In this document: positions 1 through 64,000 of the stretch, one piece after another
Position numbering within the stretch: the stretch's first letter is position 1
How the letters are laid out: every line of letters starts with the position of its first letter
Source: Stappia stellulata DSM 5886
Lineage (GTDB): Bacteria > Pseudomonadota > Alphaproteobacteria > Rhizobiales > Stappiaceae
Length of the DNA stretch: 64,000 nucleotides
Direction: 5' to 3'
NCBI RefSeq assembly: GCF_000423705.1
Contig: NZ_AUIM01000004.1
Span: 124,001-188,000, forward strand
Made by a program: the position numbers and the translations under genes
The notes under the pieces: model-generated
Told to the model about the DNA's origin: nothing
Databases searched by the model: none
The model's input: the letters and a program-made list of their open reading frames with translations, nothing else

Positions 1-199
1 GGTCAAGCATCGGAACCGGACAGCGGCGACGCCTGATCGCCGTCGAATTGCCGTAGGGGAAGATCGGGTGGCCGGTTCGGGGCGCGCGACAAGGCGATTT
101 GCGCTTTTCGCATTGGCGTCCTAAACCGGGTGTCGACATTCCATCGCTGCCATGCGCTTGCGCCCATTGAACGGCCTGTTTTTCGGCCCGGAACTGGCC

Positions 200-1450
200 A
201 TGGCACCCCAGCCGGACATGACGATGACCGCAGCCGCCAACGCCACCGATTTCCTTGTCGACGACCGCCTCGCGCGCCGCAACGCGGTCCTTTTGGCAAT
301 CGCCCAGGCGCTTGGCGGCGCGTCGGCCTCCATCGTCATTGCATCGGCCTCGCTTGTCGGGGCAAGCCTGCTCGGTGCCGACAAGTCGCTTGCGACGCTC
401 CCCGTCTCGAGTTTCGTGCTGGGCACGGCCTTCGGCACGTTGCCTGCCGGCGCGATCATGCACCGCTTCGGGCGGCGCGCCGGTTTTGTCGGCTCGGCGA
501 TGCTTGGAATCCTGTCCGGGCTGGTCTCCGCCTATGCGATCTTCCAGGCCGACTTTATCCTGTTTTGCCTTGCCGTCATGGCCAGCGGTTTCGTCAGCGC
601 CTTCGTGCAGCAGTACCGTTTTGCGGCCGCGGATACCGCCAGCGATGCGTTTCGCCCCAAGGCGATCTCCTTTGTGCTCGCCGGAGGCGTCGCGGCCGGG
701 ATCATCGGTCCGCAGACCGTGATCAACACGGCCGATCTCTTCGACCCGATCATGTTTGCAGGCACCTATATCGCGCAGGCCGGCCTTGCCCTGATAAGCC
801 TTGTGATCCTGGCCTTCATCTCCATTCCCCGCCCGGCGCGCGGGCCGGTGGCTGCGGGTGCGAGCCGTCCGTTGCGCCAGATCATGGTGCAGCCGCGTTT
901 CATCGTCGCCGCGGCCTGCGGGATCACCTCCTACGCCCTGATGAGCCTCGTCATGACGGCGACGCCGCTCGCCATGATCGGCTGCGGGCTGACGCAGACA
1001 GACGCGGCCCATGCGATCCAGTGGCATGTGCTGGCAATGTTCGGGCCGAGTTTCTTCACCGGCCACCTGATCGCAAGGTTCGGGCGCGAACGCATCGTCG
1101 CCGTCGGCCTGGCGCTTCTTGCCGGCTGTGCCGTCGTTGCCCTGGCAGGCGTGAATGTCGCAAATTTCTGGATCGCCCTGGTCCTGCTCGGGCTTGGCTG
1201 GAACTTCGGTTTCATCGGCGCGACGGCGATGCTCACCGATGTCTATCGTCCGGCCGAACGCAACAAGGTCCAGGCCGTGAACGACTTCCTGGTCTTCGGC
1301 TTCGTCGCGGCCGCATCGTTTTCGTCCGGCGCGTTGCTGCATACCTTCGGATGGGCGACCGTGAACTGGCTCGTTTTCCCCTTCACGTTGCTCTGCGTGA
1401 TTCTTCTCGCATGGCTAGTCCTGTCGGAGCGATCCGCCTCCCGGGTCTGA
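200..1450 (+). CDS. MFS family transporter
   Basis: About 416 residues of almost continuous hydrophobic segments, consistent with a 12-helix major facilitator. A G-x-x-H-R-F-G-R-R loop after the second helix (near residue 95 of this model) is the family's inter-helix signature. The C-terminal half repeats the pattern with a GRER loop. The substrate cannot be told from sequence; the protein acts in the inner membrane. The start is uncertain. In-frame ATGs lie at 152, 200, 218 and 224 and none has a good ribosome binding site; 200 was chosen because the sequence before it looks non-conserved. The gene stands alone, with 171 bases before the next gene. Confidence 0.82.
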   Translation: MAPQPDMTMTAAANATDFLVDDRLARRNAVLLAIAQALGGASASIVIASASLVGASLLGADKSLATLPVSSFVLGTAFGTLPAGAIMHRFGRRAGFVGSAMLGILSGLVSAYAIFQADFILFCLAVMASGFVSAFVQQYRFAAADTASDAFRPKAISFVLAGGVAAGIIGPQTVINTADLFDPIMFAGTYIAQAGLALISLVILAFISIPRPARGPVAAGASRPLRQIMVQPRFIVAAACGITSYALMSLVMTATPLAMIGCGLTQTDAAHAIQWHVLAMFGPSFFTGHLIARFGRERIVAVGLALLAGCAVVALAGVNVANFWIALVLLGLGWNFGFIGATAMLTDVYRPAERNKVQAVNDFLVFGFVAAASFSSGALLHTFGWATVNWLVFPFTLLCVILLAWLVLSERSASRV

Positions 1451-1621
1451 TCCGGACGCCTCCCGTCGGAAATCGCAGGCCGTGGCATCTGATTCCCCCG
1501 ATCCGGTGCCCTTGGCCAAACTGCGCCTTGACGACAGGCGCAGGACGGCTACCGTCGAAGCCCTCCGGGCCAGAAGCAAAACAAACACAGGCCCATTTCG
1601 CGTCCTTCATTGGGGGGAAGA

Positions 1622-3757
1622 ATGCTCGAACTCACACTTGTCATCTTATGTGGTCTGCTTTCCATCGCTTACGGCATCTGGGCAGTCCAGTCCGTCATGG
1701 CGTCGGACGCCGGCAATGAACGCATGCAGGAAATCGCCGGCGCCATCCAGGAAGGTGCTCAGGCCTATCTCAACCGTCAGTACACGACGATCGCCATCGT
1801 CGGCGTCGTGATCTTCGCACTCGTGGCCTGGCTGCTCGGTGTGCTCGTGGCCATCGGCTTCGCGATCGGGGCAATCCTGTCGGCCGCGGCCGGCTATATC
1901 GGCATGCTCGTGTCGGTGCGGGCCAACGTTCGGACCGCGCAGGCGGCCAGCAGCTCGCTCGCCGCAGGGCTGGAAATCGCCTTCAAGTCCGGCGCGGTCA
2001 CCGGCATGCTCGTCGCCGGTCTCGCGCTTCTCGGCGTGACCGTCTACTACGCCATCCTGACAGAGGGCATGGGCTTCGCCGCTCAAAGCCGCACGGTAAT
2101 CGACGCGCTTGTCGCGCTCGGCTTCGGTGCCTCGCTGATCTCGATCTTCGCGCGACTGGGCGGTGGCATCTTCACCAAGGGTGCGGATGTCGGCGGCGAT
2201 CTCGTCGGCAAGGTCGAGGCCGGCATTCCGGAAGACGACCCCCGCAACCCAGCAACCATCGCCGACAATGTCGGTGACAATGTCGGCGACTGTGCCGGCA
2301 TGGCTGCCGATCTGTTCGAGACCTATGCCGTAACCGTCGTTGCAACGATGGTGCTCGCGTCGATCTTCTTCACCGGCGGCGCCGCCACCGACCTCATGCT
2401 GTTGCCGCTTGTGATCGGCGGAGCCTGCGTCGTGACTTCGATCATCGGCACGTTCTTCGTCAAACTCGGCGCCAACAACTCGATCATGGGCGCGCTCTAC
2501 AAGGGGTTTGTCGCAACGGCCGTGCTCTCCGCCGTGGCGCTTTTCGCCGTCGTGTTTTTCTGGCTGGGTTTTTCCACCGAGTACACGACCTCCGGCGGCG
2601 TCAGCTTCACCGGACAGCAGCTGTTTTACTGCGGCCTCGTCGGGTTGCTCGTCACCGGCCTGATCATCTGGGTCACGGAGTATTATACCGGAACCGACTA
2701 TCGTCCGGTGCGCTCCATCGCACAGGCATCGGTCACCGGGCATGGCACAAACGTCATCCAGGGGCTTGCGATCTCGCTTGAGGCCACCGCGCTTCCCGCG
2801 ATCATCATCATCGTGGGCATCCTGGCGGCGTTCAACCTGGCCGGCCTCTTCGGCATCGCCATCGCGGTCACCACGATGCTGGCGCTTGCCGGCATGGTCG
2901 TGGCGCTCGATGCCTTCGGTCCGGTAACCGACAACGCCGGCGGCATTGCGGAAATGGCGGGCCTTCCGGCGGAAGTGCGCGTCACCACCGATGCGCTGGA
3001 CGCGGTCGGCAACACCACGAAGGCGGTGACCAAGGGCTATGCGATCGGCTCCGCCGGTCTCGGCGCCCTGGTTCTGTTTGCGGCCTATACGGAGGATCTC
3101 AAGTTCTTCGCGGCCAATGCAGCGCCCGGCAGCTACTTCGAGGGGGTGAGCGTCGACTTCTCCCTGTCGAACCCCTATGTCGTCGTCGGCCTGCTGTTCG
3201 GCGGCCTGCTTCCCTATCTCTTCGGCGGCATTTCGATGACCGCCGTGGGCCGCGCGGCCGGTGCCGTCGTGGAGGAAGTGCGCCGGCAGTTCAAGGAAAA
3301 GCCGGGGATCATGCAGGGGACGGAAAAGCCGGATTACGGCCGGGCCGTCGACATGCTGACCAAGGCGGCGATCCGCGAGATGATCGTGCCGTCGCTGATG
3401 CCGGTGCTGTCGCCGATCGTGATCTATTTCGCGATCGCGGCCATTGCCGGCAAGTCGCAAGGCTTCGCGGCGCTTGGCGCCATGCTGCTCGGGGTGATCG
3501 TCACCGGTCTCTTCGTGGCGATTTCCATGACCGCCGGTGGCGGTGCCTGGGACAACGCCAAGAAGTCCTTCGAGGACGGCTTCGTCGACAAGGACGGCGT
3601 CAAGCACGAGAAGGGCTCCGAGGCGCACAAGGCCTCGGTGACCGGCGATACCGTGGGCGATCCCTACAAGGATACCGCGGGACCCGCCGTGAACCCGATG
3701 ATCAAGATCACCAACATCATCGCCTTGTTGCTGCTGGCGGTGCTGGCGCACGGCTGA
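1622..3757 (+). CDS. hppA: K+-independent membrane-bound proton-translocating pyrophosphatase
   Basis: Hydrolyses pyrophosphate and pumps protons across the membrane. The 711-residue length is normal for the family, with about 16 membrane segments. The substrate-binding motif [11 protein letters not shown] starts near residue 189 and is followed by the Asp-rich [18 protein letters not shown] block. The ion-specificity motif reads [10 protein letters not shown], with Lys467 and Thr470. Known K+-dependent enzymes have Ala and Gly there, so this one belongs to the K+-independent H+-pumping group. The ATG at 1622 was chosen because GGGGGGAAG lies directly upstream. It is transcribed alone, and a strong bidirectional terminator follows the intergenic region. 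Confidence 0.97.
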
Positions 3758-3807
3758 CACGGGAGCCCCCGTCCGTTCGGGCGGGCGGCTTTCCCATCGG
3801 CTAGACG

Positions 3808-3843
3808 AAAAACGCCCGCGGCGAGATGCTGCGGGCGTTTTGC
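3808..3843. terminator. Bidirectional rho-independent terminator
   Basis: AACGCCCGC pairs with GCGGGCGTT around an 11-base loop, with an A-run before and a T-run after. It can end both hppA from the left and the BamE-like gene from the right. Confidence 0.85.
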
Positions 3844-3880
3844 ATTTGCGGTCAGGCCGACCCCTGCGGGGTCGTCCGGA

Positions 3881-4318
3881 TCAAAGGCCGAGGCTCGGGT
3901 TCTGGGCGCCGCGCAGGATCTGCGTGAGGAAGCCGTAATCGGAGCCGCCGGTCCGGGTCTTGCGCGTCAGGATGTCGACGATCTTGCCGTCCTCCTGGCT
4001 GTAATAGCCGGTGTCGCGCACGAAACCGTCCTCGTCGAAGTAGATGGCGACAACGCGCTGCTCGACCGTTTCGGGAGCCAGGAACGCAGTCGTCTCCTTG
4101 GTTTGCGAAATATAGTAATAGGCGTCGCCGTCCAGCCGGGACACGGTGGAGGGCGACCCGAGCAGGAGTTCGACCTGTTCGCGCGAAGAGCCCACCTGAA
4201 TGTCGCGCACGCGCTCGGCCGGAATGACATGACCGTGGTTGAGCGTCGTGGTGAAGCATCCGCCGAGCGGCAATCCCAACACGCCAACCACAAGTGCACC
4301 GCGAAGCCATTTCTTCAT
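3881..4318 (-). CDS. bamE: BamE/SmpA-family outer membrane lipoprotein
   Basis: A 145-residue lipoprotein. The N-terminus is MKKW plus a hydrophobic stretch ending in the lipobox LGGC near residue 21, so it should be lipidated and sent to the outer membrane. The mature part follows the SmpA/OmlA (BamE) pattern: an Ile-x-Val-Gly-x-x-x-x-x-Val-x-x-x-Leu-Gly-x-Pro segment, then a Tyr-Tyr-Ile-Ser strand and a VVAIYFDEDG strand. BamE is an accessory part of the beta-barrel assembly machine. The ATG at 4318 has AGGA about ten bases upstream; longer in-frame extensions do not look coding. It is divergent from the CBP3-like gene. Confidence 0.9.
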   Translation of the reverse strand: MKKWLRGALVVGVLGLPLGGCFTTTLNHGHVIPAERVRDIQVGSSREQVELLLGSPSTVSRLDGDAYYYISQTKETTAFLAPETVEQRVVAIYFDEDGFVRDTGYYSQEDGKIVDILTRKTRTGGSDYGFLTQILRGAQNPSLGL

Positions 4319-4460
4319 TGAAACGTGTCCTGTTGCTTTCCGTGCTGCAAAGCCCGACATAAGGGCAAACGCCGGTCGATATCGTGGACCGTGCATCCTT
4401 GGCAAAGTCCCTAACCTGCGATAGGCGACTTGGCAACCTCGCTCCAGACGAAGGCAAACC

Positions 4461-5000
4461 ATGATATTCGGTCTGTTCCGCCGGCGCACGCCCCCGCAAG
4501 TCATTGCGACCTACACCGCGATCGTGGCGCAGGCACGGCAACCGCATTTTTACGCCAGCCTCGATGTGCCGGATACAGTCGACGGCCGTTTCGAACTGGT
4601 GGTGCTCCACACCATTCTTGTCCTGGAGCGCCTGCGCGGCGGATCGCAGGTCGAGAGCGCCTTTTCGCAGGACCTCTTCGATCTGTTCTTCGAGGACATG
4701 GACGGGACTTTGCGGGAGATGGGCGTTGGCGACGTCACCGTGCCCAAGAAGGTGAAGAAGATGGCCGAAGCCTTCTACGGACGCGCGGCCGTCTACGGCC
4801 AGGCGCTCAAGGACGGCGGGACGCAATCGCTTGCCGGGGCTGTCGAACGCAATTTCTTTGCCGAAACTCAAAAGCCGGAGGCCGCGTTTGCCATGGCGCG
4901 CTACATCCGGTCCGCCGCCGATGCCCTGGACGGGCAGCCGGCGGACGAAATTCTTCAGGGCCGCCCGGACTGGCCGGCCGCAACGGACTTTTCAAAATAA
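4461..5000 (+). CDS. Ubiquinol-cytochrome c chaperone family protein (CBP3-like)
   Basis: A 179-residue protein of the CBP3/UQCC1 family, needed in mitochondria and expected in alphaproteobacteria for assembly of the cytochrome bc1 complex. Visible family features are the Arg-rich start, the Ile-Val-x-x-Ala-Arg-x-Pro-x-Phe-Tyr segment, the LVVLHTILVLERLRGG helix and the DLFDLFFEDMDGTLREMGVGD block that ends in a Lys-rich stretch. It is divergent from bamE (142 bases between starts) and lies 14 bases upstream of the DUF177 gene, so the two are probably co-transcribed. Confidence 0.9.
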   Translation: MIFGLFRRRTPPQVIATYTAIVAQARQPHFYASLDVPDTVDGRFELVVLHTILVLERLRGGSQVESAFSQDLFDLFFEDMDGTLREMGVGDVTVPKKVKKMAEAFYGRAAVYGQALKDGGTQSLAGAVERNFFAETQKPEAAFAMARYIRSAADALDGQPADEILQGRPDWPAATDFSK

Positions 5001-5014
5001 AGGGAGATCGGCCC

Positions 5015-5575
5015 ATGATCGTGAAGACATTTCCGGTGACCCGGCTGTTCGACGTCACCCGTCTCGGCAATCAGGAGAAGGAACTGACCTTTGAGCCCGA
5101 TGCGAATGAGCGCGCCCGGCTGATCGAGACCTACGGCCTTCTGGACCTGCAGGACATGCGCTGCGTGTTCCGCCTGCGTCCCTGGCGAAAGGACGGAATC
5201 GCCGTCGAGGGGCATCTGCGTGCCCGCGCGACACAGCCGTGTGTCGTGACGCTGGCGCCGGTGGAGCAGGTGATCGACGAGACCTTTTCCCGCCGGTTCG
5301 ATCCGCGTGCGAGCGAAGCCGACGAGACGGCTGAAATCGAGGTCGAGGCCTTCAGCGAGGATCCCCCCGATCCGCTGAGCGGTCGCGATCTCGATCTGGG
5401 CGCGGTGCTGTGCGAACAATTCGCCCTTGCTCTCGATCTCTACCCGCGCGCGCCGGAGGCAAAGGTGCCCGACGCCTATCGTGCGGATGAAGACGAGGAG
5501 GGCGAAAAAGCCGCCGGTGCGGGCCGCCCGTCTCCTTTTGCCGTCCTTGCGGACCTCAAGAAGACCGATGGGTGA
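5015..5575 (+). CDS. DUF177 (YceD-like) protein
   Basis: A 186-residue protein of the YceD/DUF177 family, whose members are linked to 23S rRNA stability and usually sit beside rpmF or the plsX-fabH genes, as here. The C-terminal part carries the acidic [20 protein letters not shown] helix typical of the family, followed by an acidic tail. The start at 5015 follows AGGGAG with an 8-base spacer; an in-frame extension far upstream overlaps the CBP3-like gene and is spurious. rpmF is not in this window. Confidence 0.88.
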
Positions 5576-5817
5576 GGATCCGGTACAGCGTTGATCGCAT
5601 TGCGGTGCGAAAGGAGAAAGCGGTTGTTTCGCGGTGGCAAACGGGTATGTTCGCCAACGCCTCGGCGTCCGCCGGGCCCGTGACGCAGACCGTGCGGTCC
5701 GCGTGCCGGGCCAGACCTGGACACTGTAGCGCCGGTGGGCGGCCTGGCCCGGTGGCCCGGGCCGCCAGCAGCACATGTCGCCGACAGGACAAGAAACGGC
5801 CGGAAACAAAGCGGACG

Positions 5818-6879
5818 ATGGCTCAAACGGTTCGAATTTCACTAGATGCGATGGGTGGCGACAACGGGGCAAAAGTCGTCGTGGACGGCGCCGCGCTTGC
5901 GCTTGAACGTCGCCCGGACATCGTCTTTTCGCTTTTCGGCGACAAGGACGTGGTCGCGCCGCTGCTGGCTGCGCACCCCCGGCTGCGCGACACCGCGAGC
6001 CTGCACCATTGCGACGTATCGGTGGCGATGGATGCCAAGCCCAGCCAGGCGCTTCGCCAGGGGCGGTGGAAATCCAGCATGTGGCGCAGCATCGACGCGG
6101 TGAAGACCGGGGAGGCCGATGTCGCGGTCTCCGCCGGCAACACCGGCGCGCTGATGGCGATGTCGAAGTTCTGCCTGCGCACCATGGCCAATATCGAACG
6201 TCCGGCCATTGCCGCGATCTGGCCGACGGCGCGGGGCGAATCGATCGTGCTCGACGTCGGCGCGACGATCGGTGCGGATGCGCAGCAACTTATCGATTTC
6301 GCGCTTCTGGGCGGGGCGATGGCGCGGGTGCTGTTCTCCATCGAGCGTCCGAGTGTCGGCCTGCTCAACATCGGCGTCGAGGAGGTCAAGGGGCTGGAAG
6401 AGGTCCGCACCGCCGGTCGTCTGCTGCGCGAGGCCAATCTGGACACGCTGACCTATGACGGGTTCGTGGAAGGCGACGACCTGGGCAAGGGAACGGTCGA
6501 TGTGGTTGTCACGGAGGGGTTTGCCGGCAACATCGCGCTGAAGACCGCCGAAGGCACGGCCAAGCAGATCGGCGGGTATCTGCGCGCCGCGATGAACCGC
6601 AGCTGGCGGGCGAGGCTCGGCTATCTGCTTGCGCGCGATTCCTTCGATGTGCTGCGCGCGAAACTCGACCCGCGCAAGGTCAATGGCGGTGTCTTTCTCG
6701 GCCTCAACGGCATTGTCATCAAGAGTCACGGCGGGACGGATCCGGAAGGGTTTTCCTCGGCGATCGAGCTGGCTTACGACATGGCCCGCAATGACCTGAT
6801 GCACAAGATTTCCAATGATTTGAAGCACTACCATCGCGGCCGTTTCGGTGCGCGAGACGGATCGGAAGGTGATAAGTGA
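5818..6879 (+). CDS. plsX: Phosphate acyltransferase PlsX
   Basis: Converts acyl-ACP and phosphate to acyl-phosphate for phospholipid synthesis. It has 353 residues, normal for the family. Diagnostic motifs are [12 protein letters not shown] at the start, [11 protein letters not shown] near residue 105, and the [13 protein letters not shown] and [11 protein letters not shown] segments in the C-terminal half. The ATG at 5818 begins the conserved [14 protein letters not shown] start. About 240 bases without a gene lie upstream and may hold a promoter. The last codons overlap fabH by four bases, implying translational coupling. Confidence 0.97.
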
Positions 6880-7853
6880 CAGTAAAGCGCTCCATTGTCG
6901 TCGGCACGGGCAGCTATCTTCCGCAACGCAGACTGACGAACGCGGAACTGGCGGAGATGGTCGACACCTCCGACGAGTGGATCGTGCAGCGCACCGGCAT
7001 CCGGGCGCGCCATATTGCAGCCGAGGGCGAATTCACCTCCGATCTGGCCGTCGAGGCGGCGACGCGCGCGCTCGAGGCGGCCGGTCTCACGGCCCAGGAT
7101 ATCGATCTGATCATTCTCGCCACCGCGACACCCGACAACACCTTTCCGGCGTCTGCCGTGACCGTGCAGCAGAAACTCGGTCTGACCAAAGGCTTTGCCT
7201 TCGATGTTCATGCGGTGTGTTCGGGCTTCGTCTATGCGATTTCCACGGCGGATGCCTATCTGCGTTGCGGCATGGCAAAGCGCGCGCTCGTCATCGGCGC
7301 GGAGACCTTCTCGCGCATTCTCGACTGGGACGACCGCACCACCTGCGTGCTGTTCGGCGACGGCGCCGGCGCCATGGTGCTGGAAGCGGTCGAGGGCGAG
7401 GGAACCGCAGGGGACCGGGGCATCCTGACGTCGCACCTGCGCTCCGACGGAAACCATCGCGACAAGCTCTATGTCGACGGCGGGCCGTCTTCCACGCAGA
7501 CCGTCGGCCATCTGCGCATGCAGGGCAAGGAAGTGTTCCGCCACGCGGTGTCGATGATTACCGATGTGGTCGAGGATGCTTTCGCCGCAACCGGCACGGA
7601 TGCCGACGCGCTCGACTGGTTCATCCCGCATCAGGCCAACCGGCGGATCATAGACGCCAGCGCGAAGAAACTCGGCATCGACCCCGCCAAGGTTGTGATC
7701 ACCCTGGAGGACCAGGGAAACACCTCCGCGGCTTCCATCCCGCTTGCCGTCGATGCCGCCGTGCGCGACGGGCGCATCAGGCGCGGCGACCTCATCATGC
7801 TGGAAGCGATGGGCGGCGGCTTCACCTGGGGCGCGTCGCTTCTGCGCTGGTAA
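6876..7853 (+). CDS. fabH: Beta-ketoacyl-ACP synthase III
   Basis: Starts fatty acid chains by condensing acetyl-CoA with malonyl-ACP. The 325-residue protein has the full thiolase-fold triad: Cys115 in VHAVCSGF, His252 in FIPHQANRR and Asn282 in GNTSAAS. It begins with GTG inside the plsX stop codon (GTGA overlap), so the two are coupled. The conserved VGTGSYLP start and [10 protein letters not shown] block support this start. Confidence 0.97.
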
Positions 7854-7897
7854 TGTGTCAAACGCTTGTATGTCGTGCGTTTTTCGTGCCGGACTTG

Positions 7898-7919
7898 CCC
7901 GGCGCTGTTGACCGCCGGG
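7898..7919. repeat. Hairpin between fabH and ihfA
   Basis: CCCGGCG and CGCCGGG flank an 8-base loop, in the 143-base gap between fabH and ihfA. There is no T-run after it, so it is either a weak or Rho-assisted terminator or an mRNA-processing structure. Confidence 0.35.
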
Positions 7920-7996
7920 GCGCAAGCCAATACGCTTGTCGGCAAGAATGACTATCCCTATTTCCGCTAGGGCAGGTGCTCGGCCAAGGAGGGACC

Positions 7997-8314
7997 ATGG
8001 GCGGCAAGACAATCACACGGGCTGACTTGTGCGAAGCTGTATACCAGAAGGTCGGTCTCTCCAGATCCGAGTCATCGGAACTGGTGGAAAAAGTCCTATC
8101 AGAGATTGCGGATTGTCTTGTTGACGGTGAATCTGTGAAGCTCTCCTCGTTTGGATCCTTCGTTGTTCGCTCCAAGGGCGAACGCATCGGCCGCAATCCG
8201 AAGACCGGCGAGGAAGTACCGATCCTTCCGCGCCGTGTCATGGTCTTCAAACCGTCGAACGTTTTGAAGAAGAAGATCAACGAGACGATGATCGGGCCAT
8301 CCGGCGACGATTGA
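7997..8314 (+). CDS. ihfA: Integration host factor subunit alpha
   Basis: A 105-residue DNA-bending protein of the HU/IHF family that works as a heterodimer with IhfB. The [18 protein letters not shown] start, the [23 protein letters not shown]-binding arm and the following [10 protein letters not shown] block are diagnostic. The ATG at 7997 follows AAGGAGGGA, one of the best ribosome binding sites in the window. The position between fabH and a merR gene is the usual one in alphaproteobacteria. Confidence 0.96.
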
Positions 8315-8344
8315 ATTCCATTGCGACGATAGACTGGTAAGTCC

Positions 8345-9013
8345 GTGTCGACCGAAAAAAGCCCAGACGCCTTCCGCACGATCAGCGAGGTCGCCGAGGA
8401 TCTCGATCTTCCGCAACACGTCCTCCGGTTTTGGGAAACCCGCTTCAGCCAGATTCGTCCCCTGAAGCGCGGCGGCGGACGGCGTTACTATCGTCCCGAC
8501 GACATCGATCTGCTGCGCGGGATCCGCCACCTCCTGTATGGCGAGGGCTATACCATCAAGGGCGTGCAGCGCATCCTGAAGGAACAGGGTGCGCGCTTCG
8601 TCATGCAGGTCTGGCGCGAGGACGGCCTTCCGCTCGCGGCTCTTGCCGCCCAGGTGGCCGGCGCCGACGAGGGCGTGGCCTCTCCGCCTTCGAAAGGTTC
8701 GGCGCCGGCGAACGCGCGGTCCGCTCCCGATCGCAGGACGAAGACGCAGCAGGCGAGTGGCGAGACAGGGAGCGCCGCTGCATCGGTTGCCGACGAACAG
8801 GACGCGGATCTCCCGCGCGGCATTCTTCCAGACGCTGTGGAGGGCGGTGAACCGGCCCAGGCGCGTGCCGGCCTTCGGCTGATGGAGCGACTGCTCGGCG
8901 AGCGGGTCGAGGTCGCCGCCTCCGGAAACCTTTCCAAGGACGACATCCGCCGGCTGCAGGCGACGCTGTTTGAGCTTCTGGAGTGCAAGCGCATCCTGGA
9001 TCAGGCACGCTGA
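8345..9013 (+). CDS. MerR family transcriptional regulator
   Basis: A 222-residue regulator with an N-terminal MerR winged helix: [20 protein letters not shown] followed by [15 protein letters not shown] and a third helix ending [10 protein letters not shown] (residues 12-80). The middle is a low-complexity Ala/Ser/Arg linker, and a short helical region closes the protein. No metal-binding Cys pattern is seen, so the ligand is unknown. It starts with GTG 30 bases after ihfA and is probably in the same transcript. Confidence 0.92.
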
Positions 9014-9067
9014 CAACGGCTGCCGGGCGGTGCGCGGGCCGGCGAGGGCGGCTTGCCCCTCGGTCCG

Positions 9068-9487
9068 TCAATGCGCGTCGATGATGTTCAACTCGATTGC
9101 AGCGTTCCGGTCCGCATGGGCGCGGATCTCCTCGGTGGTGAGATCCGCCGCAATGGCGCTCATGACGTCGTCGGTCCGCTTTCCAAGGCGAAACGCCTTG
9201 AGCTGCGTATCGATGTAGATTGCACTTTCACTTGCCAGATTCGGCACGTTCCCGAGCTGGCCGACCCCCTCCGCGCCGTGACATGCGGTGCAGGCCTGCG
9301 GTGCATCGTCGACGGATACGCCCGCAGGAAGTGCGGTCTCCACCTTGTGCGCAAAGGACCAGGCCGGAAGATCGGCGATCGACTGATCGTCGAGGCTTTT
9401 CGCAACCACGCTCATCATCTCGCGGGTGCGCGTGCCCTGGCGAAAGGCTTTCAGTTGCTTTTCGAGGTAAGCGGCCGGTTCGCCCAT
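9068..9487 (-). pseudogene. Cytochrome c4-like protein, 5'-truncated
   Basis: The readable frame gives 139 residues. It starts inside the first cytochrome domain (GEPAAYLEKQLKAFRQGTR, normally downstream of the first heme site) and continues into a complete-looking second domain with heme motif CTACH and the matching YIDTQLKAFRLGKR segment. The first CxxCH and the signal peptide are missing. In the same frame an in-frame TAG lies about 39 codons upstream of the first ATG, with no start codon in between. Without its export signal this protein could not receive heme in the periplasm, so it is called a remnant. It converges on merR. Confidence 0.6.
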
Positions 9488-9692
9488 GCGGACGTCGGTG
9501 GCGCGACGAAACCCGCTGCTATGGCGAAGGCGGGAGCTGCCGTTTTCGAGCGCCCGGCGCGAAAGAAAGAACTGGTCGCGGTTGCCGTCTCCTTGTAGAA
9601 CCTGAAGCTATTGGGGGTGTGTGCAAAAGCCATCGGTGTTTGAAATTGAGAAGTTCTTGCCAGGCTTGATGATTGTGCAGGAGTGATTCTAC

Positions 9693-9902
9693 GTGAGCGA
9701 ACGCGATATCGAGGAAGTCCTGGTTGGGGAAGCGGTTCTGACCGCTTGCGAAAACAGCGAGCTCGCGGAAGAAAACAACCTGCAGGCGGTCGCGCTCGCA
9801 ATGGCCGCCTATGCCAGGACATACGATATTTCCGACAAGGCGGTGGAAGACATGGTCGCCCGCGCCATTGCAATCATGGGCAATATCAAGAAAACCCAGT
9901 GA
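9693..9902 (+). CDS. Small uncharacterised helical protein (69 aa)
   Basis: Not recognised. The 69 residues are mostly predicted helix, acidic at the N-terminus (MSERDIEEVL) and ending in Lys-Lys-Thr-Gln, with no Cys pair, signal peptide or membrane segment beyond an Ala-rich helix. The GTG start has AGGAG nine bases upstream, which is the main evidence that it is translated. It lies between two decayed loci, so it may be an orphan. Confidence 0.6.
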   Translation: MSERDIEEVLVGEAVLTACENSELAEENNLQAVALAMAAYARTYDISDKAVEDMVARAIAIMGNIKKTQ

Positions 9903-9943
9903 CGTGCACGGCGTGTCCCGAGACCGTCGTACGCCGGTTTGAC

Positions 9944-10225
9944 ATGCAGCAATCTTTTGCATTTTGGGCGCCTATGGAGCGCTGCCGCATCCTGGCGTCG
10001 TTGCGACGTCGGCCGAACCGGTCCCTCTTCGAGATGTTCGCTTCCCCGACATCTGCGGATGGAAACTCCCTGTCGCGTCAAACAATATCCCGGCATCTTT
10101 CCATGCTGGAGCGGGCCGGATGGCTCGAGAGTGCCTGGAAAGGGCGCTCAAAGGCACATGCCGTGAGCCTGGAGCTGCTCCGCCACGCTTGCCGTGTTTG
10201 TCGAGGATCGGGCGCGAGCGCTTGA
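9944..10225 (+). pseudogene. ArsR-type HTH regulator remnant
   Basis: The frame keeps the winged helix of an ArsR-family repressor: MERCRILASLRRRPNRSLFE, then the recognition helix LSRQTISRHLSMLERAGWLE and the wing GRSKAHAVSLELLR. This variant (LFE before the helix, SRQ-x-ISRHL) is the one usually encoded just upstream of a VOC/glyoxalase gene. After LELLRHA the frame runs into unrelated residues, and VOC sequence begins in another frame, so the end of this gene and the intergenic DNA have been lost. The start is arbitrary. Confidence 0.55.
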
Positions 10226-10360
10226 GTTCTACCCCGGCAAGCTGGGGTTCAAGCTCAAGAAGGATATCCCGCTCGGAAAACATCGTTGGCTTCGTATATG
10301 GCTGTCCTGGACGTCCCTTGCGGGAACCTCGTCCGGTTGATCCAGGTAGAGGGCGGATAG
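10188..10360 (+). pseudogene. VOC/glyoxalase-family protein remnant with internal deletion
   Basis: Two pieces of one VOC gene are visible in different frames. The N-terminal piece reads VFVEDRARALEFYPGKLGF and KKDIPLGKHRWL. Directly after it, in another frame, the C-terminal piece reads AVLDVPCGNLVRLIQVEGG and stops at 10360. In an intact protein these ends are separated by more than 60 residues, so the middle is deleted. Together with the ArsR remnant it marks a decayed two-gene locus. Confidence 0.6.
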
Positions 10361-10693
10361 GGCGTCGGGAATGACCGAAACGCCCCAAACACTGCGCCGG
10401 CCGGCGGAGGAAGAAAGGCTCGGGGTCTCTCCCGTTCGGAGCGGATCACCTGTTGCGTCCCCGCCATTTGGGAGCGGCGAAAAGGGGGCGGGCTTGCTTC
10501 CCCAGCGGAGCCTCACCTGTGGCGAGCCGAAATAAACACATCGTGGACACACCGCTTGCCGCTTGGAAAGGATGCGTGCCGTCCGGGCGGGATTTGTGAT
10601 CCTCTCATTGGCTTTTTTAACAGTCCGCATTGACGTAAGCCGATTCCGGCCGTCGAAAAGGTCCGTTACCACCAATGATTTAGGGATTGGATC
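10361..10693. other. Intergenic stretch without a recognisable gene
   Basis: No frame here looks coding. The left part is GC-rich debris next to the VOC remnant. The last 130 bases are less GC-rich and hold a possible -35 element TTGACG at 10630-10635, which could serve the gene at 10694, but its -10 partner is poor. Confidence 0.5.
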
Positions 10694-11410
10694 ATGACAA
10701 TCGGACCTCTCAAAACGGATGTCTTCGCCAGGGCCAGGGACATTCTGTCGGCAAGACTTAATGAAATGGATCTGGAATACCGGGTCGATGTGGACTTTCG
10801 CGCCATCGTTCACAATATCGAAGCTTCTGGAAAGCATGTAACGGAGCATTTTCAGCTCCAGCATTTTGAGTTCAACCGGGAAGACAGCTTCTGCCTGACG
10901 CTCCTCCACGAGGGCCGGCCCGTGGTGTTCTACTGTTCGCAAGTGTTCGACACTGGCGACATGTCCTTTCTGGAGCATCACCGAAACCGGCTGGCCCGGT
11001 TCTATCGCCCTTACGGGGAGGATTTGCTGGATGAGACCTGGTCGTGCAAGCCGATGGAGGAAATCCGGGGGCGTGTCTGCTATTCGGGAGAGGCGCTGAC
11101 AGCGGAATCCTTCCGATCCACGGGCAAGTCCCGGCGCGCGCTTGCCCTTGGTGCGCAGATCTCGCTGTTCTTGTCGATGATGTCGTGGGCGCCGGACTGG
11201 TCGGTCGGGCTGGCGCGGGACAAGCATGTCCGGCTTGGGCTCGGGTATATTTATGGCGCATGCCGCCAATATCCGCTTGCCACCATATGGCACGATCCGG
11301 CCCCGGGGCGCATGCAGGACGACGCCTTCCTGGTCAGTTCACGCGCGGACGCGCTGTATCTGGCCGAATGTGTTTCGCGCGCCAGTCGTCTCGCGGAAGC
11401 GTCAGATTGA
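10694..11410 (+). CDS. Uncharacterised 238-aa protein, faintly acyltransferase-like
   Basis: Family not recognised. The protein is soluble, with no signal peptide or membrane helices. Residues 75-90 (HEGRPVVFYCSQVFDTGD) and the later GLARDKHVRLGLGYIYG followed by TIWHDPAP are reminiscent of the strand-helix order in some GNAT-like acyltransferases, but no clear acetyl-CoA loop can be pointed to, so this is only a hint. The start at 10694 has a weak purine-rich site (AGGGATTGG). Its 3' end overlaps the convergent gene by 77 bases, which is unusual and suggests that one end is extended or that the two are exclusive. Confidence 0.68.
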   Translation: MTIGPLKTDVFARARDILSARLNEMDLEYRVDVDFRAIVHNIEASGKHVTEHFQLQHFEFNREDSFCLTLLHEGRPVVFYCSQVFDTGDMSFLEHHRNRLARFYRPYGEDLLDETWSCKPMEEIRGRVCYSGEALTAESFRSTGKSRRALALGAQISLFLSMMSWAPDWSVGLARDKHVRLGLGYIYGACRQYPLATIWHDPAPGRMQDDAFLVSSRADALYLAECVSRASRLAEASD

Positions 11411-11843
11411 CCAGCGCAAATGTTTCCGGGGCAAACTTCACCGGGACGATGATCCGGTAATAGGCAACGTGGAGCGGGGAGGTCATGCCCGGAGGCGTGA
11501 CCTCCATCTCCACTTCGTCGCAAACCGCGCGGCCGGTCGATGCAATCGCAAAACCGGCGGCGACGGACGCCTCGAACCGTGGATCTGCCTGGCGGATTGC
11601 GGCCGCCTGATCCGCGCCGAACTTGCCGCCCATGACTTCGTGAATGAAGGAGCCGCGGCCGAGATAACCGATTTCCGGAATGCGCTCGCCGTCGGTTTCC
11701 GGGCTCAGGAACACCTGGCGAGCGAAATGCGGCATGTCCGCGCGCATCGTGCCGTCGGTCTCGATCCACCACCTGTGAAACGTGTCGATCGCCGCGCCGG
11801 CCTGTCCGCGCAGGGCGGTCGGTGGCATTTGCTTGATCCGCAT
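11334..11843 (-). CDS. Uncharacterised PAS-like protein (169 aa)
   Basis: Not assigned to a named family. The 169 residues have an order compatible with a single PAS-type fold: helix FHRWWIETDG, a strand-loop region FLSPETDGERIPEIGYLGRG, an acidic helix and two C-terminal strands (YYRIIVPVKFAPETFALVNL). No effector domain is attached. GGGGAGGAT lies just upstream of the ATG at 11843, so translation is well supported. A 7-base inverted repeat about 100 bases upstream may be its operator. It converges on and overlaps the 238-residue gene. Confidence 0.65.
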   Translation of the reverse strand: MRIKQMPPTALRGQAGAAIDTFHRWWIETDGTMRADMPHFARQVFLSPETDGERIPEIGYLGRGSFIHEVMGGKFGADQAAAIRQADPRFEASVAAGFAIASTGRAVCDEVEMEVTPPGMTSPLHVAYYRIIVPVKFAPETFALVNLTLPRDDWRAKHIRPDTARPRVN

Positions 11844-11940
11844 CGCATCCTCCCCGCGCTACGCCCCTCAGGTGCGCTCCATTTAACGTCCCTGGAGGTC
11901 CGGTGACAACAAAGGACATGAAGAAAATCGGGTAAGATTT

Positions 11941-11968
11941 GGTTGCATAAGAGATTTTAATTGCAACC
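11941..11968. repeat. Inverted repeat upstream of the PAS-like gene
   Basis: GGTTGCA and TGCAACC are separated by 14 AT-rich bases in the promoter region of the gene starting at 11843. It could be an operator, or an mRNA hairpin behind tRNA-Pro. Confidence 0.4.
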
Positions 11969-12076
11969 GAAGGCAACGGCGCGATGCCGGAGTGTGCCTG
12001 GGCCACGTGCCCGCAACGGGCGCCGTGGTTCACGGCAACCGGTTTTCAGGTCGAGGATCGACGGAATTGGAAAAAA

Positions 12077-12153
12077 TGGTCGGGCAGGCCGGATTTGAAC
12101 CGACGACCCCTTCACCCCCAGTGAAGTGCGCTACCAGGCTGCGCTACTGCCCG
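12077..12153 (-). tRNA. tRNA-Pro(GGG)
   Basis: A 77-base cloverleaf folds on the minus strand. The acceptor arm is CGGGCAG with CTGCCCG. The D stem is GCGC, the anticodon stem is CTTCA with TGAAG around loop CTGGGGG (anticodon GGG at 12117-12119), the T arm carries GTTCAAAT, and ACCA is encoded at the 3' end. It reads the CCC proline codon. A T-run follows immediately on the same strand and probably ends transcription. Confidence 0.95.
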
Positions 12154-12254
12154 ACTGTCCGGCACGCCGAACCCGCTCTTCCTAACCGCTTCGCGCGGGG
12201 CGCGCAAGCGCTTCCCGACGGATCGCAAGCGGCTGTTGGGGATTGTCGGTTCGC

Positions 12255-13514
12255 TCAGCCCGAGACGGCCCGGCGCGCCCCGTCGCGCCGGCGGGCCCGC
12301 AGGCTGTATTCGGCCGCGATCAGCCCCCAGGCCAGCCCGTAGAGCAGATAGAGATGCCGCCAGCGATCAGTGTCGATGACGAAGGACATCAGCATGTGGC
12401 CGAGCAGAACCACGAAGATGCATTGCGCCGCGCCCTGCCACACCCGCGGCTGAAACACCAGGCCGGCGAGCTGCTTTGCCGTGAAGAACACCAGCGCGAG
12501 ATAGGCGACGCCGCCGAGCCAGCCGTATGTGGTGAACGCCTTGAGGAAGGTGTTGTGTTCGTCCTCGGGGAAGAAGTTGCGAAACTGAAGCGGACCGAGA
12601 CCGAATGGATGATCGACCACCATCTGGAAACCGAGTGCGTAGCGCGCGAAACGCCCGAGGCGGGCGGTGTCATAATCCTGCACCAGCTTCGCGCGCTGCA
12701 ACAGCATTCCAGAAATGGAATCGACCGACAGGGCGACGACGATCATCGCTATGACCGCGAGGATGGCGGCGGCCCCAATCGCCAGAAGGCGCGCGCGTTG
12801 CCGCCCGTCGGTTGAGGTGATGAAAACCAGCGCGTAAATGCCGATGCCGGAAAAGGCGGCAAGCCCCCAGGCGGCCCGGGAGAAGCTGAGAAGAATTGCG
12901 AAACTGAGCAGGGCGAGGGCCGCGGCCGGCCAGAGCATCCGGCGAAACGGGCGGGTCAGCACTCCGTGCAGCAGGAAGGCCCAGGGCAGGGCGAGGAACG
13001 GCCCGAAAACATTGGGATCCTGAAATGTGCCTTTCGCGCGGCCGTAGAGCGTGAAGACCTCGCCGGGCAGCAAGCCGAAATAGCCGCCGATCCCGGTCAG
13101 GGCGACGACAAGCGCGCTCGCGGTATAGGCCTTGCGCACCGTATCGAGACGTGCCGGGTCAGCGGCGATCACCGAGGCATAGAACACCGTGGTGAGCGCC
13201 AGAAATCCCGTCACCGCGATATAGAGGATCGCCTCGCCGAAGTCGTCGGACATCAGTGTGGCGATCAGCCCGCCGGTGACGAACAGCGTGATGATCAGCA
13301 CAAGCGGCGCGAGTGCGGTTGCAAAGCGCGGACCGCTCAGCAACCAGCCGCTGATCACGACCAGCATCGCCAGCTCGTAGGGGGCGGGCTCGTTCAGCAC
13401 GAAGCCGCCCAGAAAGACCACGACCCAAAGCGCGACGGTCGCGACGGAGGATGCGGCAAGGCCGGGGCCATGCCGCATCGTCGCAGCTGTCGCCGGGAAG
13501 ATCCCGGGGGGCAT
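12255..13514 (-). CDS. O-antigen ligase / Wzy-type polysaccharide polymerase family protein
   Basis: A 419-residue inner-membrane protein with about 11 hydrophobic segments. The large periplasmic loop near residues 310-345 carries the family hallmarks: HPFGLGPLQF followed by EDEHNTFLKAFTTYGWLGG, where the His-Asn pair is typical of the Wzy_C/WaaL domain. In an exopolysaccharide locus it most likely polymerises repeat units in the periplasm. The ATG at 13514 lies 8 bases after the stop of the WbaP-type gene, so they share a transcript. Longer in-frame sequence upstream overlaps that gene and is spurious. Confidence 0.88.
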   Translation of the reverse strand: MPPGIFPATAATMRHGPGLAASSVATVALWVVVFLGGFVLNEPAPYELAMLVVISGWLLSGPRFATALAPLVLIITLFVTGGLIATLMSDDFGEAILYIAVTGFLALTTVFYASVIAADPARLDTVRKAYTASALVVALTGIGGYFGLLPGEVFTLYGRAKGTFQDPNVFGPFLALPWAFLLHGVLTRPFRRMLWPAAALALLSFAILLSFSRAAWGLAAFSGIGIYALVFITSTDGRQRARLLAIGAAAILAVIAMIVVALSVDSISGMLLQRAKLVQDYDTARLGRFARYALGFQMVVDHPFGLGPLQFRNFFPEDEHNTFLKAFTTYGWLGGVAYLALVFFTAKQLAGLVFQPRVWQGAAQCIFVVLLGHMLMSFVIDTDRWRHLYLLYGLAWGLIAAEYSLRARRRDGARRAVSG

Positions 13515-13522
13515 GGTCGTGC

Positions 13523-15073
13523 TCAATAGGCGTTCTCCGTCTTCAGCAGTGCAAAGGGCGTCTGGAAGAGGATGCGCAGGTCGAACAGGATCGACCAGTT
13601 CTCGATGTAATAGACGTCGTACTCCACGCGCTTTTCGATCTTCTCGGGCGTGTCGACCTCGCCGCGCCAGCCGTTGATCTGCGCCCAGCCGGTGACGCCG
13701 GGCTTGACCTTGTGGCGGGCGAAATAGCCGTCGACGACCTCGTCCCACAGCTTTTCGTCGGTATGGGCGTTCACCGCATGCGGGCGCGGGCCCACCAGCG
13801 AGAGATCGCCGCGCACCACATTGAAGAGCTGCGGCAATTCATCGATTGACGTGCGCCGGATGAAACGGCCGACCCTGGTCACGCGCGGATCGTTCTTGGT
13901 GACGACCTTCTTGGCGAGCGGATCCGCCATCTCGTGATACATCGAGCGGAACTTCAGCACGTCGATGACTTCATTGTTGAAGCCGTAGCGCTTCTGGCGA
14001 AAGAGCACGGGTCCCTTGCTCTCCATCCGGATCGCGACGGCTGTCGCCACCATCACCGGCGCGAGGAGAACGATCATCAGGCAGGCGAAAACGAGATCGA
14101 AAGCCCGTTTCGCAATCGAGTCCCAGTCGGCCATCGGCTTGTGGACGACGTCGACGAAGGGAACCGTCCCGATGAAGGAGGACGCGCGGTCGCGGAAGCG
14201 CAGCTTGTCGGTATGGGCCGACAGGCGGATGTCGACCGGCAGCACCCACAGCGTCTTGAGGAAGTCCGCAAGCCGCTTTTCCGCGCGCAGCGGGATCGTC
14301 ACGATCAGCATGTCGATGCGGGCCACCCGGGCGAATTCAACGAGATCGTTTACGGTGCCGAGCTTCGGATAACCGGCGACAACCTCCGGCGAACGCGATC
14401 CCTTGCGGTCGTCGAACAGGCCGCAGATGCGAATGTCGTTGTTCGGCTGGCTTTCGACCTCGTGGATGAAGTCGGCAGCCGCCTGGCCGCCGCCGACGAT
14501 GACCGCCCGACGTTCCAGCCGGCCGTCCTTCGTCCACTTGCGAACGAACAGCGAAACCGCGAAGCGGGCGGTGAGCAGGGTGGCAAGGCCGAAGCCGAAC
14601 CAGATCGAGAAATGCGCATCGGCAATCCCGTCGAGCAGGCCGCCGAAGGTCTTGATCATCAACAGCGCCGCGAACACCAGCGTCCAGGCGATGGTCGTGC
14701 GTGCGCCCTGGGAGATGATGTTGCGCATCACCGGCAGCTGGTAGCAGTCGGCCGCCTGCAGGAAGGTCGCGGTGAGAAGCAGTGCGATTCCCAGGGCTGC
14801 AAGCACATCGGTGGTTGCGGTCTGGCCGCTGAACCCGCCCGTCACCGAGACAAGACCGATCGTGGCGACGATCGCGATGTCGGTGAGTCGGACAAGTCCG
14901 CTCAAGACCGCCGGCGAGATCACCGACTTTTGAAGGCTGGCGGCCACCTCGAGCGCGCGGGGCGAAAGCCCCCCGGCCTGCGAGCCGCCACCGCCGGCGA
15001 TCTGGGATTTGTCCTCGGATGCGGCAGCCGGCAAGACGTCTTTGAGGAGTTGTGCGGAATGATTCTGGGTCAT
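13523..15073 (-). CDS. Undecaprenyl-phosphate hexose-1-phosphate transferase (WbaP/GumD-like)
   Basis: The first enzyme of exopolysaccharide repeat-unit synthesis; it transfers a sugar phosphate to the lipid carrier. The 516 residues have the two-part layout of the polyprenyl glycosylphosphotransferases. Four or five N-terminal membrane helices and a CoA-binding-like domain (AVIVGGGQAAADFIHEVE) come first, then the catalytic half. That half contains KRAFDLVFACLMIVLLAPVM, KFRSMYHEM, RRTSIDELPQLFNVVRGDLS, VGPRPHAV and KPGVTGWAQINGWRGE. The start at 15073 begins MTQNHS. It lies between the GT4 gene and the polymerase-like gene in one minus-strand run. Confidence 0.95.
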   Translation of the reverse strand: MTQNHSAQLLKDVLPAAASEDKSQIAGGGGSQAGGLSPRALEVAASLQKSVISPAVLSGLVRLTDIAIVATIGLVSVTGGFSGQTATTDVLAALGIALLLTATFLQAADCYQLPVMRNIISQGARTTIAWTLVFAALLMIKTFGGLLDGIADAHFSIWFGFGLATLLTARFAVSLFVRKWTKDGRLERRAVIVGGGQAAADFIHEVESQPNNDIRICGLFDDRKGSRSPEVVAGYPKLGTVNDLVEFARVARIDMLIVTIPLRAEKRLADFLKTLWVLPVDIRLSAHTDKLRFRDRASSFIGTVPFVDVVHKPMADWDSIAKRAFDLVFACLMIVLLAPVMVATAVAIRMESKGPVLFRQKRYGFNNEVIDVLKFRSMYHEMADPLAKKVVTKNDPRVTRVGRFIRRTSIDELPQLFNVVRGDLSLVGPRPHAVNAHTDEKLWDEVVDGYFARHKVKPGVTGWAQINGWRGEVDTPEKIEKRVEYDVYYIENWSILFDLRILFQTPFALLKTENAY

Positions 15074-15092
15074 GGTCTGTGCGTTTCCCCGC

Positions 15093-16331
15093 TCAATCCG
15101 AATCGCCGGACGGCGATGTCTTGTTTCGGGCAAGAACGGCGGTTGACCCCATTACGGGTGTTTCGGCGCTTCGCGACGGGGAGGATTGGCCGCGTGCGGC
15201 GCGTGTTTCCATGTAGAGCGACGTGATACGGTCGCTCATCAGCTCGACGTTGAAGGTTTCGGACAGGCATTTTCGCTGGCCTTCCGCGCGCTTGCGCATG
15301 CCATCCGGGTCCGCATGTGCAGACGCCATCGCCGCGGCCAGCTCCGTCACGCACCCCGGGGTCACGAGGCGGTCCGCGAAACGACCGAAGATTTCCGGAA
15401 TGCCTCCGACGCGGGTCGCGATCAGCGGGACCTGCGCGGCAACGGTCTCCAGCACGATGTAGGGCATGGCCTCCGCGCGGGAGGGAACGACGACGCAGCG
15501 CGCCTTGCGGAAGGCCTCGCGCGCGGGCAGGGCGCCGGTGAAGGTCACGTGATCGGACAGGCCGAACTCGGCAACCATCGCCTCGTAGCGCGGCCGGTCG
15601 TCGCCATCGCCGACAATCCGCGCACTGGCGGTGACACCGTAGATCGACTTCAGGTCGCGCAGGGCTGAAATGAAGAGATCCGGTCCCTTGAGATCGCGCA
15701 ACATGCCGATGAACAGGAAGTCGGCCGCGTCCTCGTCGGCGGAAACTGCGGAAAACTCGTCCGGCGTCAGGCCGTTGTAGACGACGCGCGCTGGAATCGA
15801 GGGGTGGGCGACCTTGGATTCATAGGCCGCGTATTCGTAGTCGGACACGAAAACAAGACCGTCGGTGAAGCGCTGCTGCAGGCGCTCGAGCCCGAAATAG
15901 ATCCGCCCTTCCAGCCGGGTCGGATCGTAGTGCAGGCTGCCGCCGTGCGGGCAATAGATTCGCGTCACCTTGCGGCCGCCCAGCCGGAGCACCGAGCCGA
16001 TGGCGCGCGCAAAGACGCCGCCCTTGGCGCCATGGCCATGCAGGACGTCGGGCGACAGGTCACGTACATGGCGGTACAGGCTGAGGGCGGAACGCAGGTC
16101 GCCGGGGGTGACCTGTCGGCGCATCGGGAACCGGGCGACCCCGAAGGCGAGCTGCGGGGCGAGCCGGGCAATCGCCTCCGCCTCGAATGCGCCGCCCGTG
16201 GAGGCATCGCAAATGACGCCGACCTGATGGCCGGCACGGGTCTGGGCGAGGGCGAGATCCGCGATATGGCGAAAGATCCCGCCGATCGGCGCTCGAACGA
16301 TATGAACGATGCGCAAGGGCGCGGTAGCCAT
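15093..16331 (-). CDS. Glycosyltransferase family 4 protein
   Basis: A GT-B glycosyltransferase of 412 residues. The N-terminal Rossmann domain begins LRIVHIVRAPIGGIFRHI. The C-terminal donor-binding domain has FLFIGMLRDLKGPDLFISAL, then ARIVGDGDDRPRYE, and the catalytic-region motif PSRAEAMPYIVLETVAAQVP (the GT4 E-x7-E block). It probably adds one sugar to the exopolysaccharide repeat unit on the cytoplasmic face. It is first in the minus-strand run with the WbaP-like gene, whose start is 20 bases away. A GGTTAAC site lies about 90 bases upstream. Confidence 0.92.
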   Translation of the reverse strand: MATAPLRIVHIVRAPIGGIFRHIADLALAQTRAGHQVGVICDASTGGAFEAEAIARLAPQLAFGVARFPMRRQVTPGDLRSALSLYRHVRDLSPDVLHGHGAKGGVFARAIGSVLRLGGRKVTRIYCPHGGSLHYDPTRLEGRIYFGLERLQQRFTDGLVFVSDYEYAAYESKVAHPSIPARVVYNGLTPDEFSAVSADEDAADFLFIGMLRDLKGPDLFISALRDLKSIYGVTASARIVGDGDDRPRYEAMVAEFGLSDHVTFTGALPAREAFRKARCVVVPSRAEAMPYIVLETVAAQVPLIATRVGGIPEIFGRFADRLVTPGCVTELAAAMASAHADPDGMRKRAEGQRKCLSETFNVELMSDRITSLYMETRAARGQSSPSRSAETPVMGSTAVLARNKTSPSGDSD

Positions 16332-16463
16332 GAGAAACTCCCTGTCTCTAGCTTGCGCACGCCTGAATTATGACTTCAGGTCATGCACGCCAGACACTAA
16401 CAGGGAGCAGTGAGTCTCAGGTTAACTCAACAAGCGCCGGCCAAGCGGGCCGTGCGTCGGCGA

Positions 16464-17021
16464 TCAGAAGAATCGCTCGCGGACGTAGACCGTGTCGCCT
16501 GGGCGCACCGGATCGGTGATCGGAACGCGTCCGCTGAGAACCTCGCCGTTGATCTGGCGCGTGATATCGACATTGCCTTGCTGGGCCCGGGGCGAGAATC
16601 CGCCGGCGGTGGCGATTGCGTTTTGGGCCGTCATGCCCGCAACATAGGGGTACTGACCGGCATTGGTAACTTCACCCATGACAAAAACCGGGCGGTACAC
16701 CGCCACTTCAACCGACACGTCGGGGTCGCGTAAGTACCCGTTTTTCAAGCGTTTTGTGATGGTTGCCTCGAGATCGCGCAGCGTCAGGCCACGCGCGGCG
16801 ACACTGCCGATCAGGGGCATCGAGATATAGCCGGCCTGGTCGACGGTGTAGGTGTTGTTGAGGTCGGCCTGTCCGAAAACGATGACGCGCAGTTGGTCGC
16901 TGGAATCAAGCCGGTACGGCTTGGTGAGGATCTCGTGGAATGCCGTTGGCGGCTGACGATAGCCGCCGCAGGCGGCGACCGTAAGGGCCAGACACATGGC
17001 AATGGCAAGGCGCGTAATCAT
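16464..17021 (-). CDS. Polysaccharide export lipoprotein (Wza/GumB-like)
   Basis: An outer-membrane auxiliary protein of 185 residues for exopolysaccharide export. The signal peptide ends in lipobox VAAC near residue 15. The poly_export domain runs from YRLDSSDQLRVIVFGQADL through YTVDQAGYISMPLIGSVAARG, and one SLBB-like segment follows (FVMGEVTNAGQYPYVAGMT). It is short compared with E. coli Wza and lacks its C-terminal helix, matching the GumB-like type. GGGAG precedes the ATG at 17021. It is divergent from the Wzc-like gene, with which it should form the export complex. Confidence 0.93.
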   Translation of the reverse strand: MITRLAIAMCLALTVAACGGYRQPPTAFHEILTKPYRLDSSDQLRVIVFGQADLNNTYTVDQAGYISMPLIGSVAARGLTLRDLEATITKRLKNGYLRDPDVSVEVAVYRPVFVMGEVTNAGQYPYVAGMTAQNAIATAGGFSPRAQQGNVDITRQINGEVLSGRVPITDPVRPGDTVYVRERFF

Positions 17022-17063
17022 ACTGAACTCCCGAAGAGGCTGACCCAGTATTTCCCGCAACGT

Positions 17064-17136
17064 GGTTAACTTGCGGTGAATCCGCCGGGATCATTTTGGA
17101 CGAACGTGTTCACTGGCTCTTGAGAGTGCGGTTAAC
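17064..17136. promoter_or_regulatory. Paired GGTTAAC motifs in the divergent exopolysaccharide promoter region
   Basis: GGTTAAC occurs at 17064-17070 and 17130-17136 in the 171-base gap between the two export genes, and again at 16420-16426 upstream of the GT4 gene. GGTTAA is the half-site of the alphaproteobacterial cell-cycle regulator CtrA (TTAACC on the other strand). The full TTAA-N7-TTAA site is not present, so binding is only a possibility. Confidence 0.35.
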
Positions 17137-17192
17137 GGTCCGCTTACCATAATGCGCGCACACTCCTTGCATGGTTCCTGGGAGTACAGCGA

Positions 17193-19403
17193 ATGACTGA
17201 GCCGCACGTACATGACGCGGATGAAAGGGTCGAGATCGACCTGTCTGCTCTGGCCGGTGCCCTCAAGCGGGCATTGCGGTGGCTTCTGCCGTTGTGTGTC
17301 GCCGTCGCCATTGCAACCATTGTCCTCCTCCAGTTCGTTCCCTCCAAGTACCGCGCCGAATCCAAGGTGCTGATTCAGACCTCCGACGCCGTTTATCCCG
17401 GCGATGTGCGCGGGATCGAGGAAGAGCGGGCGCTGCTCGACAATGAGGGTGTCGCCAGCCAGGTCGAGCTCCTGATGTCCCGCGATCTGCTGCGTCGGGT
17501 AGCGCAGCGGCTGGATCTCGCGTCCATTCCCGAATTCGAGGCCGGACCGAAATCGAACCTCTTTCGCGACGCGCTGGTTGCCCTTGGACTGATGCGCGAT
17601 CCCGGGCGCAATTCTCCCGAAGAGCGTGTGCTCAAGGTTTTCTACGAGAATCTGGAAGTCTACAGGGTCGACGGATCCCGAGTGATTTCCGTCCGCTTCA
17701 CCTCGCGGGACCCCGAGCGGGCCGCGCGTGTCGCCAATGCGCTGGTCGAGGAATACCTGGACCTTCAGTCGTCGGTGAAACGCGAGACGACGGATTTCGC
17801 CGCGACCGCGCTTGAGCCGCAAATCGAGCGCATGCGTCAGGAAGTCAAGGAAGCACAGGAAAAGGTCGAGGCCTTCCGGTCGATGGCCGGCCTGTTGCTG
17901 GGCGCGGACAACCAGACCCTCGACCAGCAACAACTTGGCGAGATCGGGACCGAGCTGTCCGACGCCCGCGCCGCGCAGTCCCAGGCCGAAGCACGTGCCA
18001 ATCTCATCCGTCGGCAACTTGACAGCGGCGCGTCGCTCGACAGCGTGGCCGAGGTGATCAACTCGCAGCTCGTGCAGCGTCTGCGCGAACGCCAGGTCGA
18101 ATTGCAGTCGCGGATCGCCGAGTTGTCGACGACGCTGTTGCCCAATCACCCGCAAATCCGGGCGCTGCGCTCGCAGCTTGCGGATATCGAGCGCCAGATT
18201 CGCAGCGAGGCGTCAAAGATCGCCGCCGGTCTCGAGAACGAGGCCCGCGTCCAGCAGGATCGCGTTGCCTCGCTCACGGCGACGCTCGAGGAATTCAAGA
18301 CGCGGGCGGCAAAATCGAACGAGGAACAAATCCGCCTCCGCGAACTGGAGCGCGAAGCGCAGGTCAAGGCGACCCAGCTCGATCAGCTCATGACCCGCTA
18401 CCGCGAGGCCGACACCCGTCGCAATGCCCCGCAGCTCGGGGCGGATGCCCGCGTGATCTCGCGTGCAACGGTGCCGTTGGAGCCTTATTCGCCAAAGGTT
18501 GTGCCGATTGCCTCGGTCCTGACCTTTGTTGTGTTCATGTTGGGCAGCCTCTGGGCAATCCTCGGGCAGTTCCTGTCCGGTCGGGCCTTCCGTCATCTGC
18601 CCATGGGCGCGTCCGAGCCGCCGGCCGCCGCCGCCATGCCGTCGACGGCTGCGCCGGGCTACCGATCCGCACAAGGCGGTTCTGCCGGGAGCGGGTTCGA
18701 TCATGACTGGCAGACAGCCGGGCAGACGGCCGACGACGAACCTGTCGGCGACACGCTCGACACGTCCGGTCAGGACATCGCCCCGGTGTCCGCGCCGCGG
18801 TCCACGACCGATGCCGCGGTGCCCGTCCCGTCGCCGGTCGCGCCCCCGGCTCTCGACCACCTGCGTCCGCGCCGGGTTGCCGTCCTGAGCGTCGACAGCG
18901 ACGAGGTTGCACAGGAAGTTACCTTCCGTCTCGTGCGCGAGGCGGCGGAAGAGGGGATCATGCCTCTTTTCCTGGAGGTTCGTCCCGATCTTGCGGATGC
19001 CGAAGCCGTGCCGGGGTTTGCCGAACTGCTGGAAGGAACGGCATCCTTTGCCGGCGTCATTTATCGCGATGCAGCCTCGCGCGCCCATGTGATCGAATCG
19101 GGGCGCCGGCTGATCGACGACGATCTTGCCGAGGCTGGACGCTTCGAGATGCTGATGGACGCCATCGATCACACCTACGATCAGGTCTTCTTCGATCTCG
19201 GCCTGATCGACGATTCCCTGATCAGCGCCCAGATTCTCGCCATGGCCGACCAGGTGGTGGTTGCAACGGGCGGGTCGCCGGCAGGGCCTGAACTGGAGGA
19301 CGCGCTCCGCATGCTGGAGGACCAGACGGGCGCGCCCGTTGCGGTGGAATCGGTGCAGCGCAAGGGCGAGACCGCGCGCCGGCACCCGGACATGGCTGCC
19401 TGA
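17193..19403 (+). CDS. Wzz/GumC-family exopolysaccharide chain-length protein with P-loop-less C-terminal domain
   Basis: A 736-residue polysaccharide co-polymerase. Residues 20-60 hold the Wzz start (DLSALAGALKRALRW, a membrane helix, then YRAESKVLIQ). A long coiled-coil periplasmic region follows, including NHPQIRALRSQLADIERQI, and a second membrane helix lies near residues 435-460. A proline/alanine-rich linker leads to a domain shaped like a BY-kinase (RRVAVLSVDSDEVAQEVTFR ... FFDLGLIDDSL). The Walker A Lys and the C-terminal Tyr cluster of Wzc-type kinases are absent, so it is probably not a kinase. The start has GGGAG upstream. Confidence 0.92.
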   Translation: MTEPHVHDADERVEIDLSALAGALKRALRWLLPLCVAVAIATIVLLQFVPSKYRAESKVLIQTSDAVYPGDVRGIEEERALLDNEGVASQVELLMSRDLLRRVAQRLDLASIPEFEAGPKSNLFRDALVALGLMRDPGRNSPEERVLKVFYENLEVYRVDGSRVISVRFTSRDPERAARVANALVEEYLDLQSSVKRETTDFAATALEPQIERMRQEVKEAQEKVEAFRSMAGLLLGADNQTLDQQQLGEIGTELSDARAAQSQAEARANLIRRQLDSGASLDSVAEVINSQLVQRLRERQVELQSRIAELSTTLLPNHPQIRALRSQLADIERQIRSEASKIAAGLENEARVQQDRVASLTATLEEFKTRAAKSNEEQIRLRELEREAQVKATQLDQLMTRYREADTRRNAPQLGADARVISRATVPLEPYSPKVVPIASVLTFVVFMLGSLWAILGQFLSGRAFRHLPMGASEPPAAAAMPSTAAPGYRSAQGGSAGSGFDHDWQTAGQTADDEPVGDTLDTSGQDIAPVSAPRSTTDAAVPVPSPVAPPALDHLRPRRVAVLSVDSDEVAQEVTFRLVREAAEEGIMPLFLEVRPDLADAEAVPGFAELLEGTASFAGVIYRDAASRAHVIESGRRLIDDDLAEAGRFEMLMDAIDHTYDQVFFDLGLIDDSLISAQILAMADQVVVATGGSPAGPELEDALRMLEDQTGAPVAVESVQRKGETARRHPDMAA

Positions 19404-19430
19404 GGCGAGGCCACGCCTTCGCGTTCACGA

Positions 19431-19468
19431 AAAAAGGCCCGTCGCATGACAATGCGGCGGGCCTTTGT
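19431..19468. terminator. Rho-independent terminator after the Wzc-like gene
   Basis: AAAGGCCCG-T-CGCAT pairs with ATGCGGCGGGCCTTT around loop GACA, with an A-run on the left. It can also end the minus-strand acyltransferase gene on the right. Confidence 0.85.
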
Positions 19469-19491
19469 GTATCGACCGTACTCCGGGCGGG

Positions 19492-20718
19492 TCAGGCCTT
19501 GAGCTTGCGAACCTTGCGCACCAGTCCCCAAAGCCTTGGCGAGCTGCGGATCCGCCGCTTGATCCGGCGCAGCGCCTGGATGGCCGACGAGGCGATCCGT
19601 CCCTTGGTCGACACCGGCACCTCGACGTCCATCAGGAGCTCCTTGTCGGCCCATGCGGTCTTGTAGCGCTCCGCGCCGAGCCCGAAGTCGAAGGTTGTCG
19701 CACCGAGCGCGCAGGCGTCGGCAATCACGGCGTTCAGCAGGAGGTCTCCGGGGCTGTGGTTGGCGATGCTTTCGCAGATGCTGTTGGTATAGGCATGAAA
19801 CCGCCCGAACCGCATGCCCGACAGATAGGTCGCGCGAACGGTGCCGTCGATCAGCAGCGCATGGATCATGAAACGGTCGGAGCCGTCGGCGAGGGCGCGT
19901 TGGAGCTGATCCTCCAGGAATGCATGGGCATCGGCGTGATGAAACACGTTTGGAATGCCGTGCGATGCCTGGCGGGCGCTGCGTTGCGCCACAAGTGCGT
20001 GAAGGAAATGCGATGCGGTCGCCGCATCGACCGCGCGTTCATAGCGCAAGGCGCCGGTTTCGGAGAGCTTGCGTTCCTTCGCGCGCAGTTTCTTGCGTGC
20101 GCTGGCGCTGCGTCTGGCGCGATAGATCGTCTCGAAGTCCGGGGACAGCGGAAAGGCATGGATCGAATTGAGGCTTTCGATGGCGTGCTGGTCGATCAGC
20201 GGATGGATGCGCTCGTCGATCGTTGAGGGAACGTATTTCAGGTCAAAGAGGTCGACCCCGTGCGCCCGGCCCAGCTCGACCAGCGCCTTGTGCAACGAAT
20301 GGGTGTGAATGCCGGCAAGAATGTCCTTGCGCCAAAGTCCGCTGTTCTGGTTGCCGTGGAAGTCACCGAGAAACCGTCCGATGGTAAAAGTGCCTTTTGC
20401 CTTCCCGGTCAATCCGAGCGGGAGCAGGAAAGCAGGTTCGCCCCGGATTTCGCCGACCACGATCAGGGCGCGGATGCCGCGCGGTCGGCCCACGAGCCGG
20501 TACCAGGACGACAGCCAGTCATAGGTGGTGAACAGGGTGCCGAAGGCATTGATTTCCAACGCTCGCCATTCCGCCTCGACCTCGGCCGGATCGGATGCTG
20601 CGCGGATGACGAACTCTCCGGATTCAAGCATGGCATCCAGTCTCATGGCTTCCAGGTCCATCTCTTCCCAGTCGTGCGACTGGAACAGGTCTGCGGACCG
20701 GGCGAGGGCGTTGGACAT
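19492..20718 (-). CDS. GNAT-family acyltransferase (CelD/BioF2-like)
   Basis: A 408-residue protein of the Acetyltransf_6 (CelD/BioF2, FemAB-like) group, built from two GNAT-like halves. Recognisable segments are the WRALEINAFGTLFTTYDWLS start of the first half, the basic RRSASARKKLRAKERKL stretch and the second-half FDFGLGAERYKTAWADKE block, a strong hallmark of the group. Members acylate or aminoacylate cell-surface polymers, often within polysaccharide loci; the substrate here is unknown. The ATG at 20718 has AAGGTTGAG upstream; a second in-frame ATG at 20751 is possible. It is divergent from the deacetylase gene. Confidence 0.88.
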   Translation of the reverse strand: MSNALARSADLFQSHDWEEMDLEAMRLDAMLESGEFVIRAASDPAEVEAEWRALEINAFGTLFTTYDWLSSWYRLVGRPRGIRALIVVGEIRGEPAFLLPLGLTGKAKGTFTIGRFLGDFHGNQNSGLWRKDILAGIHTHSLHKALVELGRAHGVDLFDLKYVPSTIDERIHPLIDQHAIESLNSIHAFPLSPDFETIYRARRSASARKKLRAKERKLSETGALRYERAVDAATASHFLHALVAQRSARQASHGIPNVFHHADAHAFLEDQLQRALADGSDRFMIHALLIDGTVRATYLSGMRFGRFHAYTNSICESIANHSPGDLLLNAVIADACALGATTFDFGLGAERYKTAWADKELLMDVEVPVSTKGRIASSAIQALRRIKRRIRSSPRLWGLVRKVRKLKA

Positions 20719-20843
20719 GTGCTCAACCTTTGAAAACACCTGCCGGAGCATCGGCTGGCCTCTACTACAATCTTGAATAGCAAGGAGTTCTAAAGAAAAC
20801 GTCGATAGGGTCGAGCCGATTGCACTCGGAATCGGTTTCGCAA

Positions 20844-21923
20844 ATGGACATGCGACGGCAAATGTTGGCAACGGGGTGTCGCCTCCTGCATTCAAGCGGG
20901 ATGGGACGGTTGCTCGCGCCGCTCACCGGTCATCGCGGTCTGGTGTTCACCCTGCACAGCGTCCGTCCCCAGAGCCGGATGCACGGATTTGCGCCGAACC
21001 GGCATCTCACCGTAACTCCGGAGTTTTTGGAACGCACCATCGTGCAGGCGCGCGCGGCGGGGCTGCGCATCGTCTCGCTCGCGGAAGCACTCGATCATGT
21101 CGAGACCGACGATCCGGCGGCCCAGCGTGTGTGCGCCTTCACATTCGACGACGGATATCGCGACAATCTGATCCATGCCTATCCGGTGCTGCGAAAGCAC
21201 GAAGTACCCTTCACCATCTTCGTGACCTCCGGTTTCGTCGACCGTAGCAGCGAGATCTGGTGGGAAGCCCTGGAACGGATCGTGCGGGGGGCCTCGTCCA
21301 TCGAAACGCCGATCGGCGAGCGCATGCGAACCCTGGATGCAAGCACCCGGGACGGGAAGGTCCGCATCTACGACCGGCTGCTGCACTGGTTTACCAAGGA
21401 GCTGGGCGAGGAGTCCCAACGGGTGGAGCTGCGCAGGCTTGCGGCGGTTCACGGGCTGGACCTTGCCGCGCTCGCCGATGAGCTCATTCTGGACTGGGAC
21501 GAGTTGCGCAGCTTGTGCCGCGATCCGCTTTTCACGGTCGGTGCGCACACGCACAATCATTTCGCGCTGGCGCGCCTGTCGCGCACGCGCATGCAGGACG
21601 ATATCGCAGCCGGACTGGAAAGGCTTGCCGCCGAGCTCGGCGTGACGCCGCAGGTCTTTGCCTATCCCTACGGTTTCGAGGCGGCGGTCAATCACCAGTC
21701 GCAGGAGGTCGTCTCGCAATTCAACTTTCGCGCCGCCTTCACCACGCATCCTGGCATGCTCGAAAGGAAAGCGGATCGCTTCGCGATGCCGCGGGTATCG
21801 ATGAACGGCTATTTTCAGGATGCCGCGATCGTTTCGCAATATCTCAACGGCGCGCCGTTTCCGATCTACAACATGCTGCGCAGGATCCGGGACGGGGTCA
21901 GTCTGCGTCGGACGTGTTCGTAA
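20844..21923 (+). CDS. Polysaccharide deacetylase family protein
   Basis: A NodB-fold carbohydrate esterase (CE4) of about 359 residues. The first catalytic motif is FTFDDGYRDN (the two Asp residues are base and metal ligand). The second is VGAHTHNHFALA, with the metal His pair H-x3-H. A later AYPYGFE strand fits motif 3. There is no signal peptide, so it may act in the cytoplasm or be exported by other means. The insertion between motifs 1 and 2 (about 130 residues) is long for the family. Start codons at 20820 (TTG), 20844 and 20850 compete and none has a clear ribosome binding site. It overlaps the convergent DUF2842 gene by 26 bases. Confidence 0.88.
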   Translation: MDMRRQMLATGCRLLHSSGMGRLLAPLTGHRGLVFTLHSVRPQSRMHGFAPNRHLTVTPEFLERTIVQARAAGLRIVSLAEALDHVETDDPAAQRVCAFTFDDGYRDNLIHAYPVLRKHEVPFTIFVTSGFVDRSSEIWWEALERIVRGASSIETPIGERMRTLDASTRDGKVRIYDRLLHWFTKELGEESQRVELRRLAAVHGLDLAALADELILDWDELRSLCRDPLFTVGAHTHNHFALARLSRTRMQDDIAAGLERLAAELGVTPQVFAYPYGFEAAVNHQSQEVVSQFNFRAAFTTHPGMLERKADRFAMPRVSMNGYFQDAAIVSQYLNGAPFPIYNMLRRIRDGVSLRRTCS

Positions 21924-22155
21924 GCGCCTGCGCCCGCGCCTTGGCCTCGAGCCGCTCCGGCTTGTCCATCCACCACATGATCGCGCCGGCCGGGATTGTC
22001 CACAACAGGCCGGCCACGGCGAAATAGAGAAACTGCACGCCCGTCGGACGGTTCTGCATGGTCATGTCGCCGATCACCATCGCCACGAAGGCATAAACGA
22101 TCACGAAGACGACGAGCATGATCATTCCGATGAATTTGCGCAGGCGAGGGGGCAT
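21898..22155 (-). CDS. DUF2842 domain-containing membrane protein
   Basis: An 85-residue protein with two membrane helices (GMIMLVVFVIVYAFVAMVIG and a second one before MWWMDKPE). The MPPRLRKFIGM start and the Trp-Trp-Met-Asp-Lys-Pro ending are typical of the alphaproteobacterial DUF2842 family, which usually lies beside heme A synthase as here. Function is unknown; the neighbourhood suggests a link to cytochrome oxidase assembly. It is divergent from ctaA. Confidence 0.88.
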   Translation of the reverse strand: MPPRLRKFIGMIMLVVFVIVYAFVAMVIGDMTMQNRPTGVQFLYFAVAGLLWTIPAGAIMWWMDKPERLEAKARAQALTNTSDAD

Positions 22156-22309
22156 GGCGTTCTCCGTTGCGGGGCGTGTGGCGTGGGGATGTGTCACATC
22201 ACAGGCATTCGTCAAGCCCTTGCCAAGCGCCCGTGCCGCCTATAACCGACCGTAGTGTTCCGGTGACCACCCGCCGGGCGGCCCGTTTTTCCCTGCGAGC
22301 GATCAAAGC

Positions 22310-23404
22310 ATGAGCGACGTTCCCTTCGATACCTCTCTTTCCACCGGACCTTCCAGCGAAAAAATCTCGCGCGACCGCCGTGCGATCCGGATCTGGCTTT
22401 ATGCGATGTGCTTGCTGGTTTTCGCGATGATCGTGGTTGGCGGTGCGACACGGCTGACCGATTCCGGCCTGTCGATCACCGAATGGGAGCCGATCCACGG
22501 CGTGATCCCGCCGCTCTCCGTCGCGGAATGGGAGGAGGAGCTGGAGAAATACCGCCAGATCCCCGAATACCAGCTCGTCAACAAGGGCATGTCGCTCGCC
22601 GAATTCCAGTTCATCTACTGGTGGGAATGGGGCCACAGGCTGCTCGGACGGGTGATCGGCGTCGCCTTTTTCGTTCCGCTGGTTTGGTTCTGGGCACGCG
22701 GTCGCGTCGAGCGCGGGTTGCTGCCGTGGCTCGTGGGCGGTTTCGTGCTTGGCGGGATGCAGGGAGTGATCGGCTGGTGGATGGTCGTCTCGGGCCTGGC
22801 CGACCGGGTCGATGTCAGCCAGTACCGGCTTGCCACCCATCTGACACTTGCCTGTCTGATCTTCGCCTATCTGTTCGGACTGGCGCGCTATCTCGCGCTG
22901 ATCCCGGCCACGGTGCCCCGGCCCGCGATGAAAAAGGGCGCCTACACCGGCGCCGCCGCTGCAATCGTCGCGCTGTTGTTCGTGCAGATCTTTCTCGGTG
23001 GCCTGGTCGCCGGGCTGAAGGCGGGCCTGGCCTTCAACACCTGGCCCTTGATGGACGGGGCCTTCATCCCAGCCGGGCTGTGGACGATGACGCCTGTGTG
23101 GCTCAATCACTTCGAGAGCGTGCTGACCGTCCAGTTCCAGCACCGCATGACCGCCTATGCGCTTGCAATCGCCGCCGTCTGGCTTTGGGTGTCGGTGATG
23201 CGCAACCCGGCCGCGCGACACCTCGCGACGGCCGCGCCGGTGCTCGTTCTCGCCATTTCCGTCCAGATGGTGATCGGGATCGCGACCCTGCTCGGGCAGG
23301 TGCCGTTCTGGCTGGCACTGGCACACCAGGGCTTCATCGTTGTCGTGATCGCGGCCTGCATCGAGGTCTGGGCGCGGGCCCGCTTCGCGGCACGAGCCGT
23401 TTAA
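22310..23404 (+). CDS. ctaA: Heme A synthase (COX15/CtaA)
   Basis: Oxidises the C8 methyl of heme O to make heme A for aa3-type cytochrome oxidase. The 364-residue protein has eight membrane helices and the conserved features of type 2 (alphaproteobacterial/mitochondrial) CtaA: VVGGATRLTDSGLSITEW after helix 1, the EWGHRLLGR heme-ligand motif near residue 110, the ATHL His in the middle, and in the second half FQHRMTAY and LAHQG. Transcription ends at a strong hairpin 20 bases downstream. Confidence 0.97.
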   Translation: MSDVPFDTSLSTGPSSEKISRDRRAIRIWLYAMCLLVFAMIVVGGATRLTDSGLSITEWEPIHGVIPPLSVAEWEEELEKYRQIPEYQLVNKGMSLAEFQFIYWWEWGHRLLGRVIGVAFFVPLVWFWARGRVERGLLPWLVGGFVLGGMQGVIGWWMVVSGLADRVDVSQYRLATHLTLACLIFAYLFGLARYLALIPATVPRPAMKKGAYTGAAAAIVALLFVQIFLGGLVAGLKAGLAFNTWPLMDGAFIPAGLWTMTPVWLNHFESVLTVQFQHRMTAYALAIAAVWLWVSVMRNPAARHLATAAPVLVLAISVQMVIGIATLLGQVPFWLALAHQGFIVVVIAACIEVWARARFAARAV

Positions 23405-23426
23405 GACGCCTGCAGCCTACGAATGC

Positions 23427-23457
23427 GAAACAGGCCGGGCATTGCCCGGCCTGTTTG
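23427..23457. terminator. Bidirectional rho-independent terminator between ctaA and metY
   Basis: AAACAGGCCGGGC and GCCCGGCCTGTTT form a 13-base-pair stem around a 3-4-base loop, with A and T runs on either side. It serves both convergent genes. Confidence 0.9.
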
Positions 23458-23480
23458 CGTCTTGTCTGAGACTGTCTTGC

Positions 23481-24770
23481 TCAGCCGTCGATGGCGGCCA
23501 GCGCCTGCTCGAGATCTGCGATGATGTCTTCCGCGTCTTCCAGGCCGATCGACAGGCGCACCACGTCGGACGTTGCACCGGCCGCCCCGCGCTGCTCTTC
23601 GGTGAGCTGCTTGTGGGTGGTCGAGGCCGGGTGGATGATCAGCGAGCGCGTGTCGCCGATATTGGCGAGATGCGACAGGATCTGGCAGTTGGTCACGACG
23701 GCAACGCCGGCTTCATAGCCGCCCTTGACGCCGAAGGTGAAGACCGCGCCGCCGCCCTTGGGCATGTATTTCTGCTGCCGCTCGTGGTTGGGATCGCCCG
23801 GCAGGCCGGCGTAGGACACCCAGGCGACCTTGTCGTGGCCCTGAAGGAATTCCGCCACCTTCTGCGCATTGTCGCAGTGGCGCTGCATGCGCAGCGGCAG
23901 GGTCTCGATGCCGGTGAGCAGCATGAAGGAGTTCATCGGCGAGATCGCCGGGCCGAGATCGCGCAGGCCAAGCACCCGGCAGGCGATGGCGAAGGCGAAA
24001 TTGCCGAAAGTCTCGTGCAGCACCATGCCGGAATACTCCGGGCGCGGCTTGGAGAGCATCGGATAGTTTTCGGTGGAGGACCAGTCGTAGGTGCCGCCGT
24101 CGACCAGAACGCCACCCATGGAGTTGCCGTGTCCGCCCATGAATTTCGTCAGCGAGTGCAGCACGATGTCCGCGCCATGCTCGATCGGACGGCACAGGTA
24201 GGGCGTCGCCATCGTGTTGTCGACGACGAGCGGAATGTTGTGCTTGCGCGCGATTTCCGAAATGGCCGCGATGTCGGTGACGACGCCGCCGGGATTGGCG
24301 AGGCTCTCGATGAAGATTGCGCGGGTCTTGTCGTTGATCAGGGCGTCGAAGCTCGCCGGATCCGTGGCGTCGGCCCACTGGACCTCCCAGCCGAAGCTCT
24401 TGAACGAATGGTTCAACTGGTTGATCGATCCGCCATAAAGCTTGTTGCCTGCGACGATGTTGTCGCCCGGCGTCATCATCGCATGGAAGGTGAGGAGTTG
24501 GGCGGAGTGCCCGGACGCGGTTGCAAGCGCTGCCGTGCCGCCCTCTAGCGCTGCCACGCGCTCTTCCAGCACCGCCGTCGTCGGATTGGTGATGCGGGTG
24601 TAGATGTTGCCGAAGGCCTGAAGGCCGAACAGCGAGGCGGCATGGTCGACGTCGTCGAACACGAAAGAGGTCGTCTGGTAGATCGGCGTCACCCGCGCCC
24701 CGGTGGACGGGTCGGGCTGGGCGCCCGCATGGATGGCGAGCGTCGAGAAACCGGGAATGCGGTCGGACAT
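23481..24770 (-). CDS. metY: O-acetylhomoserine aminocarboxypropyltransferase (sulfhydrylase)
   Basis: A PLP enzyme that makes homocysteine from O-acetylhomoserine and sulfide. The 429 residues match the long MetY type of the Cys/Met metabolism family: FSTLAIHAGAQPDPSTGAR start, PIYQTTSFVFDD, the phosphate-binding region ATASGHSAQ, the VDNTMATPYLCRPIEHGADI block and the PLP lysine in HSLTKFMGGHG. AGGAG lies ahead of the ATG at 24770, and a plausible sigma-70 promoter lies 41-69 bases upstream. Confidence 0.95.
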   Translation of the reverse strand: MSDRIPGFSTLAIHAGAQPDPSTGARVTPIYQTTSFVFDDVDHAASLFGLQAFGNIYTRITNPTTAVLEERVAALEGGTAALATASGHSAQLLTFHAMMTPGDNIVAGNKLYGGSINQLNHSFKSFGWEVQWADATDPASFDALINDKTRAIFIESLANPGGVVTDIAAISEIARKHNIPLVVDNTMATPYLCRPIEHGADIVLHSLTKFMGGHGNSMGGVLVDGGTYDWSSTENYPMLSKPRPEYSGMVLHETFGNFAFAIACRVLGLRDLGPAISPMNSFMLLTGIETLPLRMQRHCDNAQKVAEFLQGHDKVAWVSYAGLPGDPNHERQQKYMPKGGGAVFTFGVKGGYEAGVAVVTNCQILSHLANIGDTRSLIIHPASTTHKQLTEEQRGAAGATSDVVRLSIGLEDAEDIIADLEQALAAIDG

Positions 24771-24810
24771 GAAATTCTCCTCAATCGACAAATGTCGGAA
24801 AGCCGGCGGC

Positions 24811-24839
24811 ATACTGGCGCAAGGGGGGAAGCGCGTCAA
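24811..24839 (-). promoter_or_regulatory. Probable sigma-70-type promoter of metY
   Basis: On the minus strand TTGACG is followed after 17 bases by CAGTAT, about 40 bases upstream of the start codon. The -35 element matches the consensus well and the -10 only partly. Confidence 0.4.
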
Positions 24840-24884
24840 AGCAAAGCGCGGTCGTTTTCCTCAGTCGGATTAGGATCAGATACT

Positions 24885-24910
24885 TTCGTCACCGCGCATT
24901 TTGTGACGAA
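24885..24910. repeat. Perfect 8-base inverted repeat upstream of metY
   Basis: TTCGTCAC and GTGACGAA are separated by 10 bases, 115-140 bases upstream of the metY start and just beyond the end of the deacylase gene. It has no T-run, so it looks more like an operator or a 5' structure than a terminator. Confidence 0.45.
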
Positions 24911-24941
24911 GACAGCTTCCATCCCGATGAGCGCCTGCGTC

Positions 24942-26003
24942 TCAGATGATCTCGTCTTCATCGAACAGCGGATCGCGGCCGATTTCCTCGTTTAGACTGG
25001 CGAGCGCGGGCTCCGCGTCGCCCTGGGCAACGCGCATCACATGGAACAGGGCGTCGCCCTCGTTGACGATCGGAAGATTGGTGCGGCCGATGATCAGCCC
25101 GTCCGTCGTCGCCGCGACCGGCCGGTCCCGTTCGCCGAAGGGATCGGAAACGATGCCAAGGACATCGCCCTCGCAAACACTGTCGCCGATGGTCTTGAAA
25201 GCGCGCAACAGCCCGCCCGCGGGGGCGCGCAGCCAGGTGGTCGAGCGACCGCGCAGCGACGCGAGCTTGGGGCGCGTCACTCCTTTCGGACCGACCATGC
25301 CCAGCCTGCGCATGACGCGCAGGATGCCGCTGACCCCCACGCGCACGGCGAACTCGTCGAACCGCAGCCCTTCGCCGGCCTCGTAGAGCAGGATGTCGAC
25401 ATCGTGCTTTTGCGCGGCCTGGCGCAGCGATCCGTCGCGCAGCGGCGAGACCAGCAGGACAGGTGCGCCAAAGGCTTCGGCCAGCGCCAGCGTTTCCGGC
25501 CGGGTCGGCGAGACGCGGATCTGCGGCAGGTTTGTGCGGTGGATGGCGGCCGAATGCAGGTCGATGCCGACATCGGAGCGCTCCACCACCTCCGACATGA
25601 AGAGCTGCGCCAGCCGCGCGGCGAGCGATCCGCGCGCGCTGCCGGGAAAACTGCGGTTGAGATCGCGGCGGTCGGGCAGATAGCGCGAGTGGTTGTGAAA
25701 CCCGAAGGTGTTGACGATCGGAACCACCAGAAGCGTGCCGCGCAGGCTGTCTAGGCTGTCGATCGACAACAGCCGGCGCGCGATTTCCACGCCGATGATC
25801 TCGTCGCCGTGAACCGCGGCGCTGACAAACAGCGTCGGCCCGGGGCGCGCGCCATGCACGACATGGACCGACATCGAGACCGGCGTGTGATCCGACAGAA
25901 CGCTGACCGGCAGGTCGACGGTGCGCCGCGTTCCGGCTTCGACCGTAAAGTCGCCGATCTCGAACGGCGGGCGGTCTTTCCGTTTCCGGCTGTCCGTGCT
26001 CAC
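24942..26003 (-). CDS. Succinylglutamate desuccinylase/aspartoacylase family zinc hydrolase
   Basis: A 353-residue member of the AstE/AspA zinc carboxypeptidase-like family. The metal motif appears as [16 protein letters not shown], the Arg pair as [13 protein letters not shown], and the third ligand region as [20 protein letters not shown]-terminal lipoyl-like beta domain ([24 protein letters not shown]) is typical of the group. The exact substrate is unknown. It starts with GTG overlapping the rimK-like stop by four bases (GTGA), so it is translationally coupled as the third gene of rimB-rimK-deacylase. A removal step on a glutamate-like modification is an attractive guess. Confidence 0.88.
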
Positions 26004-26905
26004 CCCTTGCCTTTCGTGCGTGTCTTGCCGGGCTTCGCGCTTTTCTCGATGAACTGGATGATCTTGCCGGCGACGTCGATGCCGGTTGCCTTTTCGACGC
26101 CCTCCAGGCCCGGCGACGAATTCACCTCCATGACAACCGCGCCGTGGTTGGCGCGCAGCATGTCGACGCCGCACACGTTCAGGCCCATCGTCTTTGCCGC
26201 GCGGATCGCGGTCTGGCGTTCCTCGGGCGAAATCCGGATGGCCTGGGCGCTGCCGCCGCGGTGCAGGTTTGAGCGGAATTCTCCTTCCGCGCCGGTGCGC
26301 TTCATCGCCGCGATCACCTTGCCATCCACGACGAGTGCGCGAATGTCGGTGCCGCCGGCTTCCTTGATGAACTCTTGCACGAGAATGTTCACGCCCGCGC
26401 CGCGAAACGCCTCGATGACGGATTTCGCCGAACGGTCGGTGTCCGCAAGCACCACGCCGATTCCCTGCGTGCCTTCCAGGAGCTTGATCACCAGCGGCGC
26501 GCCGCCGGCAAGCTTCAGCACCTCTTCCGTCTGGCGCGGATCGTGGGCGAAGGTCGTGACCGGTAGGCCGATGCCGTCGCGGGCGAGCAGCTGCATGGAG
26601 CGCAGCTTGTCGCGTGAGCGGCCGATGCCGACGGATTCGTTGAGTGGGAAGACACCCATCATCTCGAACTGGCGCAGCACGGCCAGTCCGTAGAAGGTCA
26701 CCGATGCGCCGATGCGCGGGATGACCGCGTCGTATTGCGGCAGTTTTTCGCCGTTGTAATAGACCTCCGGCCGTCGCGAGGCGATGTTCATGTAGCATCG
26801 CAGCGTGTTGACGATGTCGATCTCGTGGCCGCGTTCCTGCGCGGCCTCGACCAGTCTGCGGTGCGAATAGAGGTCCGGGTTGCGGGCCATCATGACCATT
26901 TTCAT
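26000..26905 (-). CDS. rimK: RimK family alpha-L-glutamate ligase
   Basis: An ATP-grasp ligase of 301 residues; RimK adds glutamates to the C-terminus of ribosomal protein S6. Visible features are the N-terminal domain ([19 protein letters not shown]), the [17 protein letters not shown] linker, the ATP-grasp core with [18 protein letters not shown] and [20 protein letters not shown], and the Mg-binding [13 protein letters not shown] ending. It lacks the very C-terminal tail of E. coli RimK, and its substrate is not proven. The ATGA overlap with rimB upstream and the GTGA overlap with the deacylase downstream make a compact operon. Confidence 0.93.
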
Positions 26906-27453
26906 TGAACGTCTCCCGGTAAACCGGCGGGCGGAATAGCGCGTCCGGTCAAGACAGGCGGCTGCGGCGAGCCTGCCACGAAGGATTTGCCGGGATGCAC
27001 GAGCACGCCGCGGCTGCGGATCGCCGTGCGTCCCAGAATGATGTCGAACTCCATCTGCTCGCGATTGGCGAGGGAGAGGTCGATCCGCCAGTGATGCCGG
27101 CCAAGCAGCAGGGTTGTGCGAATGATTCGTCGGCGTTCGGGGATACCGCTGGTGTTCTTGATGTCGCGTTCATCGATCAGCGGGGCCTCGACGGGAATGT
27201 CGCGATGCTTGCTGGAGGCGGGCACCCTGAAGCGCACCCAGGTCCGGCCGCCGCGGTCGAACACCTGCTGGTCGACGGCATGCAGGGCCGAGGTGCGTGC
27301 GCCGGTGTCGATCTTGGCCTTGATTTCCGGGATGCCGATGTCCGGCAGCGCGACCCATTCGCGCCAGCCGATGATATCGGTCACCCGCTTCGGCCGGGGC
27401 GTGGAGCCCTCCGGCGGCGCCCCTTTGCGGGGCTTTTTGGAAACAATCGTCAC
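26902..27453 (-). CDS. rimB: Retropepsin-like protease RimB (ATP-dependent zinc protease family)
   Basis: A 183-residue protein of the family labelled putative ATP-dependent zinc protease, in which RimB of Pseudomonas was shown to be a retropepsin-like aspartic protease that removes glutamate tails added by RimK. The catalytic motif is [13 protein letters not shown] near residue 46. The flap and second strand regions ([19 protein letters not shown]) also fit. It is the first gene of the three-gene operon. The start at 27453 is the conserved MTIVSKK. Confidence 0.9.
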
Positions 27454-27532
27454 GCGAACAGTCTCACAGTCATTGTTTCAAGGCGGACAGGTCGGCGCAC
27501 CGTGCCATGGCGACACAGTGCACGGCGCTCAT

Positions 27533-27555
27533 GGCTTGCGTCAAATCCGCAAGCC
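27533..27555. repeat. Inverted repeat upstream of the rimB operon
   Basis: GGCTTGCG and CGCAAGCC flank a 7-base loop in the gap between the CoA-binding gene and rimB. There is no T-run, so it may be an operator or a 5' UTR hairpin of the rimB operon. Confidence 0.35.
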
Positions 27556-27637
27556 GCGTGCGGTCGAACGCCACCGTTCCGGCCCGCATTCGTTGCGGTG
27601 CCCGGGCGGGGCTTTTCCGCGCTGGTGACGATGAGGG

Positions 27638-28171
27638 TCAGTTGTCTGACGGCTTTCCGCCCAACCCGCGATGCTGAAAGCCGGCCTTCAGGTTCGGGCG
27701 TTTGGAGGAGAGCATGCGCGAGTTGACGCCCGTCCAGCCGATCTCCCCGGACAGCCGCCCGTATTCGATCTTCGGGCAGCGGTCCATCACCACCTTGATG
27801 CCGGCCTCTTCGGCCAGGCGTGCCGCCTCGTCGTTGCGCACGGAAAGCTGCATCCAGATCACCTTCGGCAGCGGCTTGAGCGTCATCGCCTCCTGCGTCA
27901 CACCCAGGGCAGCCTCGGAATTGCGGAAGATGTCGACCATGTCGATCGGTTCCGGCACATCGGCCAGAGACCCGTAGACCGTCTGGCCGAGGATTTCCTT
28001 GCCCGCCTGACCCGGATTGATCGGAAACACGCGGTAGCCCTTGGAGAGCATGTATTTCAGCACGAAATAGGACGGGCGCACGGTGTTGGCGCTGGCGCCG
28101 ACCATGGCGATGGTCTTCGTCGTGTCCAGAACGTCGCGAATGAAGGCGTCGGAGTAGCTGTCGTGGGTCAC
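27638..28171 (-). CDS. CoA-binding protein (YccU-like)
   Basis: A 177-residue single Rossmann-fold protein of the CoA_binding family. TIAMVGASANTVRPSYFVLK is the nucleotide-binding start and VFPINPGQAGKEILG the next strand-loop. DRCPKIEYGRL near the end carries the conserved Cys-Pro-x-x-Glu motif of YccU. The physiological role is unknown. The start at 28171 is 37 bases behind the enoyl-CoA hydratase stop, so the two may be co-transcribed. Confidence 0.92.
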   Translation of the reverse strand: MTHDSYSDAFIRDVLDTTKTIAMVGASANTVRPSYFVLKYMLSKGYRVFPINPGQAGKEILGQTVYGSLADVPEPIDMVDIFRNSEAALGVTQEAMTLKPLPKVIWMQLSVRNDEAARLAEEAGIKVVMDRCPKIEYGRLSGEIGWTGVNSRMLSSKRPNLKAGFQHRGLGGKPSDN

Positions 28172-28208
28172 GGATGGCGCTCGTGCAGGCTGGAAGGGGA
28201 GGGGACGT

Positions 28209-29012
28209 CTATTCGCCCGTCCAGACGGGTTCGCGCTTTTCGATGAAGGCGCCGATGCCTTCTTCCGCGTCGCGCGCCATCATGTTGTCGACCATGACCT
28301 GCGCGCAATGGCGATAGGCCTCGTCGAGCGGCATTTCGGCCTGCCGGTAGAAGGCTTCCTTGCCGATCTTCAGCGTAAGCGGCGACTTGGAGGCGATGGT
28401 GCCCGCGTATTTCGCGACAACCTGTTTCAGATAGGCCTGCGGCACCACCCGGTTGACCAGCCCGAACTCGCGCGCCGTGCTTGCGTCGATGATCTCGCCG
28501 GTGAGCAGCATCTCCATCGCCTGCTTGCGCGAGACATTGCGCGACAAGGCCACCATCGGGGTGGAGCAGAACAGGCCGATGTTGACGCCGGGCGTGCAGA
28601 AGCGCGCATCCTCGCTGGAAATCGCCAGATCGCAGGACGCAACGAGTTGCAGGCCTGCGGCGGTCGCCACGCCGTCGACTTCGGCGATCACCGGCTTGGG
28701 GTGGGTGACGATGGTCTGCATCAGATGCGCGCAGCGGGTCATCACCTCGGCGTAATAGGCCCGGCCGCGATCGGCGTGGTCGCGCGCCGCCGTCATTTCC
28801 TTGAGATCGTGGCCGGCGCAAAACACATTTCCGGTGGAGCACAGCACGATCACGCCTGCCTCCGGGTCGTCGCGGGCGGCATCGAGCGCACTCTGCAGCG
28901 CTTCCATCATTTCTTCCGACAGCGAATTCTTTCGCTCCGGCCGGTTCATGGTGAGCGTGAGAACGCCCCCCTGGCGGGTTTCAACAAGCGGCGGCTGTGT
29001 GGCGCTGTCCAT
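28209..29012 (-). CDS. Enoyl-CoA hydratase/isomerase family protein
   Basis: A crotonase-fold protein of 267 residues. The oxyanion-hole segments are present: FCAGHDLKEM near residue 68 and GVATAAGLQLVASCDLAI near residue 120, followed by FCTPGVNIGLFCSTPMVALS. The canonical hydratase Glu pair is not obvious (Ala/Gln occupies part of that region), so hydratase activity is not certain; the C-terminal SPLTLKIGKEAF matches enoyl-CoA hydratase domain-containing protein 3 relatives. The ATG at 29012 was chosen because GGGGAG lies 7 bases upstream. Confidence 0.9.
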   Translation of the reverse strand: MDSATQPPLVETRQGGVLTLTMNRPERKNSLSEEMMEALQSALDAARDDPEAGVIVLCSTGNVFCAGHDLKEMTAARDHADRGRAYYAEVMTRCAHLMQTIVTHPKPVIAEVDGVATAAGLQLVASCDLAISSEDARFCTPGVNIGLFCSTPMVALSRNVSRKQAMEMLLTGEIIDASTAREFGLVNRVVPQAYLKQVVAKYAGTIASKSPLTLKIGKEAFYRQAEMPLDEAYRHCAQVMVDNMMARDAEEGIGAFIEKREPVWTGE

Positions 29013-29171
29013 GGCGGCTCTCCCCATAAGGCGAATTGGCCCCTTTATAACGACAAGCCTCGCGGTCAGAAAGCGGGAAGCATAACATCATGATGCTTGT
29101 CGCCTCTTTGCCCTTCCGTTAACGAGAAGGGAAGATCAGTTCGGGGGGGAGACGGTCGCTTGCAGCCAGTG

Positions 29172-29585
29172 ATGACGATAGCGCAGCTTGAGGATTTCAT
29201 CGATCGCGAGTTTCCGCAGGTTCACGCCGACGGGCGGATTTACGCAATCCGCGAGGTCAGCGAGGGCTGCGCCGTCATGTCGGTTTCGCCGCAGGAGAGG
29301 CACCTGCGCCCCGGCGGCACCATTTCCGGCCCCACGATGATGACGCTGGTCGACCTCGCGGCCTATGTGGTGATCCTGGCCCATATCGGCCCGGTCGCGC
29401 TTGCGGTCACGACCAATCTCAACATGAACTTCCTGCGCAAGCCCGGGCCCGGCGATCTCGTCGCCACCTGCAGGCTCCTGAAGCTCGGCAAGCGGCTCGC
29501 CGTCGTGGAATGCGCGATCACCGGCGCGGATGGCGGCGACCCGGTCGCCCACGCCACGGCGACCTATTCGATCCCGCCGCGCTGA
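29172..29585 (+). CDS. PaaI-type hotdog thioesterase family protein
   Basis: A 137-residue single hotdog domain. The family block RPGGTISGPTMMTLVDLAAY carries the Asp that sits on the central helix in PaaI-type thioesterases, followed by TTNLNMNFLRKPGPGDLVA and a closing HATATYSIP strand. It hydrolyses an unidentified acyl-CoA. The start is ambiguous: GGGGGGAG is spaced 8 bases from a TTG at 29160 but 20 from the ATG at 29172; the ATG gives the usual family start. Confidence 0.88.
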   Translation: MTIAQLEDFIDREFPQVHADGRIYAIREVSEGCAVMSVSPQERHLRPGGTISGPTMMTLVDLAAYVVILAHIGPVALAVTTNLNMNFLRKPGPGDLVATCRLLKLGKRLAVVECAITGADGGDPVAHATATYSIPPR

Positions 29586-29675
29586 CTCAGTCCGATTTCG
29601 TGTGGTAAAATGATACCGTTTTTTCAAGGTATTGATTTCATTATATAATTCACGTCGCATGTCGAATTATGTGGA

Positions 29676-29704
29676 TTGACAGTCTTCGCCGCCGGGCGTA
29701 AACA
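29676..29704 (+). promoter_or_regulatory. Sigma-70-type promoter of rplM-rpsI
   Basis: TTGACA, a 17-base spacer and TAAACA, following an AT-rich patch at about 29600-29675. It leaves a leader of about 100 bases before rplM. Confidence 0.65.
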
Positions 29705-29809
29705 CCCTGTCGACAGCACGCGGTCCCGGTTCGGGGCTGTTTTGCATGGCATTCGGGCCGGTTTCGCCGCCAGGCGTTGTCCGGTCCACGACAAACACGG
29801 ATCGCACCC

Positions 29810-30277
29810 ATGAAGACCTACTCCGCCAAAACGGCCGAGGTCGATAAGAAGTGGATCTTGATCGACGCCGAAGGCGTTGTCGTCGGCCGTCTGGCCGCCT
29901 TCATCGCCAACACGCTGCGCGGCAAGACCAAGCCGACCTTCACGCCTCACATCGACTGCGGCGACAATGTCATCGTCATCAACGCCGACAAGGCCGTTCT
30001 GACGGGCAAGAAGCTGACGGACAAGAAGTACTACTGGCACACCGGATATCCCGGTGGCATCAAGGAGCGCACGGCGCGCGCGATCATCGAGGGCAAGCAC
30101 CCCGAGCGCGTTCTTGAGCAGGCCGTCAAGCGCATGATGCCGGGCGGGCCGCTGAGCCGCACCCAGCTGAAGAACCTCCGGATCTACGCCGGTTCCACTC
30201 ATCCGCATGAGGCACAGTCGCCGGTTTCGGTCGACTTCAAGTCCGTGAATGCGAAGAACGACGGGAAGAGGGCGTAA
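29810..30277 (+). CDS. rplM: 50S ribosomal protein L13
   Basis: A 155-residue ribosomal protein with the conserved start [31 protein letters not shown] and [18 protein letters not shown] are L13 signatures. Only two bases separate it from rpsI. The ATG at 29810 is followed from codon 2 by invariant residues. Confidence 0.98.
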
Positions 30278-30279
30278 TC

Positions 30280-30756
30280 ATGGCTGAGCTTCAGTCCCTC
30301 GAAGACCTGGGCGGCGCCATCGGCACCGTCGAGGCGGAAGCCCCGGTGCATGTCCAGAAGCTTGACTCGCTGGGCCGCGCCTATGCCACCGGCAAGCGCA
30401 AGGACGCCATCGCGCGCGTCTGGATCAAGCCGGGCACCGGCAAGATCATCATCAACAAGAAGGACTTCTCGGAGTACTTCGCACGCCCGGTGCTGCAGAT
30501 GATCCTGCGCCAGCCGATCGTGCTCGTTGATCGCGATGGCCAGTACGACGTGATCGCCACGGTCGCCGGCGGCGGTCTGTCCGGCCAGGCCGGTGCGGTT
30601 CGTCACGGCATCTCCAAGGCGCTGACCTACTATGAGCCGGAGCTTCGCGGCCTGCTCAAGAAGGAAGGCTTCCTGACGCGCGACAGCCGCGTCGTGGAGC
30701 GCAAGAAGTACGGCCGCCGCAAGGCTCGCCGGAGCTTCCAGTTCTCCAAGCGCTGA
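30280..30756 (+). CDS. rpsI: 30S ribosomal protein S9
   Basis: A 158-residue ribosomal protein. The [19 protein letters not shown] and [19 protein letters not shown] segments and the basic C-terminal [10 protein letters not shown] tail, which reaches the P-site tRNA, are diagnostic. An N-terminal extension of about 30 residues before the S9 core is usual in alphaproteobacteria. It is in an operon with rplM and ends at a strong hairpin. Confidence 0.98.
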
Positions 30757-30783
30757 TTTTCAGCCTGCTTGTTGCGATTTCGA

Positions 30784-30810
30784 ACGGCCCGCCTCTGGCG
30801 GGCCGTTTTC
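30784..30810 (+). terminator. Rho-independent terminator of rplM-rpsI
   Basis: ACGGCCCGCC and GGCGGGCCGT around loop TCT, followed by TTTT. It could also serve the convergent Lrp gene in part. Confidence 0.88.
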
Positions 30811-30849
30811 GTTTGGGCGGGCTCTTCTGTCCGCAGCGCGGACGCGGTC

Positions 30850-31272
30850 TCAGCCCTTGCGCGCCGACAGGAGTATGCTCGTCTCCGAACTGGCGATGCC
30901 GTCCATCGTGCGCACGCTCGACAAAAGCCGGTCGAAAGCCTCCAGCGTATCGGTTTCCAGTTCCGCCACGACATCCCAGCGCCCGTTGGTGGAATGCAGC
31001 CCGCGCACTTCGGGAAACCCGTACAGTCGGCGGATGATCGCGTCGGTGCGATGCCCCTCGACCTCGATCATCATGATCGCGCGCACCCGCCCGCCCGCTT
31101 CCGCGCTGCGCAGACGCACGGTGAACCCCTGAATGACGCCGCTGTCGATCAGCCGGTCGATGCGCGCCTTCACAGTGGCGCGCGACACCCCGAGATCGGC
31201 GGCCAGCGAGGCGACGGGCAGGCGGGCATCGTGCCGCAAGAGCGCGATCAACCGGCGGTCGAGATCATCCAT
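30850..31272 (-). CDS. Lrp/AsnC family transcriptional regulator
   Basis: A 140-residue feast/famine regulator. The N-terminal HTH reads DDLDRRLIALLRHDARLPVA then LGVSRATVKARIDRLIDSGVI. The C-terminal RAM domain includes IMMIEVEGHR and GRWDVVAELETDTLEAF. It is divergent from arginase and ornithine aminotransferase; such Lrp genes commonly activate the adjacent arginine-catabolism genes, so that role is inferred. An in-frame ATG at 31296 is an alternative start. Confidence 0.92.
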   Translation of the reverse strand: MDDLDRRLIALLRHDARLPVASLAADLGVSRATVKARIDRLIDSGVIQGFTVRLRSAEAGGRVRAIMMIEVEGHRTDAIIRRLYGFPEVRGLHSTNGRWDVVAELETDTLEAFDRLLSSVRTMDGIASSETSILLSARKG

Positions 31273-31455
31273 GTTTGTCACTTTGCTAGATTGCATCTGC
31301 CATATTGCTCAAATTCCATATCGAAAGTGTCGATAAACCGACTTTCCGTCAACGCCCCGCACGCGCATCCTCCGCATCGGTTGCCTTTGTCCGTGTGCAA
31401 AACGGACCGGTTGCCCCTGTGCGCGGTGCCGGACTGCGAAAGGAAAGATGTGTCG

Positions 31456-32409
31456 ATGCCCAATCAATTGAAACGACCGATCGCCCTTTTGGGTGTGCCG
31501 CTCGAGGCGGGAACGGGACGACGGGGTGCGGCCATGGGGCCGGCGGCGCTGCGCGTCGCCGATCTGGAAGGGCGCCTCTCCGCGCTTGGGTGGCCGGTGG
31601 AGGATCTGGGCGACCTCGCGCCGCTCGACAAGGCGTCGGTCGGGCCGCTTCGTCTCGAAGGGGCGGCCCATTTTCCGGAAACGGTTGCCGCCTGGGTCCG
31701 GCCCCTGTGCGAGCGGGCCCATGACATTTCCGCCGCCGGGAATCTGCCGATCTTTCTCGGCGGCGACCATTCGCTGTCGATGGGGTCGGTAAGCGGGGTC
31801 GCCCGGCACTGGCAGGAAGAGGGCCGTCCGCTGTTCGTGCTCTGGCTCGATGCCCATGCCGATTTCAACACGCCCGAGACCTCGCCGTCGGGCAACATGC
31901 ACGGCATGTCGCTGGCGCTCGCAGCCGGAGAGGCAACGCTGGCGCCCGTCATGGGCGACACGCCGCGGGCCACCGTCGCGCCGGAGCGCATGTGCGTTTT
32001 CGGAGCCCGGTCCATCGATCCGGGTGAGCGCCGCCTGCTGCGCGAGCGTGGCGTCACCGTCTGCGACATGCGCCAGATCGATGAGAACGGGGTATCTGTC
32101 CTGATGCGGGAATTCCTGAACAGGATCAAATCGGAAAACGGCGTTCTTCATGTATCGCTGGATGTGGATTTCCTCGATCCCGAGATTGCTCCGGGTGTGG
32201 GAACAACCGTTCCCGGCGGGGCGACCTATCGCGAGGCGCATCTTGTCATGGAGTTGCTCGAGGATGCCGGCGTCACCGTCTCGCTCGATGTGGTGGAGCT
32301 GAACCCGTTCCTCGACGAGCGCGGCCGCAGCGCCATCGCCCTTGCGGAACTGGTGGCGAGCCTCTTTGGCCAGGACGTCATGGACAGACCCACGCAGGCC
32401 TTTGCCTGA
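31456..32409 (+). CDS. rocF: Arginase
   Basis: Hydrolyses arginine to ornithine and urea. The 317-residue ureohydrolase has the binuclear Mn ligands in [16 protein letters not shown] and [14 protein letters not shown], and the arginase-type substrate segment SGNMHGM. AAGGA lies upstream, and a GTG two codons before the ATG is an alternative start. rocD follows 62 bases downstream, giving the arginine-ornithine-glutamate semialdehyde route. The 183-base gap to the divergent Lrp gene should hold the regulatory region. Confidence 0.95.
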
Positions 32410-32471
32410 CAACCCGCGCGCCTGCGCCGCAACAGGCCTTCACAGACGACCGATCATCCCGGGAGAGACAC

Positions 32472-33683
32472 ATGAGCCGCATGCCGGAAGACTATATCGC
32501 CGCCGAACACCTTCTCGGCGCGCATAACTACAAGCCGATCGACGTGGTGCTGTCGCGGGGCGAGGGCGTCTGGGTCCACGATGTCGACGGCAACCGCTAT
32601 CTCGATTGTCTGGCGGCCTATTCCGCCGTCAACCAGGGGCACTGCCATCCGGTGATCCGCGACGCGATGGTCGCCCAGGCCTCGAAGCTGACGCTGACCT
32701 CGCGCGCCTTTCGCAACGACCAGCTTGCCCCGCTCTACGAGGATCTCGCCCGCCTCACCGGCGCACACAAGATCCTGCCGATGAACTCGGGCGCGGAGGC
32801 CGTTGAAAGCGCCGTCAAGGCGGTGCGCAAATGGGGCTATGAGGTCAAGGGCGTCCCGGAGAACAAGGCCGAGATCATCGTCTGCGACAACAATTTCCAC
32901 GGCCGTACGCTCGGCATCGTCGGCTTCTCGACCGACCCGGCGGCGCGCACCGGGTTCGGCCCCTTCGCACCCGGGTTTCGCGTCGTTCCCTTCGGCGACG
33001 CGGCGGCGCTTGAGGCGGCGATCACGCCGAACACCGTCGGCTTTCTGGTCGAGCCGATCCAGGGCGAGGCCGGCATCCTGATCCCGCCGGCGGGCTATTT
33101 TGCGAAGGTGCGCGAGATCTGCACGGCCAACAATGTGACGCTGATCCTCGACGAGATCCAGACGGGCCTCGGGCGCACCGGCAAGCTGCTGGCGGAAGAG
33201 CATGAAGGGATCGAGGCAGATGTGACGCTCGTCGGCAAGGCGCTGTCGGGCGGCTTCTACCCGGTGTCGGCCGTGCTTTCCAACTCCGAGGTCCTGGGCG
33301 TGTTGCAGCCGGGCGAGCACGGCTCGACCTTTGGCGGCAATCCGCTTGCCTGCGCCGTGGCGCGTGCAGCCCTCAAGGTGCTGGTCGAGGAGGGGATGAT
33401 CGAGAATGCGGCCGTCGTCGGCGATTACTTCAAGGAGGGCTTGTCGCGCATCCGCTCGAATGCGATCCGCGAGGTGCGCGGGCGCGGGCTGATGCTGGCG
33501 GTCGAGCTGCATCCGGAAGCCGGCGGCGCGCGCGCTTATTGCGAGGCGCTGCGAGGCGAGGGGATCCTCGCCAAGGACACGCATGATCACACGATCCGCA
33601 TCGCGCCGCCGCTGGTTCTGACCCGTGACGATGTCGACTGGGCCCTGGAACGCTTCGACCGGGTGCTGACCCGCGGGCAATGA
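32472..33683 (+). CDS. rocD: Ornithine--oxo-acid transaminase
   Basis: A class III PLP aminotransferase of 403 residues that converts ornithine to glutamate-5-semialdehyde. Markers are [37 protein letters not shown], the Asp in [14 protein letters not shown] and the PLP lysine in [16 protein letters not shown]. The strong GGGAGAG site and its position behind rocF indicate an operon. Confidence 0.96.
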
Positions 33684-33758
33684 CGCAGGTCTCCGGCCTT
33701 GCACCGCGCGGTCCCGCGCCCTAAGCACTGGGGGGCGAAAGGGAGTTCTTGAACCGCG

Positions 33759-34532
33759 ATGCTCGATGTCCTGCTTGAATTTCTGCCGTTCTATGCGGTT
33801 GCCTATGGCATCAACGTGGCGCTCTATTTCGCGACCGGGGCCGTGCTCGTCGCAATCCAGAACCGGCATCCCGAGCGGCGGATCCAGCAGAACCGGCGTG
33901 GCGAAAAACGCATGTGGACGGAGATCCGCCAAAGCGTTGTGTCGCTGACGGTGACGGCCGGGTGTCTCGCCGGTGGCGTCTTCGCGTCGGTCAAGGGATG
34001 GACCTTCGTCGCGCCGCTGCCGCTGACATGGTGGTCGGCAATCCTCATGTTCGCCGTCTCGGTCGTCGCCTTCGATGCCTGGTTCTACTGGGGGCACCGG
34101 CTGATGCACACGCGCTGGCTCTACCGGTTTCACGCCGAGCATCATCGCTCCGTGGCGCCGACGGTGTGGAGCACCTACAGCGACGACCTTGTCGATGCCT
34201 TTGTCATGCAGAGTTACTATCTGTGGGCGGTGTTCATCCTGCCGATCCCGGTGGAGGTCCTGATCGCGCATCGGCTGGTCGATCACTTCAACGGAACGAT
34301 TGGCCACTCGGGGTTCGAGTTCTATGCCTCGCCGTTTGTGCGCCGTCCCTCGCCAATGGTCTGCGTGACCTTCCACGACCGGCATCATTCGCGTTTTCGC
34401 TACAATTTCGCGAATTTCTTTTCCGTCTGGGACCGGTTGTGCGGAACGCTGGATCCCGGTTACGACACGGATGTGGAAGAAGCGGAACGCTCCGCGGCGA
34501 CATCCACCGCGTCCTCCGCAAGGGACGTCTGA
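33759..34532 (+). CDS. Sterol desaturase/fatty acid hydroxylase family protein
   Basis: A 257-residue integral membrane di-iron oxygenase. The histidine boxes are complete: HRLMH (box 1), HAEHH (box 2) in one run after DAWFYWGH, a His in the fourth helix region, and HDRHH near the C-terminus. Members hydroxylate or desaturate lipids, sterols or carotenoids; the substrate is unknown. It has four hydrophobic segments and a short Ala/Ser tail. Confidence 0.9.
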   Translation: MLDVLLEFLPFYAVAYGINVALYFATGAVLVAIQNRHPERRIQQNRRGEKRMWTEIRQSVVSLTVTAGCLAGGVFASVKGWTFVAPLPLTWWSAILMFAVSVVAFDAWFYWGHRLMHTRWLYRFHAEHHRSVAPTVWSTYSDDLVDAFVMQSYYLWAVFILPIPVEVLIAHRLVDHFNGTIGHSGFEFYASPFVRRPSPMVCVTFHDRHHSRFRYNFANFFSVWDRLCGTLDPGYDTDVEEAERSAATSTASSARDV

Positions 34533-34551
34533 CACAGCTCACCGCAGGCCG

Positions 34552-35175
34552 TCAGGAACCCGTCTTGCTGTGGCAGCCGCTGTCGGGAAGATTGTCGTTT
34601 ACCGGAACCACCGTCCAGGACCGGTAGACGGGGTGGGCGTCTCGCATCACGTCGTAAAGCCGCGCCATGCTCTTCAGGAAGGCGAGCTTTCCGGCGTAGG
34701 TGAGCAGCGTGCCGACGATCACTGCCGGAACATGCAGCGCAATCGCGCCCCACATGCCGACGAGGAAACCGGCGCCGGTGACCAGTGACAGGATGACGGC
34801 CTGCCGGTTGTCCGCCGGCGGGATCGGAACGACTCCCCGGTTGAGCCAGACCCGCTCGCCGAATGTGGCGCGCGCATGCCAGCTGTCGAGGCGTCTGGGC
34901 GGCGGAAAGATCCTGGGATTGAGCCATAGCCAGACGCAAACCGCAGCGACAAGCGCAATCGCCGTCGGCCAGCCGTACCAGCCGTGCGCCCACACCGCCA
35001 GGAACAGGAAGGGCAGGGTCGCAAAGCGGGTCCACACGCTCCAGCCGCTGGCATGGCGTTGCCAGACCGCGGAGTCCATTCCCAGCAACCGCAGTCGCCC
35101 GGCGTTCATCGGCCGATAGGCCGAATAGCCCCGGGCCCGTCGTTGCATCGGCTCGGATGGAATCTGGTCTGGCAT
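34552..35175 (-). CDS. DUF6653-like membrane protein
   Basis: About 207 residues with an amphipathic N-terminus, two hydrophobic helices near residues 55-90 (FATLPFLFLAVWAHG, then PTAIALVAAVCVWLW) and two more near 130-170. Between them lies NPRIFPPPRRLDSWHARATF, then GERVWLNR. The later KLAFLKSMARLYDVM pattern resembles the DUF6653 family. Function is unknown. The start could be 35190, 35175 or 35145; none has a strong ribosome binding site. It converges with the hydroxylase gene. Confidence 0.75.
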   Translation of the reverse strand: MPDQIPSEPMQRRARGYSAYRPMNAGRLRLLGMDSAVWQRHASGWSVWTRFATLPFLFLAVWAHGWYGWPTAIALVAAVCVWLWLNPRIFPPPRRLDSWHARATFGERVWLNRGVVPIPPADNRQAVILSLVTGAGFLVGMWGAIALHVPAVIVGTLLTYAGKLAFLKSMARLYDVMRDAHPVYRSWTVVPVNDNLPDSGCHSKTGS

Positions 35176-35323
35176 GGTCGGTCTTTGCATCGTCGGCTCT
35201 GCTGGTTCCGGTCCGGCTTTCCGGGCTGCAAAACGGCCGCCCCCCCGACTGAGGCGGAAAGTCTAGCGCACGGTGACGCGGAATGCCACGCAAAGACGGG
35301 CGAATTTCGCGACGAATACAACT

Positions 35324-37129
35324 TCAGGACGTTGCCTTCACAAAGCTCCCGGGAGCATCTTCCAGGATTTTCATGCGGTTGGCGCCAGGTTTGCGGGCCT
35401 TTGCCGTCGTGTCGTCATGCGCGCGGATCCACGCATCCCAATGCGGCCACCAGGACCCCGGAGTTTCGTCGGCCCTGGCCAGCCAGTCGTCGTATTCTCC
35501 TGTCGGGGTCGGTCCCGTCCAGAACTGGTACTTGTTGCGTGACGGCGGGTTGACGACGCCGGCGATGTGCCCGGAACCCGACAGCACGAAGTCGACCGGC
35601 CCCCCGAAGGACTGCGAACCGAGAAACACGGATTCCGGCGGCGCGATGTGGTCCTCGCGGGTCGCCAGATTGTAGACCGGGATCTTGACCTTGCCGAGGT
35701 CGAGCCGTTTTCCGCCGATCTCCATCGTACCCTTGCTCAGCCGGTTTTCCAGATAGCAGCTGCGCAGATAGAAGGAATGGTTGGCGGCCGGCATGCGGGT
35801 GGAATCGGAATTCCAGTACAGCAGGTCGAAGGGGAAGGGTTCCTTTCCCTTCAGATAGTTGTTGACCACATACGGCCAGATCAGGTCATTGGACCGCAGC
35901 AGGTTGAAAGCCGAAGCCATCTTCGTGCCATCGAGATAGCCCTTCTCGCCCATCCGCCGTTCCAGCGCCTCGATCTGTTCCTCGTCGACGAAGACCTGCA
36001 GGTCGCCGGCATGCGTGAAATCGACCTGCGTTGTGAAGAAGGTCGCCGATGCGATCCGCGTGTCGCCCGTGGCCGCCATATAGGCGAGTGTGACGCCGAG
36101 AAGCGTGCCGCCGACGCAATAGCCGATCGCATTGACCTCGTCCTGCTTCGTGGCACGCTTGATCACGTCGAGCGTTTCCAGGATGCCCTCGCGCATGTAG
36201 TGCTCGAAACTCTTTTGCGCCTGATGCTCGTCGGGATTGATCCAGGAAATGACGAAGACCGTGTGGCCCTGTTCGACGGCCCATTTGATGAACGACTTTT
36301 CCGGATTGAGATCGAGGATGTAAAACTTGTTGATCCACGGCGGCACGATCATCAGCGGTCGTTTCAGCACGGTGTCGGTGGTCGGCGTGTACTGGATCAC
36401 CTGACGCACGTCGTTCTGCGCGATCACCTTGCCCGGCGTGATGCCGAGGTTCTTGCCGACCTTGAATTTGGTCGGGTCGGACTGGCGGATCTTCAGCTCG
36501 CCCTTGCCCGCCTCGATGTCCTCGGCAAGCAGCTTCATGCCGCGCACGAGGTTTTCGCCGTTCGATTCCAGCGTTTCGCGCAGAAGCTCCGGATTGGTCA
36601 GCACGAAGTTCGACGGCGACAGCGCGTTGGCGATCTGCTTGACGTAGAAATCCGCCTTGTGGCGTGTGTGTTCGTCGAGGTCGGCAGCCTCGACGACGAG
36701 CTGCTCCGCCCACTGCGACGTGATCAGGTAGATCTGTTTGACGAAATCGAAGAACTGGTTTTCGTTCCATTCCGGATCGCCGAACCGCTTGTCGCGCGGG
36801 TCGGCGGAGACCGCCGGTGTCGAGGCTTCGCCCATCATGCGCTTGAGCGACGAGTTCCACAGATCGATATATTTGGTCCACAGGCGCCCCTGCGCCTCGA
36901 TGGCGCGCTGCGGATCCGACATCCAGTATTCGCCAACCTGGCCCAGCGTCTTGAAGATGACGGTCAGTTCGTCCGCCATTTCCGGCTTGATCTCGCCCCT
37001 TTCGCGCGGCTCGACATAGGCGGCCATCGCCTTGCCCGCGTTCTCCACGATGCGGGCGAGATTGTGTGCGAAGGCTTCAGGATTGTTGACGATGTAATGG
37101 AGAAGGGGATTCTTGTGGTCGTCCGTCAT
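35324..37129 (-). CDS. phaC: Class I poly(3-hydroxyalkanoate) synthase
   Basis: Polymerises (R)-3-hydroxyacyl-CoA into storage granules. The 601-residue length is class I. The catalytic Cys lies in the lipase-like box GYCVGGT, with Asp in ATREDHIAP and His in SGSGHIAGV. The N-terminal region contains the usual [18 protein letters not shown] and [18 protein letters not shown] segments. The ATG at 37129 begins MTDDHKNP; in-frame sequence further upstream is not protein-like. phaA and phaB are not in this window. Confidence 0.95.
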
Positions 37130-37348
37130 CCTGACTGCGCCCTCCGCGTGGTCGGTCCGGGCAGGCGGCGTTGTGCCGTGCCCGGGTATTGATTTGGTAG
37201 CTTGTCCGCTTGCCGGCATACTAGCGCTCGGTGACGCGCTGCTGACAAGTTGGACAAAGCGCTTACAATGTCGTAGACGCCGCAGCGGTTGCAAGCCGGT
37301 CGCTTGCGGTTTTATCAGGACGGAGCCGATTTGTCGCGAGGGCGCTTG

Positions 37349-37813
37349 ATGAGACTTGGCCTTGTTATCGTTGCCGCGGGCTTGCTCGCCGGTTGCGCCT
37401 ATGCGCCGTCGGGCACCTTGTTCGAGGCGCTTGAGGGCGGCGATCCCTATGTGTCGTCCGGAGCCGCGTCCTCCGTGACGCCGGAAGACAGGCTGTCGTC
37501 CGGGGCCTCCGCTGTCGCGCAGACGGAACCGGGGACGTCCTCCGGCACCCCGCTGGAACAGGCCTTGCAATCGCCTGCCGCTCCGACGGGGAGCGCGCCG
37601 GCCGGTGTGCTGAGCGGCGCCCCCTCGGTGTCGCGCGGGCTGATGTCCTACGAGGAAGCGGAAGAGCAGCGCTCGCGTCTTGAGGCGCTTGCCCGCAGCC
37701 GCGACGCGATCGCGACACCAAGAGCCACGACGTCCTCCGAGGCGCTGAAACGACTTTGGGCCGAACACGCGGATCGCGCCATTCGCGATATCGAAGGGCC
37801 GGCGGAGGAGTGA
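37349..37813 (+). CDS. Putative lipoprotein, uncharacterised
   Basis: A 154-residue exported lipoprotein. [16 protein letters not shown] is a typical signal with lipobox LAGC at residue 16. Most of the mature part (residues 35-105) is Ser/Ala/Gly/Pro-rich and probably disordered. The C-terminal 40 residues are predicted helix with many charges ([20 protein letters not shown]). No family is recognised. It is divergent from phaC with 219 bases between starts. Confidence 0.75.
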
Positions 37814-38001
37814 CGTCCCCGGCGGGCGGCTTTGCACAGATTGCAGGGCAACCGGGCGTTTTTGCCGGTGCATGCGCACCAAGCGCCTGCTAGAACCCCG
37901 CGACCCGGGACGCCGAGCGCGCGGGATCGCGACATGACGGATCGAACGGACAACGCGGGGCCGCGCGCGCCGTTCTGCAGCCTGCGGGCGAGGATCGAAC
38001 C

Positions 38002-39219
38002 ATGGAAGAATTCTATCAAACCCGGCGCCTGCCGCCCTATGTCTTCGAGCAGGTCAACCGGCTGAAGGCCAAGGCGCGCGCCGGCGGCGCCGATATCATC
38101 GACCTCGGCATGGGCAACCCCGATCTGCCGACGCCGAAGCACATCGTCGAAAAGCTCACCGAGACGGTGCAGAACCCCAGGACGCACCGCTATTCCTCGT
38201 CCAAGGGCATCCCCGGCCTTCGCCGCGCGCAGGCGGCCTATTACGAGCGCCGCTTCGGCGTGAAGCTCAACCCGGACACCCAGGTCGTCGCGACGCTCGG
38301 CTCCAAGGAAGGCTTCGCCAACATGGCGCAGGCGATCTCCGCGCCGGGCGATGTCGTGCTGGTGCCCAACCCGAGCTATCCGATCCATGCCTTCGGCTTC
38401 CTGATGGCCGGCGCGGTGCTCAGGGCGATTCCCTCCGAGCCGGGACCGGAGGTGTTTCACGCGCTGGAACGCGCGCTTGTGCATTCGGTGCCCAAGCCCA
38501 TCGCGATGATCCTGTGCTATCCGGCGAACCCGACCGCCTCGGTCGCCGATCTCGCGTTTTACCGAGACGTCGTGGCCTTCGCCAAGAAGCACGACATCTT
38601 CGTGCTCTCCGATCTCGCCTATTCCGAGATCTATTTCGGGGAGACGCCGCCGCCCTCGATCCTCGAGGTGCCGGGCGCCATCGATGTCGCGGTGGAATTC
38701 ACGTCGCTGTCGAAGACCTATTCGATGCCGGGCTGGCGCATGGGCTTTGCTGTCGGCAACGAGCGGCTGATCTCGGCGCTGGCGCGGGTGAAGTCCTATC
38801 TCGACTATGGCGCCTTTACCCCGATCCAGGTGGCCGCGACCGCCGCGCTGAACGGGCCGGACGATTGCATCGTCGAGGCGCGGGCGATCTACAAGAAGCG
38901 CCGCGACACACTGGTGGAATCTTTCGGGCGCGCCGGATGGGAGGTGCCCGCGCCTGAAGCAAGCATGTTCGCCTGGGCGCCGATTCCGGAAAAGTTCCGC
39001 CATCTCGGCTCGGTGGAATTTTCAAAGCTCCTGATCGAACATGCCGACGTTGCCGTCGCGCCGGGGCTCGGCTTTGGCGAATACGGGGACGGCCATGTCC
39101 GCATCGCGCTGGTGGAAAACGAGCAGCGTATTCGCCAGGCGGCGCGAGGGCTGCGGCGCTTCCTTGAAACCGCAGACAAAACGTTGCACAACGTGATCCC
39201 CATCGAGGTATCGGGTTAG
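38002..39219 (+). CDS. Pyridoxal-phosphate aminotransferase, AlaC-like
   Basis: A class I/II aminotransferase of 405 residues. It matches the alanine/LL-diaminopimelate aminotransferase-like group: [36 protein letters not shown], and the PLP lysine in [16 protein letters not shown]. It lies 54 bases upstream of homoserine dehydrogenase, the usual alphaproteobacterial context, which suggests a role in alanine or aspartate-family metabolism. GAGG precedes the ATG. Confidence 0.93.
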
Positions 39220-39273
39220 GCGCGGCACGTTCGGCGCCTGCGCCTTCACGGCTCACAAACGGATTGCGGATTT

Positions 39274-40596
39274 ATGACCACTGAACTGCGCGTTGGCGTC
39301 GCGGGCTTGGGGACGGTTGGCGCCTCCCTGTTGCACCTTCTGGAAACCAGGTCGTCGGCATTGGCCGCGCGCTGCGGTCGTCCCGTGCGCGTCAGCGCGG
39401 TGAGCGCGCGCGACCGCACGCGCGACCGGGGCGCGGATCTCTCCGCCATGGCGTGGTTCGACGATCCCGTCGCGCTTGCCGGCTCGCCCGATATCGACGT
39501 GTTCGTCGAGCTGATCGGCGGCGACAGCGGTCCGGCCGAGGACAGCGTGCGCGCAGCCCTTTCCGCCGGCAAGTCGGTGGTCACCGCCAACAAGGCGCTT
39601 CTCGCCAAACACGGTGTCGCGCTGGCCCGGCTTGCGGAAGACCATTCCGTCAGCCTGTCCTACGAGGCGGCCGTCGCCGGCGGCATTCCGGTCATCAAGA
39701 CCATGCGCGAGTCGCTCGCCGGAAACGAGATCGACCGCGTCTATGGCATTCTCAACGGCACCTGCAATTACATCCTGACCCGCATGGAGCAGGACGGGCT
39801 CGACTTTTCCGATTGCCTCGCAGACGCCCAGCGTCTCGGCTATGCAGAGGCCGATCCGACCTTCGACATCGAGGGCAACGACACCGCCCACAAGCTGGCG
39901 ATCCTGACGTCGCTGGCCTTCGGCTCGCAGATCAACAGCGAGAAGATCTATCTGGAGGGCATCTCCTCCATTACCCGCGCCGACATCGAGGCCGCCAGCG
40001 AGCTTGGCTACCGTATCAAGCTGCTCGGCGTTGCCCAGCGCACCGACAGCGGTATCGAGCAGCGCGTGCATCCCACGATGGTGCCCAAGGCCTCCGCCAT
40101 CGCGCGCATCGACGGTGTGCTGAACGCGGTCGCGATCGACGGCGACGCCGTCGGCGAGGTCGTGCTGGTCGGCCCGGGTGCGGGCGGCAGCGCGACGGCC
40201 TCCGCCGTGCTCGGCGACATTGTCGACGTGGCGCGCGGCCTGTCGGTGCCGACGCTCGGCATGCCGGCGCATGAGCTTGCCCCCTACCAGGCGGCGCGGA
40301 TGCGCATGCACGAGGGGGGCTATTATATCCGTCTGGCGGTCTACGACCGCTCCGGCGCCTTTGCCGAAATCGCGCAGATCATGGCGGACGAGGGCATCTC
40401 GCTTGAATCCATCGTGCAGCGCGACCGCGCCCGCATTCACGCGGAGGCGGAGACGCATGGCGATGCGCCGCAGCCGGTGATCCTGACAACCTATGAAACC
40501 ACGGAAGCCGCCGTGAAACGGGCGCTGGGGACGATCACCGCGAGGAATGTGGTGGCGGGCACGCCCCAGATGATCCGCATCGAAAAGCTCCGTTGA
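39274..40596 (+). CDS. hom: Homoserine dehydrogenase
   Basis: Reduces aspartate semialdehyde to homoserine. The 440 residues have an NAD(P) domain starting VGVAGLGTVGASLL, the catalytic core with SYEAAVAGGIPVIKTM, GILNGTCNYILTRM and YAEADPTFDIEGNDTAHKLA, and a C-terminal ACT domain (YYIRLAVYDRSGAFAEIAQI) for threonine feedback. It provides homoserine for the methionine route that includes metY elsewhere in this window. Confidence 0.97.
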   Translation: MTTELRVGVAGLGTVGASLLHLLETRSSALAARCGRPVRVSAVSARDRTRDRGADLSAMAWFDDPVALAGSPDIDVFVELIGGDSGPAEDSVRAALSAGKSVVTANKALLAKHGVALARLAEDHSVSLSYEAAVAGGIPVIKTMRESLAGNEIDRVYGILNGTCNYILTRMEQDGLDFSDCLADAQRLGYAEADPTFDIEGNDTAHKLAILTSLAFGSQINSEKIYLEGISSITRADIEAASELGYRIKLLGVAQRTDSGIEQRVHPTMVPKASAIARIDGVLNAVAIDGDAVGEVVLVGPGAGGSATASAVLGDIVDVARGLSVPTLGMPAHELAPYQAARMRMHEGGYYIRLAVYDRSGAFAEIAQIMADEGISLESIVQRDRARIHAEAETHGDAPQPVILTTYETTEAAVKRALGTITARNVVAGTPQMIRIEKLR

Positions 40597-40627
40597 CCCC
40601 TTGTTGACCCCGATTTGAGGAAATCCG

Positions 40628-41623
40628 ATGTCCACCTCCGACGCCGCGCATAGCGAAGCTCTCGACCGCATCCTGACCCTGGAACTGGCCCGCGTGACCG
40701 AACGCGCCGCCGTTGCCGCCGCGCGCCTGCGCGGTCGTGGCGACGAAATGTCCGCCGACCAGGCCGCCGTCGACGCCATGCGCCGCGAACTCAACTGCCT
40801 TCCCATCGACGGGACAGTGGTCATCGGCGAGGGTGAGCGCGACGAGGCGCCGATGCTCTACATTGGCGAAACCGTGGGAACCGGTCAGGGGCCGGCCGTC
40901 GACATTGCGCTCGATCCCCTCGAAGGCACGACGATCTGCGCCAAGAACCTGCCGAACTCGCTGGCCGTGATCGCGCTGGCACCGAAGGGCGGTCTCCTGA
41001 ACGCCCCCGACAGCTATATGGACAAGATCGCCATCGGCCCGGGCTATCCCGCCGGCATCGTCGATCTCGACGCGCCGGTCGCCGACAACATCGCGGCGCT
41101 GGCGAAGGCCAAGGGCGTTCCCGTCGGCGAGATCACCGCCTGCGTGCTCGACCGTCCGCGCCATGCGCGCCTGATCGAGGACCTGCGCGCGACCGGCGTC
41201 TCCGTGCGTCTGATCGGCGATGGCGATGTGGCCGGGATCATCCATGCGACAGACCCCGACGAGACGGGCATCGACATCTACATGGGCATCGGCGGTGCGC
41301 CGGAAGGCGTTCTGGCGGCCGCGGCCCTTCGCTGCATCGGCGGCCAGATGCAGGGCCGGCTGGTAATCACCCGCGACGAGCAGGTGGAACGCGCGCACAA
41401 GATGGGCATCTCCGACATCAAGCGCAAATACACCATGGAAGAGATGGCGACCGGCGACGTGCTTTTCGCAGCCACCGGCGTGACCGACGGCAACTTCCTC
41501 CAGGGCGTTCGCTTCGGCCGCAACGACATCACCACCCATACGGTCGTGATGCGCTCCACCACCGGCACGGTGCGCTACATCAAGGCGCGTCACACGCAGG
41601 TCGAGAAATTCCACCTGGACTGA
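40628..41623 (+). CDS. glpX: Class II fructose-1,6-bisphosphatase
   Basis: A gluconeogenic phosphatase of 331 residues. Metal and substrate motifs are IGEGERDEAPMLYIGE, DPLEGTTICAKNLPNSLAVI and IGGAPEGVLAAAALRCIGG. The start follows TGAGGA, 31 bases after hom. The order hom-glpX-recJ is conserved among alphaproteobacteria and they are probably co-transcribed. Confidence 0.97.
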   Translation: MSTSDAAHSEALDRILTLELARVTERAAVAAARLRGRGDEMSADQAAVDAMRRELNCLPIDGTVVIGEGERDEAPMLYIGETVGTGQGPAVDIALDPLEGTTICAKNLPNSLAVIALAPKGGLLNAPDSYMDKIAIGPGYPAGIVDLDAPVADNIAALAKAKGVPVGEITACVLDRPRHARLIEDLRATGVSVRLIGDGDVAGIIHATDPDETGIDIYMGIGGAPEGVLAAAALRCIGGQMQGRLVITRDEQVERAHKMGISDIKRKYTMEEMATGDVLFAATGVTDGNFLQGVRFGRNDITTHTVVMRSTTGTVRYIKARHTQVEKFHLD

Positions 41624-41660
41624 GGCGCACCGCGCCCAGGCCGCAAGACGGACGCCGCGC

Positions 41661-43484
41661 ATGAGCCCGACCCTTCCGGTTGACCGTGAACAGCGCCGAC
41701 AGGTGCTCGGGGTCGGCCGTTCCGTCGGCGAACGTGTCTGGCGTGAACGGCTCAGCCCGCAGCAGAATGCCACTGCGCTCGCGATTGCGCAGCGCAGTGA
41801 CATTCCCGAAGTCGTCGCCCGGGTGCTCGCCGCCCGGGACGTGACGATCGACGGCGCGGACGCGTTTCTCGATCCTACCGTCAAGGCGCTGATGCCGGAT
41901 CCCTCCGTGCTTCAGGACCTGGAGTCCGGCGTTGCGCGCGTGGCCGATGCCATTCAGGCCGGCCACACCATCGCGATCTTCGGCGATTACGATGTCGACG
42001 GGGCGACATCCTCCGCGTTGCTCAGCCGCTACCTCTCCGCGCTCGGCATCCGCAATCGCATCCACATTCCCGACCGCATCATCGAAGGCTACGGACCGAA
42101 TGGTCCCGCGATCCGCATGTTGCGGGAGGAGGGCGCGGATCTGCTCGTCTGCGTCGATTGCGGCAGCACCTCCTTCGAGGCCTTTGCGGATGCCCGGGAC
42201 GTCGGCCTCGACGTGGTGGTGCTCGATCATCACCAGGTCGGCGAGGACCTGCCCCCGACCGCCGCCCTGGTCAACCCGAACCGTCAGGACGATTTGTCGG
42301 GCCTCGGGCATCTTGCCGCCGTCGGCGTCACTTTCCTGTTCGTGGTGGGCCTCAATCGCGAATTGCGCCGCCGGAGCCTGTTCAAGACCCGGCGCGAGCC
42401 GGATCTCCTGTCCTTGCTGGATCTCGCGGCCGTTGGCACGGTCTGCGACGTGGTTCCGCTCAAGGGCCTCAACCGTGCCTTTGTGCGCAAGGGTATCCTG
42501 GCGCTTCATGCGCGCGCCAATGTCGGGCTTGCCGCCCTTTGCGATGTCGCGCGTGTCCATGGTCCGCCGTCGCCCTATCATCTCGGCTTTCTGGTCGGGC
42601 CGCGCATCAACGCGGGCGGGCGCATCGGCGATGCCGCCCTTGGCGCGCGCCTGCTGACCACGCACGACATGGACGAGGCGCGCGGTATTGCCGAAACGCT
42701 CGACCGGCTGAACGGCGAGCGTCAGGCGCTGGAAGCCATCATGCTGGAGGAGGGCGACGCCCAGGCGCTTGTCAGCGTCGAGGCGAGCGATCCGAGCGTC
42801 CTGCTGACCGGCTCCGACGGTTGGCACCCGGGCGTCGTCGGTCTCGTGGCCTCGCGGCTGAAGGATCGTTATCGCCGGCCCGCTTTCGCCATTGCCTATG
42901 ACGTGAACGGGAAGGGCACCGGGTCCGGGCGCTCCATTCCCGGCGTGGATCTCGGGGCCGCCGTGCGCAAGGCGGTCGACGAGGGCATTCTGGAGAAGGG
43001 CGGCGGCCACGCCATGGCGGCGGGCCTTACCGTCCGGCGCGACCGTCTTGCCGATCTCTCCGCCTTTCTCGACGCCGCGCTTGCGGCACAGGTGGAAACC
43101 GCGCGTGCGGAAAACGAACTGAAGATCGACGGAGCGCTGACGGCATCGGCCGCCAGCACGGATCTGGTGCATGCGCTTGAGCAGGCCGGCCCCTTCGGCG
43201 CCGGGCACCCCGAGCCGGTCTTCGCGCTCCCGAGCCACCGCGTGTCCTACGCCGATACCGTCGGCAAGGGGCACGTCCGCCTGACGCTGGCCGATGGCGG
43301 CGGCGGCAGCCTCAAGGCGATTGCCTTCAAGGCGGCGGACACGCCGCTCGGCAAGATGCTGCTGGAAAAGCGTGGCGATCCGCTGCATGTCGCCGGTTGT
43401 CTTTCGCTCGACACCTGGCAGGGGCGCGAGCGTGTGCAGTTTCGCGTGCTGGATGCCGCCGACCCGCGCCAGAGCCGCATGTGA
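41661..43484 (+). CDS. recJ: Single-stranded-DNA-specific 5'-3' exonuclease RecJ
   Basis: A 607-residue DHH-family nuclease. Motif I is IFGDYDVDGATSSALLSRYL, the DHH motif is VVLDHHQVGEDLPP, and the DHHA1 and OB parts include GRSIPGVDL and EKGGGHAMAAGLTV. It acts in RecF-pathway recombination and repair. It has the usual length and no missing motif. Confidence 0.97.
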   Translation: MSPTLPVDREQRRQVLGVGRSVGERVWRERLSPQQNATALAIAQRSDIPEVVARVLAARDVTIDGADAFLDPTVKALMPDPSVLQDLESGVARVADAIQAGHTIAIFGDYDVDGATSSALLSRYLSALGIRNRIHIPDRIIEGYGPNGPAIRMLREEGADLLVCVDCGSTSFEAFADARDVGLDVVVLDHHQVGEDLPPTAALVNPNRQDDLSGLGHLAAVGVTFLFVVGLNRELRRRSLFKTRREPDLLSLLDLAAVGTVCDVVPLKGLNRAFVRKGILALHARANVGLAALCDVARVHGPPSPYHLGFLVGPRINAGGRIGDAALGARLLTTHDMDEARGIAETLDRLNGERQALEAIMLEEGDAQALVSVEASDPSVLLTGSDGWHPGVVGLVASRLKDRYRRPAFAIAYDVNGKGTGSGRSIPGVDLGAAVRKAVDEGILEKGGGHAMAAGLTVRRDRLADLSAFLDAALAAQVETARAENELKIDGALTASAASTDLVHALEQAGPFGAGHPEPVFALPSHRVSYADTVGKGHVRLTLADGGGGSLKAIAFKAADTPLGKMLLEKRGDPLHVAGCLSLDTWQGRERVQFRVLDAADPRQSRM

Positions 43485-43583
43485 ACGAATTGCCGGGTCG
43501 CCGGCAGTATTTGCCGGGCCATTAACAAAGCGGAAAGGCTGTCCCCATACCCTGAGGATGGATGGGTAAAGCGGGATGGAATC

Positions 43584-43787
43584 ATGTCTCCCAGGGCACA
43601 GCTGCGCCAGCTTATGTCGGATGTCGACCGGGCAGCGGACAATGCGGATCACGCCTTGCAGACGCTGCGGTCGCGCGGTGTCGTGGGCGTGATGCCGCAA
43701 AAGGACGCCGCGGTTTCCCCGTTGCGGTCCGGTCTGGTGCTCGCCAACTTGCTGATGGCCGGCAAGATCCTGTCCTCCCAGGACTGA
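43584..43787 (+). CDS. Small uncharacterised protein (67 aa)
   Basis: Not recognised. The first half is a polar helix (LRQLMSDVDRAADNADHALQ) and the second is more hydrophobic with a Gly-rich turn. There is no signal peptide. GGGATGGA lies 5-12 bases upstream. It lies alone between recJ and the nitrilase-type gene, 99 bases from each. Its reality rests on the ribosome binding site and plausible composition only. Confidence 0.5.
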   Translation: MSPRAQLRQLMSDVDRAADNADHALQTLRSRGVVGVMPQKDAAVSPLRSGLVLANLLMAGKILSSQD

Positions 43788-43886
43788 CGCGACCGCTTTT
43801 GCGCTGACGTCAATTCGACGCGGGCCGGGTGTTTCAACGCCTGCGACGCTTGAATTTGCGCGGCATTGCGGTCAGCATCCGCTCCC

Positions 43887-44804
43887 ATGACAATGGATTC
43901 CTTTCGCCTCGCGCTTTGCGCCTACAATCTCGGCTCGGGCGGTTCATCGCGCGACGCTTTTCTCGCCGGTGTAGATGCGCGTCTTGAGCGCGCGCGCAAG
44001 GACGGCGCGCGGTTGCTCGTTCTTCCCGAATATCTGAGTGAGGCATTCCTTGCCTGGAAGCCCGACGGTCTCCGGCCGACGGAAGAACTCGCATGGATGG
44101 CCGGCGAAGCGGATGCGCTTCTTCCGGCGTTGAAGGGCATGGTCGTCCGACACGGGATCTCGTTGCTCGCCGGGTCCATGCCGTGGCCCGCGCCCGTCGG
44201 TGCGCAAGGTTACGTCAATCGCGCCTTCGCGCTGCTCGCCGACGGAAGCGAGGTCGTCCACGACAAGCTTGCGCTTACCCCGTTCGAGAAAGACCCCGAG
44301 ACCTGGTTGCTGACGCCCGGCGCGCATGTGCCGCTGTTCGAGATCGAGGGCGTGCGCATGGCCATGCTGATCTGCCTCGACGTCGAGATGCCAGCGCTTT
44401 CCTGCCTGATCGCGAAGGACGCTCCGGATGTGCTTCTGGTCCCCTCCATGACCTCGAGCCTTGCCGGATATCATCGTGTTTTCGGCTGCGCGAAGGCGCG
44501 TGCCGTGGAGCTTCTGGGCGCCGTTGCCGTTTGCGGTGTCGTGGGCGCCGCACCCGGCACCACCCAGAACGACACCAATGTCTCGGGAGCCGCCCTCTAT
44601 CTCCCGTGCGAACCGAGCCTCGGTTACACCGGGATTGGCGCCGAGCTTGCGCCCGTCGACGGTATGGCCGGCGAAGAGCCGTATCTGGTCGTCGATGTGC
44701 CGGTGGCCGAGATCCGCCGCCTTCGCGCCGGCGGAGCCGAGGTCTGGCCGGGGGCCTGGAGTGCGGCGGACGTCTCGCTCCAAAGGGCCGGGGAGGACGC
44801 GTGA
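43887..44804 (+). CDS. Carbon-nitrogen hydrolase (nitrilase superfamily) protein
   Basis: A 305-residue amidase-type enzyme. The catalytic triad is visible: Glu in LLVLPEYLSEAF near residue 52, Lys in VVHDKLALTPFEKD near 130 and Cys in AMLICLDVEMPAL near 165. The substrate is unknown. An in-frame ATG at 43893 is an alternative start. Its stop codon overlaps the next ATG (TGATG), so it is coupled to the DUF423 gene, and sarcosine oxidase follows. Confidence 0.88.
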   Translation: MTMDSFRLALCAYNLGSGGSSRDAFLAGVDARLERARKDGARLLVLPEYLSEAFLAWKPDGLRPTEELAWMAGEADALLPALKGMVVRHGISLLAGSMPWPAPVGAQGYVNRAFALLADGSEVVHDKLALTPFEKDPETWLLTPGAHVPLFEIEGVRMAMLICLDVEMPALSCLIAKDAPDVLLVPSMTSSLAGYHRVFGCAKARAVELLGAVAVCGVVGAAPGTTQNDTNVSGAALYLPCEPSLGYTGIGAELAPVDGMAGEEPYLVVDVPVAEIRRLRAGGAEVWPGAWSAADVSLQRAGEDA

Positions 44805-45199
44805 TGAGCGCGCCCGATACCCTGTCGCATGGCCCGAAGGCCGCGCCGCTGGTGCTTGCCGGGCTTTGCGGGCTTTTGGGCGTCGGGTTGTCGGCGGCGG
44901 CCACGCATTCGCCGGTCGGCGCGCTGCTCGATCCGGCTGCGCGCATGCTGATCGCCCATGCGCCGCTGTTCCTGTTTCTCAGCCTTGCCCGGCATCTGGC
45001 GCCGCGCGGCGCGGCCCTTGCGATAACATGTGCCGCCGCCGTGGGGCTGGTCCTGTTTGCCGGCGACTTGAGCGCGCGCGCCTTTCTGGGGCACCGTCTA
45101 TTCGCCTTCGCCGCGCCGCTTGGCGGCGGGTTGTTGATCCTGGCCTGGGCATCGGTTGCCCTTGCCGGTCTTGCCGCCCTGATGCAGCGCAAGGGGTGA
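44804..45199 (+). CDS. DUF423 family membrane protein
   Basis: A 131-residue protein with four hydrophobic segments. The pattern [39 protein letters not shown] and [20 protein letters not shown] fits the YgdD/TMEM256 (DUF423) family. Function is unknown. It is coupled to the nitrilase-type gene by a one-base overlap, with GGGGAGG upstream. Confidence 0.85.
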
Positions 45200-45341
45200 G
45201 GGGGCGGGCAACCTGTTTGCCTGCGACGCATTGGGCCGCCCCGATGTCGGTTTTATGCAAGCGCCCGCGTTCGGGGAGCGGCACAAATCAGGGACGATGT
45301 GCGAAGGGGCACGCCTTTCGCGCCACCAAACCGAGGTTCGC

Positions 45342-46595
45342 ATGACCCGTTTCTCGTTCTGGGAACTGGCCCGCAAGGCGGTCAACGCCCATCAGGACTG
45401 GGGCCACCAGTGGCGCAAGCCCGACCCGAAGCCCGAATATGACGTGATCATCATCGGTGCCGGCGGGCATGGACTGGCGACCGCCTATTATCTGGCAAAG
45501 GAACACGGCGTCACCAATGTCGCCGTGCTGGAGAAGGGCTGGCTCGGCGGTGGAAACACCGGGCGCAACACCACCATCGTTCGGTCCAACTACCTGTGGG
45601 AGGAGAGCGAGGGGCTCTACGACCAAGCCATGGACCTGTGGCAGGACCTGTCGCAGGAACTGAACTACAACATCATGTATTCCGCGCGCGGCGTGATGAT
45701 GCTGGCGCATACGGTGCATGACGTTCAGGTGTTCAAGCGCCACGTCCACGCCAACCGGCTCGCCGGCGTCCAGAACGAATGGCTGACGCCGGAGGAGGCC
45801 AAGGCCTATTGCCCGCCGCTCAACATCGGCAAGAACATCCGCTATCCGGTGATGGGGGCGGCGCTGCAGCGCAAGGCCGGCGTCGCGCGTCACGATGCGG
45901 TTGCCTGGGGCTATGCGCGCGGCGCGGACCAATATGGCGTCGACATCATCCAGAATTGCGCGGTGACCGGCATCCGCCGCGCGGCCGACGGGTCCGTGTC
46001 GGGTGTCGAGACCTCGCGCGGCTTCATCGGCGCGAAGAAGGTCGGCGTTGTCGCCGCCGGTCACACCAGCGTGGTGATGGACATGGCTGGCGTGCGCATG
46101 CCGCTGGAATCCAACCCGCTGCAGGCGCTGGTCTCCGAGCCGGTCAAGCCGTGCTTTCCCTGCGTGGTCATGTCCAACACGGTGCACGCCTATCTCTCGC
46201 AGTCCGACAAGGGGGAGCTGGTGATCGGCGCCGGCACCGACCAATATGTCTCCTACAGCCAGACCGGCGGCCTGCAGATCACAACCCATACGGTGGATGC
46301 CATCTGCGAGTTGTTTCCGATGTTCCGCCGCATGCGCATGCTGCGCAACTGGGGCGGGATCGTCGACGTCACGCCGGACCGCTCGCCGATCATCGGCAAG
46401 ACGCCGGTGCCGGGGCTTTTCGTCAATTGCGGCTGGGGCACGGGCGGTTTCAAGGCGACCCCGGGCTCGGGGCATGTCTTCGCCCACACCATCGCGCGCG
46501 ACGAGCCGCATCGAATCAACGCCCCCTTCACGCTGGACCGGTTCCGCACCGGTCGCCTGATCGACGAGGCGGCCGCGGCCGCCGTCGCACACTGA
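45342..46595 (+). CDS. soxB: Sarcosine oxidase subunit beta
   Basis: The FAD-containing catalytic subunit of heterotetrameric sarcosine oxidase, which demethylates sarcosine to glycine. The 417-residue protein begins with the family's [18 protein letters not shown], and the dinucleotide fold [20 protein letters not shown] follows. [15 protein letters not shown] and the C-terminal [20 protein letters not shown] block are diagnostic. First of four genes in the order B-D-A-G. Confidence 0.97.
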
Positions 46596-46605
46596 GGCCG
46601 GACCC

Positions 46606-46911
46606 ATGCTTCTCATCCATTGTCCCTGGTGCGGCATCGAACGCCCGGAGATCGAGTTCCGCTGCGGCGGCGAGGCGCATATCGACCGCCCCGGTCAGCC
46701 GGGCGATCTCGACGATCGGCAATGGGCCGATTTTCTCTACATGCGCAGCAACCCGAAGGGCCTTCTGGCGGAGCGCTGGCGCCACGTCCACGGGTGCGGA
46801 CGCTTCTTCAACGCGGTGCGCCACACCGTGAGCGACAGCTTCGTCTGCGTCTACAAGACCGGCGAGCCTTGCCCGGACCTTGAGGCCCTGGCCCGGGAGG
46901 GCGCACAGTGA
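46606..46911 (+). CDS. soxD: Sarcosine oxidase subunit delta
   Basis: A 101-residue zinc-binding small subunit. CPWCG near the start and the later HVHGCGRFF provide the zinc ligands. The YMRSNPKGLLAERWRH segment is the delta signature. It lies 10 bases after soxB and its stop overlaps the soxA start by four bases. Confidence 0.96.
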   Translation: MLLIHCPWCGIERPEIEFRCGGEAHIDRPGQPGDLDDRQWADFLYMRSNPKGLLAERWRHVHGCGRFFNAVRHTVSDSFVCVYKTGEPCPDLEALAREGAQ

Positions 46912-49900
46912 CGCAACGAAACCGCACGCAGGAAGGCGGGCGCATCGACCGCGAGGCGCCCGTTTCCTTCACCTTCGACGGCAAGCGCTACCAGGGCTTT
47001 GCCGGCGACACGCTGGCCTCCGCGCTTCTGGCGAATGACGTCCATCTGGTCGGCCGCTCGTTCAAGTATCACCGGCCGCGCGGCATCGTCACCGCCGGCT
47101 CGGAAGAGCCGAATGCGCTTGTCGGCGTGGCGCGGAGCCAGGCCCGGCACTTGAGCGGCGAGGCGACGCCCAACCTGCGCGCCACGCAGGTCGAGATCCA
47201 CGACGGGCTGGCAGCCGAAAGCCAGAACCGCTGGCCGTCGCTGTCCTTCGACATCGGCGCGGTCAACGACAAGCTGTCGCCGCTCTTCGTCGCGGGCTTC
47301 TACTACAAGACCTTCATGTGGCCGAAGAGCTTCTGGAACAAGGTCTATGAGCCCTTCATCCGGTCCGCCGCCGGTCTCGGCAGGGCGCCGAAAAAGCCCG
47401 ACACGGACACTTACGCCAACACCTATGCCCATTGCGACGTGCTGGTCGCCGGCAGCGGACCGGCCGGCCTTGCCGCAGCCCTTGCGGCGGCACGCAGCGG
47501 TGCGCGCGTGATCCTCGCGGACGAACAGGCGGAATTCGGCGGCAGCCTGCTGCATGAGCGCGGCGCGGAAATCGACGGCAAGCCGGCATCGGACTGGCTT
47601 GCAGGCGCGCTCGCCGAACTTGGCGACAATCCGCGCGTCACGCTTTTGCCGCGCACCACGGTCTTCGGCTATTTCAACCACAACTTCCTCGCGCTCGCCG
47701 AGCGTGTCACCGACCACCTGGCCAAACCCGATCCTGAACGTCCGCGCGAGCGCATGTGGCAGGTGCGCGCCAAGCAGGTGGTGATCGCTTCCGGCGCCAT
47801 CGAGCGCCCGCTGGTCTTCCCGGAAAACGACCGCCCCGGCGTGATGATGGCCGAGGCCGGGCGGATCTACGCCAACCGCTACGGCGTGCTCCCCGGCAAG
47901 CGAATAGCCGTTGCGACCGCCTGCGACAGTGCGTGGCGCGCGGCTTTCGATATCGCGGAGGCCGGTGGCGCCATAGCGGTGATCGCCGATCTGCGCGCCG
48001 ATCCGCCGGCAGATCTTGTTGCGCGGGCGGCCGCGCTCGGCGTTCGCGTGGAACGCGGCTGCGCGGTCACCGGTGTCATCGGCAAGACGCGCGTCAAGCG
48101 CGTCCTCCTCGGCCGGATCTCGGACGCGGGCGTCCTGTCCGCCGGCGAGGTCGACGTCGACTGCCTGCTGATGTCGGGGGGCTGGACTCCGAACGTCAGC
48201 TTGCATTCGCAAGCGCGCGGCAAGCTCGACTGGCAGGCCGACAAGGGCGCCTTCCTCCCCGGCGATCCGGTCCAGGCGCAAGGCTCCGCCGGAAGTTGCC
48301 GGGGCGTCGACGGGCTTGCCGAGGTTCTCGCGGACGGTGCCCGGGCCGGTGTTGCGGCGGCAACCGCCGTCGGACATGAAGGCGACACGCCTGAATTCGC
48401 CGCAACCGGTGGCGAGGCCGGCGACGGCTGGTGGCTTGGCGCCGTGCCGCATGACCGCGACGCCGCGCGGGTGCGCGCCTTCGTCGATTTCCAGAACGAT
48501 GTGACCGCCAAGGACGTCAAGCTCGCGGTGCGCGAGGGCATGCAGTCCATCGAGCACATCAAGCGCTACACGACGACCGGCATGGCGACCGACCAGGGCC
48601 GTCTGTCGAACATGAACGCGCTGTCGATTGCCTCCGGCGCGCTTGGCAACGAGATCCCGCAGGTCGGGCTCACCACCTTTCGCCAGCCCTATACGCCGGT
48701 GACCTTCGGGACGCTGGCGACCACCTCGCGCGGCGATCTGTTCGATCCGGTGCGCAAGACGCCGATCCACGACTGGGCGGCGAAACAGGGCGCGGCCTTC
48801 GAGGACGTCGCGCTGTGGAAACGCGCCTGGTACTTTCCGAAGGGCGGCGAGGACATGCACGACGCGGTCGCGCGCGAGTGCCGCACGGTGCGCGAGAGCG
48901 TCGGCCTGTTCGACGCGACCACGCTCGGCAAGATCGAGATCGTCGGCCCGGATGCGGCCGAATTCCTCAACCGCATCTACACCAACCCCTGGACGAAACT
49001 CGGGGTGGGCAAGCTGCGCTATGGGCTGATGCTCAACGAGGCCGGTTTCATCATGGACGACGGCGTCGTCGGGCGGCTGGCGGAGGATCGCTTCCACGTC
49101 ACCACGACGACGGGCGGCGCACCGCGCGTGCTCGCCCACATGGAAGACTACCTCCAGACCGAATGGAGCGACCTCGACGTCTGGCTCACCTCGACGACCG
49201 AGCAATGGGCTGTGATCGCGGTGCAGGGGCCGAAGGCACGCGAGGCGATTGCCCCGCTTGTCGACGATATCGACCTGTCGGGCGATGCCTTCCCGCATAT
49301 GTCTGTGCGCGAGGGGCATGTGATGGGCGGTATACCCTGCCGTTTGTTCCGCATGAGCTTCACCGGCGAGGCGGGATACGAGATCAACGTGCCGCCGTCG
49401 CGCGCCCGTGCGATATGGGAGGCCGTCTGGGCGAATGTCGAGAAGCTCGGCGGCTGCGCCTATGGCACGGAAACCATGCATGTCCTGCGCGCCGAAAAGG
49501 GCTACATCATCGTCGGACAGGAGACCGACGGCACGGTGACGCCGGACGATGTCGGCATGACCTGGGCCATTGGCAAGAAGAAGCCGGATTTCGTCGGAAA
49601 ACGCTCGCTTGCCCGGCCCGATCTCGTCGCCGAGGGGCGCAAGCAGATGGTCGGCCTCTTGACGAAGGACGGCAAGACGCTGCTTGAGGAGGGCGCGCAA
49701 GTGACCGTGGAACGGTCTCCCGCGCGCGGCACTTCCGCGCTTGGTCATGTCACCTCGTCCTATCGGTCGCCCGCCGCAGGGCGCCCTATCGCGCTTGCCA
49801 TGATCGCGGGCGGACGGGCCCGCATCGGCGAGACCCTGCATGTGCCGATGCCCGACGGCGGGATCGCCGTCGAGGTCGTCCGGCCCGTTTTCGTCGATCC

Positions 49901-49925
49901 GGAAGGAACCCGGCTCAATGTCTGA
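46908..49925 (+). CDS. soxA: Sarcosine oxidase subunit alpha
   Basis: A 1005-residue subunit. The N-terminal ferredoxin-like 2Fe-2S-type fold (FTFDGKRYQGFAGDTLASAL, GRSFKYHRPRGI) is followed by an NAD/FAD-binding domain with VLVAGSGPAGLAAALAAARS. The C-terminal half is an aminomethyltransferase-like tetrahydrofolate domain (ARECRTVRESVGLFDATTLG, EAGYEINVP). It channels formaldehyde from sarcosine to THF. It starts with GTG in an overlap with soxD. Confidence 0.97.
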   Translation: MTQRNRTQEGGRIDREAPVSFTFDGKRYQGFAGDTLASALLANDVHLVGRSFKYHRPRGIVTAGSEEPNALVGVARSQARHLSGEATPNLRATQVEIHDGLAAESQNRWPSLSFDIGAVNDKLSPLFVAGFYYKTFMWPKSFWNKVYEPFIRSAAGLGRAPKKPDTDTYANTYAHCDVLVAGSGPAGLAAALAAARSGARVILADEQAEFGGSLLHERGAEIDGKPASDWLAGALAELGDNPRVTLLPRTTVFGYFNHNFLALAERVTDHLAKPDPERPRERMWQVRAKQVVIASGAIERPLVFPENDRPGVMMAEAGRIYANRYGVLPGKRIAVATACDSAWRAAFDIAEAGGAIAVIADLRADPPADLVARAAALGVRVERGCAVTGVIGKTRVKRVLLGRISDAGVLSAGEVDVDCLLMSGGWTPNVSLHSQARGKLDWQADKGAFLPGDPVQAQGSAGSCRGVDGLAEVLADGARAGVAAATAVGHEGDTPEFAATGGEAGDGWWLGAVPHDRDAARVRAFVDFQNDVTAKDVKLAVREGMQSIEHIKRYTTTGMATDQGRLSNMNALSIASGALGNEIPQVGLTTFRQPYTPVTFGTLATTSRGDLFDPVRKTPIHDWAAKQGAAFEDVALWKRAWYFPKGGEDMHDAVARECRTVRESVGLFDATTLGKIEIVGPDAAEFLNRIYTNPWTKLGVGKLRYGLMLNEAGFIMDDGVVGRLAEDRFHVTTTTGGAPRVLAHMEDYLQTEWSDLDVWLTSTTEQWAVIAVQGPKAREAIAPLVDDIDLSGDAFPHMSVREGHVMGGIPCRLFRMSFTGEAGYEINVPPSRARAIWEAVWANVEKLGGCAYGTETMHVLRAEKGYIIVGQETDGTVTPDDVGMTWAIGKKKPDFVGKRSLARPDLVAEGRKQMVGLLTKDGKTLLEEGAQVTVERSPARGTSALGHVTSSYRSPAAGRPIALAMIAGGRARIGETLHVPMPDGGIAVEVVRPVFVDPEGTRLNV

Positions 49926-50508
49926 TCTCGCCCTTTATTCGCCCGCCGCCGCCGACGGCGCGAGCGTTCTCAAGCGCTCCGACGTTTCGGTCACTCGTGC
50001 GGCACCGCTTGCCCGGCTTGCCTTTCGCGGCGATGCAACGGCGGCCGGCAAGGCGGGTGCGGCCTTCGGCGCCTCGCTGCCGATGACCCCGCTCGCCGCC
50101 AACCCGGTTGGCAAGCGCGCCGCCCTGTGGCTCGGCCCGGACGAATGGCTGCTGCTCGCGGCACCTGAAACGGAAACGCAAGACGTGCCCTGGAGCCTCG
50201 CCAGGAGCCTTTTCGACGAGGTCGAGACAGCCCTGGCGACGATCCCGCATGCGCTGGTCGACGTGTCGGAGCGCAACGTCGCGCTGATCGTCAGCGGCCC
50301 CGGCGCCGCCCGCTTGCTCAACACGCAGGTGTTTCTGGATCTCGACGAGAGCGTTTTTCCCGTCGGGCAGGTGACGCGCACGCTGTTCACCAAGGCGGAG
50401 ATCACGCTCTGGCGTACCGCGCCCGACACCTTCGTCCTGGAGTGCTGGAACAGTTTCGCGCCCTACATCGAGGGGTTGCTGGCAACGGCACCGGAAGACG
50501 CGACGTAA
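49918..50508 (+). CDS. soxG: Sarcosine oxidase subunit gamma
   Basis: A 196-residue subunit with the GcvT-like fold but no catalytic role of its own. WLGPDEWLLLAAPET near residue 75 and VDVSERNVALIVSGPGAARLLN are the family blocks, with CWNSFAPYIEGLL at the end. It overlaps soxA by eight bases and closes the soxBDAG operon. Confidence 0.95.
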   Translation: MSDLALYSPAAADGASVLKRSDVSVTRAAPLARLAFRGDATAAGKAGAAFGASLPMTPLAANPVGKRAALWLGPDEWLLLAAPETETQDVPWSLARSLFDEVETALATIPHALVDVSERNVALIVSGPGAARLLNTQVFLDLDESVFPVGQVTRTLFTKAEITLWRTAPDTFVLECWNSFAPYIEGLLATAPEDAT

Positions 50509-50807
50509 GGGACACCGCGAGACCGGTCGACACCTACATGTTGATTTGAAAGCATAATCATTTGGATACGACATCGGGAAATTCCGCTCAATCAGCGGTT
50601 TAGATGATTGCAATACCAAAATTCCTGATAAAGACTTTGGCACGGTAAAACAGCGTGCATATCGCGCGACCGTACATTCATTGCCGCATGACCACGGCTT
50701 CACGGTGGTCTGCGGTCGCGGGGCCGGCACGGCCGGCCGCCCGTCGCATGCCGATTTCCGGAACCTCCGGTAAGGCCAAAGCGATGACGTACAAGGATAG
50801 TCTTTTT
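50509..50807. other. Intergenic region with an AT-richer patch before the carbonic anhydrase
   Basis: About 300 bases without a gene. Positions 50530-50680 are clearly less GC-rich than the surroundings and probably hold the promoter of the carbonic anhydrase. A 6-base stem (GACCAC/GTGGTC) lies near 50690-50710. Confidence 0.5.
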
Positions 50808-51533
50808 ATGTGCAACGATCATTCGTCCGACATGACGCGCCGTGGCCTGCTCGGTTTCGGTGCGGCCGCCGCCTCGACCGCTTTCGCCGGTGGCTTTGCC
50901 CTCCCTGGTCAAGCCTTCGCGGACGAAGCACCGGCCGCGCCCAATGATATCGATCCCGACAAGGCGCTCACACGTCTTCTGGATGGCAATGCGCGCTATG
51001 TCGCCAATACCTCGACGAACACGGATTTCTCGGCAGGGCGGCTCGCGCGCGCCGGGGTTCAGTATCCGTTCGCAGGTCTGCTGTCCTGCGCCGATTCCCG
51101 CGTGGCACCGGAACTCGTCTTTGATCAGGGTCCGGGTGATCTTTTCGTTCTGCGGGTTGCCGGAAACTTCGTCGACATGAACGGGCTGGCGAGCATCGAG
51201 TTCGGCGTGGCGGTCCTCGGCATTCCGCTTCTTGTCGTGCTTGGACACACCAATTGCGGCGCCATTTCCGCCACGATCGATGTCATCGAGAACGGCACGG
51301 AGCTGCCGGGCCATCTGCCCGATCTTGTTGGCGCTCTCAAGCCCGGCGTGGAACGGGCGCTTGCGGAGAAGCCGGCCAATCCGCTGGAGGCATCCACCCG
51401 CGAAAACGTGCTCTACAACGTCGAAAAGCTGAAGGCTGCGACGCCCATCGTCTCCGAAGCGGTCGCCGAGGGGCGGGTGAAGGTTGTCGGCGCTGTCTAC
51501 GACATTGCGACCGGCAAGGTTGAATTTCTCTGA
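50808..51533 (+). CDS. Exported beta-class carbonic anhydrase
   Basis: A 241-residue zinc enzyme that interconverts CO2 and bicarbonate. The N-terminus is a Tat signal: MTRRGLLGFG followed by an Ala-rich core and a FADEAP cleavage region, so it should act in the periplasm. The catalytic Cys-Asp-Arg is in LLSCADSRVAPE, and the His and second Cys are in VLGHTNCGAISA. An ATG at 50784 is in frame too; 50808 was chosen for AAGGA ten bases upstream. Confidence 0.93.
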   Translation: MCNDHSSDMTRRGLLGFGAAAASTAFAGGFALPGQAFADEAPAAPNDIDPDKALTRLLDGNARYVANTSTNTDFSAGRLARAGVQYPFAGLLSCADSRVAPELVFDQGPGDLFVLRVAGNFVDMNGLASIEFGVAVLGIPLLVVLGHTNCGAISATIDVIENGTELPGHLPDLVGALKPGVERALAEKPANPLEASTRENVLYNVEKLKAATPIVSEAVAEGRVKVVGAVYDIATGKVEFL

Positions 51534-51541
51534 TTTGATTT

Positions 51542-51568
51542 CGGCGGCGCGCGACCTGCGCGCCGCCG
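51542..51568. terminator. Strong hairpin in the convergent gap after the carbonic anhydrase
   Basis: CGGCGGCGCGC and GCGCGCCGCCG, a perfect 11-base stem around loop GACCT. There is no clean T-run, so it may need Rho or work as a plain hairpin. It separates two convergent genes. Confidence 0.5.
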
Positions 51569-51581
51569 ACGATCCGTCTCT

Positions 51582-53624
51582 TCAGGCAAAACCGCGCTTT
51601 TTGAGCAGGGCGCTTGTGTTCGGCAGCGCGCCGCGAAAAGCGATGTAGGCGTCCTTCGGGTCCTGGCGTCCCCCGGTGGAATAGATGTGCGCCAAAAGCC
51701 GTGCGGCCGTCCCTGGATCGAATATGTCTCCCGCTTCCTCGAAGGCGGTGAAGGCGTCGGCGTCCATCACTTCCGACCACATGTAGCTGTAGTATCCCGA
51801 TGCGTAGTTTTCGCCCGAAAACACATGGGCGAAATGCGTCGGCCGATGCCGCATGGCGATCTGCGCAGGCATGTCGAGCCGGGTCAGCGTTCCGCTTTCC
51901 AGCGCTGTTACATCGGTCATTTCAGCAGGTGCCGTATGCGCGTCGAGATCGAACAGCGCCGAGGCGAGATACTCCACTGTCTCGAAGCCCGAATTGAAGG
52001 TCCGCGCGGCCAGAACGCGCTCAAGCAGATCGTCGGGCATCGGCTCTCCCGTCTCCACATGCACCGCGAAGCGCTGCAGGATCTCGGGCTGATCGAGCCA
52101 ATGCTCGTAGAGTTGCGACGGCAGCTCAACGAAATCGCGCGACACCGACGTTCCCGACAGGACCGGATGGGTGACGTTCGACAGCAGACCGTGCAGCGCA
52201 TGACCGAATTCGTGGAACAGCGTGTGCGCGTCGTCGAAGGTCAGAAGGGTTTGCTGACCCTTCGGCGCCTTGGCAAAATTCATCACGTTGACGATGATCG
52301 GGAGAATGTCGCCGGCGAGTTTCTGCTGCTTGCGGAATGCACTCATCCACGCACCAGAGCGCTTCGGGGCGCGGGCGAAGTAATCGCCGAGAAAGAGCCC
52401 GATGTCCTTGCCGTCTCGGTCGCGAACCGAAAAGGCGCGGACGTCCGGATGATAAAGATCCAGTCCCCTTTGCTCCTCGAAGGTCAGTCCGAACAGGCGG
52501 GTCGCCGTGTCGAACGCGGCCTCGATCATGGAGTCGAGCTGGAGGTACGGCTTCAGGTCCGCTTCGTCGATGGCATGGTCACGCTGGCGCGCGCGCTCCG
52601 CATAGAACCGCCAGTCCCAGGGCGCGATCTCGATGTTGTCGCCATCCTGAGCGGCGAGTTCCTGGAGGGTCTGCGCCTCGTCGCGGGCCTTGGTGAGCGC
52701 ATGCGTCCACATGCTTTCCAGCAGGTCGCGCACCGCTTCCGGGGTCTTGGCCATGCTGTCGTCGAGTTTGTAGTCGGCAAAATTCTCGTGTCCGAGCAGT
52801 TGCGCGCGCTCGCGCCGCAGGGCCAGGGTTCGCGCGATAATCTCGCGGTTGTCGGTGTCACCGCCGTTTTCGCCCCTGGCGCTCCAGGCCTTGAACGCGT
52901 GCTCGCGCAGGTCGCGCCGGGTGGAGAATTGCAGGAACGGTTCGATCAGTGAGCGCGACAGCGTAATGACGTGGCGGCCCGAAAGCCCGCGCTCTTCGGC
53001 CGCCTCCGCTGCGGCCTCCCGCAGGAAGGACGGCAAGCCGGCGAGGTCTTCCTCGCCCTCCAGCACGAGGTGATAGGCGGCCTCGTCGGCCAGGATATTC
53101 TGCGAAAATCGCGTGCCGAGGACAGCCAGTTCCTGCGTGATGACGCTCATGCGCGCGCGGTCATCCGCGTCCAGCCCCGCCCCGGCGCGCTGAAACATTG
53201 CGTAATAGCGCTCCAGCACGCGCGCCTGTTCCATGTCGAGATCCAGCCGGTCGCGCGTCTCCCAGAGACGCTCGATACGCGCGAACAGCGCCTGGTTGAG
53301 GAGCGTCTCGCTCGCGTGCCGGGCGAGCTTCGGTGCGAGCTCCCGCTCGATTGCCTGCAGGTCCGGCGAGGTGTTGGCGCTTGTCAGGTTGAAGAAGGTC
53401 GACGCGACCCGCGTCAGCCGTTCGCCGGAAAGCTCCAGAGCCGCGACGGTGTTGTCGAAGGTGGCCGGTGTTTCCGCATTTGCGATTGCCTCGATCTCGG
53501 CACGCGCCTCTGCGAGCGCCGTCTCGAAGGCGGGCAGGTAATGCGCGGGTTCGAGACGCGAAAACGGTGGCAGTCCGTAGGGACCGGTCCAGGGGGTGAG
53601 AAGCGGGTTTTGCGGATCGCGCAT
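51582..53624 (-). CDS. M3 family oligopeptidase (Dcp/OpdA-like)
   Basis: A 680-residue thimet-oligopeptidase-family metallopeptidase. The active site is FHEFGHALHGLLS, with the third ligand Glu about 28 residues later in the SRDFVELPSQ region, and a GENYASGYYSYMWSEVMDAD block near the C-terminus. It has no signal peptide, so it is a cytoplasmic peptidase degrading short peptides. The ATG at 53624 begins MRDPQNPLL; AAGGAAG lies upstream. Confidence 0.95.
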   Translation of the reverse strand: MRDPQNPLLTPWTGPYGLPPFSRLEPAHYLPAFETALAEARAEIEAIANAETPATFDNTVAALELSGERLTRVASTFFNLTSANTSPDLQAIERELAPKLARHASETLLNQALFARIERLWETRDRLDLDMEQARVLERYYAMFQRAGAGLDADDRARMSVITQELAVLGTRFSQNILADEAAYHLVLEGEEDLAGLPSFLREAAAEAAEERGLSGRHVITLSRSLIEPFLQFSTRRDLREHAFKAWSARGENGGDTDNREIIARTLALRRERAQLLGHENFADYKLDDSMAKTPEAVRDLLESMWTHALTKARDEAQTLQELAAQDGDNIEIAPWDWRFYAERARQRDHAIDEADLKPYLQLDSMIEAAFDTATRLFGLTFEEQRGLDLYHPDVRAFSVRDRDGKDIGLFLGDYFARAPKRSGAWMSAFRKQQKLAGDILPIIVNVMNFAKAPKGQQTLLTFDDAHTLFHEFGHALHGLLSNVTHPVLSGTSVSRDFVELPSQLYEHWLDQPEILQRFAVHVETGEPMPDDLLERVLAARTFNSGFETVEYLASALFDLDAHTAPAEMTDVTALESGTLTRLDMPAQIAMRHRPTHFAHVFSGENYASGYYSYMWSEVMDADAFTAFEEAGDIFDPGTAARLLAHIYSTGGRQDPKDAYIAFRGALPNTSALLKKRGFA

Positions 53625-53710
53625 GGATCTTCCTTGGAACGATGAGACACGGGCAGTGGAGGGCGCCCGCAAGGCAAGTCAAAGGGATATGGGTCGCACG
53701 GCAGGGTTTG

Positions 53711-54643
53711 TCAGCCCTTGGCCGCCATGACCGCAAACGAAACGGTGACCACGCCAAGCGCCGTGGAGAGGAGGATCGCCGTCGAAAGCCTCTGGACCAG
53801 AACGCCGTATTGCTCGGCGATCACAAAGACATTGCCGGCGATCGGCATCGCCGCAATCACCATGAAGAGACCCGTTTGCAGGGCATCCAGTCCAAAGAAT
53901 TGGGCAAGCGCATAGATCAGCGCCGGGTGGACGAGAAGCTTGAGTGCAACCAGAATTGCGATGGCCCGGCCGTCCCCCCCGACATGTCGTTCCGCCAGCG
54001 AAACGCCAAGGGAAAACAATGCAGTGGCGCCGGCGGCATTGCCGAGGAACACGAAGAACCGGTCGACCGGAGCTGCCAGCGTCAGGCCGGAGAGCGACAA
54101 TGCGCCGCCGGCGGCCATCGCCAGGATGAAGGGATTGACGAGCACGCCGCGCGCGACGCCGGCCAGCATTCGGGTCGTGCCACCGCTCTTGCCGCTGCTC
54201 CATTCCAGCAGGCCGATGGACAGCGGGATCAGCACCGTGAGATCGATGATCAGCGCGATCGCGATCGGCGGCGCTGCGATGTCGCCGAAGGCCGCCAGCA
54301 TCAAGGGCAGCGCCAGAAAGCCGATGTTTCCAACGGAGGCCGCCTGGCCCGCCAGCGCCATTTCGGCCAGCGGCGCGGCAAAGGCGACCCGCATCACCGC
54401 CATCGCCAGCGCGAAGGCAAGGAATCCGGCCAGTCCCCAGACGATGATGGCAGGGCCGTCGAAGGCGGAGGAGATGTCCTGACGTCCCAGCGCCCGGATG
54501 ATCAGCGCCGGCATCGCGAAATAGAAGACGAAGACATTGAGACTGCGCACCGCGCCGTCCGGCATCCAGCCCTTTCGTGCGGCAAAGAACCCGAGCGCGA
54601 CCACGGCAAAGAACGGGCCGGTGAGGGAAAGCGTCAGGAGCAT
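53711..54643 (-). CDS. AEC family transporter
   Basis: A 310-residue auxin-efflux-carrier-type permease with about ten membrane helices. The N-terminal half begins FFAVVALGFFAARKG, and the ASVGNIGFLALPLMLAAFG segment is the crossover region with its conserved Asn. The C-terminal half has AAMPIAGNVFVIAEQYG. The substrate is unknown; bacterial members move malate, malonate or related acids. It is divergent from the flagellar-rod-like gene. Confidence 0.92.
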   Translation of the reverse strand: MLLTLSLTGPFFAVVALGFFAARKGWMPDGAVRSLNVFVFYFAMPALIIRALGRQDISSAFDGPAIIVWGLAGFLAFALAMAVMRVAFAAPLAEMALAGQAASVGNIGFLALPLMLAAFGDIAAPPIAIALIIDLTVLIPLSIGLLEWSSGKSGGTTRMLAGVARGVLVNPFILAMAAGGALSLSGLTLAAPVDRFFVFLGNAAGATALFSLGVSLAERHVGGDGRAIAILVALKLLVHPALIYALAQFFGLDALQTGLFMVIAAMPIAGNVFVIAEQYGVLVQRLSTAILLSTALGVVTVSFAVMAAKG

Positions 54644-54759
54644 GCGTGTCGGATCCGGTTTTCGTGGCCCGTGCGCGCGGGAAAGGGAACGGGCGATTCG
54701 TAGACTTCGACGAACAATGGAAAACCAGCGTTAACACATTCGACCCTAGACTGACCGTC

Positions 54760-55095
54760 ATGTCGGCACTCATGACGTCAATCGCGGGCCTCAAGGGCGC
54801 GCAGGACCGTTTCGAAACCTCCGCGCGCCGCATCGTCGCGGCCGGGGCGGAGGCCGGAAATCGTCTGGCGCAAACAGCGCAGGGCTCCTCCGGGGCGGGC
54901 GTCCAGGCCACCGATGGCCCGGAGCCGGTACGCGGCGCCCGCGCCATCGGTTTTTCGCCGGACATGGCCGGCGCTATGGTCGACATGATGCAGGCGGAAA
55001 ACGCCTTCAGTGCGAATGCGGCGGTTGCGGGCCGGATCTCCGACATGCAGAAAGCCTATCTCGACGTGCTTGGCAGCACCCGCAAGGAACGGTGA
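54760..55095 (+). CDS. Minimal flagellar rod/hook-like protein (111 aa)
   Basis: It carries both terminal motifs of axial flagellar proteins and almost nothing in between. The start MSALMTSIAGLKGAQDRFET resembles the N-terminal helix of FlgB/FlgC/FlgE. The end, DMAGAMVDMMQAENAFSANA followed by DMQKAYLDVL, resembles their C-terminal helix. The usual Ala-Asn-x-x-Thr signature and the D1 domain are missing. No other flagellar gene is in the window. An ATG at 54646 is in frame but would overlap the divergent promoter region. A GTTAAC site lies 30 bases upstream of the start. Confidence 0.75.
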   Translation: MSALMTSIAGLKGAQDRFETSARRIVAAGAEAGNRLAQTAQGSSGAGVQATDGPEPVRGARAIGFSPDMAGAMVDMMQAENAFSANAAVAGRISDMQKAYLDVLGSTRKER

Positions 55096-55102
55096 GGCGG
55101 TC

Positions 55103-55711
55103 TCAGGGCGCGAGCCAGCATCCCGTCCAGTCGCCTGCGCCCCGTTCGAAGCGCGCCCGAGCGTGGCCTCTGGCCGCGAGATAGAGCCACTCCATTTTCA
55201 TTACCTCGGCCATCAGCACGGCAAAATTCGCCCGTCCCTCGTCCAGGCGCTCCGGAGCGTAGACAGCGGCACCGGGCGCGGGGATTTCGGTGCCGGGACC
55301 GGTCTCGATCTGGTAACAGGCACGGCTCATCGCGCGTGTCTCCGACCAGGCGCGCTCGGCCGTTTCGCCATCGCCGAGAACGGTCATCCTGCAGGTCAAT
55401 CTGAGCTGAATTTTGCAATTCGAATCGTAGATTTCGCAAAATCCGTTCGGATTCTGCGAAACCTGATCGACTTTCCCGCTTCGAATGTCCGTGTGGAACC
55501 GCAGCGTCAAGGGCGATGTCTCCACGCCCCTGAGAACCATTGTGCGGACATCCGGTGCGCCCTGAGGGGTGACCGTTGCAAGCGCCGGTGTGTGAAACGC
55601 TGAACGCCGGTTGCGCACGCCATCGCTGAGCCGCTTGAAGATCTCTTCAAGGGTCAGATCCAGATCGTCGTAAAAGGCGGGAAACGGCGGTTTTTCGGCG
55701 GAAATCGGCAT
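55103..55711 (-). CDS. Pyridoxamine 5'-phosphate oxidase-fold protein
   Basis: A 202-residue FMN-binding split-barrel protein. The alphaproteobacterial pattern is clear: FYDDLDLTLEEIFKRLSDG, HTPALATVTPQGAPDVRTMV and LRFHTDIRSGKVDQVSQNP, with the C-terminal EWLYLAARGHARARF in the position of the PNPOx dimerisation region. It differs from genuine PdxH, so the substrate is uncertain. It converges with the rod-like gene (7 bases between stops). Confidence 0.88.
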   Translation of the reverse strand: MPISAEKPPFPAFYDDLDLTLEEIFKRLSDGVRNRRSAFHTPALATVTPQGAPDVRTMVLRGVETSPLTLRFHTDIRSGKVDQVSQNPNGFCEIYDSNCKIQLRLTCRMTVLGDGETAERAWSETRAMSRACYQIETGPGTEIPAPGAAVYAPERLDEGRANFAVLMAEVMKMEWLYLAARGHARARFERGAGDWTGCWLAP

Positions 55712-55810
55712 GCGGGATCTCAGGACTGCAAATGACGAAGAGCGCGGCTGCGACCTTTGAGTCATGCGGCAGATCGGGAGAGACGGCAAGATGTTGGGGA
55801 GACGGCTTAA

Positions 55811-55928
55811 AAAACGAACGCCCACCGGAGGGAGGAGGACCGGTGGGCGTCGTTTTCTAATGTGACCGGCATCGGGAGGAGAAATGCCGGTCGGGTCGGA
55901 CCCGAGGCGCTGGGAGGAGGTGCGCCCG
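55811..55928 (-). ncRNA. Three-hairpin anti-Shine-Dalgarno sRNA cluster, unit 2 (CcsR/cuckoo-like)
   Basis: In minus-strand order: hairpin C (55906-55926, stem GGCGC, with partial extension), hairpin B (55864-55892, stem GACCGGCAT) and hairpin A (55811-55856, stem ACGCCCACCGG extended by AAAACG across a bulge). All three loops are 11 bases and on the minus strand contain CTCCTCCC. Hairpin A is followed by a T-run on the minus strand, so it should also act as terminator. This motif is complementary to Shine-Dalgarno sequences. The order DUF1127 gene then CTCCTCCC hairpins is that of the ccaF1-CcsR loci (cuckoo RNAs) of Rhodobacter. Ends are approximate. Confidence 0.72.
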
Positions 55929-56068
55929 AACCCGATGAGCAACATATGGGTGACTCGCGCAGGCAATTCCAGAGCTGTTCCTGCATAGCTGACCCGCGAC
56001 AAGCGGGCAGCAATTCAATTTCGTGAATGTTGCACTGCATGCAACCACAACGTGCTGTTTCAAATAGC

Positions 56069-56106
56069 AAAAAGCGCCACACGATCAAGTCGGGCGGCGC
56101 TTTTTT
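56069..56106. terminator. Rho-independent terminator behind the second DUF1127 gene
   Basis: AAAAAGCGCC and GGCGCTTTTT around a 17-base loop. It lies 40 bases behind the DUF1127 stop and before hairpin C, so it could separate the mRNA from the downstream sRNA cluster. Confidence 0.8.
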
Positions 56107-56145
56107 GAGCACATATAGAGCGACCCGAAGAAGGGCCGCGACAGA

Positions 56146-56295
56146 TTAGCGCATGTTGCGGCGGGCAATGAAATCGATGTCGCCGCGGCCGATGCCGAGG
56201 TCGTTCAGTTCACGGTTCGAAAGCCGGGACAGTTCGTCATAGGTGCGGCGGTACGACTGCCAGGAATGATATTTGCGCACGAGAGTGTCGAGCAT
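56146..56295 (-). CDS. DUF1127 domain-containing small protein (unit 2)
   Basis: A 49-residue basic protein: MLDTLVRKYHSWQSYRRTYD followed by ELSRLSNRELNDLGIGRGDI and a short Arg-rich tail. The ELSRLSNRELNDLGI segment is the DUF1127 signature. Some DUF1127 proteins are RNA-binding (CcaF1 of Rhodobacter). TGATGGAG lies ahead of the ATG. It is about 60 percent identical by eye to its neighbour at 56636-56785, which indicates a tandem duplication. Hairpins with CTCCTCCC loops follow downstream. Confidence 0.9.
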   Translation of the reverse strand: MLDTLVRKYHSWQSYRRTYDELSRLSNRELNDLGIGRGDIDFIARRNMR

Positions 56296-56507
56296 GGGAA
56301 ACTCCATCATCGGGATCTGGGGTAAGGCGTGCCACCCGGTGCATGTTGCGCCGCAGCACGTCTCTCTGGCTTTGATATGGGGTGAGTCCGTCGCGGCGAA
56401 ATGCGCTCTTTCGGCATGACCGCCATGCAGATTATGCAAGCCGGAAGACACCCGGTTTGCGCAGTCGGTCAGCAAGGGCGCCGCAGCTCGCGAGGCTCGT
56501 AAAACAT
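56296..56507. other. Leader region between the two DUF1127 units
   Basis: The bases between hairpin D and the start of the second DUF1127 gene hold no gene. A CATAAT element lies near 56434 on the minus strand but without a convincing -35 partner. No RpoH or EcfG-type promoter could be recognised with confidence. Confidence 0.4.
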
Positions 56508-56623
56508 GCGAACGCCCGCCGGAGGGAGGAGGACCGGCGGGCGACGCAAAGGTCGGACGGGATTGGGAGGAGGAGGTCCCGCCCGAACACGCCAAAGAGA
56601 CAGGGGAGGAGGTCTATCTCTTT
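56508..56623 (-). ncRNA. Three-hairpin anti-Shine-Dalgarno sRNA cluster, unit 1 (CcsR/cuckoo-like)
   Basis: Starts 13 bases behind the first DUF1127 stop. In minus-strand order: hairpin F (56594-56623, stem AAAGAGA), hairpin E (56554-56589, stem CGGGCGGGA with TCCCGTCCG, holding one G-U pair only if transcribed from the minus strand) and hairpin D (56508-56547, stem CGCCCGCCGG, with a further GCG/CGC pairing). Each loop reads CTCCTCCC on the minus strand. Hairpin D is the counterpart of hairpin A: its loop is identical, and its stem differs by one compensatory pair (G-C here, A-T there). Exact RNA ends cannot be told. Confidence 0.72.
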
Positions 56624-56635
56624 GATCGTGAGCTG

Positions 56636-56785
56636 TTATCGGCTAGCGCGACGGGCGACGAAGGAGATGTCGCCGCGAGCGATGCCGAGATCGTCAAGCT
56701 CGCGCGTGGACAGGCGCGACAGCTCTGAGACGGTGGTCTGGTAAGTCCGCCAGCTGCGGTACTTGCGTGCAAGTGAGTCAAACAT
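56636..56785 (-). CDS. DUF1127 domain-containing small protein (unit 1)
   Basis: A 49-residue basic protein: MFDSLARKYRSWRTYQTTVS, then ELSRLSTRELDDLGIARGDI and the tail VARRASR. It has the full DUF1127 signature and the same length as its neighbour. The conserved basic face (Arg-Lys-Tyr-Arg-Ser-Trp-Arg) suits nucleic acid binding, as shown for other family members. The three hairpins of unit 1 begin almost at once after the stop codon, so RNA processing from this mRNA's 3' end is the likely way to release the sRNA. Confidence 0.9.
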   Translation of the reverse strand: MFDSLARKYRSWRTYQTTVSELSRLSTRELDDLGIARGDISFVARRASR

Positions 56786-57073
56786 GTTGGCCTCGATGGG
56801 GTGGTGAGCAAGTGCCCGGCTGTGCCGTTGGCGCCGCCCGAATTCGATGACCTTGAAGTAGGTTTTTCGCGCGATGATAAAAAGTGCATTGTTTGCATGG
56901 CTGGCGTGCGGATTGTGCATTGCACCATCCCGGAGCGACACGCCCAGGCGCGGCGCGCATGCCCAGCCGGCGGACGGCGGGCGGAAACCCGGGAGTCTCG
57001 CCGTTTCAACCGGAATCCCGGCCAAATCCGCCGCGCCGGTCCGCCGCGCCGGTTGCCTGTTTTTCCGGCCTTG

Positions 57074-60040
<2,967 letters not shown>

Positions 60041-60187
60041 GGATGGGTCCCTGGTGGCAGTGCCGAGTGTGATGTGTCGCACGATGCGCGAACGGTCTTG
60101 CGACGACGTGATCCGCCCCGAATGGGATGCGGATACGCCGTTCATTCCGGAAAGAGCTTACGCGGGCGGGAGCGAACCCGATTGCGT

Positions 60188-60202
60188 GAACATAAAAGGA
60201 AC
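60188..60202. promoter_or_regulatory. LexA (SOS) box near uvrA
   Basis: GAAC-N7-GAAC, the alphaproteobacterial LexA operator, 148 bases upstream of uvrA in the uvrA-ssb divergent gap. Confidence 0.75.
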
Positions 60203-60327
60203 ATGATCCGGCGCGCAAGCCCGTCGGCGGGAACGTGGCGTCATGTCGCCTCGCAGTCATCTGGGGCTTTTAACCGGACTTGCCAAGGATTCCATGTTTT
60301 CTCGCTTGTTTCGTGGCTCGGGATATG

Positions 60328-60342
60328 GAACGAATACGGAAC
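60328..60342. promoter_or_regulatory. LexA (SOS) box near ssb
   Basis: A second GAAC-N7-GAAC in the same gap, 117 bases upstream of ssb. The two boxes are in the same orientation, 125 bases apart. Confidence 0.75.
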
Positions 60343-60459
60343 ATTCGTATTGAATGGCCTTGCGATTGTGGAAAAGCCGCAGATTGGCCCGGCACCGCCG
60401 GGCGCTTGCGCCTATGGTCGGGGCCAACAGGCAGACAGCACAGATTTGAGGAGACGAGG

Positions 60460-61005
60460 ATGTCGGGAAGCGTCAACAAGGTGATCCTGGTCGGCAATCT
60501 GGGTGCCGATCCGGAAGTCCGGCGGATGCAGGACGGGCGCCCCGTGGTGAACTTGCGTCTGGCAACCTCGGAAAACTGGCGGGACAAGAACTCCGGCGAG
60601 CGCCGTGAGCGCACGGAGTGGCACCGCGTTGTGATCTTCAGCGAGGGTCTTGCCAAGGTCGCGGAAAACTATCTGCGCAAAGGCTCGAAGGTCTACATCG
60701 AGGGTCAGTTGCAGACCCGCAAGTGGCAGGACCAGTCCGGCCAGGAACGCTACAGCACCGAGGTCGTGCTTCAGGGCTTCAACGCCACGCTCACCATGCT
60801 CGACGGCCGCGGTGAGGGCGGCGGAGGCGGCGGTCGCTCCGGCGGTGGCGGCGGATACGTCGAGCAGGGCGGAGGCGGCTACGACCAGGGCGGCGGTTAC
60901 GACCAGGGCGGACCGTCGGGTGGCGGATCCTCCTCCGGCGGCGGACAGCGCGGCGGCTTCGGCGGCGGCGGTGGCGGCGACATGGACGACGAAATTCCGT
61001 TTTGA
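60460..61005 (+). CDS. ssb: Single-stranded DNA-binding protein
   Basis: A 181-residue SSB. Residues 1-112 form the OB fold ([52 protein letters not shown]). A long Gly-rich linker follows. The C-terminal acidic tip DDEIPF recruits repair and replication partners. GAGGAGACGAGG precedes the ATG. The gap to uvrA carries two LexA boxes; SOS control of uvrA and ssb is usual in alphaproteobacteria. Confidence 0.98.
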
Positions 61006-61007
61006 CG

Positions 61008-61541
61008 ATGAACGCGCGCGAGACAGATGCGTCGCGCGCGCCCGTCCTGCCCGATGTCTTGCAGCCGGGCCTGGACGTCGTCTTTTGCGGAACCGGCGCC
61101 GGGCGCCGGTCCGCCGAAGTCGGGGCCTATTACGCCGGACCGGGCAACCGGTTCTGGCGGACCCTGGCCGAGATCGGTTTGACACCGCGTCTGTTTTCTC
61201 CGCAAGAATTCCGCGAATTGCCGGCATTCGGGATCGGTCTCACCGATATCGCTAAGCAGCATGTCGGTCCCGATCATGACATCGATCCCGCGCGCAGCGA
61301 TGCGGACGGTCTGAAAGCACGCATTGCAGCCGCAGCGCCCGGCGTACTTGCCTTCACCAGCAAACGCGCCGCGGCGCTGTATTTCGGCTGCCCGACCCGC
61401 GATCTGGCCTATGGCCTTCAAGGTCCAAAGATCGAAACCACCCGCATCCACGTGCTGCCATCGCCGTCAGGGGCCGCGCGCGGCTTTTGGTCGATCGATC
61501 CATGGGCGGCGCTCGCGCGTGCAACACGGGGAGCGTCATGA
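61008..61541 (+). CDS. mug: Mismatch-specific uracil/thymine-DNA glycosylase (Mug-like)
   Basis: A 177-residue glycosylase that removes uracil or thymine from G-U/G-T mispairs. The family-2 UDG motifs are the catalytic loop FCGTGAGRRSAEVGAYYAGP with NRFWRTL, LTDIAKQ, and the intercalation loop LPSPSGAARGFW. It starts two bases after the ssb stop, so it probably shares the LexA-controlled transcript, and it is coupled to the DUF2306 gene by an ATGA overlap. A TTG at 61002 is a less likely start. Confidence 0.92.
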   Translation: MNARETDASRAPVLPDVLQPGLDVVFCGTGAGRRSAEVGAYYAGPGNRFWRTLAEIGLTPRLFSPQEFRELPAFGIGLTDIAKQHVGPDHDIDPARSDADGLKARIAAAAPGVLAFTSKRAAALYFGCPTRDLAYGLQGPKIETTRIHVLPSPSGAARGFWSIDPWAALARATRGAS

Positions 61542-61936
61542 CGCTCGCGCCTTTGGTGAATGCCTCGCCTGCCATCCAGTTGCATGCCGTTGCAGCCCTG
61601 ATTTCACTGGCCTTGACGCCCCTTCAGCTTGCAGGCGGGAAGGGCACGGCAGCCCACAGGCTCCTCGGCTATGGCTGGGTGACAGCGATGGGGATCGTCG
61701 CGGTCTCGTCGCTCTGGATCCACACGATGCCCGTGCTCGGACCTTTCAGCGGCATTCACCTGTTGTCTGTCTGGGTGATCGCGATGCTGCCCGTTGCCGT
61801 CCTGTCCGCCCGCAAGGGGCAGATCCGGCGGCATCGAAACGCCATGATCTCATTCGTCATCGGCGCGCTCGGGATTGCCGGCGCCTTCACGCTCCTTCCC
61901 GGTCGCATCCTGCATCAGGTGCTGTTCGGTTTGTGA
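61538..61936 (+). CDS. DUF2306 family membrane protein
   Basis: A 132-residue protein with four membrane helices. LHAVAALISLALTPLQLAGG, then GTAAHRLLGYGWVTAM, and HRNAMISFVIGALGIAGAFT match the DUF2306 family, with a conserved His-Arg pair after the first helix. Function is unknown. It overlaps mug by four bases. Confidence 0.85.
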   Translation: MTLAPLVNASPAIQLHAVAALISLALTPLQLAGGKGTAAHRLLGYGWVTAMGIVAVSSLWIHTMPVLGPFSGIHLLSVWVIAMLPVAVLSARKGQIRRHRNAMISFVIGALGIAGAFTLLPGRILHQVLFGL

Positions 61937-61948
61937 TTCGCCGCCGCT

Positions 61949-62908
61949 CTATGTCCCGGCATCGTCGTGCCTGCGGCCGGCTTCCAGCATCTCCTTGTGG
62001 TGCCGCGTCGCCTGCACCTCGATGAACACCCGGCGCACGATGGGGAATCGGTTCTTGATCGAGACCTCGAGCGCGTAAATCGCTTCCTCGACCTTGCCGA
62101 CGGTCAGATTGTCCTCGAAGTCGATGGAGAGTGCCAGCAGCACGTCCTGCGGGCCGCGGTGCAGCGTGCGGATTTCGTTCATCCGCGACACCGTCGGCGT
62201 CGCCTCGACCAGACCCCGGATGATTTCCACCGTTTCCGGATCGGCCCCCTCGCCGACGAGCAGGCTCTTGGTCTCATAGGCCAGAAAGGCGGCCGTCAGG
62301 GCGAGGATCACGCCGATCGTCACGGAGGCGGCACCGTCGAGCCAGGGAAGGCCGAGGTATTGCACGCCCAGCAACCCCAGGAGCGCCACGATGAGGCCCG
62401 CCATGGCGGCGGTGTCCTCGAAGAGAACGGTGAACACCGCCGGATCCTTGCTTTCGCGCACCGCCTGCAGGATGCCGCGTTGCCCGCGCACGCGGTCGAA
62501 CTCCTTGTAGGCGATCCACCAGGCGACGGATTCGAACACGATGGCCAGGCCCAACACCACATAGGCAATGATCGGCGAGGTGATCGGATGCGGATTCAGG
62601 ATCTTCTGGACACCTTCGTAGATCGAGATGCCGGAGCCGACGGCGAAGATCAGGATCGCCACGACGAAGGCCCAGAAATAAAGCTCCACCCCGTAGCCGA
62701 AGGGGTGCTTTTCGTCGGCCGGCTTGTCCGCCTTCTTCAGGCCGTAGAGGAGAAGCCCTTGGTTCCCGGTGTCGACCAGCGAGTGGATGCCTTCCGACAG
62801 CATCGCCGAGGAGCCGGTGTAGGCGGCCGCGAAAAACTTCGTGATCGCGATCAGGCCGTTGCCGACAAGTGCGGCATAAATGACTTTCTTCGAGCCGGTG
62901 GCGGCCAT
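61949..62908 (-). CDS. Cation diffusion facilitator family transporter
   Basis: A 319-residue metal/proton antiporter. In helix 2, SEGIHSLVDTGNQ provides the His-x3-Asp half of the zinc site. In helix 5, LFEDTAAMAGLIVALLG has Glu-Asp in place of the usual His/Asp pair, as in the ZnT9-like branch, so metal specificity may differ. The cytoplasmic C-terminal domain (IRTLHRGPQDVLLALSIDFE) ends in a His/Asp-rich tail. It converges with the DUF2306 gene. Confidence 0.92.
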   Translation of the reverse strand: MAATGSKKVIYAALVGNGLIAITKFFAAAYTGSSAMLSEGIHSLVDTGNQGLLLYGLKKADKPADEKHPFGYGVELYFWAFVVAILIFAVGSGISIYEGVQKILNPHPITSPIIAYVVLGLAIVFESVAWWIAYKEFDRVRGQRGILQAVRESKDPAVFTVLFEDTAAMAGLIVALLGLLGVQYLGLPWLDGAASVTIGVILALTAAFLAYETKSLLVGEGADPETVEIIRGLVEATPTVSRMNEIRTLHRGPQDVLLALSIDFEDNLTVGKVEEAIYALEVSIKNRFPIVRRVFIEVQATRHHKEMLEAGRRHDDAGT

Positions 62909-63041
62909 GCGTGGCGTCCCCTGTCTAACACGTGAAGCGCCGTACGGGCGCGGGCGGTGACGCGCTTGTGACTCGCGCGTCCGTGCCGTGAGCGGTAGTC
63001 AAGGCCGAGACACCTGTCAAAATCAACCCGGGAGATCGACC

Positions 63042-63428
63042 ATGCCGAGGAAACTCGATTTCAGCGCAGCATTCCTCGCCGCGCTGGTTGTCCTGTCCCT
63101 GGGGCTTCCGGAGGCCTCGACGGCGGGCGAGGCCGATGTCGTTGCGGTCGACGCGCGACAGGCCGGCGACGGCACCTGGCGCTTCGACGTCACCCTCGCC
63201 CACGCCGACGCGGGCTGGGACCACTACGCCGACCTGTGGGAGGTCGTCGCGCCCGACGGAACCGTGCTCGGAAAACGGGTGCTGGCCCATCCGCATGTCG
63301 ACGAACAGCCCTTCACCCGATCCCTTTCGGGCGTGGAGATACCCGAAGGCATCGATACGGTGGACATCCGCGCCCGCGACAGCGTTCACGGCTTTGGCGG
63401 ACGAACGATGAGCGTCGTCCTCGACTGA
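63042..63428 (+). CDS. Small secreted protein, uncharacterised
   Basis: A 128-residue exported protein. MPRKLDFSAAFLAALVVLSL plus an Ala-Ser-Thr-Ala-Gly cleavage region make a Sec signal of about 26 residues. The mature part looks all-beta, with a WRFDVTLAHADAGWDHYAD segment and a strand-turn pattern ending in a His-Gly-Phe-Gly-Gly turn. No cysteines. No family is recognised. GGAGATCGACC precedes the ATG. DUF5993 and dsbB follow on the same strand. Confidence 0.78.
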   Translation: MPRKLDFSAAFLAALVVLSLGLPEASTAGEADVVAVDARQAGDGTWRFDVTLAHADAGWDHYADLWEVVAPDGTVLGKRVLAHPHVDEQPFTRSLSGVEIPEGIDTVDIRARDSVHGFGGRTMSVVLD

Positions 63429-63531
63429 CGCGCCAAAGGGCGGTATGAAAACGGCAACGGACGCCGAGGGGCCGCAAGAGCGGACCCCGAGCGCGCGTCC
63501 GGCCAGCTCCTGCCCCAAGGTCTGTGACCCG

Positions 63532-63690
63532 ATGTATCTGACTGCGCTTTTCCTTCTGTTGACAGCGACGCTCGTCGTGGCCGCGCGCGGCTCCAGGCCT
63601 GCCGCGCTTGGCCTTGCAACCGTCAGCTTCATTGTTGCCGTCGGCGTCTATTTTCATCACGCCTCCGACGCGCTCCCGCTGTCGTTTTGA
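63532..63690 (+). CDS. DUF5993 family small membrane protein
   Basis: A 52-residue protein with two membrane helices: MYLTALFLLLTATLVVAARG and, after a short Arg-containing loop, FIVAVGVYFHHASDALPLSF. The His-His and the Leu-x-Leu-Ser-Phe ending are typical of the DUF5993 family, which usually lies directly upstream of a dsbB gene, as here (11 bases). Function is unknown. In-frame sequence back to 63445 is not conserved-looking. Confidence 0.78.
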   Translation: MYLTALFLLLTATLVVAARGSRPAALGLATVSFIVAVGVYFHHASDALPLSF

Positions 63691-63701
63691 AAGGTCTTGC
63701 A

Positions 63702-64000
63702 ATGATTTCCCACAAGACCGAGGGTCTTCTCAACGTCGCCGCGCTCTTTGCTATTTCCGCCGTCTTGCTGGTGGCCTTCGCGGATCAGATTTTCGGCGGC
63801 GAGTTGCCCTGTCCGCTGTGCCTGCTGCAACGCGCGGGGTTTCTGTTGCTGGCCATCGGTCCGGTGCTCACGGTCGCGCGCGGACCGCATCCCGCGCACT
63901 ACGGCATCACGGTGCTTGCGGGGCTGGCCGGCGCGGGGTTCGCGATGCGTCAGGTCCTTTTGCACATCGAGCCGGGCGATGCCGGCTTCGGCGCGCCCTT
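63702..64000 (+). CDS. dsbB: Disulfide bond formation protein B (partial, runs off the window)
   Basis: The first 99 residues of a DsbB. The first cysteine pair reads GGELPCPLCLLQRAGF, with the essential Arg four residues after the second Cys. Two membrane helices and a periplasmic loop are visible. DsbB oxidises DsbA and passes electrons to quinone. The remaining cysteine pair and helices lie beyond position 64000. AAAGG precedes the ATG. Confidence 0.9.
   Translation, partial: MISHKTEGLLNVAALFAISAVLLVAFADQIFGGELPCPLCLLQRAGFLLLAIGPVLTVARGPHPAHYGITVLAGLAGAGFAMRQVLLHIEPGDAGFGAP

Follow-up and report, generated by a model that had tools for sequence, protein, structure and literature searches.

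Differently arranged DUF1127 and alpha-r14 sRNA modules at a putative LsrB-controlled locus of Stappia stellulata

Within a 64,000-nt stretch of DNA from the marine bacterium Stappia stellulata DSM 5886 (the window), two 49-codon DUF1127 genes lie on the minus strand and each is followed by three hairpins. Such a tandem raises the question of whether a single operon was copied, with each peptide sharing a transcript with its sRNAs, or whether the two copies are expressed in different ways. An earlier note had taken the first view, comparing the tandem with the ccaF1-CcsR operon and other cuckoo-type RNAs, and had proposed a covariance-model search as a check. The parts that it described are all present. 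In particular, both proteins match PF06568 and are identical to each other at 32 of 49 residues, while both hairpin sets are full-length matches to RF02344 (alpha-r14; positions 1-123 of 123) that score well above the gathering score of 58.8 bits (Table 1). The genome contains two RF02344 matches in total, both at this locus, and four PF06568 matches. Judged by family match, the hairpin sets are alpha-r14 (NfeR1 or "cuckoo") RNAs beside DUF1127 genes, an arrangement of protein gene and sRNAs for which PMC10253847 uses the name CIN1. On one side of the locus is uvrA (57074-60145, minus), on the other a PPOX-type flavoprotein gene (55103-55780, minus). Of 38 family loci, 32 have uvrA in the fetched stretch and 4 have the PPOX gene; among genus loci, the count for uvrA is 9 of 14. 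The nearest named relatives of DUF1127-A come from Stappia, with 96% identity to the protein of Stappia stellulata SN27-3.

Table 1. Features of the locus, in window coordinates.
Feature	Position	Strand	Basis or remark
DUF1127-A, 49 aa	56636-56785	minus	PF06568 53.3 bits, cut-off 23.3
alpha-r14-A sRNA, three aSD hairpins, 3'UTR of DUF1127-A	56507-56630	minus	RF02344 70.9 bits
alpha-r14-A hairpins	56594-56623, 56553-56587, 56513-56543	minus	
DUF1127-B, 49 aa	56146-56295	minus	PF06568 58.0 bits, cut-off 23.3
Terminator-like hairpin with T run, 3' of DUF1127-B	56069-56105	minus	inverted repeat; fold z -5.30
alpha-r14-B sRNA, three aSD hairpins	55813-55940	minus	RF02344 73.1 bits
alpha-r14-B hairpins	55896-55935, 55864-55892, 55819-55849	minus	
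Unit A LysR-type site TGCACAATCCGCA	56907-56919	minus	column block conserved in 14/14 same-genus loci
Unit A LsrB consensus match	56897-56909		2/8 mismatches
Unit A second strict palindrome TGCAAACAATGCA, adjoining -35	56885-56897	minus	half-site TGC conserved in alignment
Unit A promoter core CTTTTT-N17-CTACTT	56856-56884	minus	alignment by eye; missed by sigma-70 scan
Unit B LysR-type site TGCATAATCTGCA	56426-56438	minus	
Unit B LsrB consensus match	56416-56428		1/8 mismatches
Unit B promoter core CATTTC-N17-CCATAT	56375-56403	minus	by eye
Strict palindrome TGCATGCAGTGCA, upstream of unit C	56031-56043	minus	
Unit C degenerate LysR-type site CCCGCTTGTCGCG	55995-56007	minus	clearer, TGCACAAAAAGC, in several relatives
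Unit C LsrB consensus match	55985-55997		3/8 mismatches
Unit C ATGCA-N32-CCATAT with core CTGGAA-N17-CCATAT	55944-55986	minus	

Both sRNAs fold into three hairpins with z-scores of -8.95 and -6.79, and none of 200 shuffles was equally stable. As the earlier note had seen, every loop exposes the same motif: CUCCUCCC lies unpaired and wholly within the loop in 6 of 6 hairpins (dot-brackets read by eye), and the six identical anti-Shine-Dalgarno (aSD) loops resemble the 3' end of 16S rRNA. The octamer CTCCTCCC occurs nine times in the window, as compared to a shuffle mean of 2.5 and with nine reached in 0 of 100 shuffles, and six of these occurrences are the hairpin loops themselves. The last hairpin of alpha-r14-B is followed by TTCGTTTTTT. 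Further, in an alignment of 31 alpha-r14 sequences from 15 family loci, picked from the RF02344 match list, the loop 1 motif is invariant over nine columns and the loop 2 motif over seven, with the loop 3 motif aligning less cleanly. RNAalifold predicts 30 pairs, of which 23 have at least one sequence changed on both sides with the pair kept; single pairs of hairpin 1 are broken in up to 9 of the 31 sequences. Chance CU-rich hairpins are ruled out by the CTCCTCCC enrichment, the fold stability and the covariation. Overall, RF02344 is found at E <= 0.001 in all 37 family genomes (that of S. stellulata included) and in 47 of the 61 genomes searched, and above its cut-off in 32 of the 61.

The two modules differ in their layout, taken here as the gap between a DUF1127 stop codon and the aSD hairpin that comes first after it. 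In module 1, hairpin 1 begins 10 nt past the DUF1127-A stop codon, and the corresponding gap is 10-13 nt in 14 of 14 same-genus loci (window included), too short to hold a terminator. In module 2, the hairpins begin 210 nt past the DUF1127-B stop with a terminator-like hairpin between; here the same-genus loci, again 14 of 14 with the window included, have gaps of 185-977 nt that contain a terminator-like hairpin. A general scan of 55600-57200 returned no minus-strand terminator and no sigma-70-type promoter; the terminator call at 56069-56105 was kept because the hairpin folds well and recurs in relatives. In 5 of the 14 loci there is also a middle module, whose gap is 11-12 nt. The relatives compared for layout and promoters are not independent of each other, and for one module each of L116, L119 and L126 the hairpin detector picks up two hairpins instead of three. 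The differing gaps, which the earlier note had not seen, rule out two identical operons or a plain repeat. The note's proposal that peptide and sRNAs come from the same transcript is favored by the sequence for module 1, with its 10-nt gap, and disfavored for module 2, where the terminator-like hairpin and a separate, conserved promoter-like sequence intervene in all 14 same-genus loci.

Each form of the layout has counterparts elsewhere, in different proportions. Across 75 DUF1127 genes in the named loci L041-L115, counting only genes with 600 nt of downstream sequence, 43 are tight (<=30 nt), 11 are split (>100 nt), one is intermediate and the other 20 show fewer than two hairpins. Of the 11 split cases, 8 have gaps of 151-189 nt and come from Rhizobium sp. 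(two) and 'Rhizobiales bacterium' (six), and a terminator is found in 7 of these 8; the remaining three (Aurantimonas), which have CU-rich stretches in the gap, may be misread tight loci. Other family genera contribute 24 loci, of which 5 lack DUF1127 and 11 have a gap above 100 nt, with a terminator found by script in two of these 11 (L147 and L150). The split form with a terminator is rare outside the genus. The tight form recalls ccaF1-CcsR and the split form an NfeR1-type gene that stands by itself; in the genus of the window, a single locus combines the two.

These layouts bear on the possibility that the locus is two copies of a CcsR-type operon, each producing one RpoH-controlled stress transcript with an RNA-binding peptide and processed sRNAs. 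The layout of module 1 is indeed CcsR-like, with aSD hairpin RNAs directly after DUF1127 as in the ccaF1-CcsR1-4 operon (CIN1) of Rhodobacter sphaeroides, and the tight form is the one seen at 43 of the 75 DUF1127 genes in named loci. The window nevertheless departs from that operon in having two DUF1127 genes, of 49 aa as compared to 71 in ccaF1-CcsR, and a second module divided by a terminator-like hairpin and a promoter-like sequence, a division that recurs in 14 of 14 genus loci. The promoters add a further difference: the CcsR operon is driven by an RpoHI/RpoHII promoter (PMC10253847), whereas the DUF1127 units of the window lack an evident one and have LysR-type sites instead. By eye, RpoH likeness is confined to unit C, whose core, read as CTGGAA-N16-CCCATAT, is near the RpoH1 consensus CTTGAA-N16-CCTATAT (PMC8844928), and is absent from units A and B. 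With this core, the layout of module 1 and the frequency of the tight form in its favor, and the division of module 2 and the LysR-type sites at the DUF1127 promoters against it, a pair of CcsR-type operons appears unlikely.

Judged by sequence, the promoters of the DUF1127 units resemble weak RpoD cores combined with a LysR-type activator site; the weak cores were kept despite the negative sigma-70 scan because they are conserved in relatives. In the Stappia promoter rows, the LysR-type site starts 58 nt before a -10-like hexamer, which would place it near -70 to -58 of the start; the TGCACAATCCGCA site of unit A lies at about this distance from its inferred start. In several rows from outside Stappia, a good -10 is missing at +58. 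The set of 24 promoters was hand-picked, with three rows chosen by letters that include conserved columns and one chosen by alignment; in the other 20 rows, which include one duplicate, C16, G18 and T22 are each found in 19, G23 in 20 and C24 in 18.

Moreover, the TGCA-N5-TGCA palindrome is concentrated at such promoters. Its count for the whole genome is 97 (reversed control 41), yet 867 bp at the locus contain three. Within 200 nt upstream of DUF1127 genes, where about 0.004 palindromes per 200 bp are expected, it is found at 14 of 33 genes in the genus, at 6 of 36 in other genera of the family and at 3 of 3 in other families; in the rest of these loci, the respective counts are 2 per 86,576, 2 per 119,319 and 0 per 15,903 bp. 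The palindrome at 56031-56043 was considered as the site of unit C and set aside; it is not conserved in the relatives' alignment and is probably not a working site. The only other strict TGCA-N5-TGCA palindrome of the window is at 37833-37845. The LysR-type site pattern occurs at 13 places (reversed control 2), three of them at the locus: unit A, unit B and the unit A site read on the other strand. The other two DUF1127 genes of the genome (L005 and L006) have no convincing site upstream. Elsewhere in the genome, a TGCA-type composite site with CTTTTC-N17-CCATAC precedes a 74-aa arginine-rich ORF (L192:1500-1853; G000 C2 near 293498), which has no Pfam match up to E 1 and whose end resembles DUF1127 by eye.

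The published LsrB/VtlR consensus, GCAT-N3-TG-N3-T (PMC8844928), shows how widely this class of site accompanies DUF1127. Exact matches lie upstream of 33 of 59 DUF1127 genes in the named loci L041-L094 (0.48 in shuffles), 9 of 36 in other family genera (0.34), 7 of 33 in the genus (0.26) and 0 of 3 in other families (0.02), the control being single-base shuffles. At units A, B and C of the window the exact consensus is absent, with 2, 1 and 3 of 8 positions mismatched. LsrB-like sites in six Rhizobium-type split gaps are not significant singly (29-44 of 200 shuffles match them), and all six begin 63 nt before hairpin 1.

Unit C appears to have a promoter of its own. With both strands searched, ATGCA-N32-CCATAT has exactly one match at each of the 14 same-genus loci and one in the window, and the inferred start of unit C, near 55938, coincides with the 5' end of the RF02344 match (55940). 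The degenerate LysR-type site of unit C falls where S. meliloti NfeR1 has its published LsrB site, TGCA-N6-GCAT at -72 to -57 (PMC10746234). The first half-site of unit C is degenerate in the window and in L120, L122 and L126, and is clearer in other loci. Such a promoter-like sequence ahead of alpha-r14-B speaks against the hairpins being mere stability or termination elements in the 3'UTRs of DUF1127 mRNAs, with no action in trans. Hairpin 3 and its T run are terminator-like and module 1 does lie within a 3'UTR, as that reading would have it, yet the loop sequence is conserved while the stems vary, and in genus g6 alpha-r14 is found with no DUF1127 in five fetched stretches; we regard it as very improbable.

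A candidate for the activator is encoded elsewhere in the genome, where a 298-aa LysR ORF directly follows trxB. The vtlR gene likewise follows trxB (PMC7486931, PMC12595884), and trxB synteny together with LysR domains makes this gene the candidate lsrB. Among the matches listed (25 of 55), the named LysR models of NCBIfam score below cut-off for it. The targets that VtlR activates in Brucella and Agrobacterium include DUF1127 genes and the AbcR sRNAs (PMC12595884, PMC7486931). The genome search for ar15/AbcR gave no match, and the controls were also without matches. About 300 nt past the trxB-lysR pair is a sub-threshold ar15/ar14-like RNA (L202:4217-4342, G000 C2), where abcR would be expected, with an ar15 match of 22.9 bits (cut-off 40, E 0.22), a fold z-score of -5.75, a T-rich terminator and a loop with CCUCCUCCC. 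On the opposite strand, 56-68 nt upstream of this RNA, there is an exact LsrB consensus; this is weak evidence, since a second exact match occurs in the same 6.5 kb, at 1811-1823, before the lsrB-like gene.

Taken together, we give a probability of roughly 0.6 to a CIN1-type locus composed of three LsrB-controlled units, with two DUF1127 proteins and a pair of alpha-r14 sRNAs, both of which would block ribosome-binding sites and one of which is uncoupled from DUF1127. The LysR-type activator LsrB/VtlR would control all three units. Unit A would be a DUF1127-A mRNA carrying alpha-r14-A in its 3'UTR, from which the sRNA would be freed by processing, as by RNase E for CcsR; unit B would be a DUF1127-B mRNA ending at an intrinsic terminator; and in unit C a separate promoter would give rise to alpha-r14-B directly as a primary transcript, the end of which would lie at hairpin 3 and the T run. 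The separation of unit C would enable the cell to make sRNA without protein. The three CUCCUCCC loops of each sRNA would pair with GGAGG-type ribosome-binding sites and repress translation, with transporter mRNAs as the probable targets, as for NfeR1. Counting against this reading are the inexact LsrB matches in the window, the negative general scan for promoters and terminators, and the rarity of the terminator-bearing split form in other genera.

The earlier note had suggested titrating or decoy sRNAs. In such a model, they would act on ribosomes or anti-Shine-Dalgarno-binding factors and would not pair with particular mRNAs. The six identical loops, which resemble the 16S rRNA 3' end, would suit such a role. 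However, loops that resemble the anti-Shine-Dalgarno sequence, and do not complement it, would compete for mRNAs and not bind ribosomes. Moreover, NfeR1 pairs directly with the ribosome-binding sites of mRNAs and represses ntrB through its aSD loops, for which loop mutants were tested (PMC10746234). Decoy action is, accordingly, less likely than direct pairing, and quite unlikely overall.

The role of the DUF1127 proteins themselves is disputed. CcaF1 has been assigned RNA binding and sRNA maturation (PMC10253847, PMC8625941); an Agrobacterium DUF1127 protein binds a protein, PhoR, and the same source disputes CcaF1-type RNA binding for DUF1127 (PMC12501420). Another DUF1127 gene, in S. meliloti, is under attenuation via an upstream ORF (PMC12218461). 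With one sRNA copy coupled to DUF1127 and the other not, the locus offers a natural test of DUF1127 action on a neighboring sRNA. It is conceivable, though we hold it doubtful, that Stappia keeps both published cuckoo-RNA routes genus-wide, one copy chained to DUF1127 and one set free by a terminator and promoter, with every unit responsive to LsrB; together the two copies would then set the ratio of free sRNA to DUF1127, and the protein would govern maturation of the chained copy only.

Several features of the locus are familiar. Like alpha-r14 of S. meliloti (RF02344; NfeR1/Smr14C2), its sRNAs have three hairpins with an aSD motif in each loop and variable stems, and their LysR-type site is similarly far from the start; unlike it, the window has the sRNA twice in tandem, each copy preceded by a DUF1127 gene. 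The LysR-type sites at DUF1127 and aSD-sRNA promoters, and the LysR gene after trxB, recall the LsrB/VtlR regulon of Rhizobiales (abcR, DUF1127 genes, nfeR1), from which the window differs in that its DUF1127 and alpha-r14 units, with their putative sites, adjoin in one locus. The individual parts and the DUF1127-sRNA association are already published, and the mixed layout may or may not be listed in the cuckoo RNA paper. In a search of largely open-access literature, we found no paper on Stappia sRNAs of the alpha-r14/cuckoo kind and none joining LsrB, DUF1127 and alpha-r14 in one locus. What the locus brings together, in conserved form, is three separately studied things: DUF1127 proteins, alpha-r14/NfeR1 sRNAs and LsrB/VtlR.

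Two other arrangements were seen among the relatives. In genus g5, a single DUF1127 gene is followed by 12 aSD hairpins that make up four alpha-r14-like sets (L132:2764-3472, reverse-strand coordinates). In genus g6, L133, L138, L148 and L151 have alpha-r14-type hairpins with DUF1127 not found in the stretch, and TGCAT-type palindromes lie 73-121 nt upstream of the hairpins.
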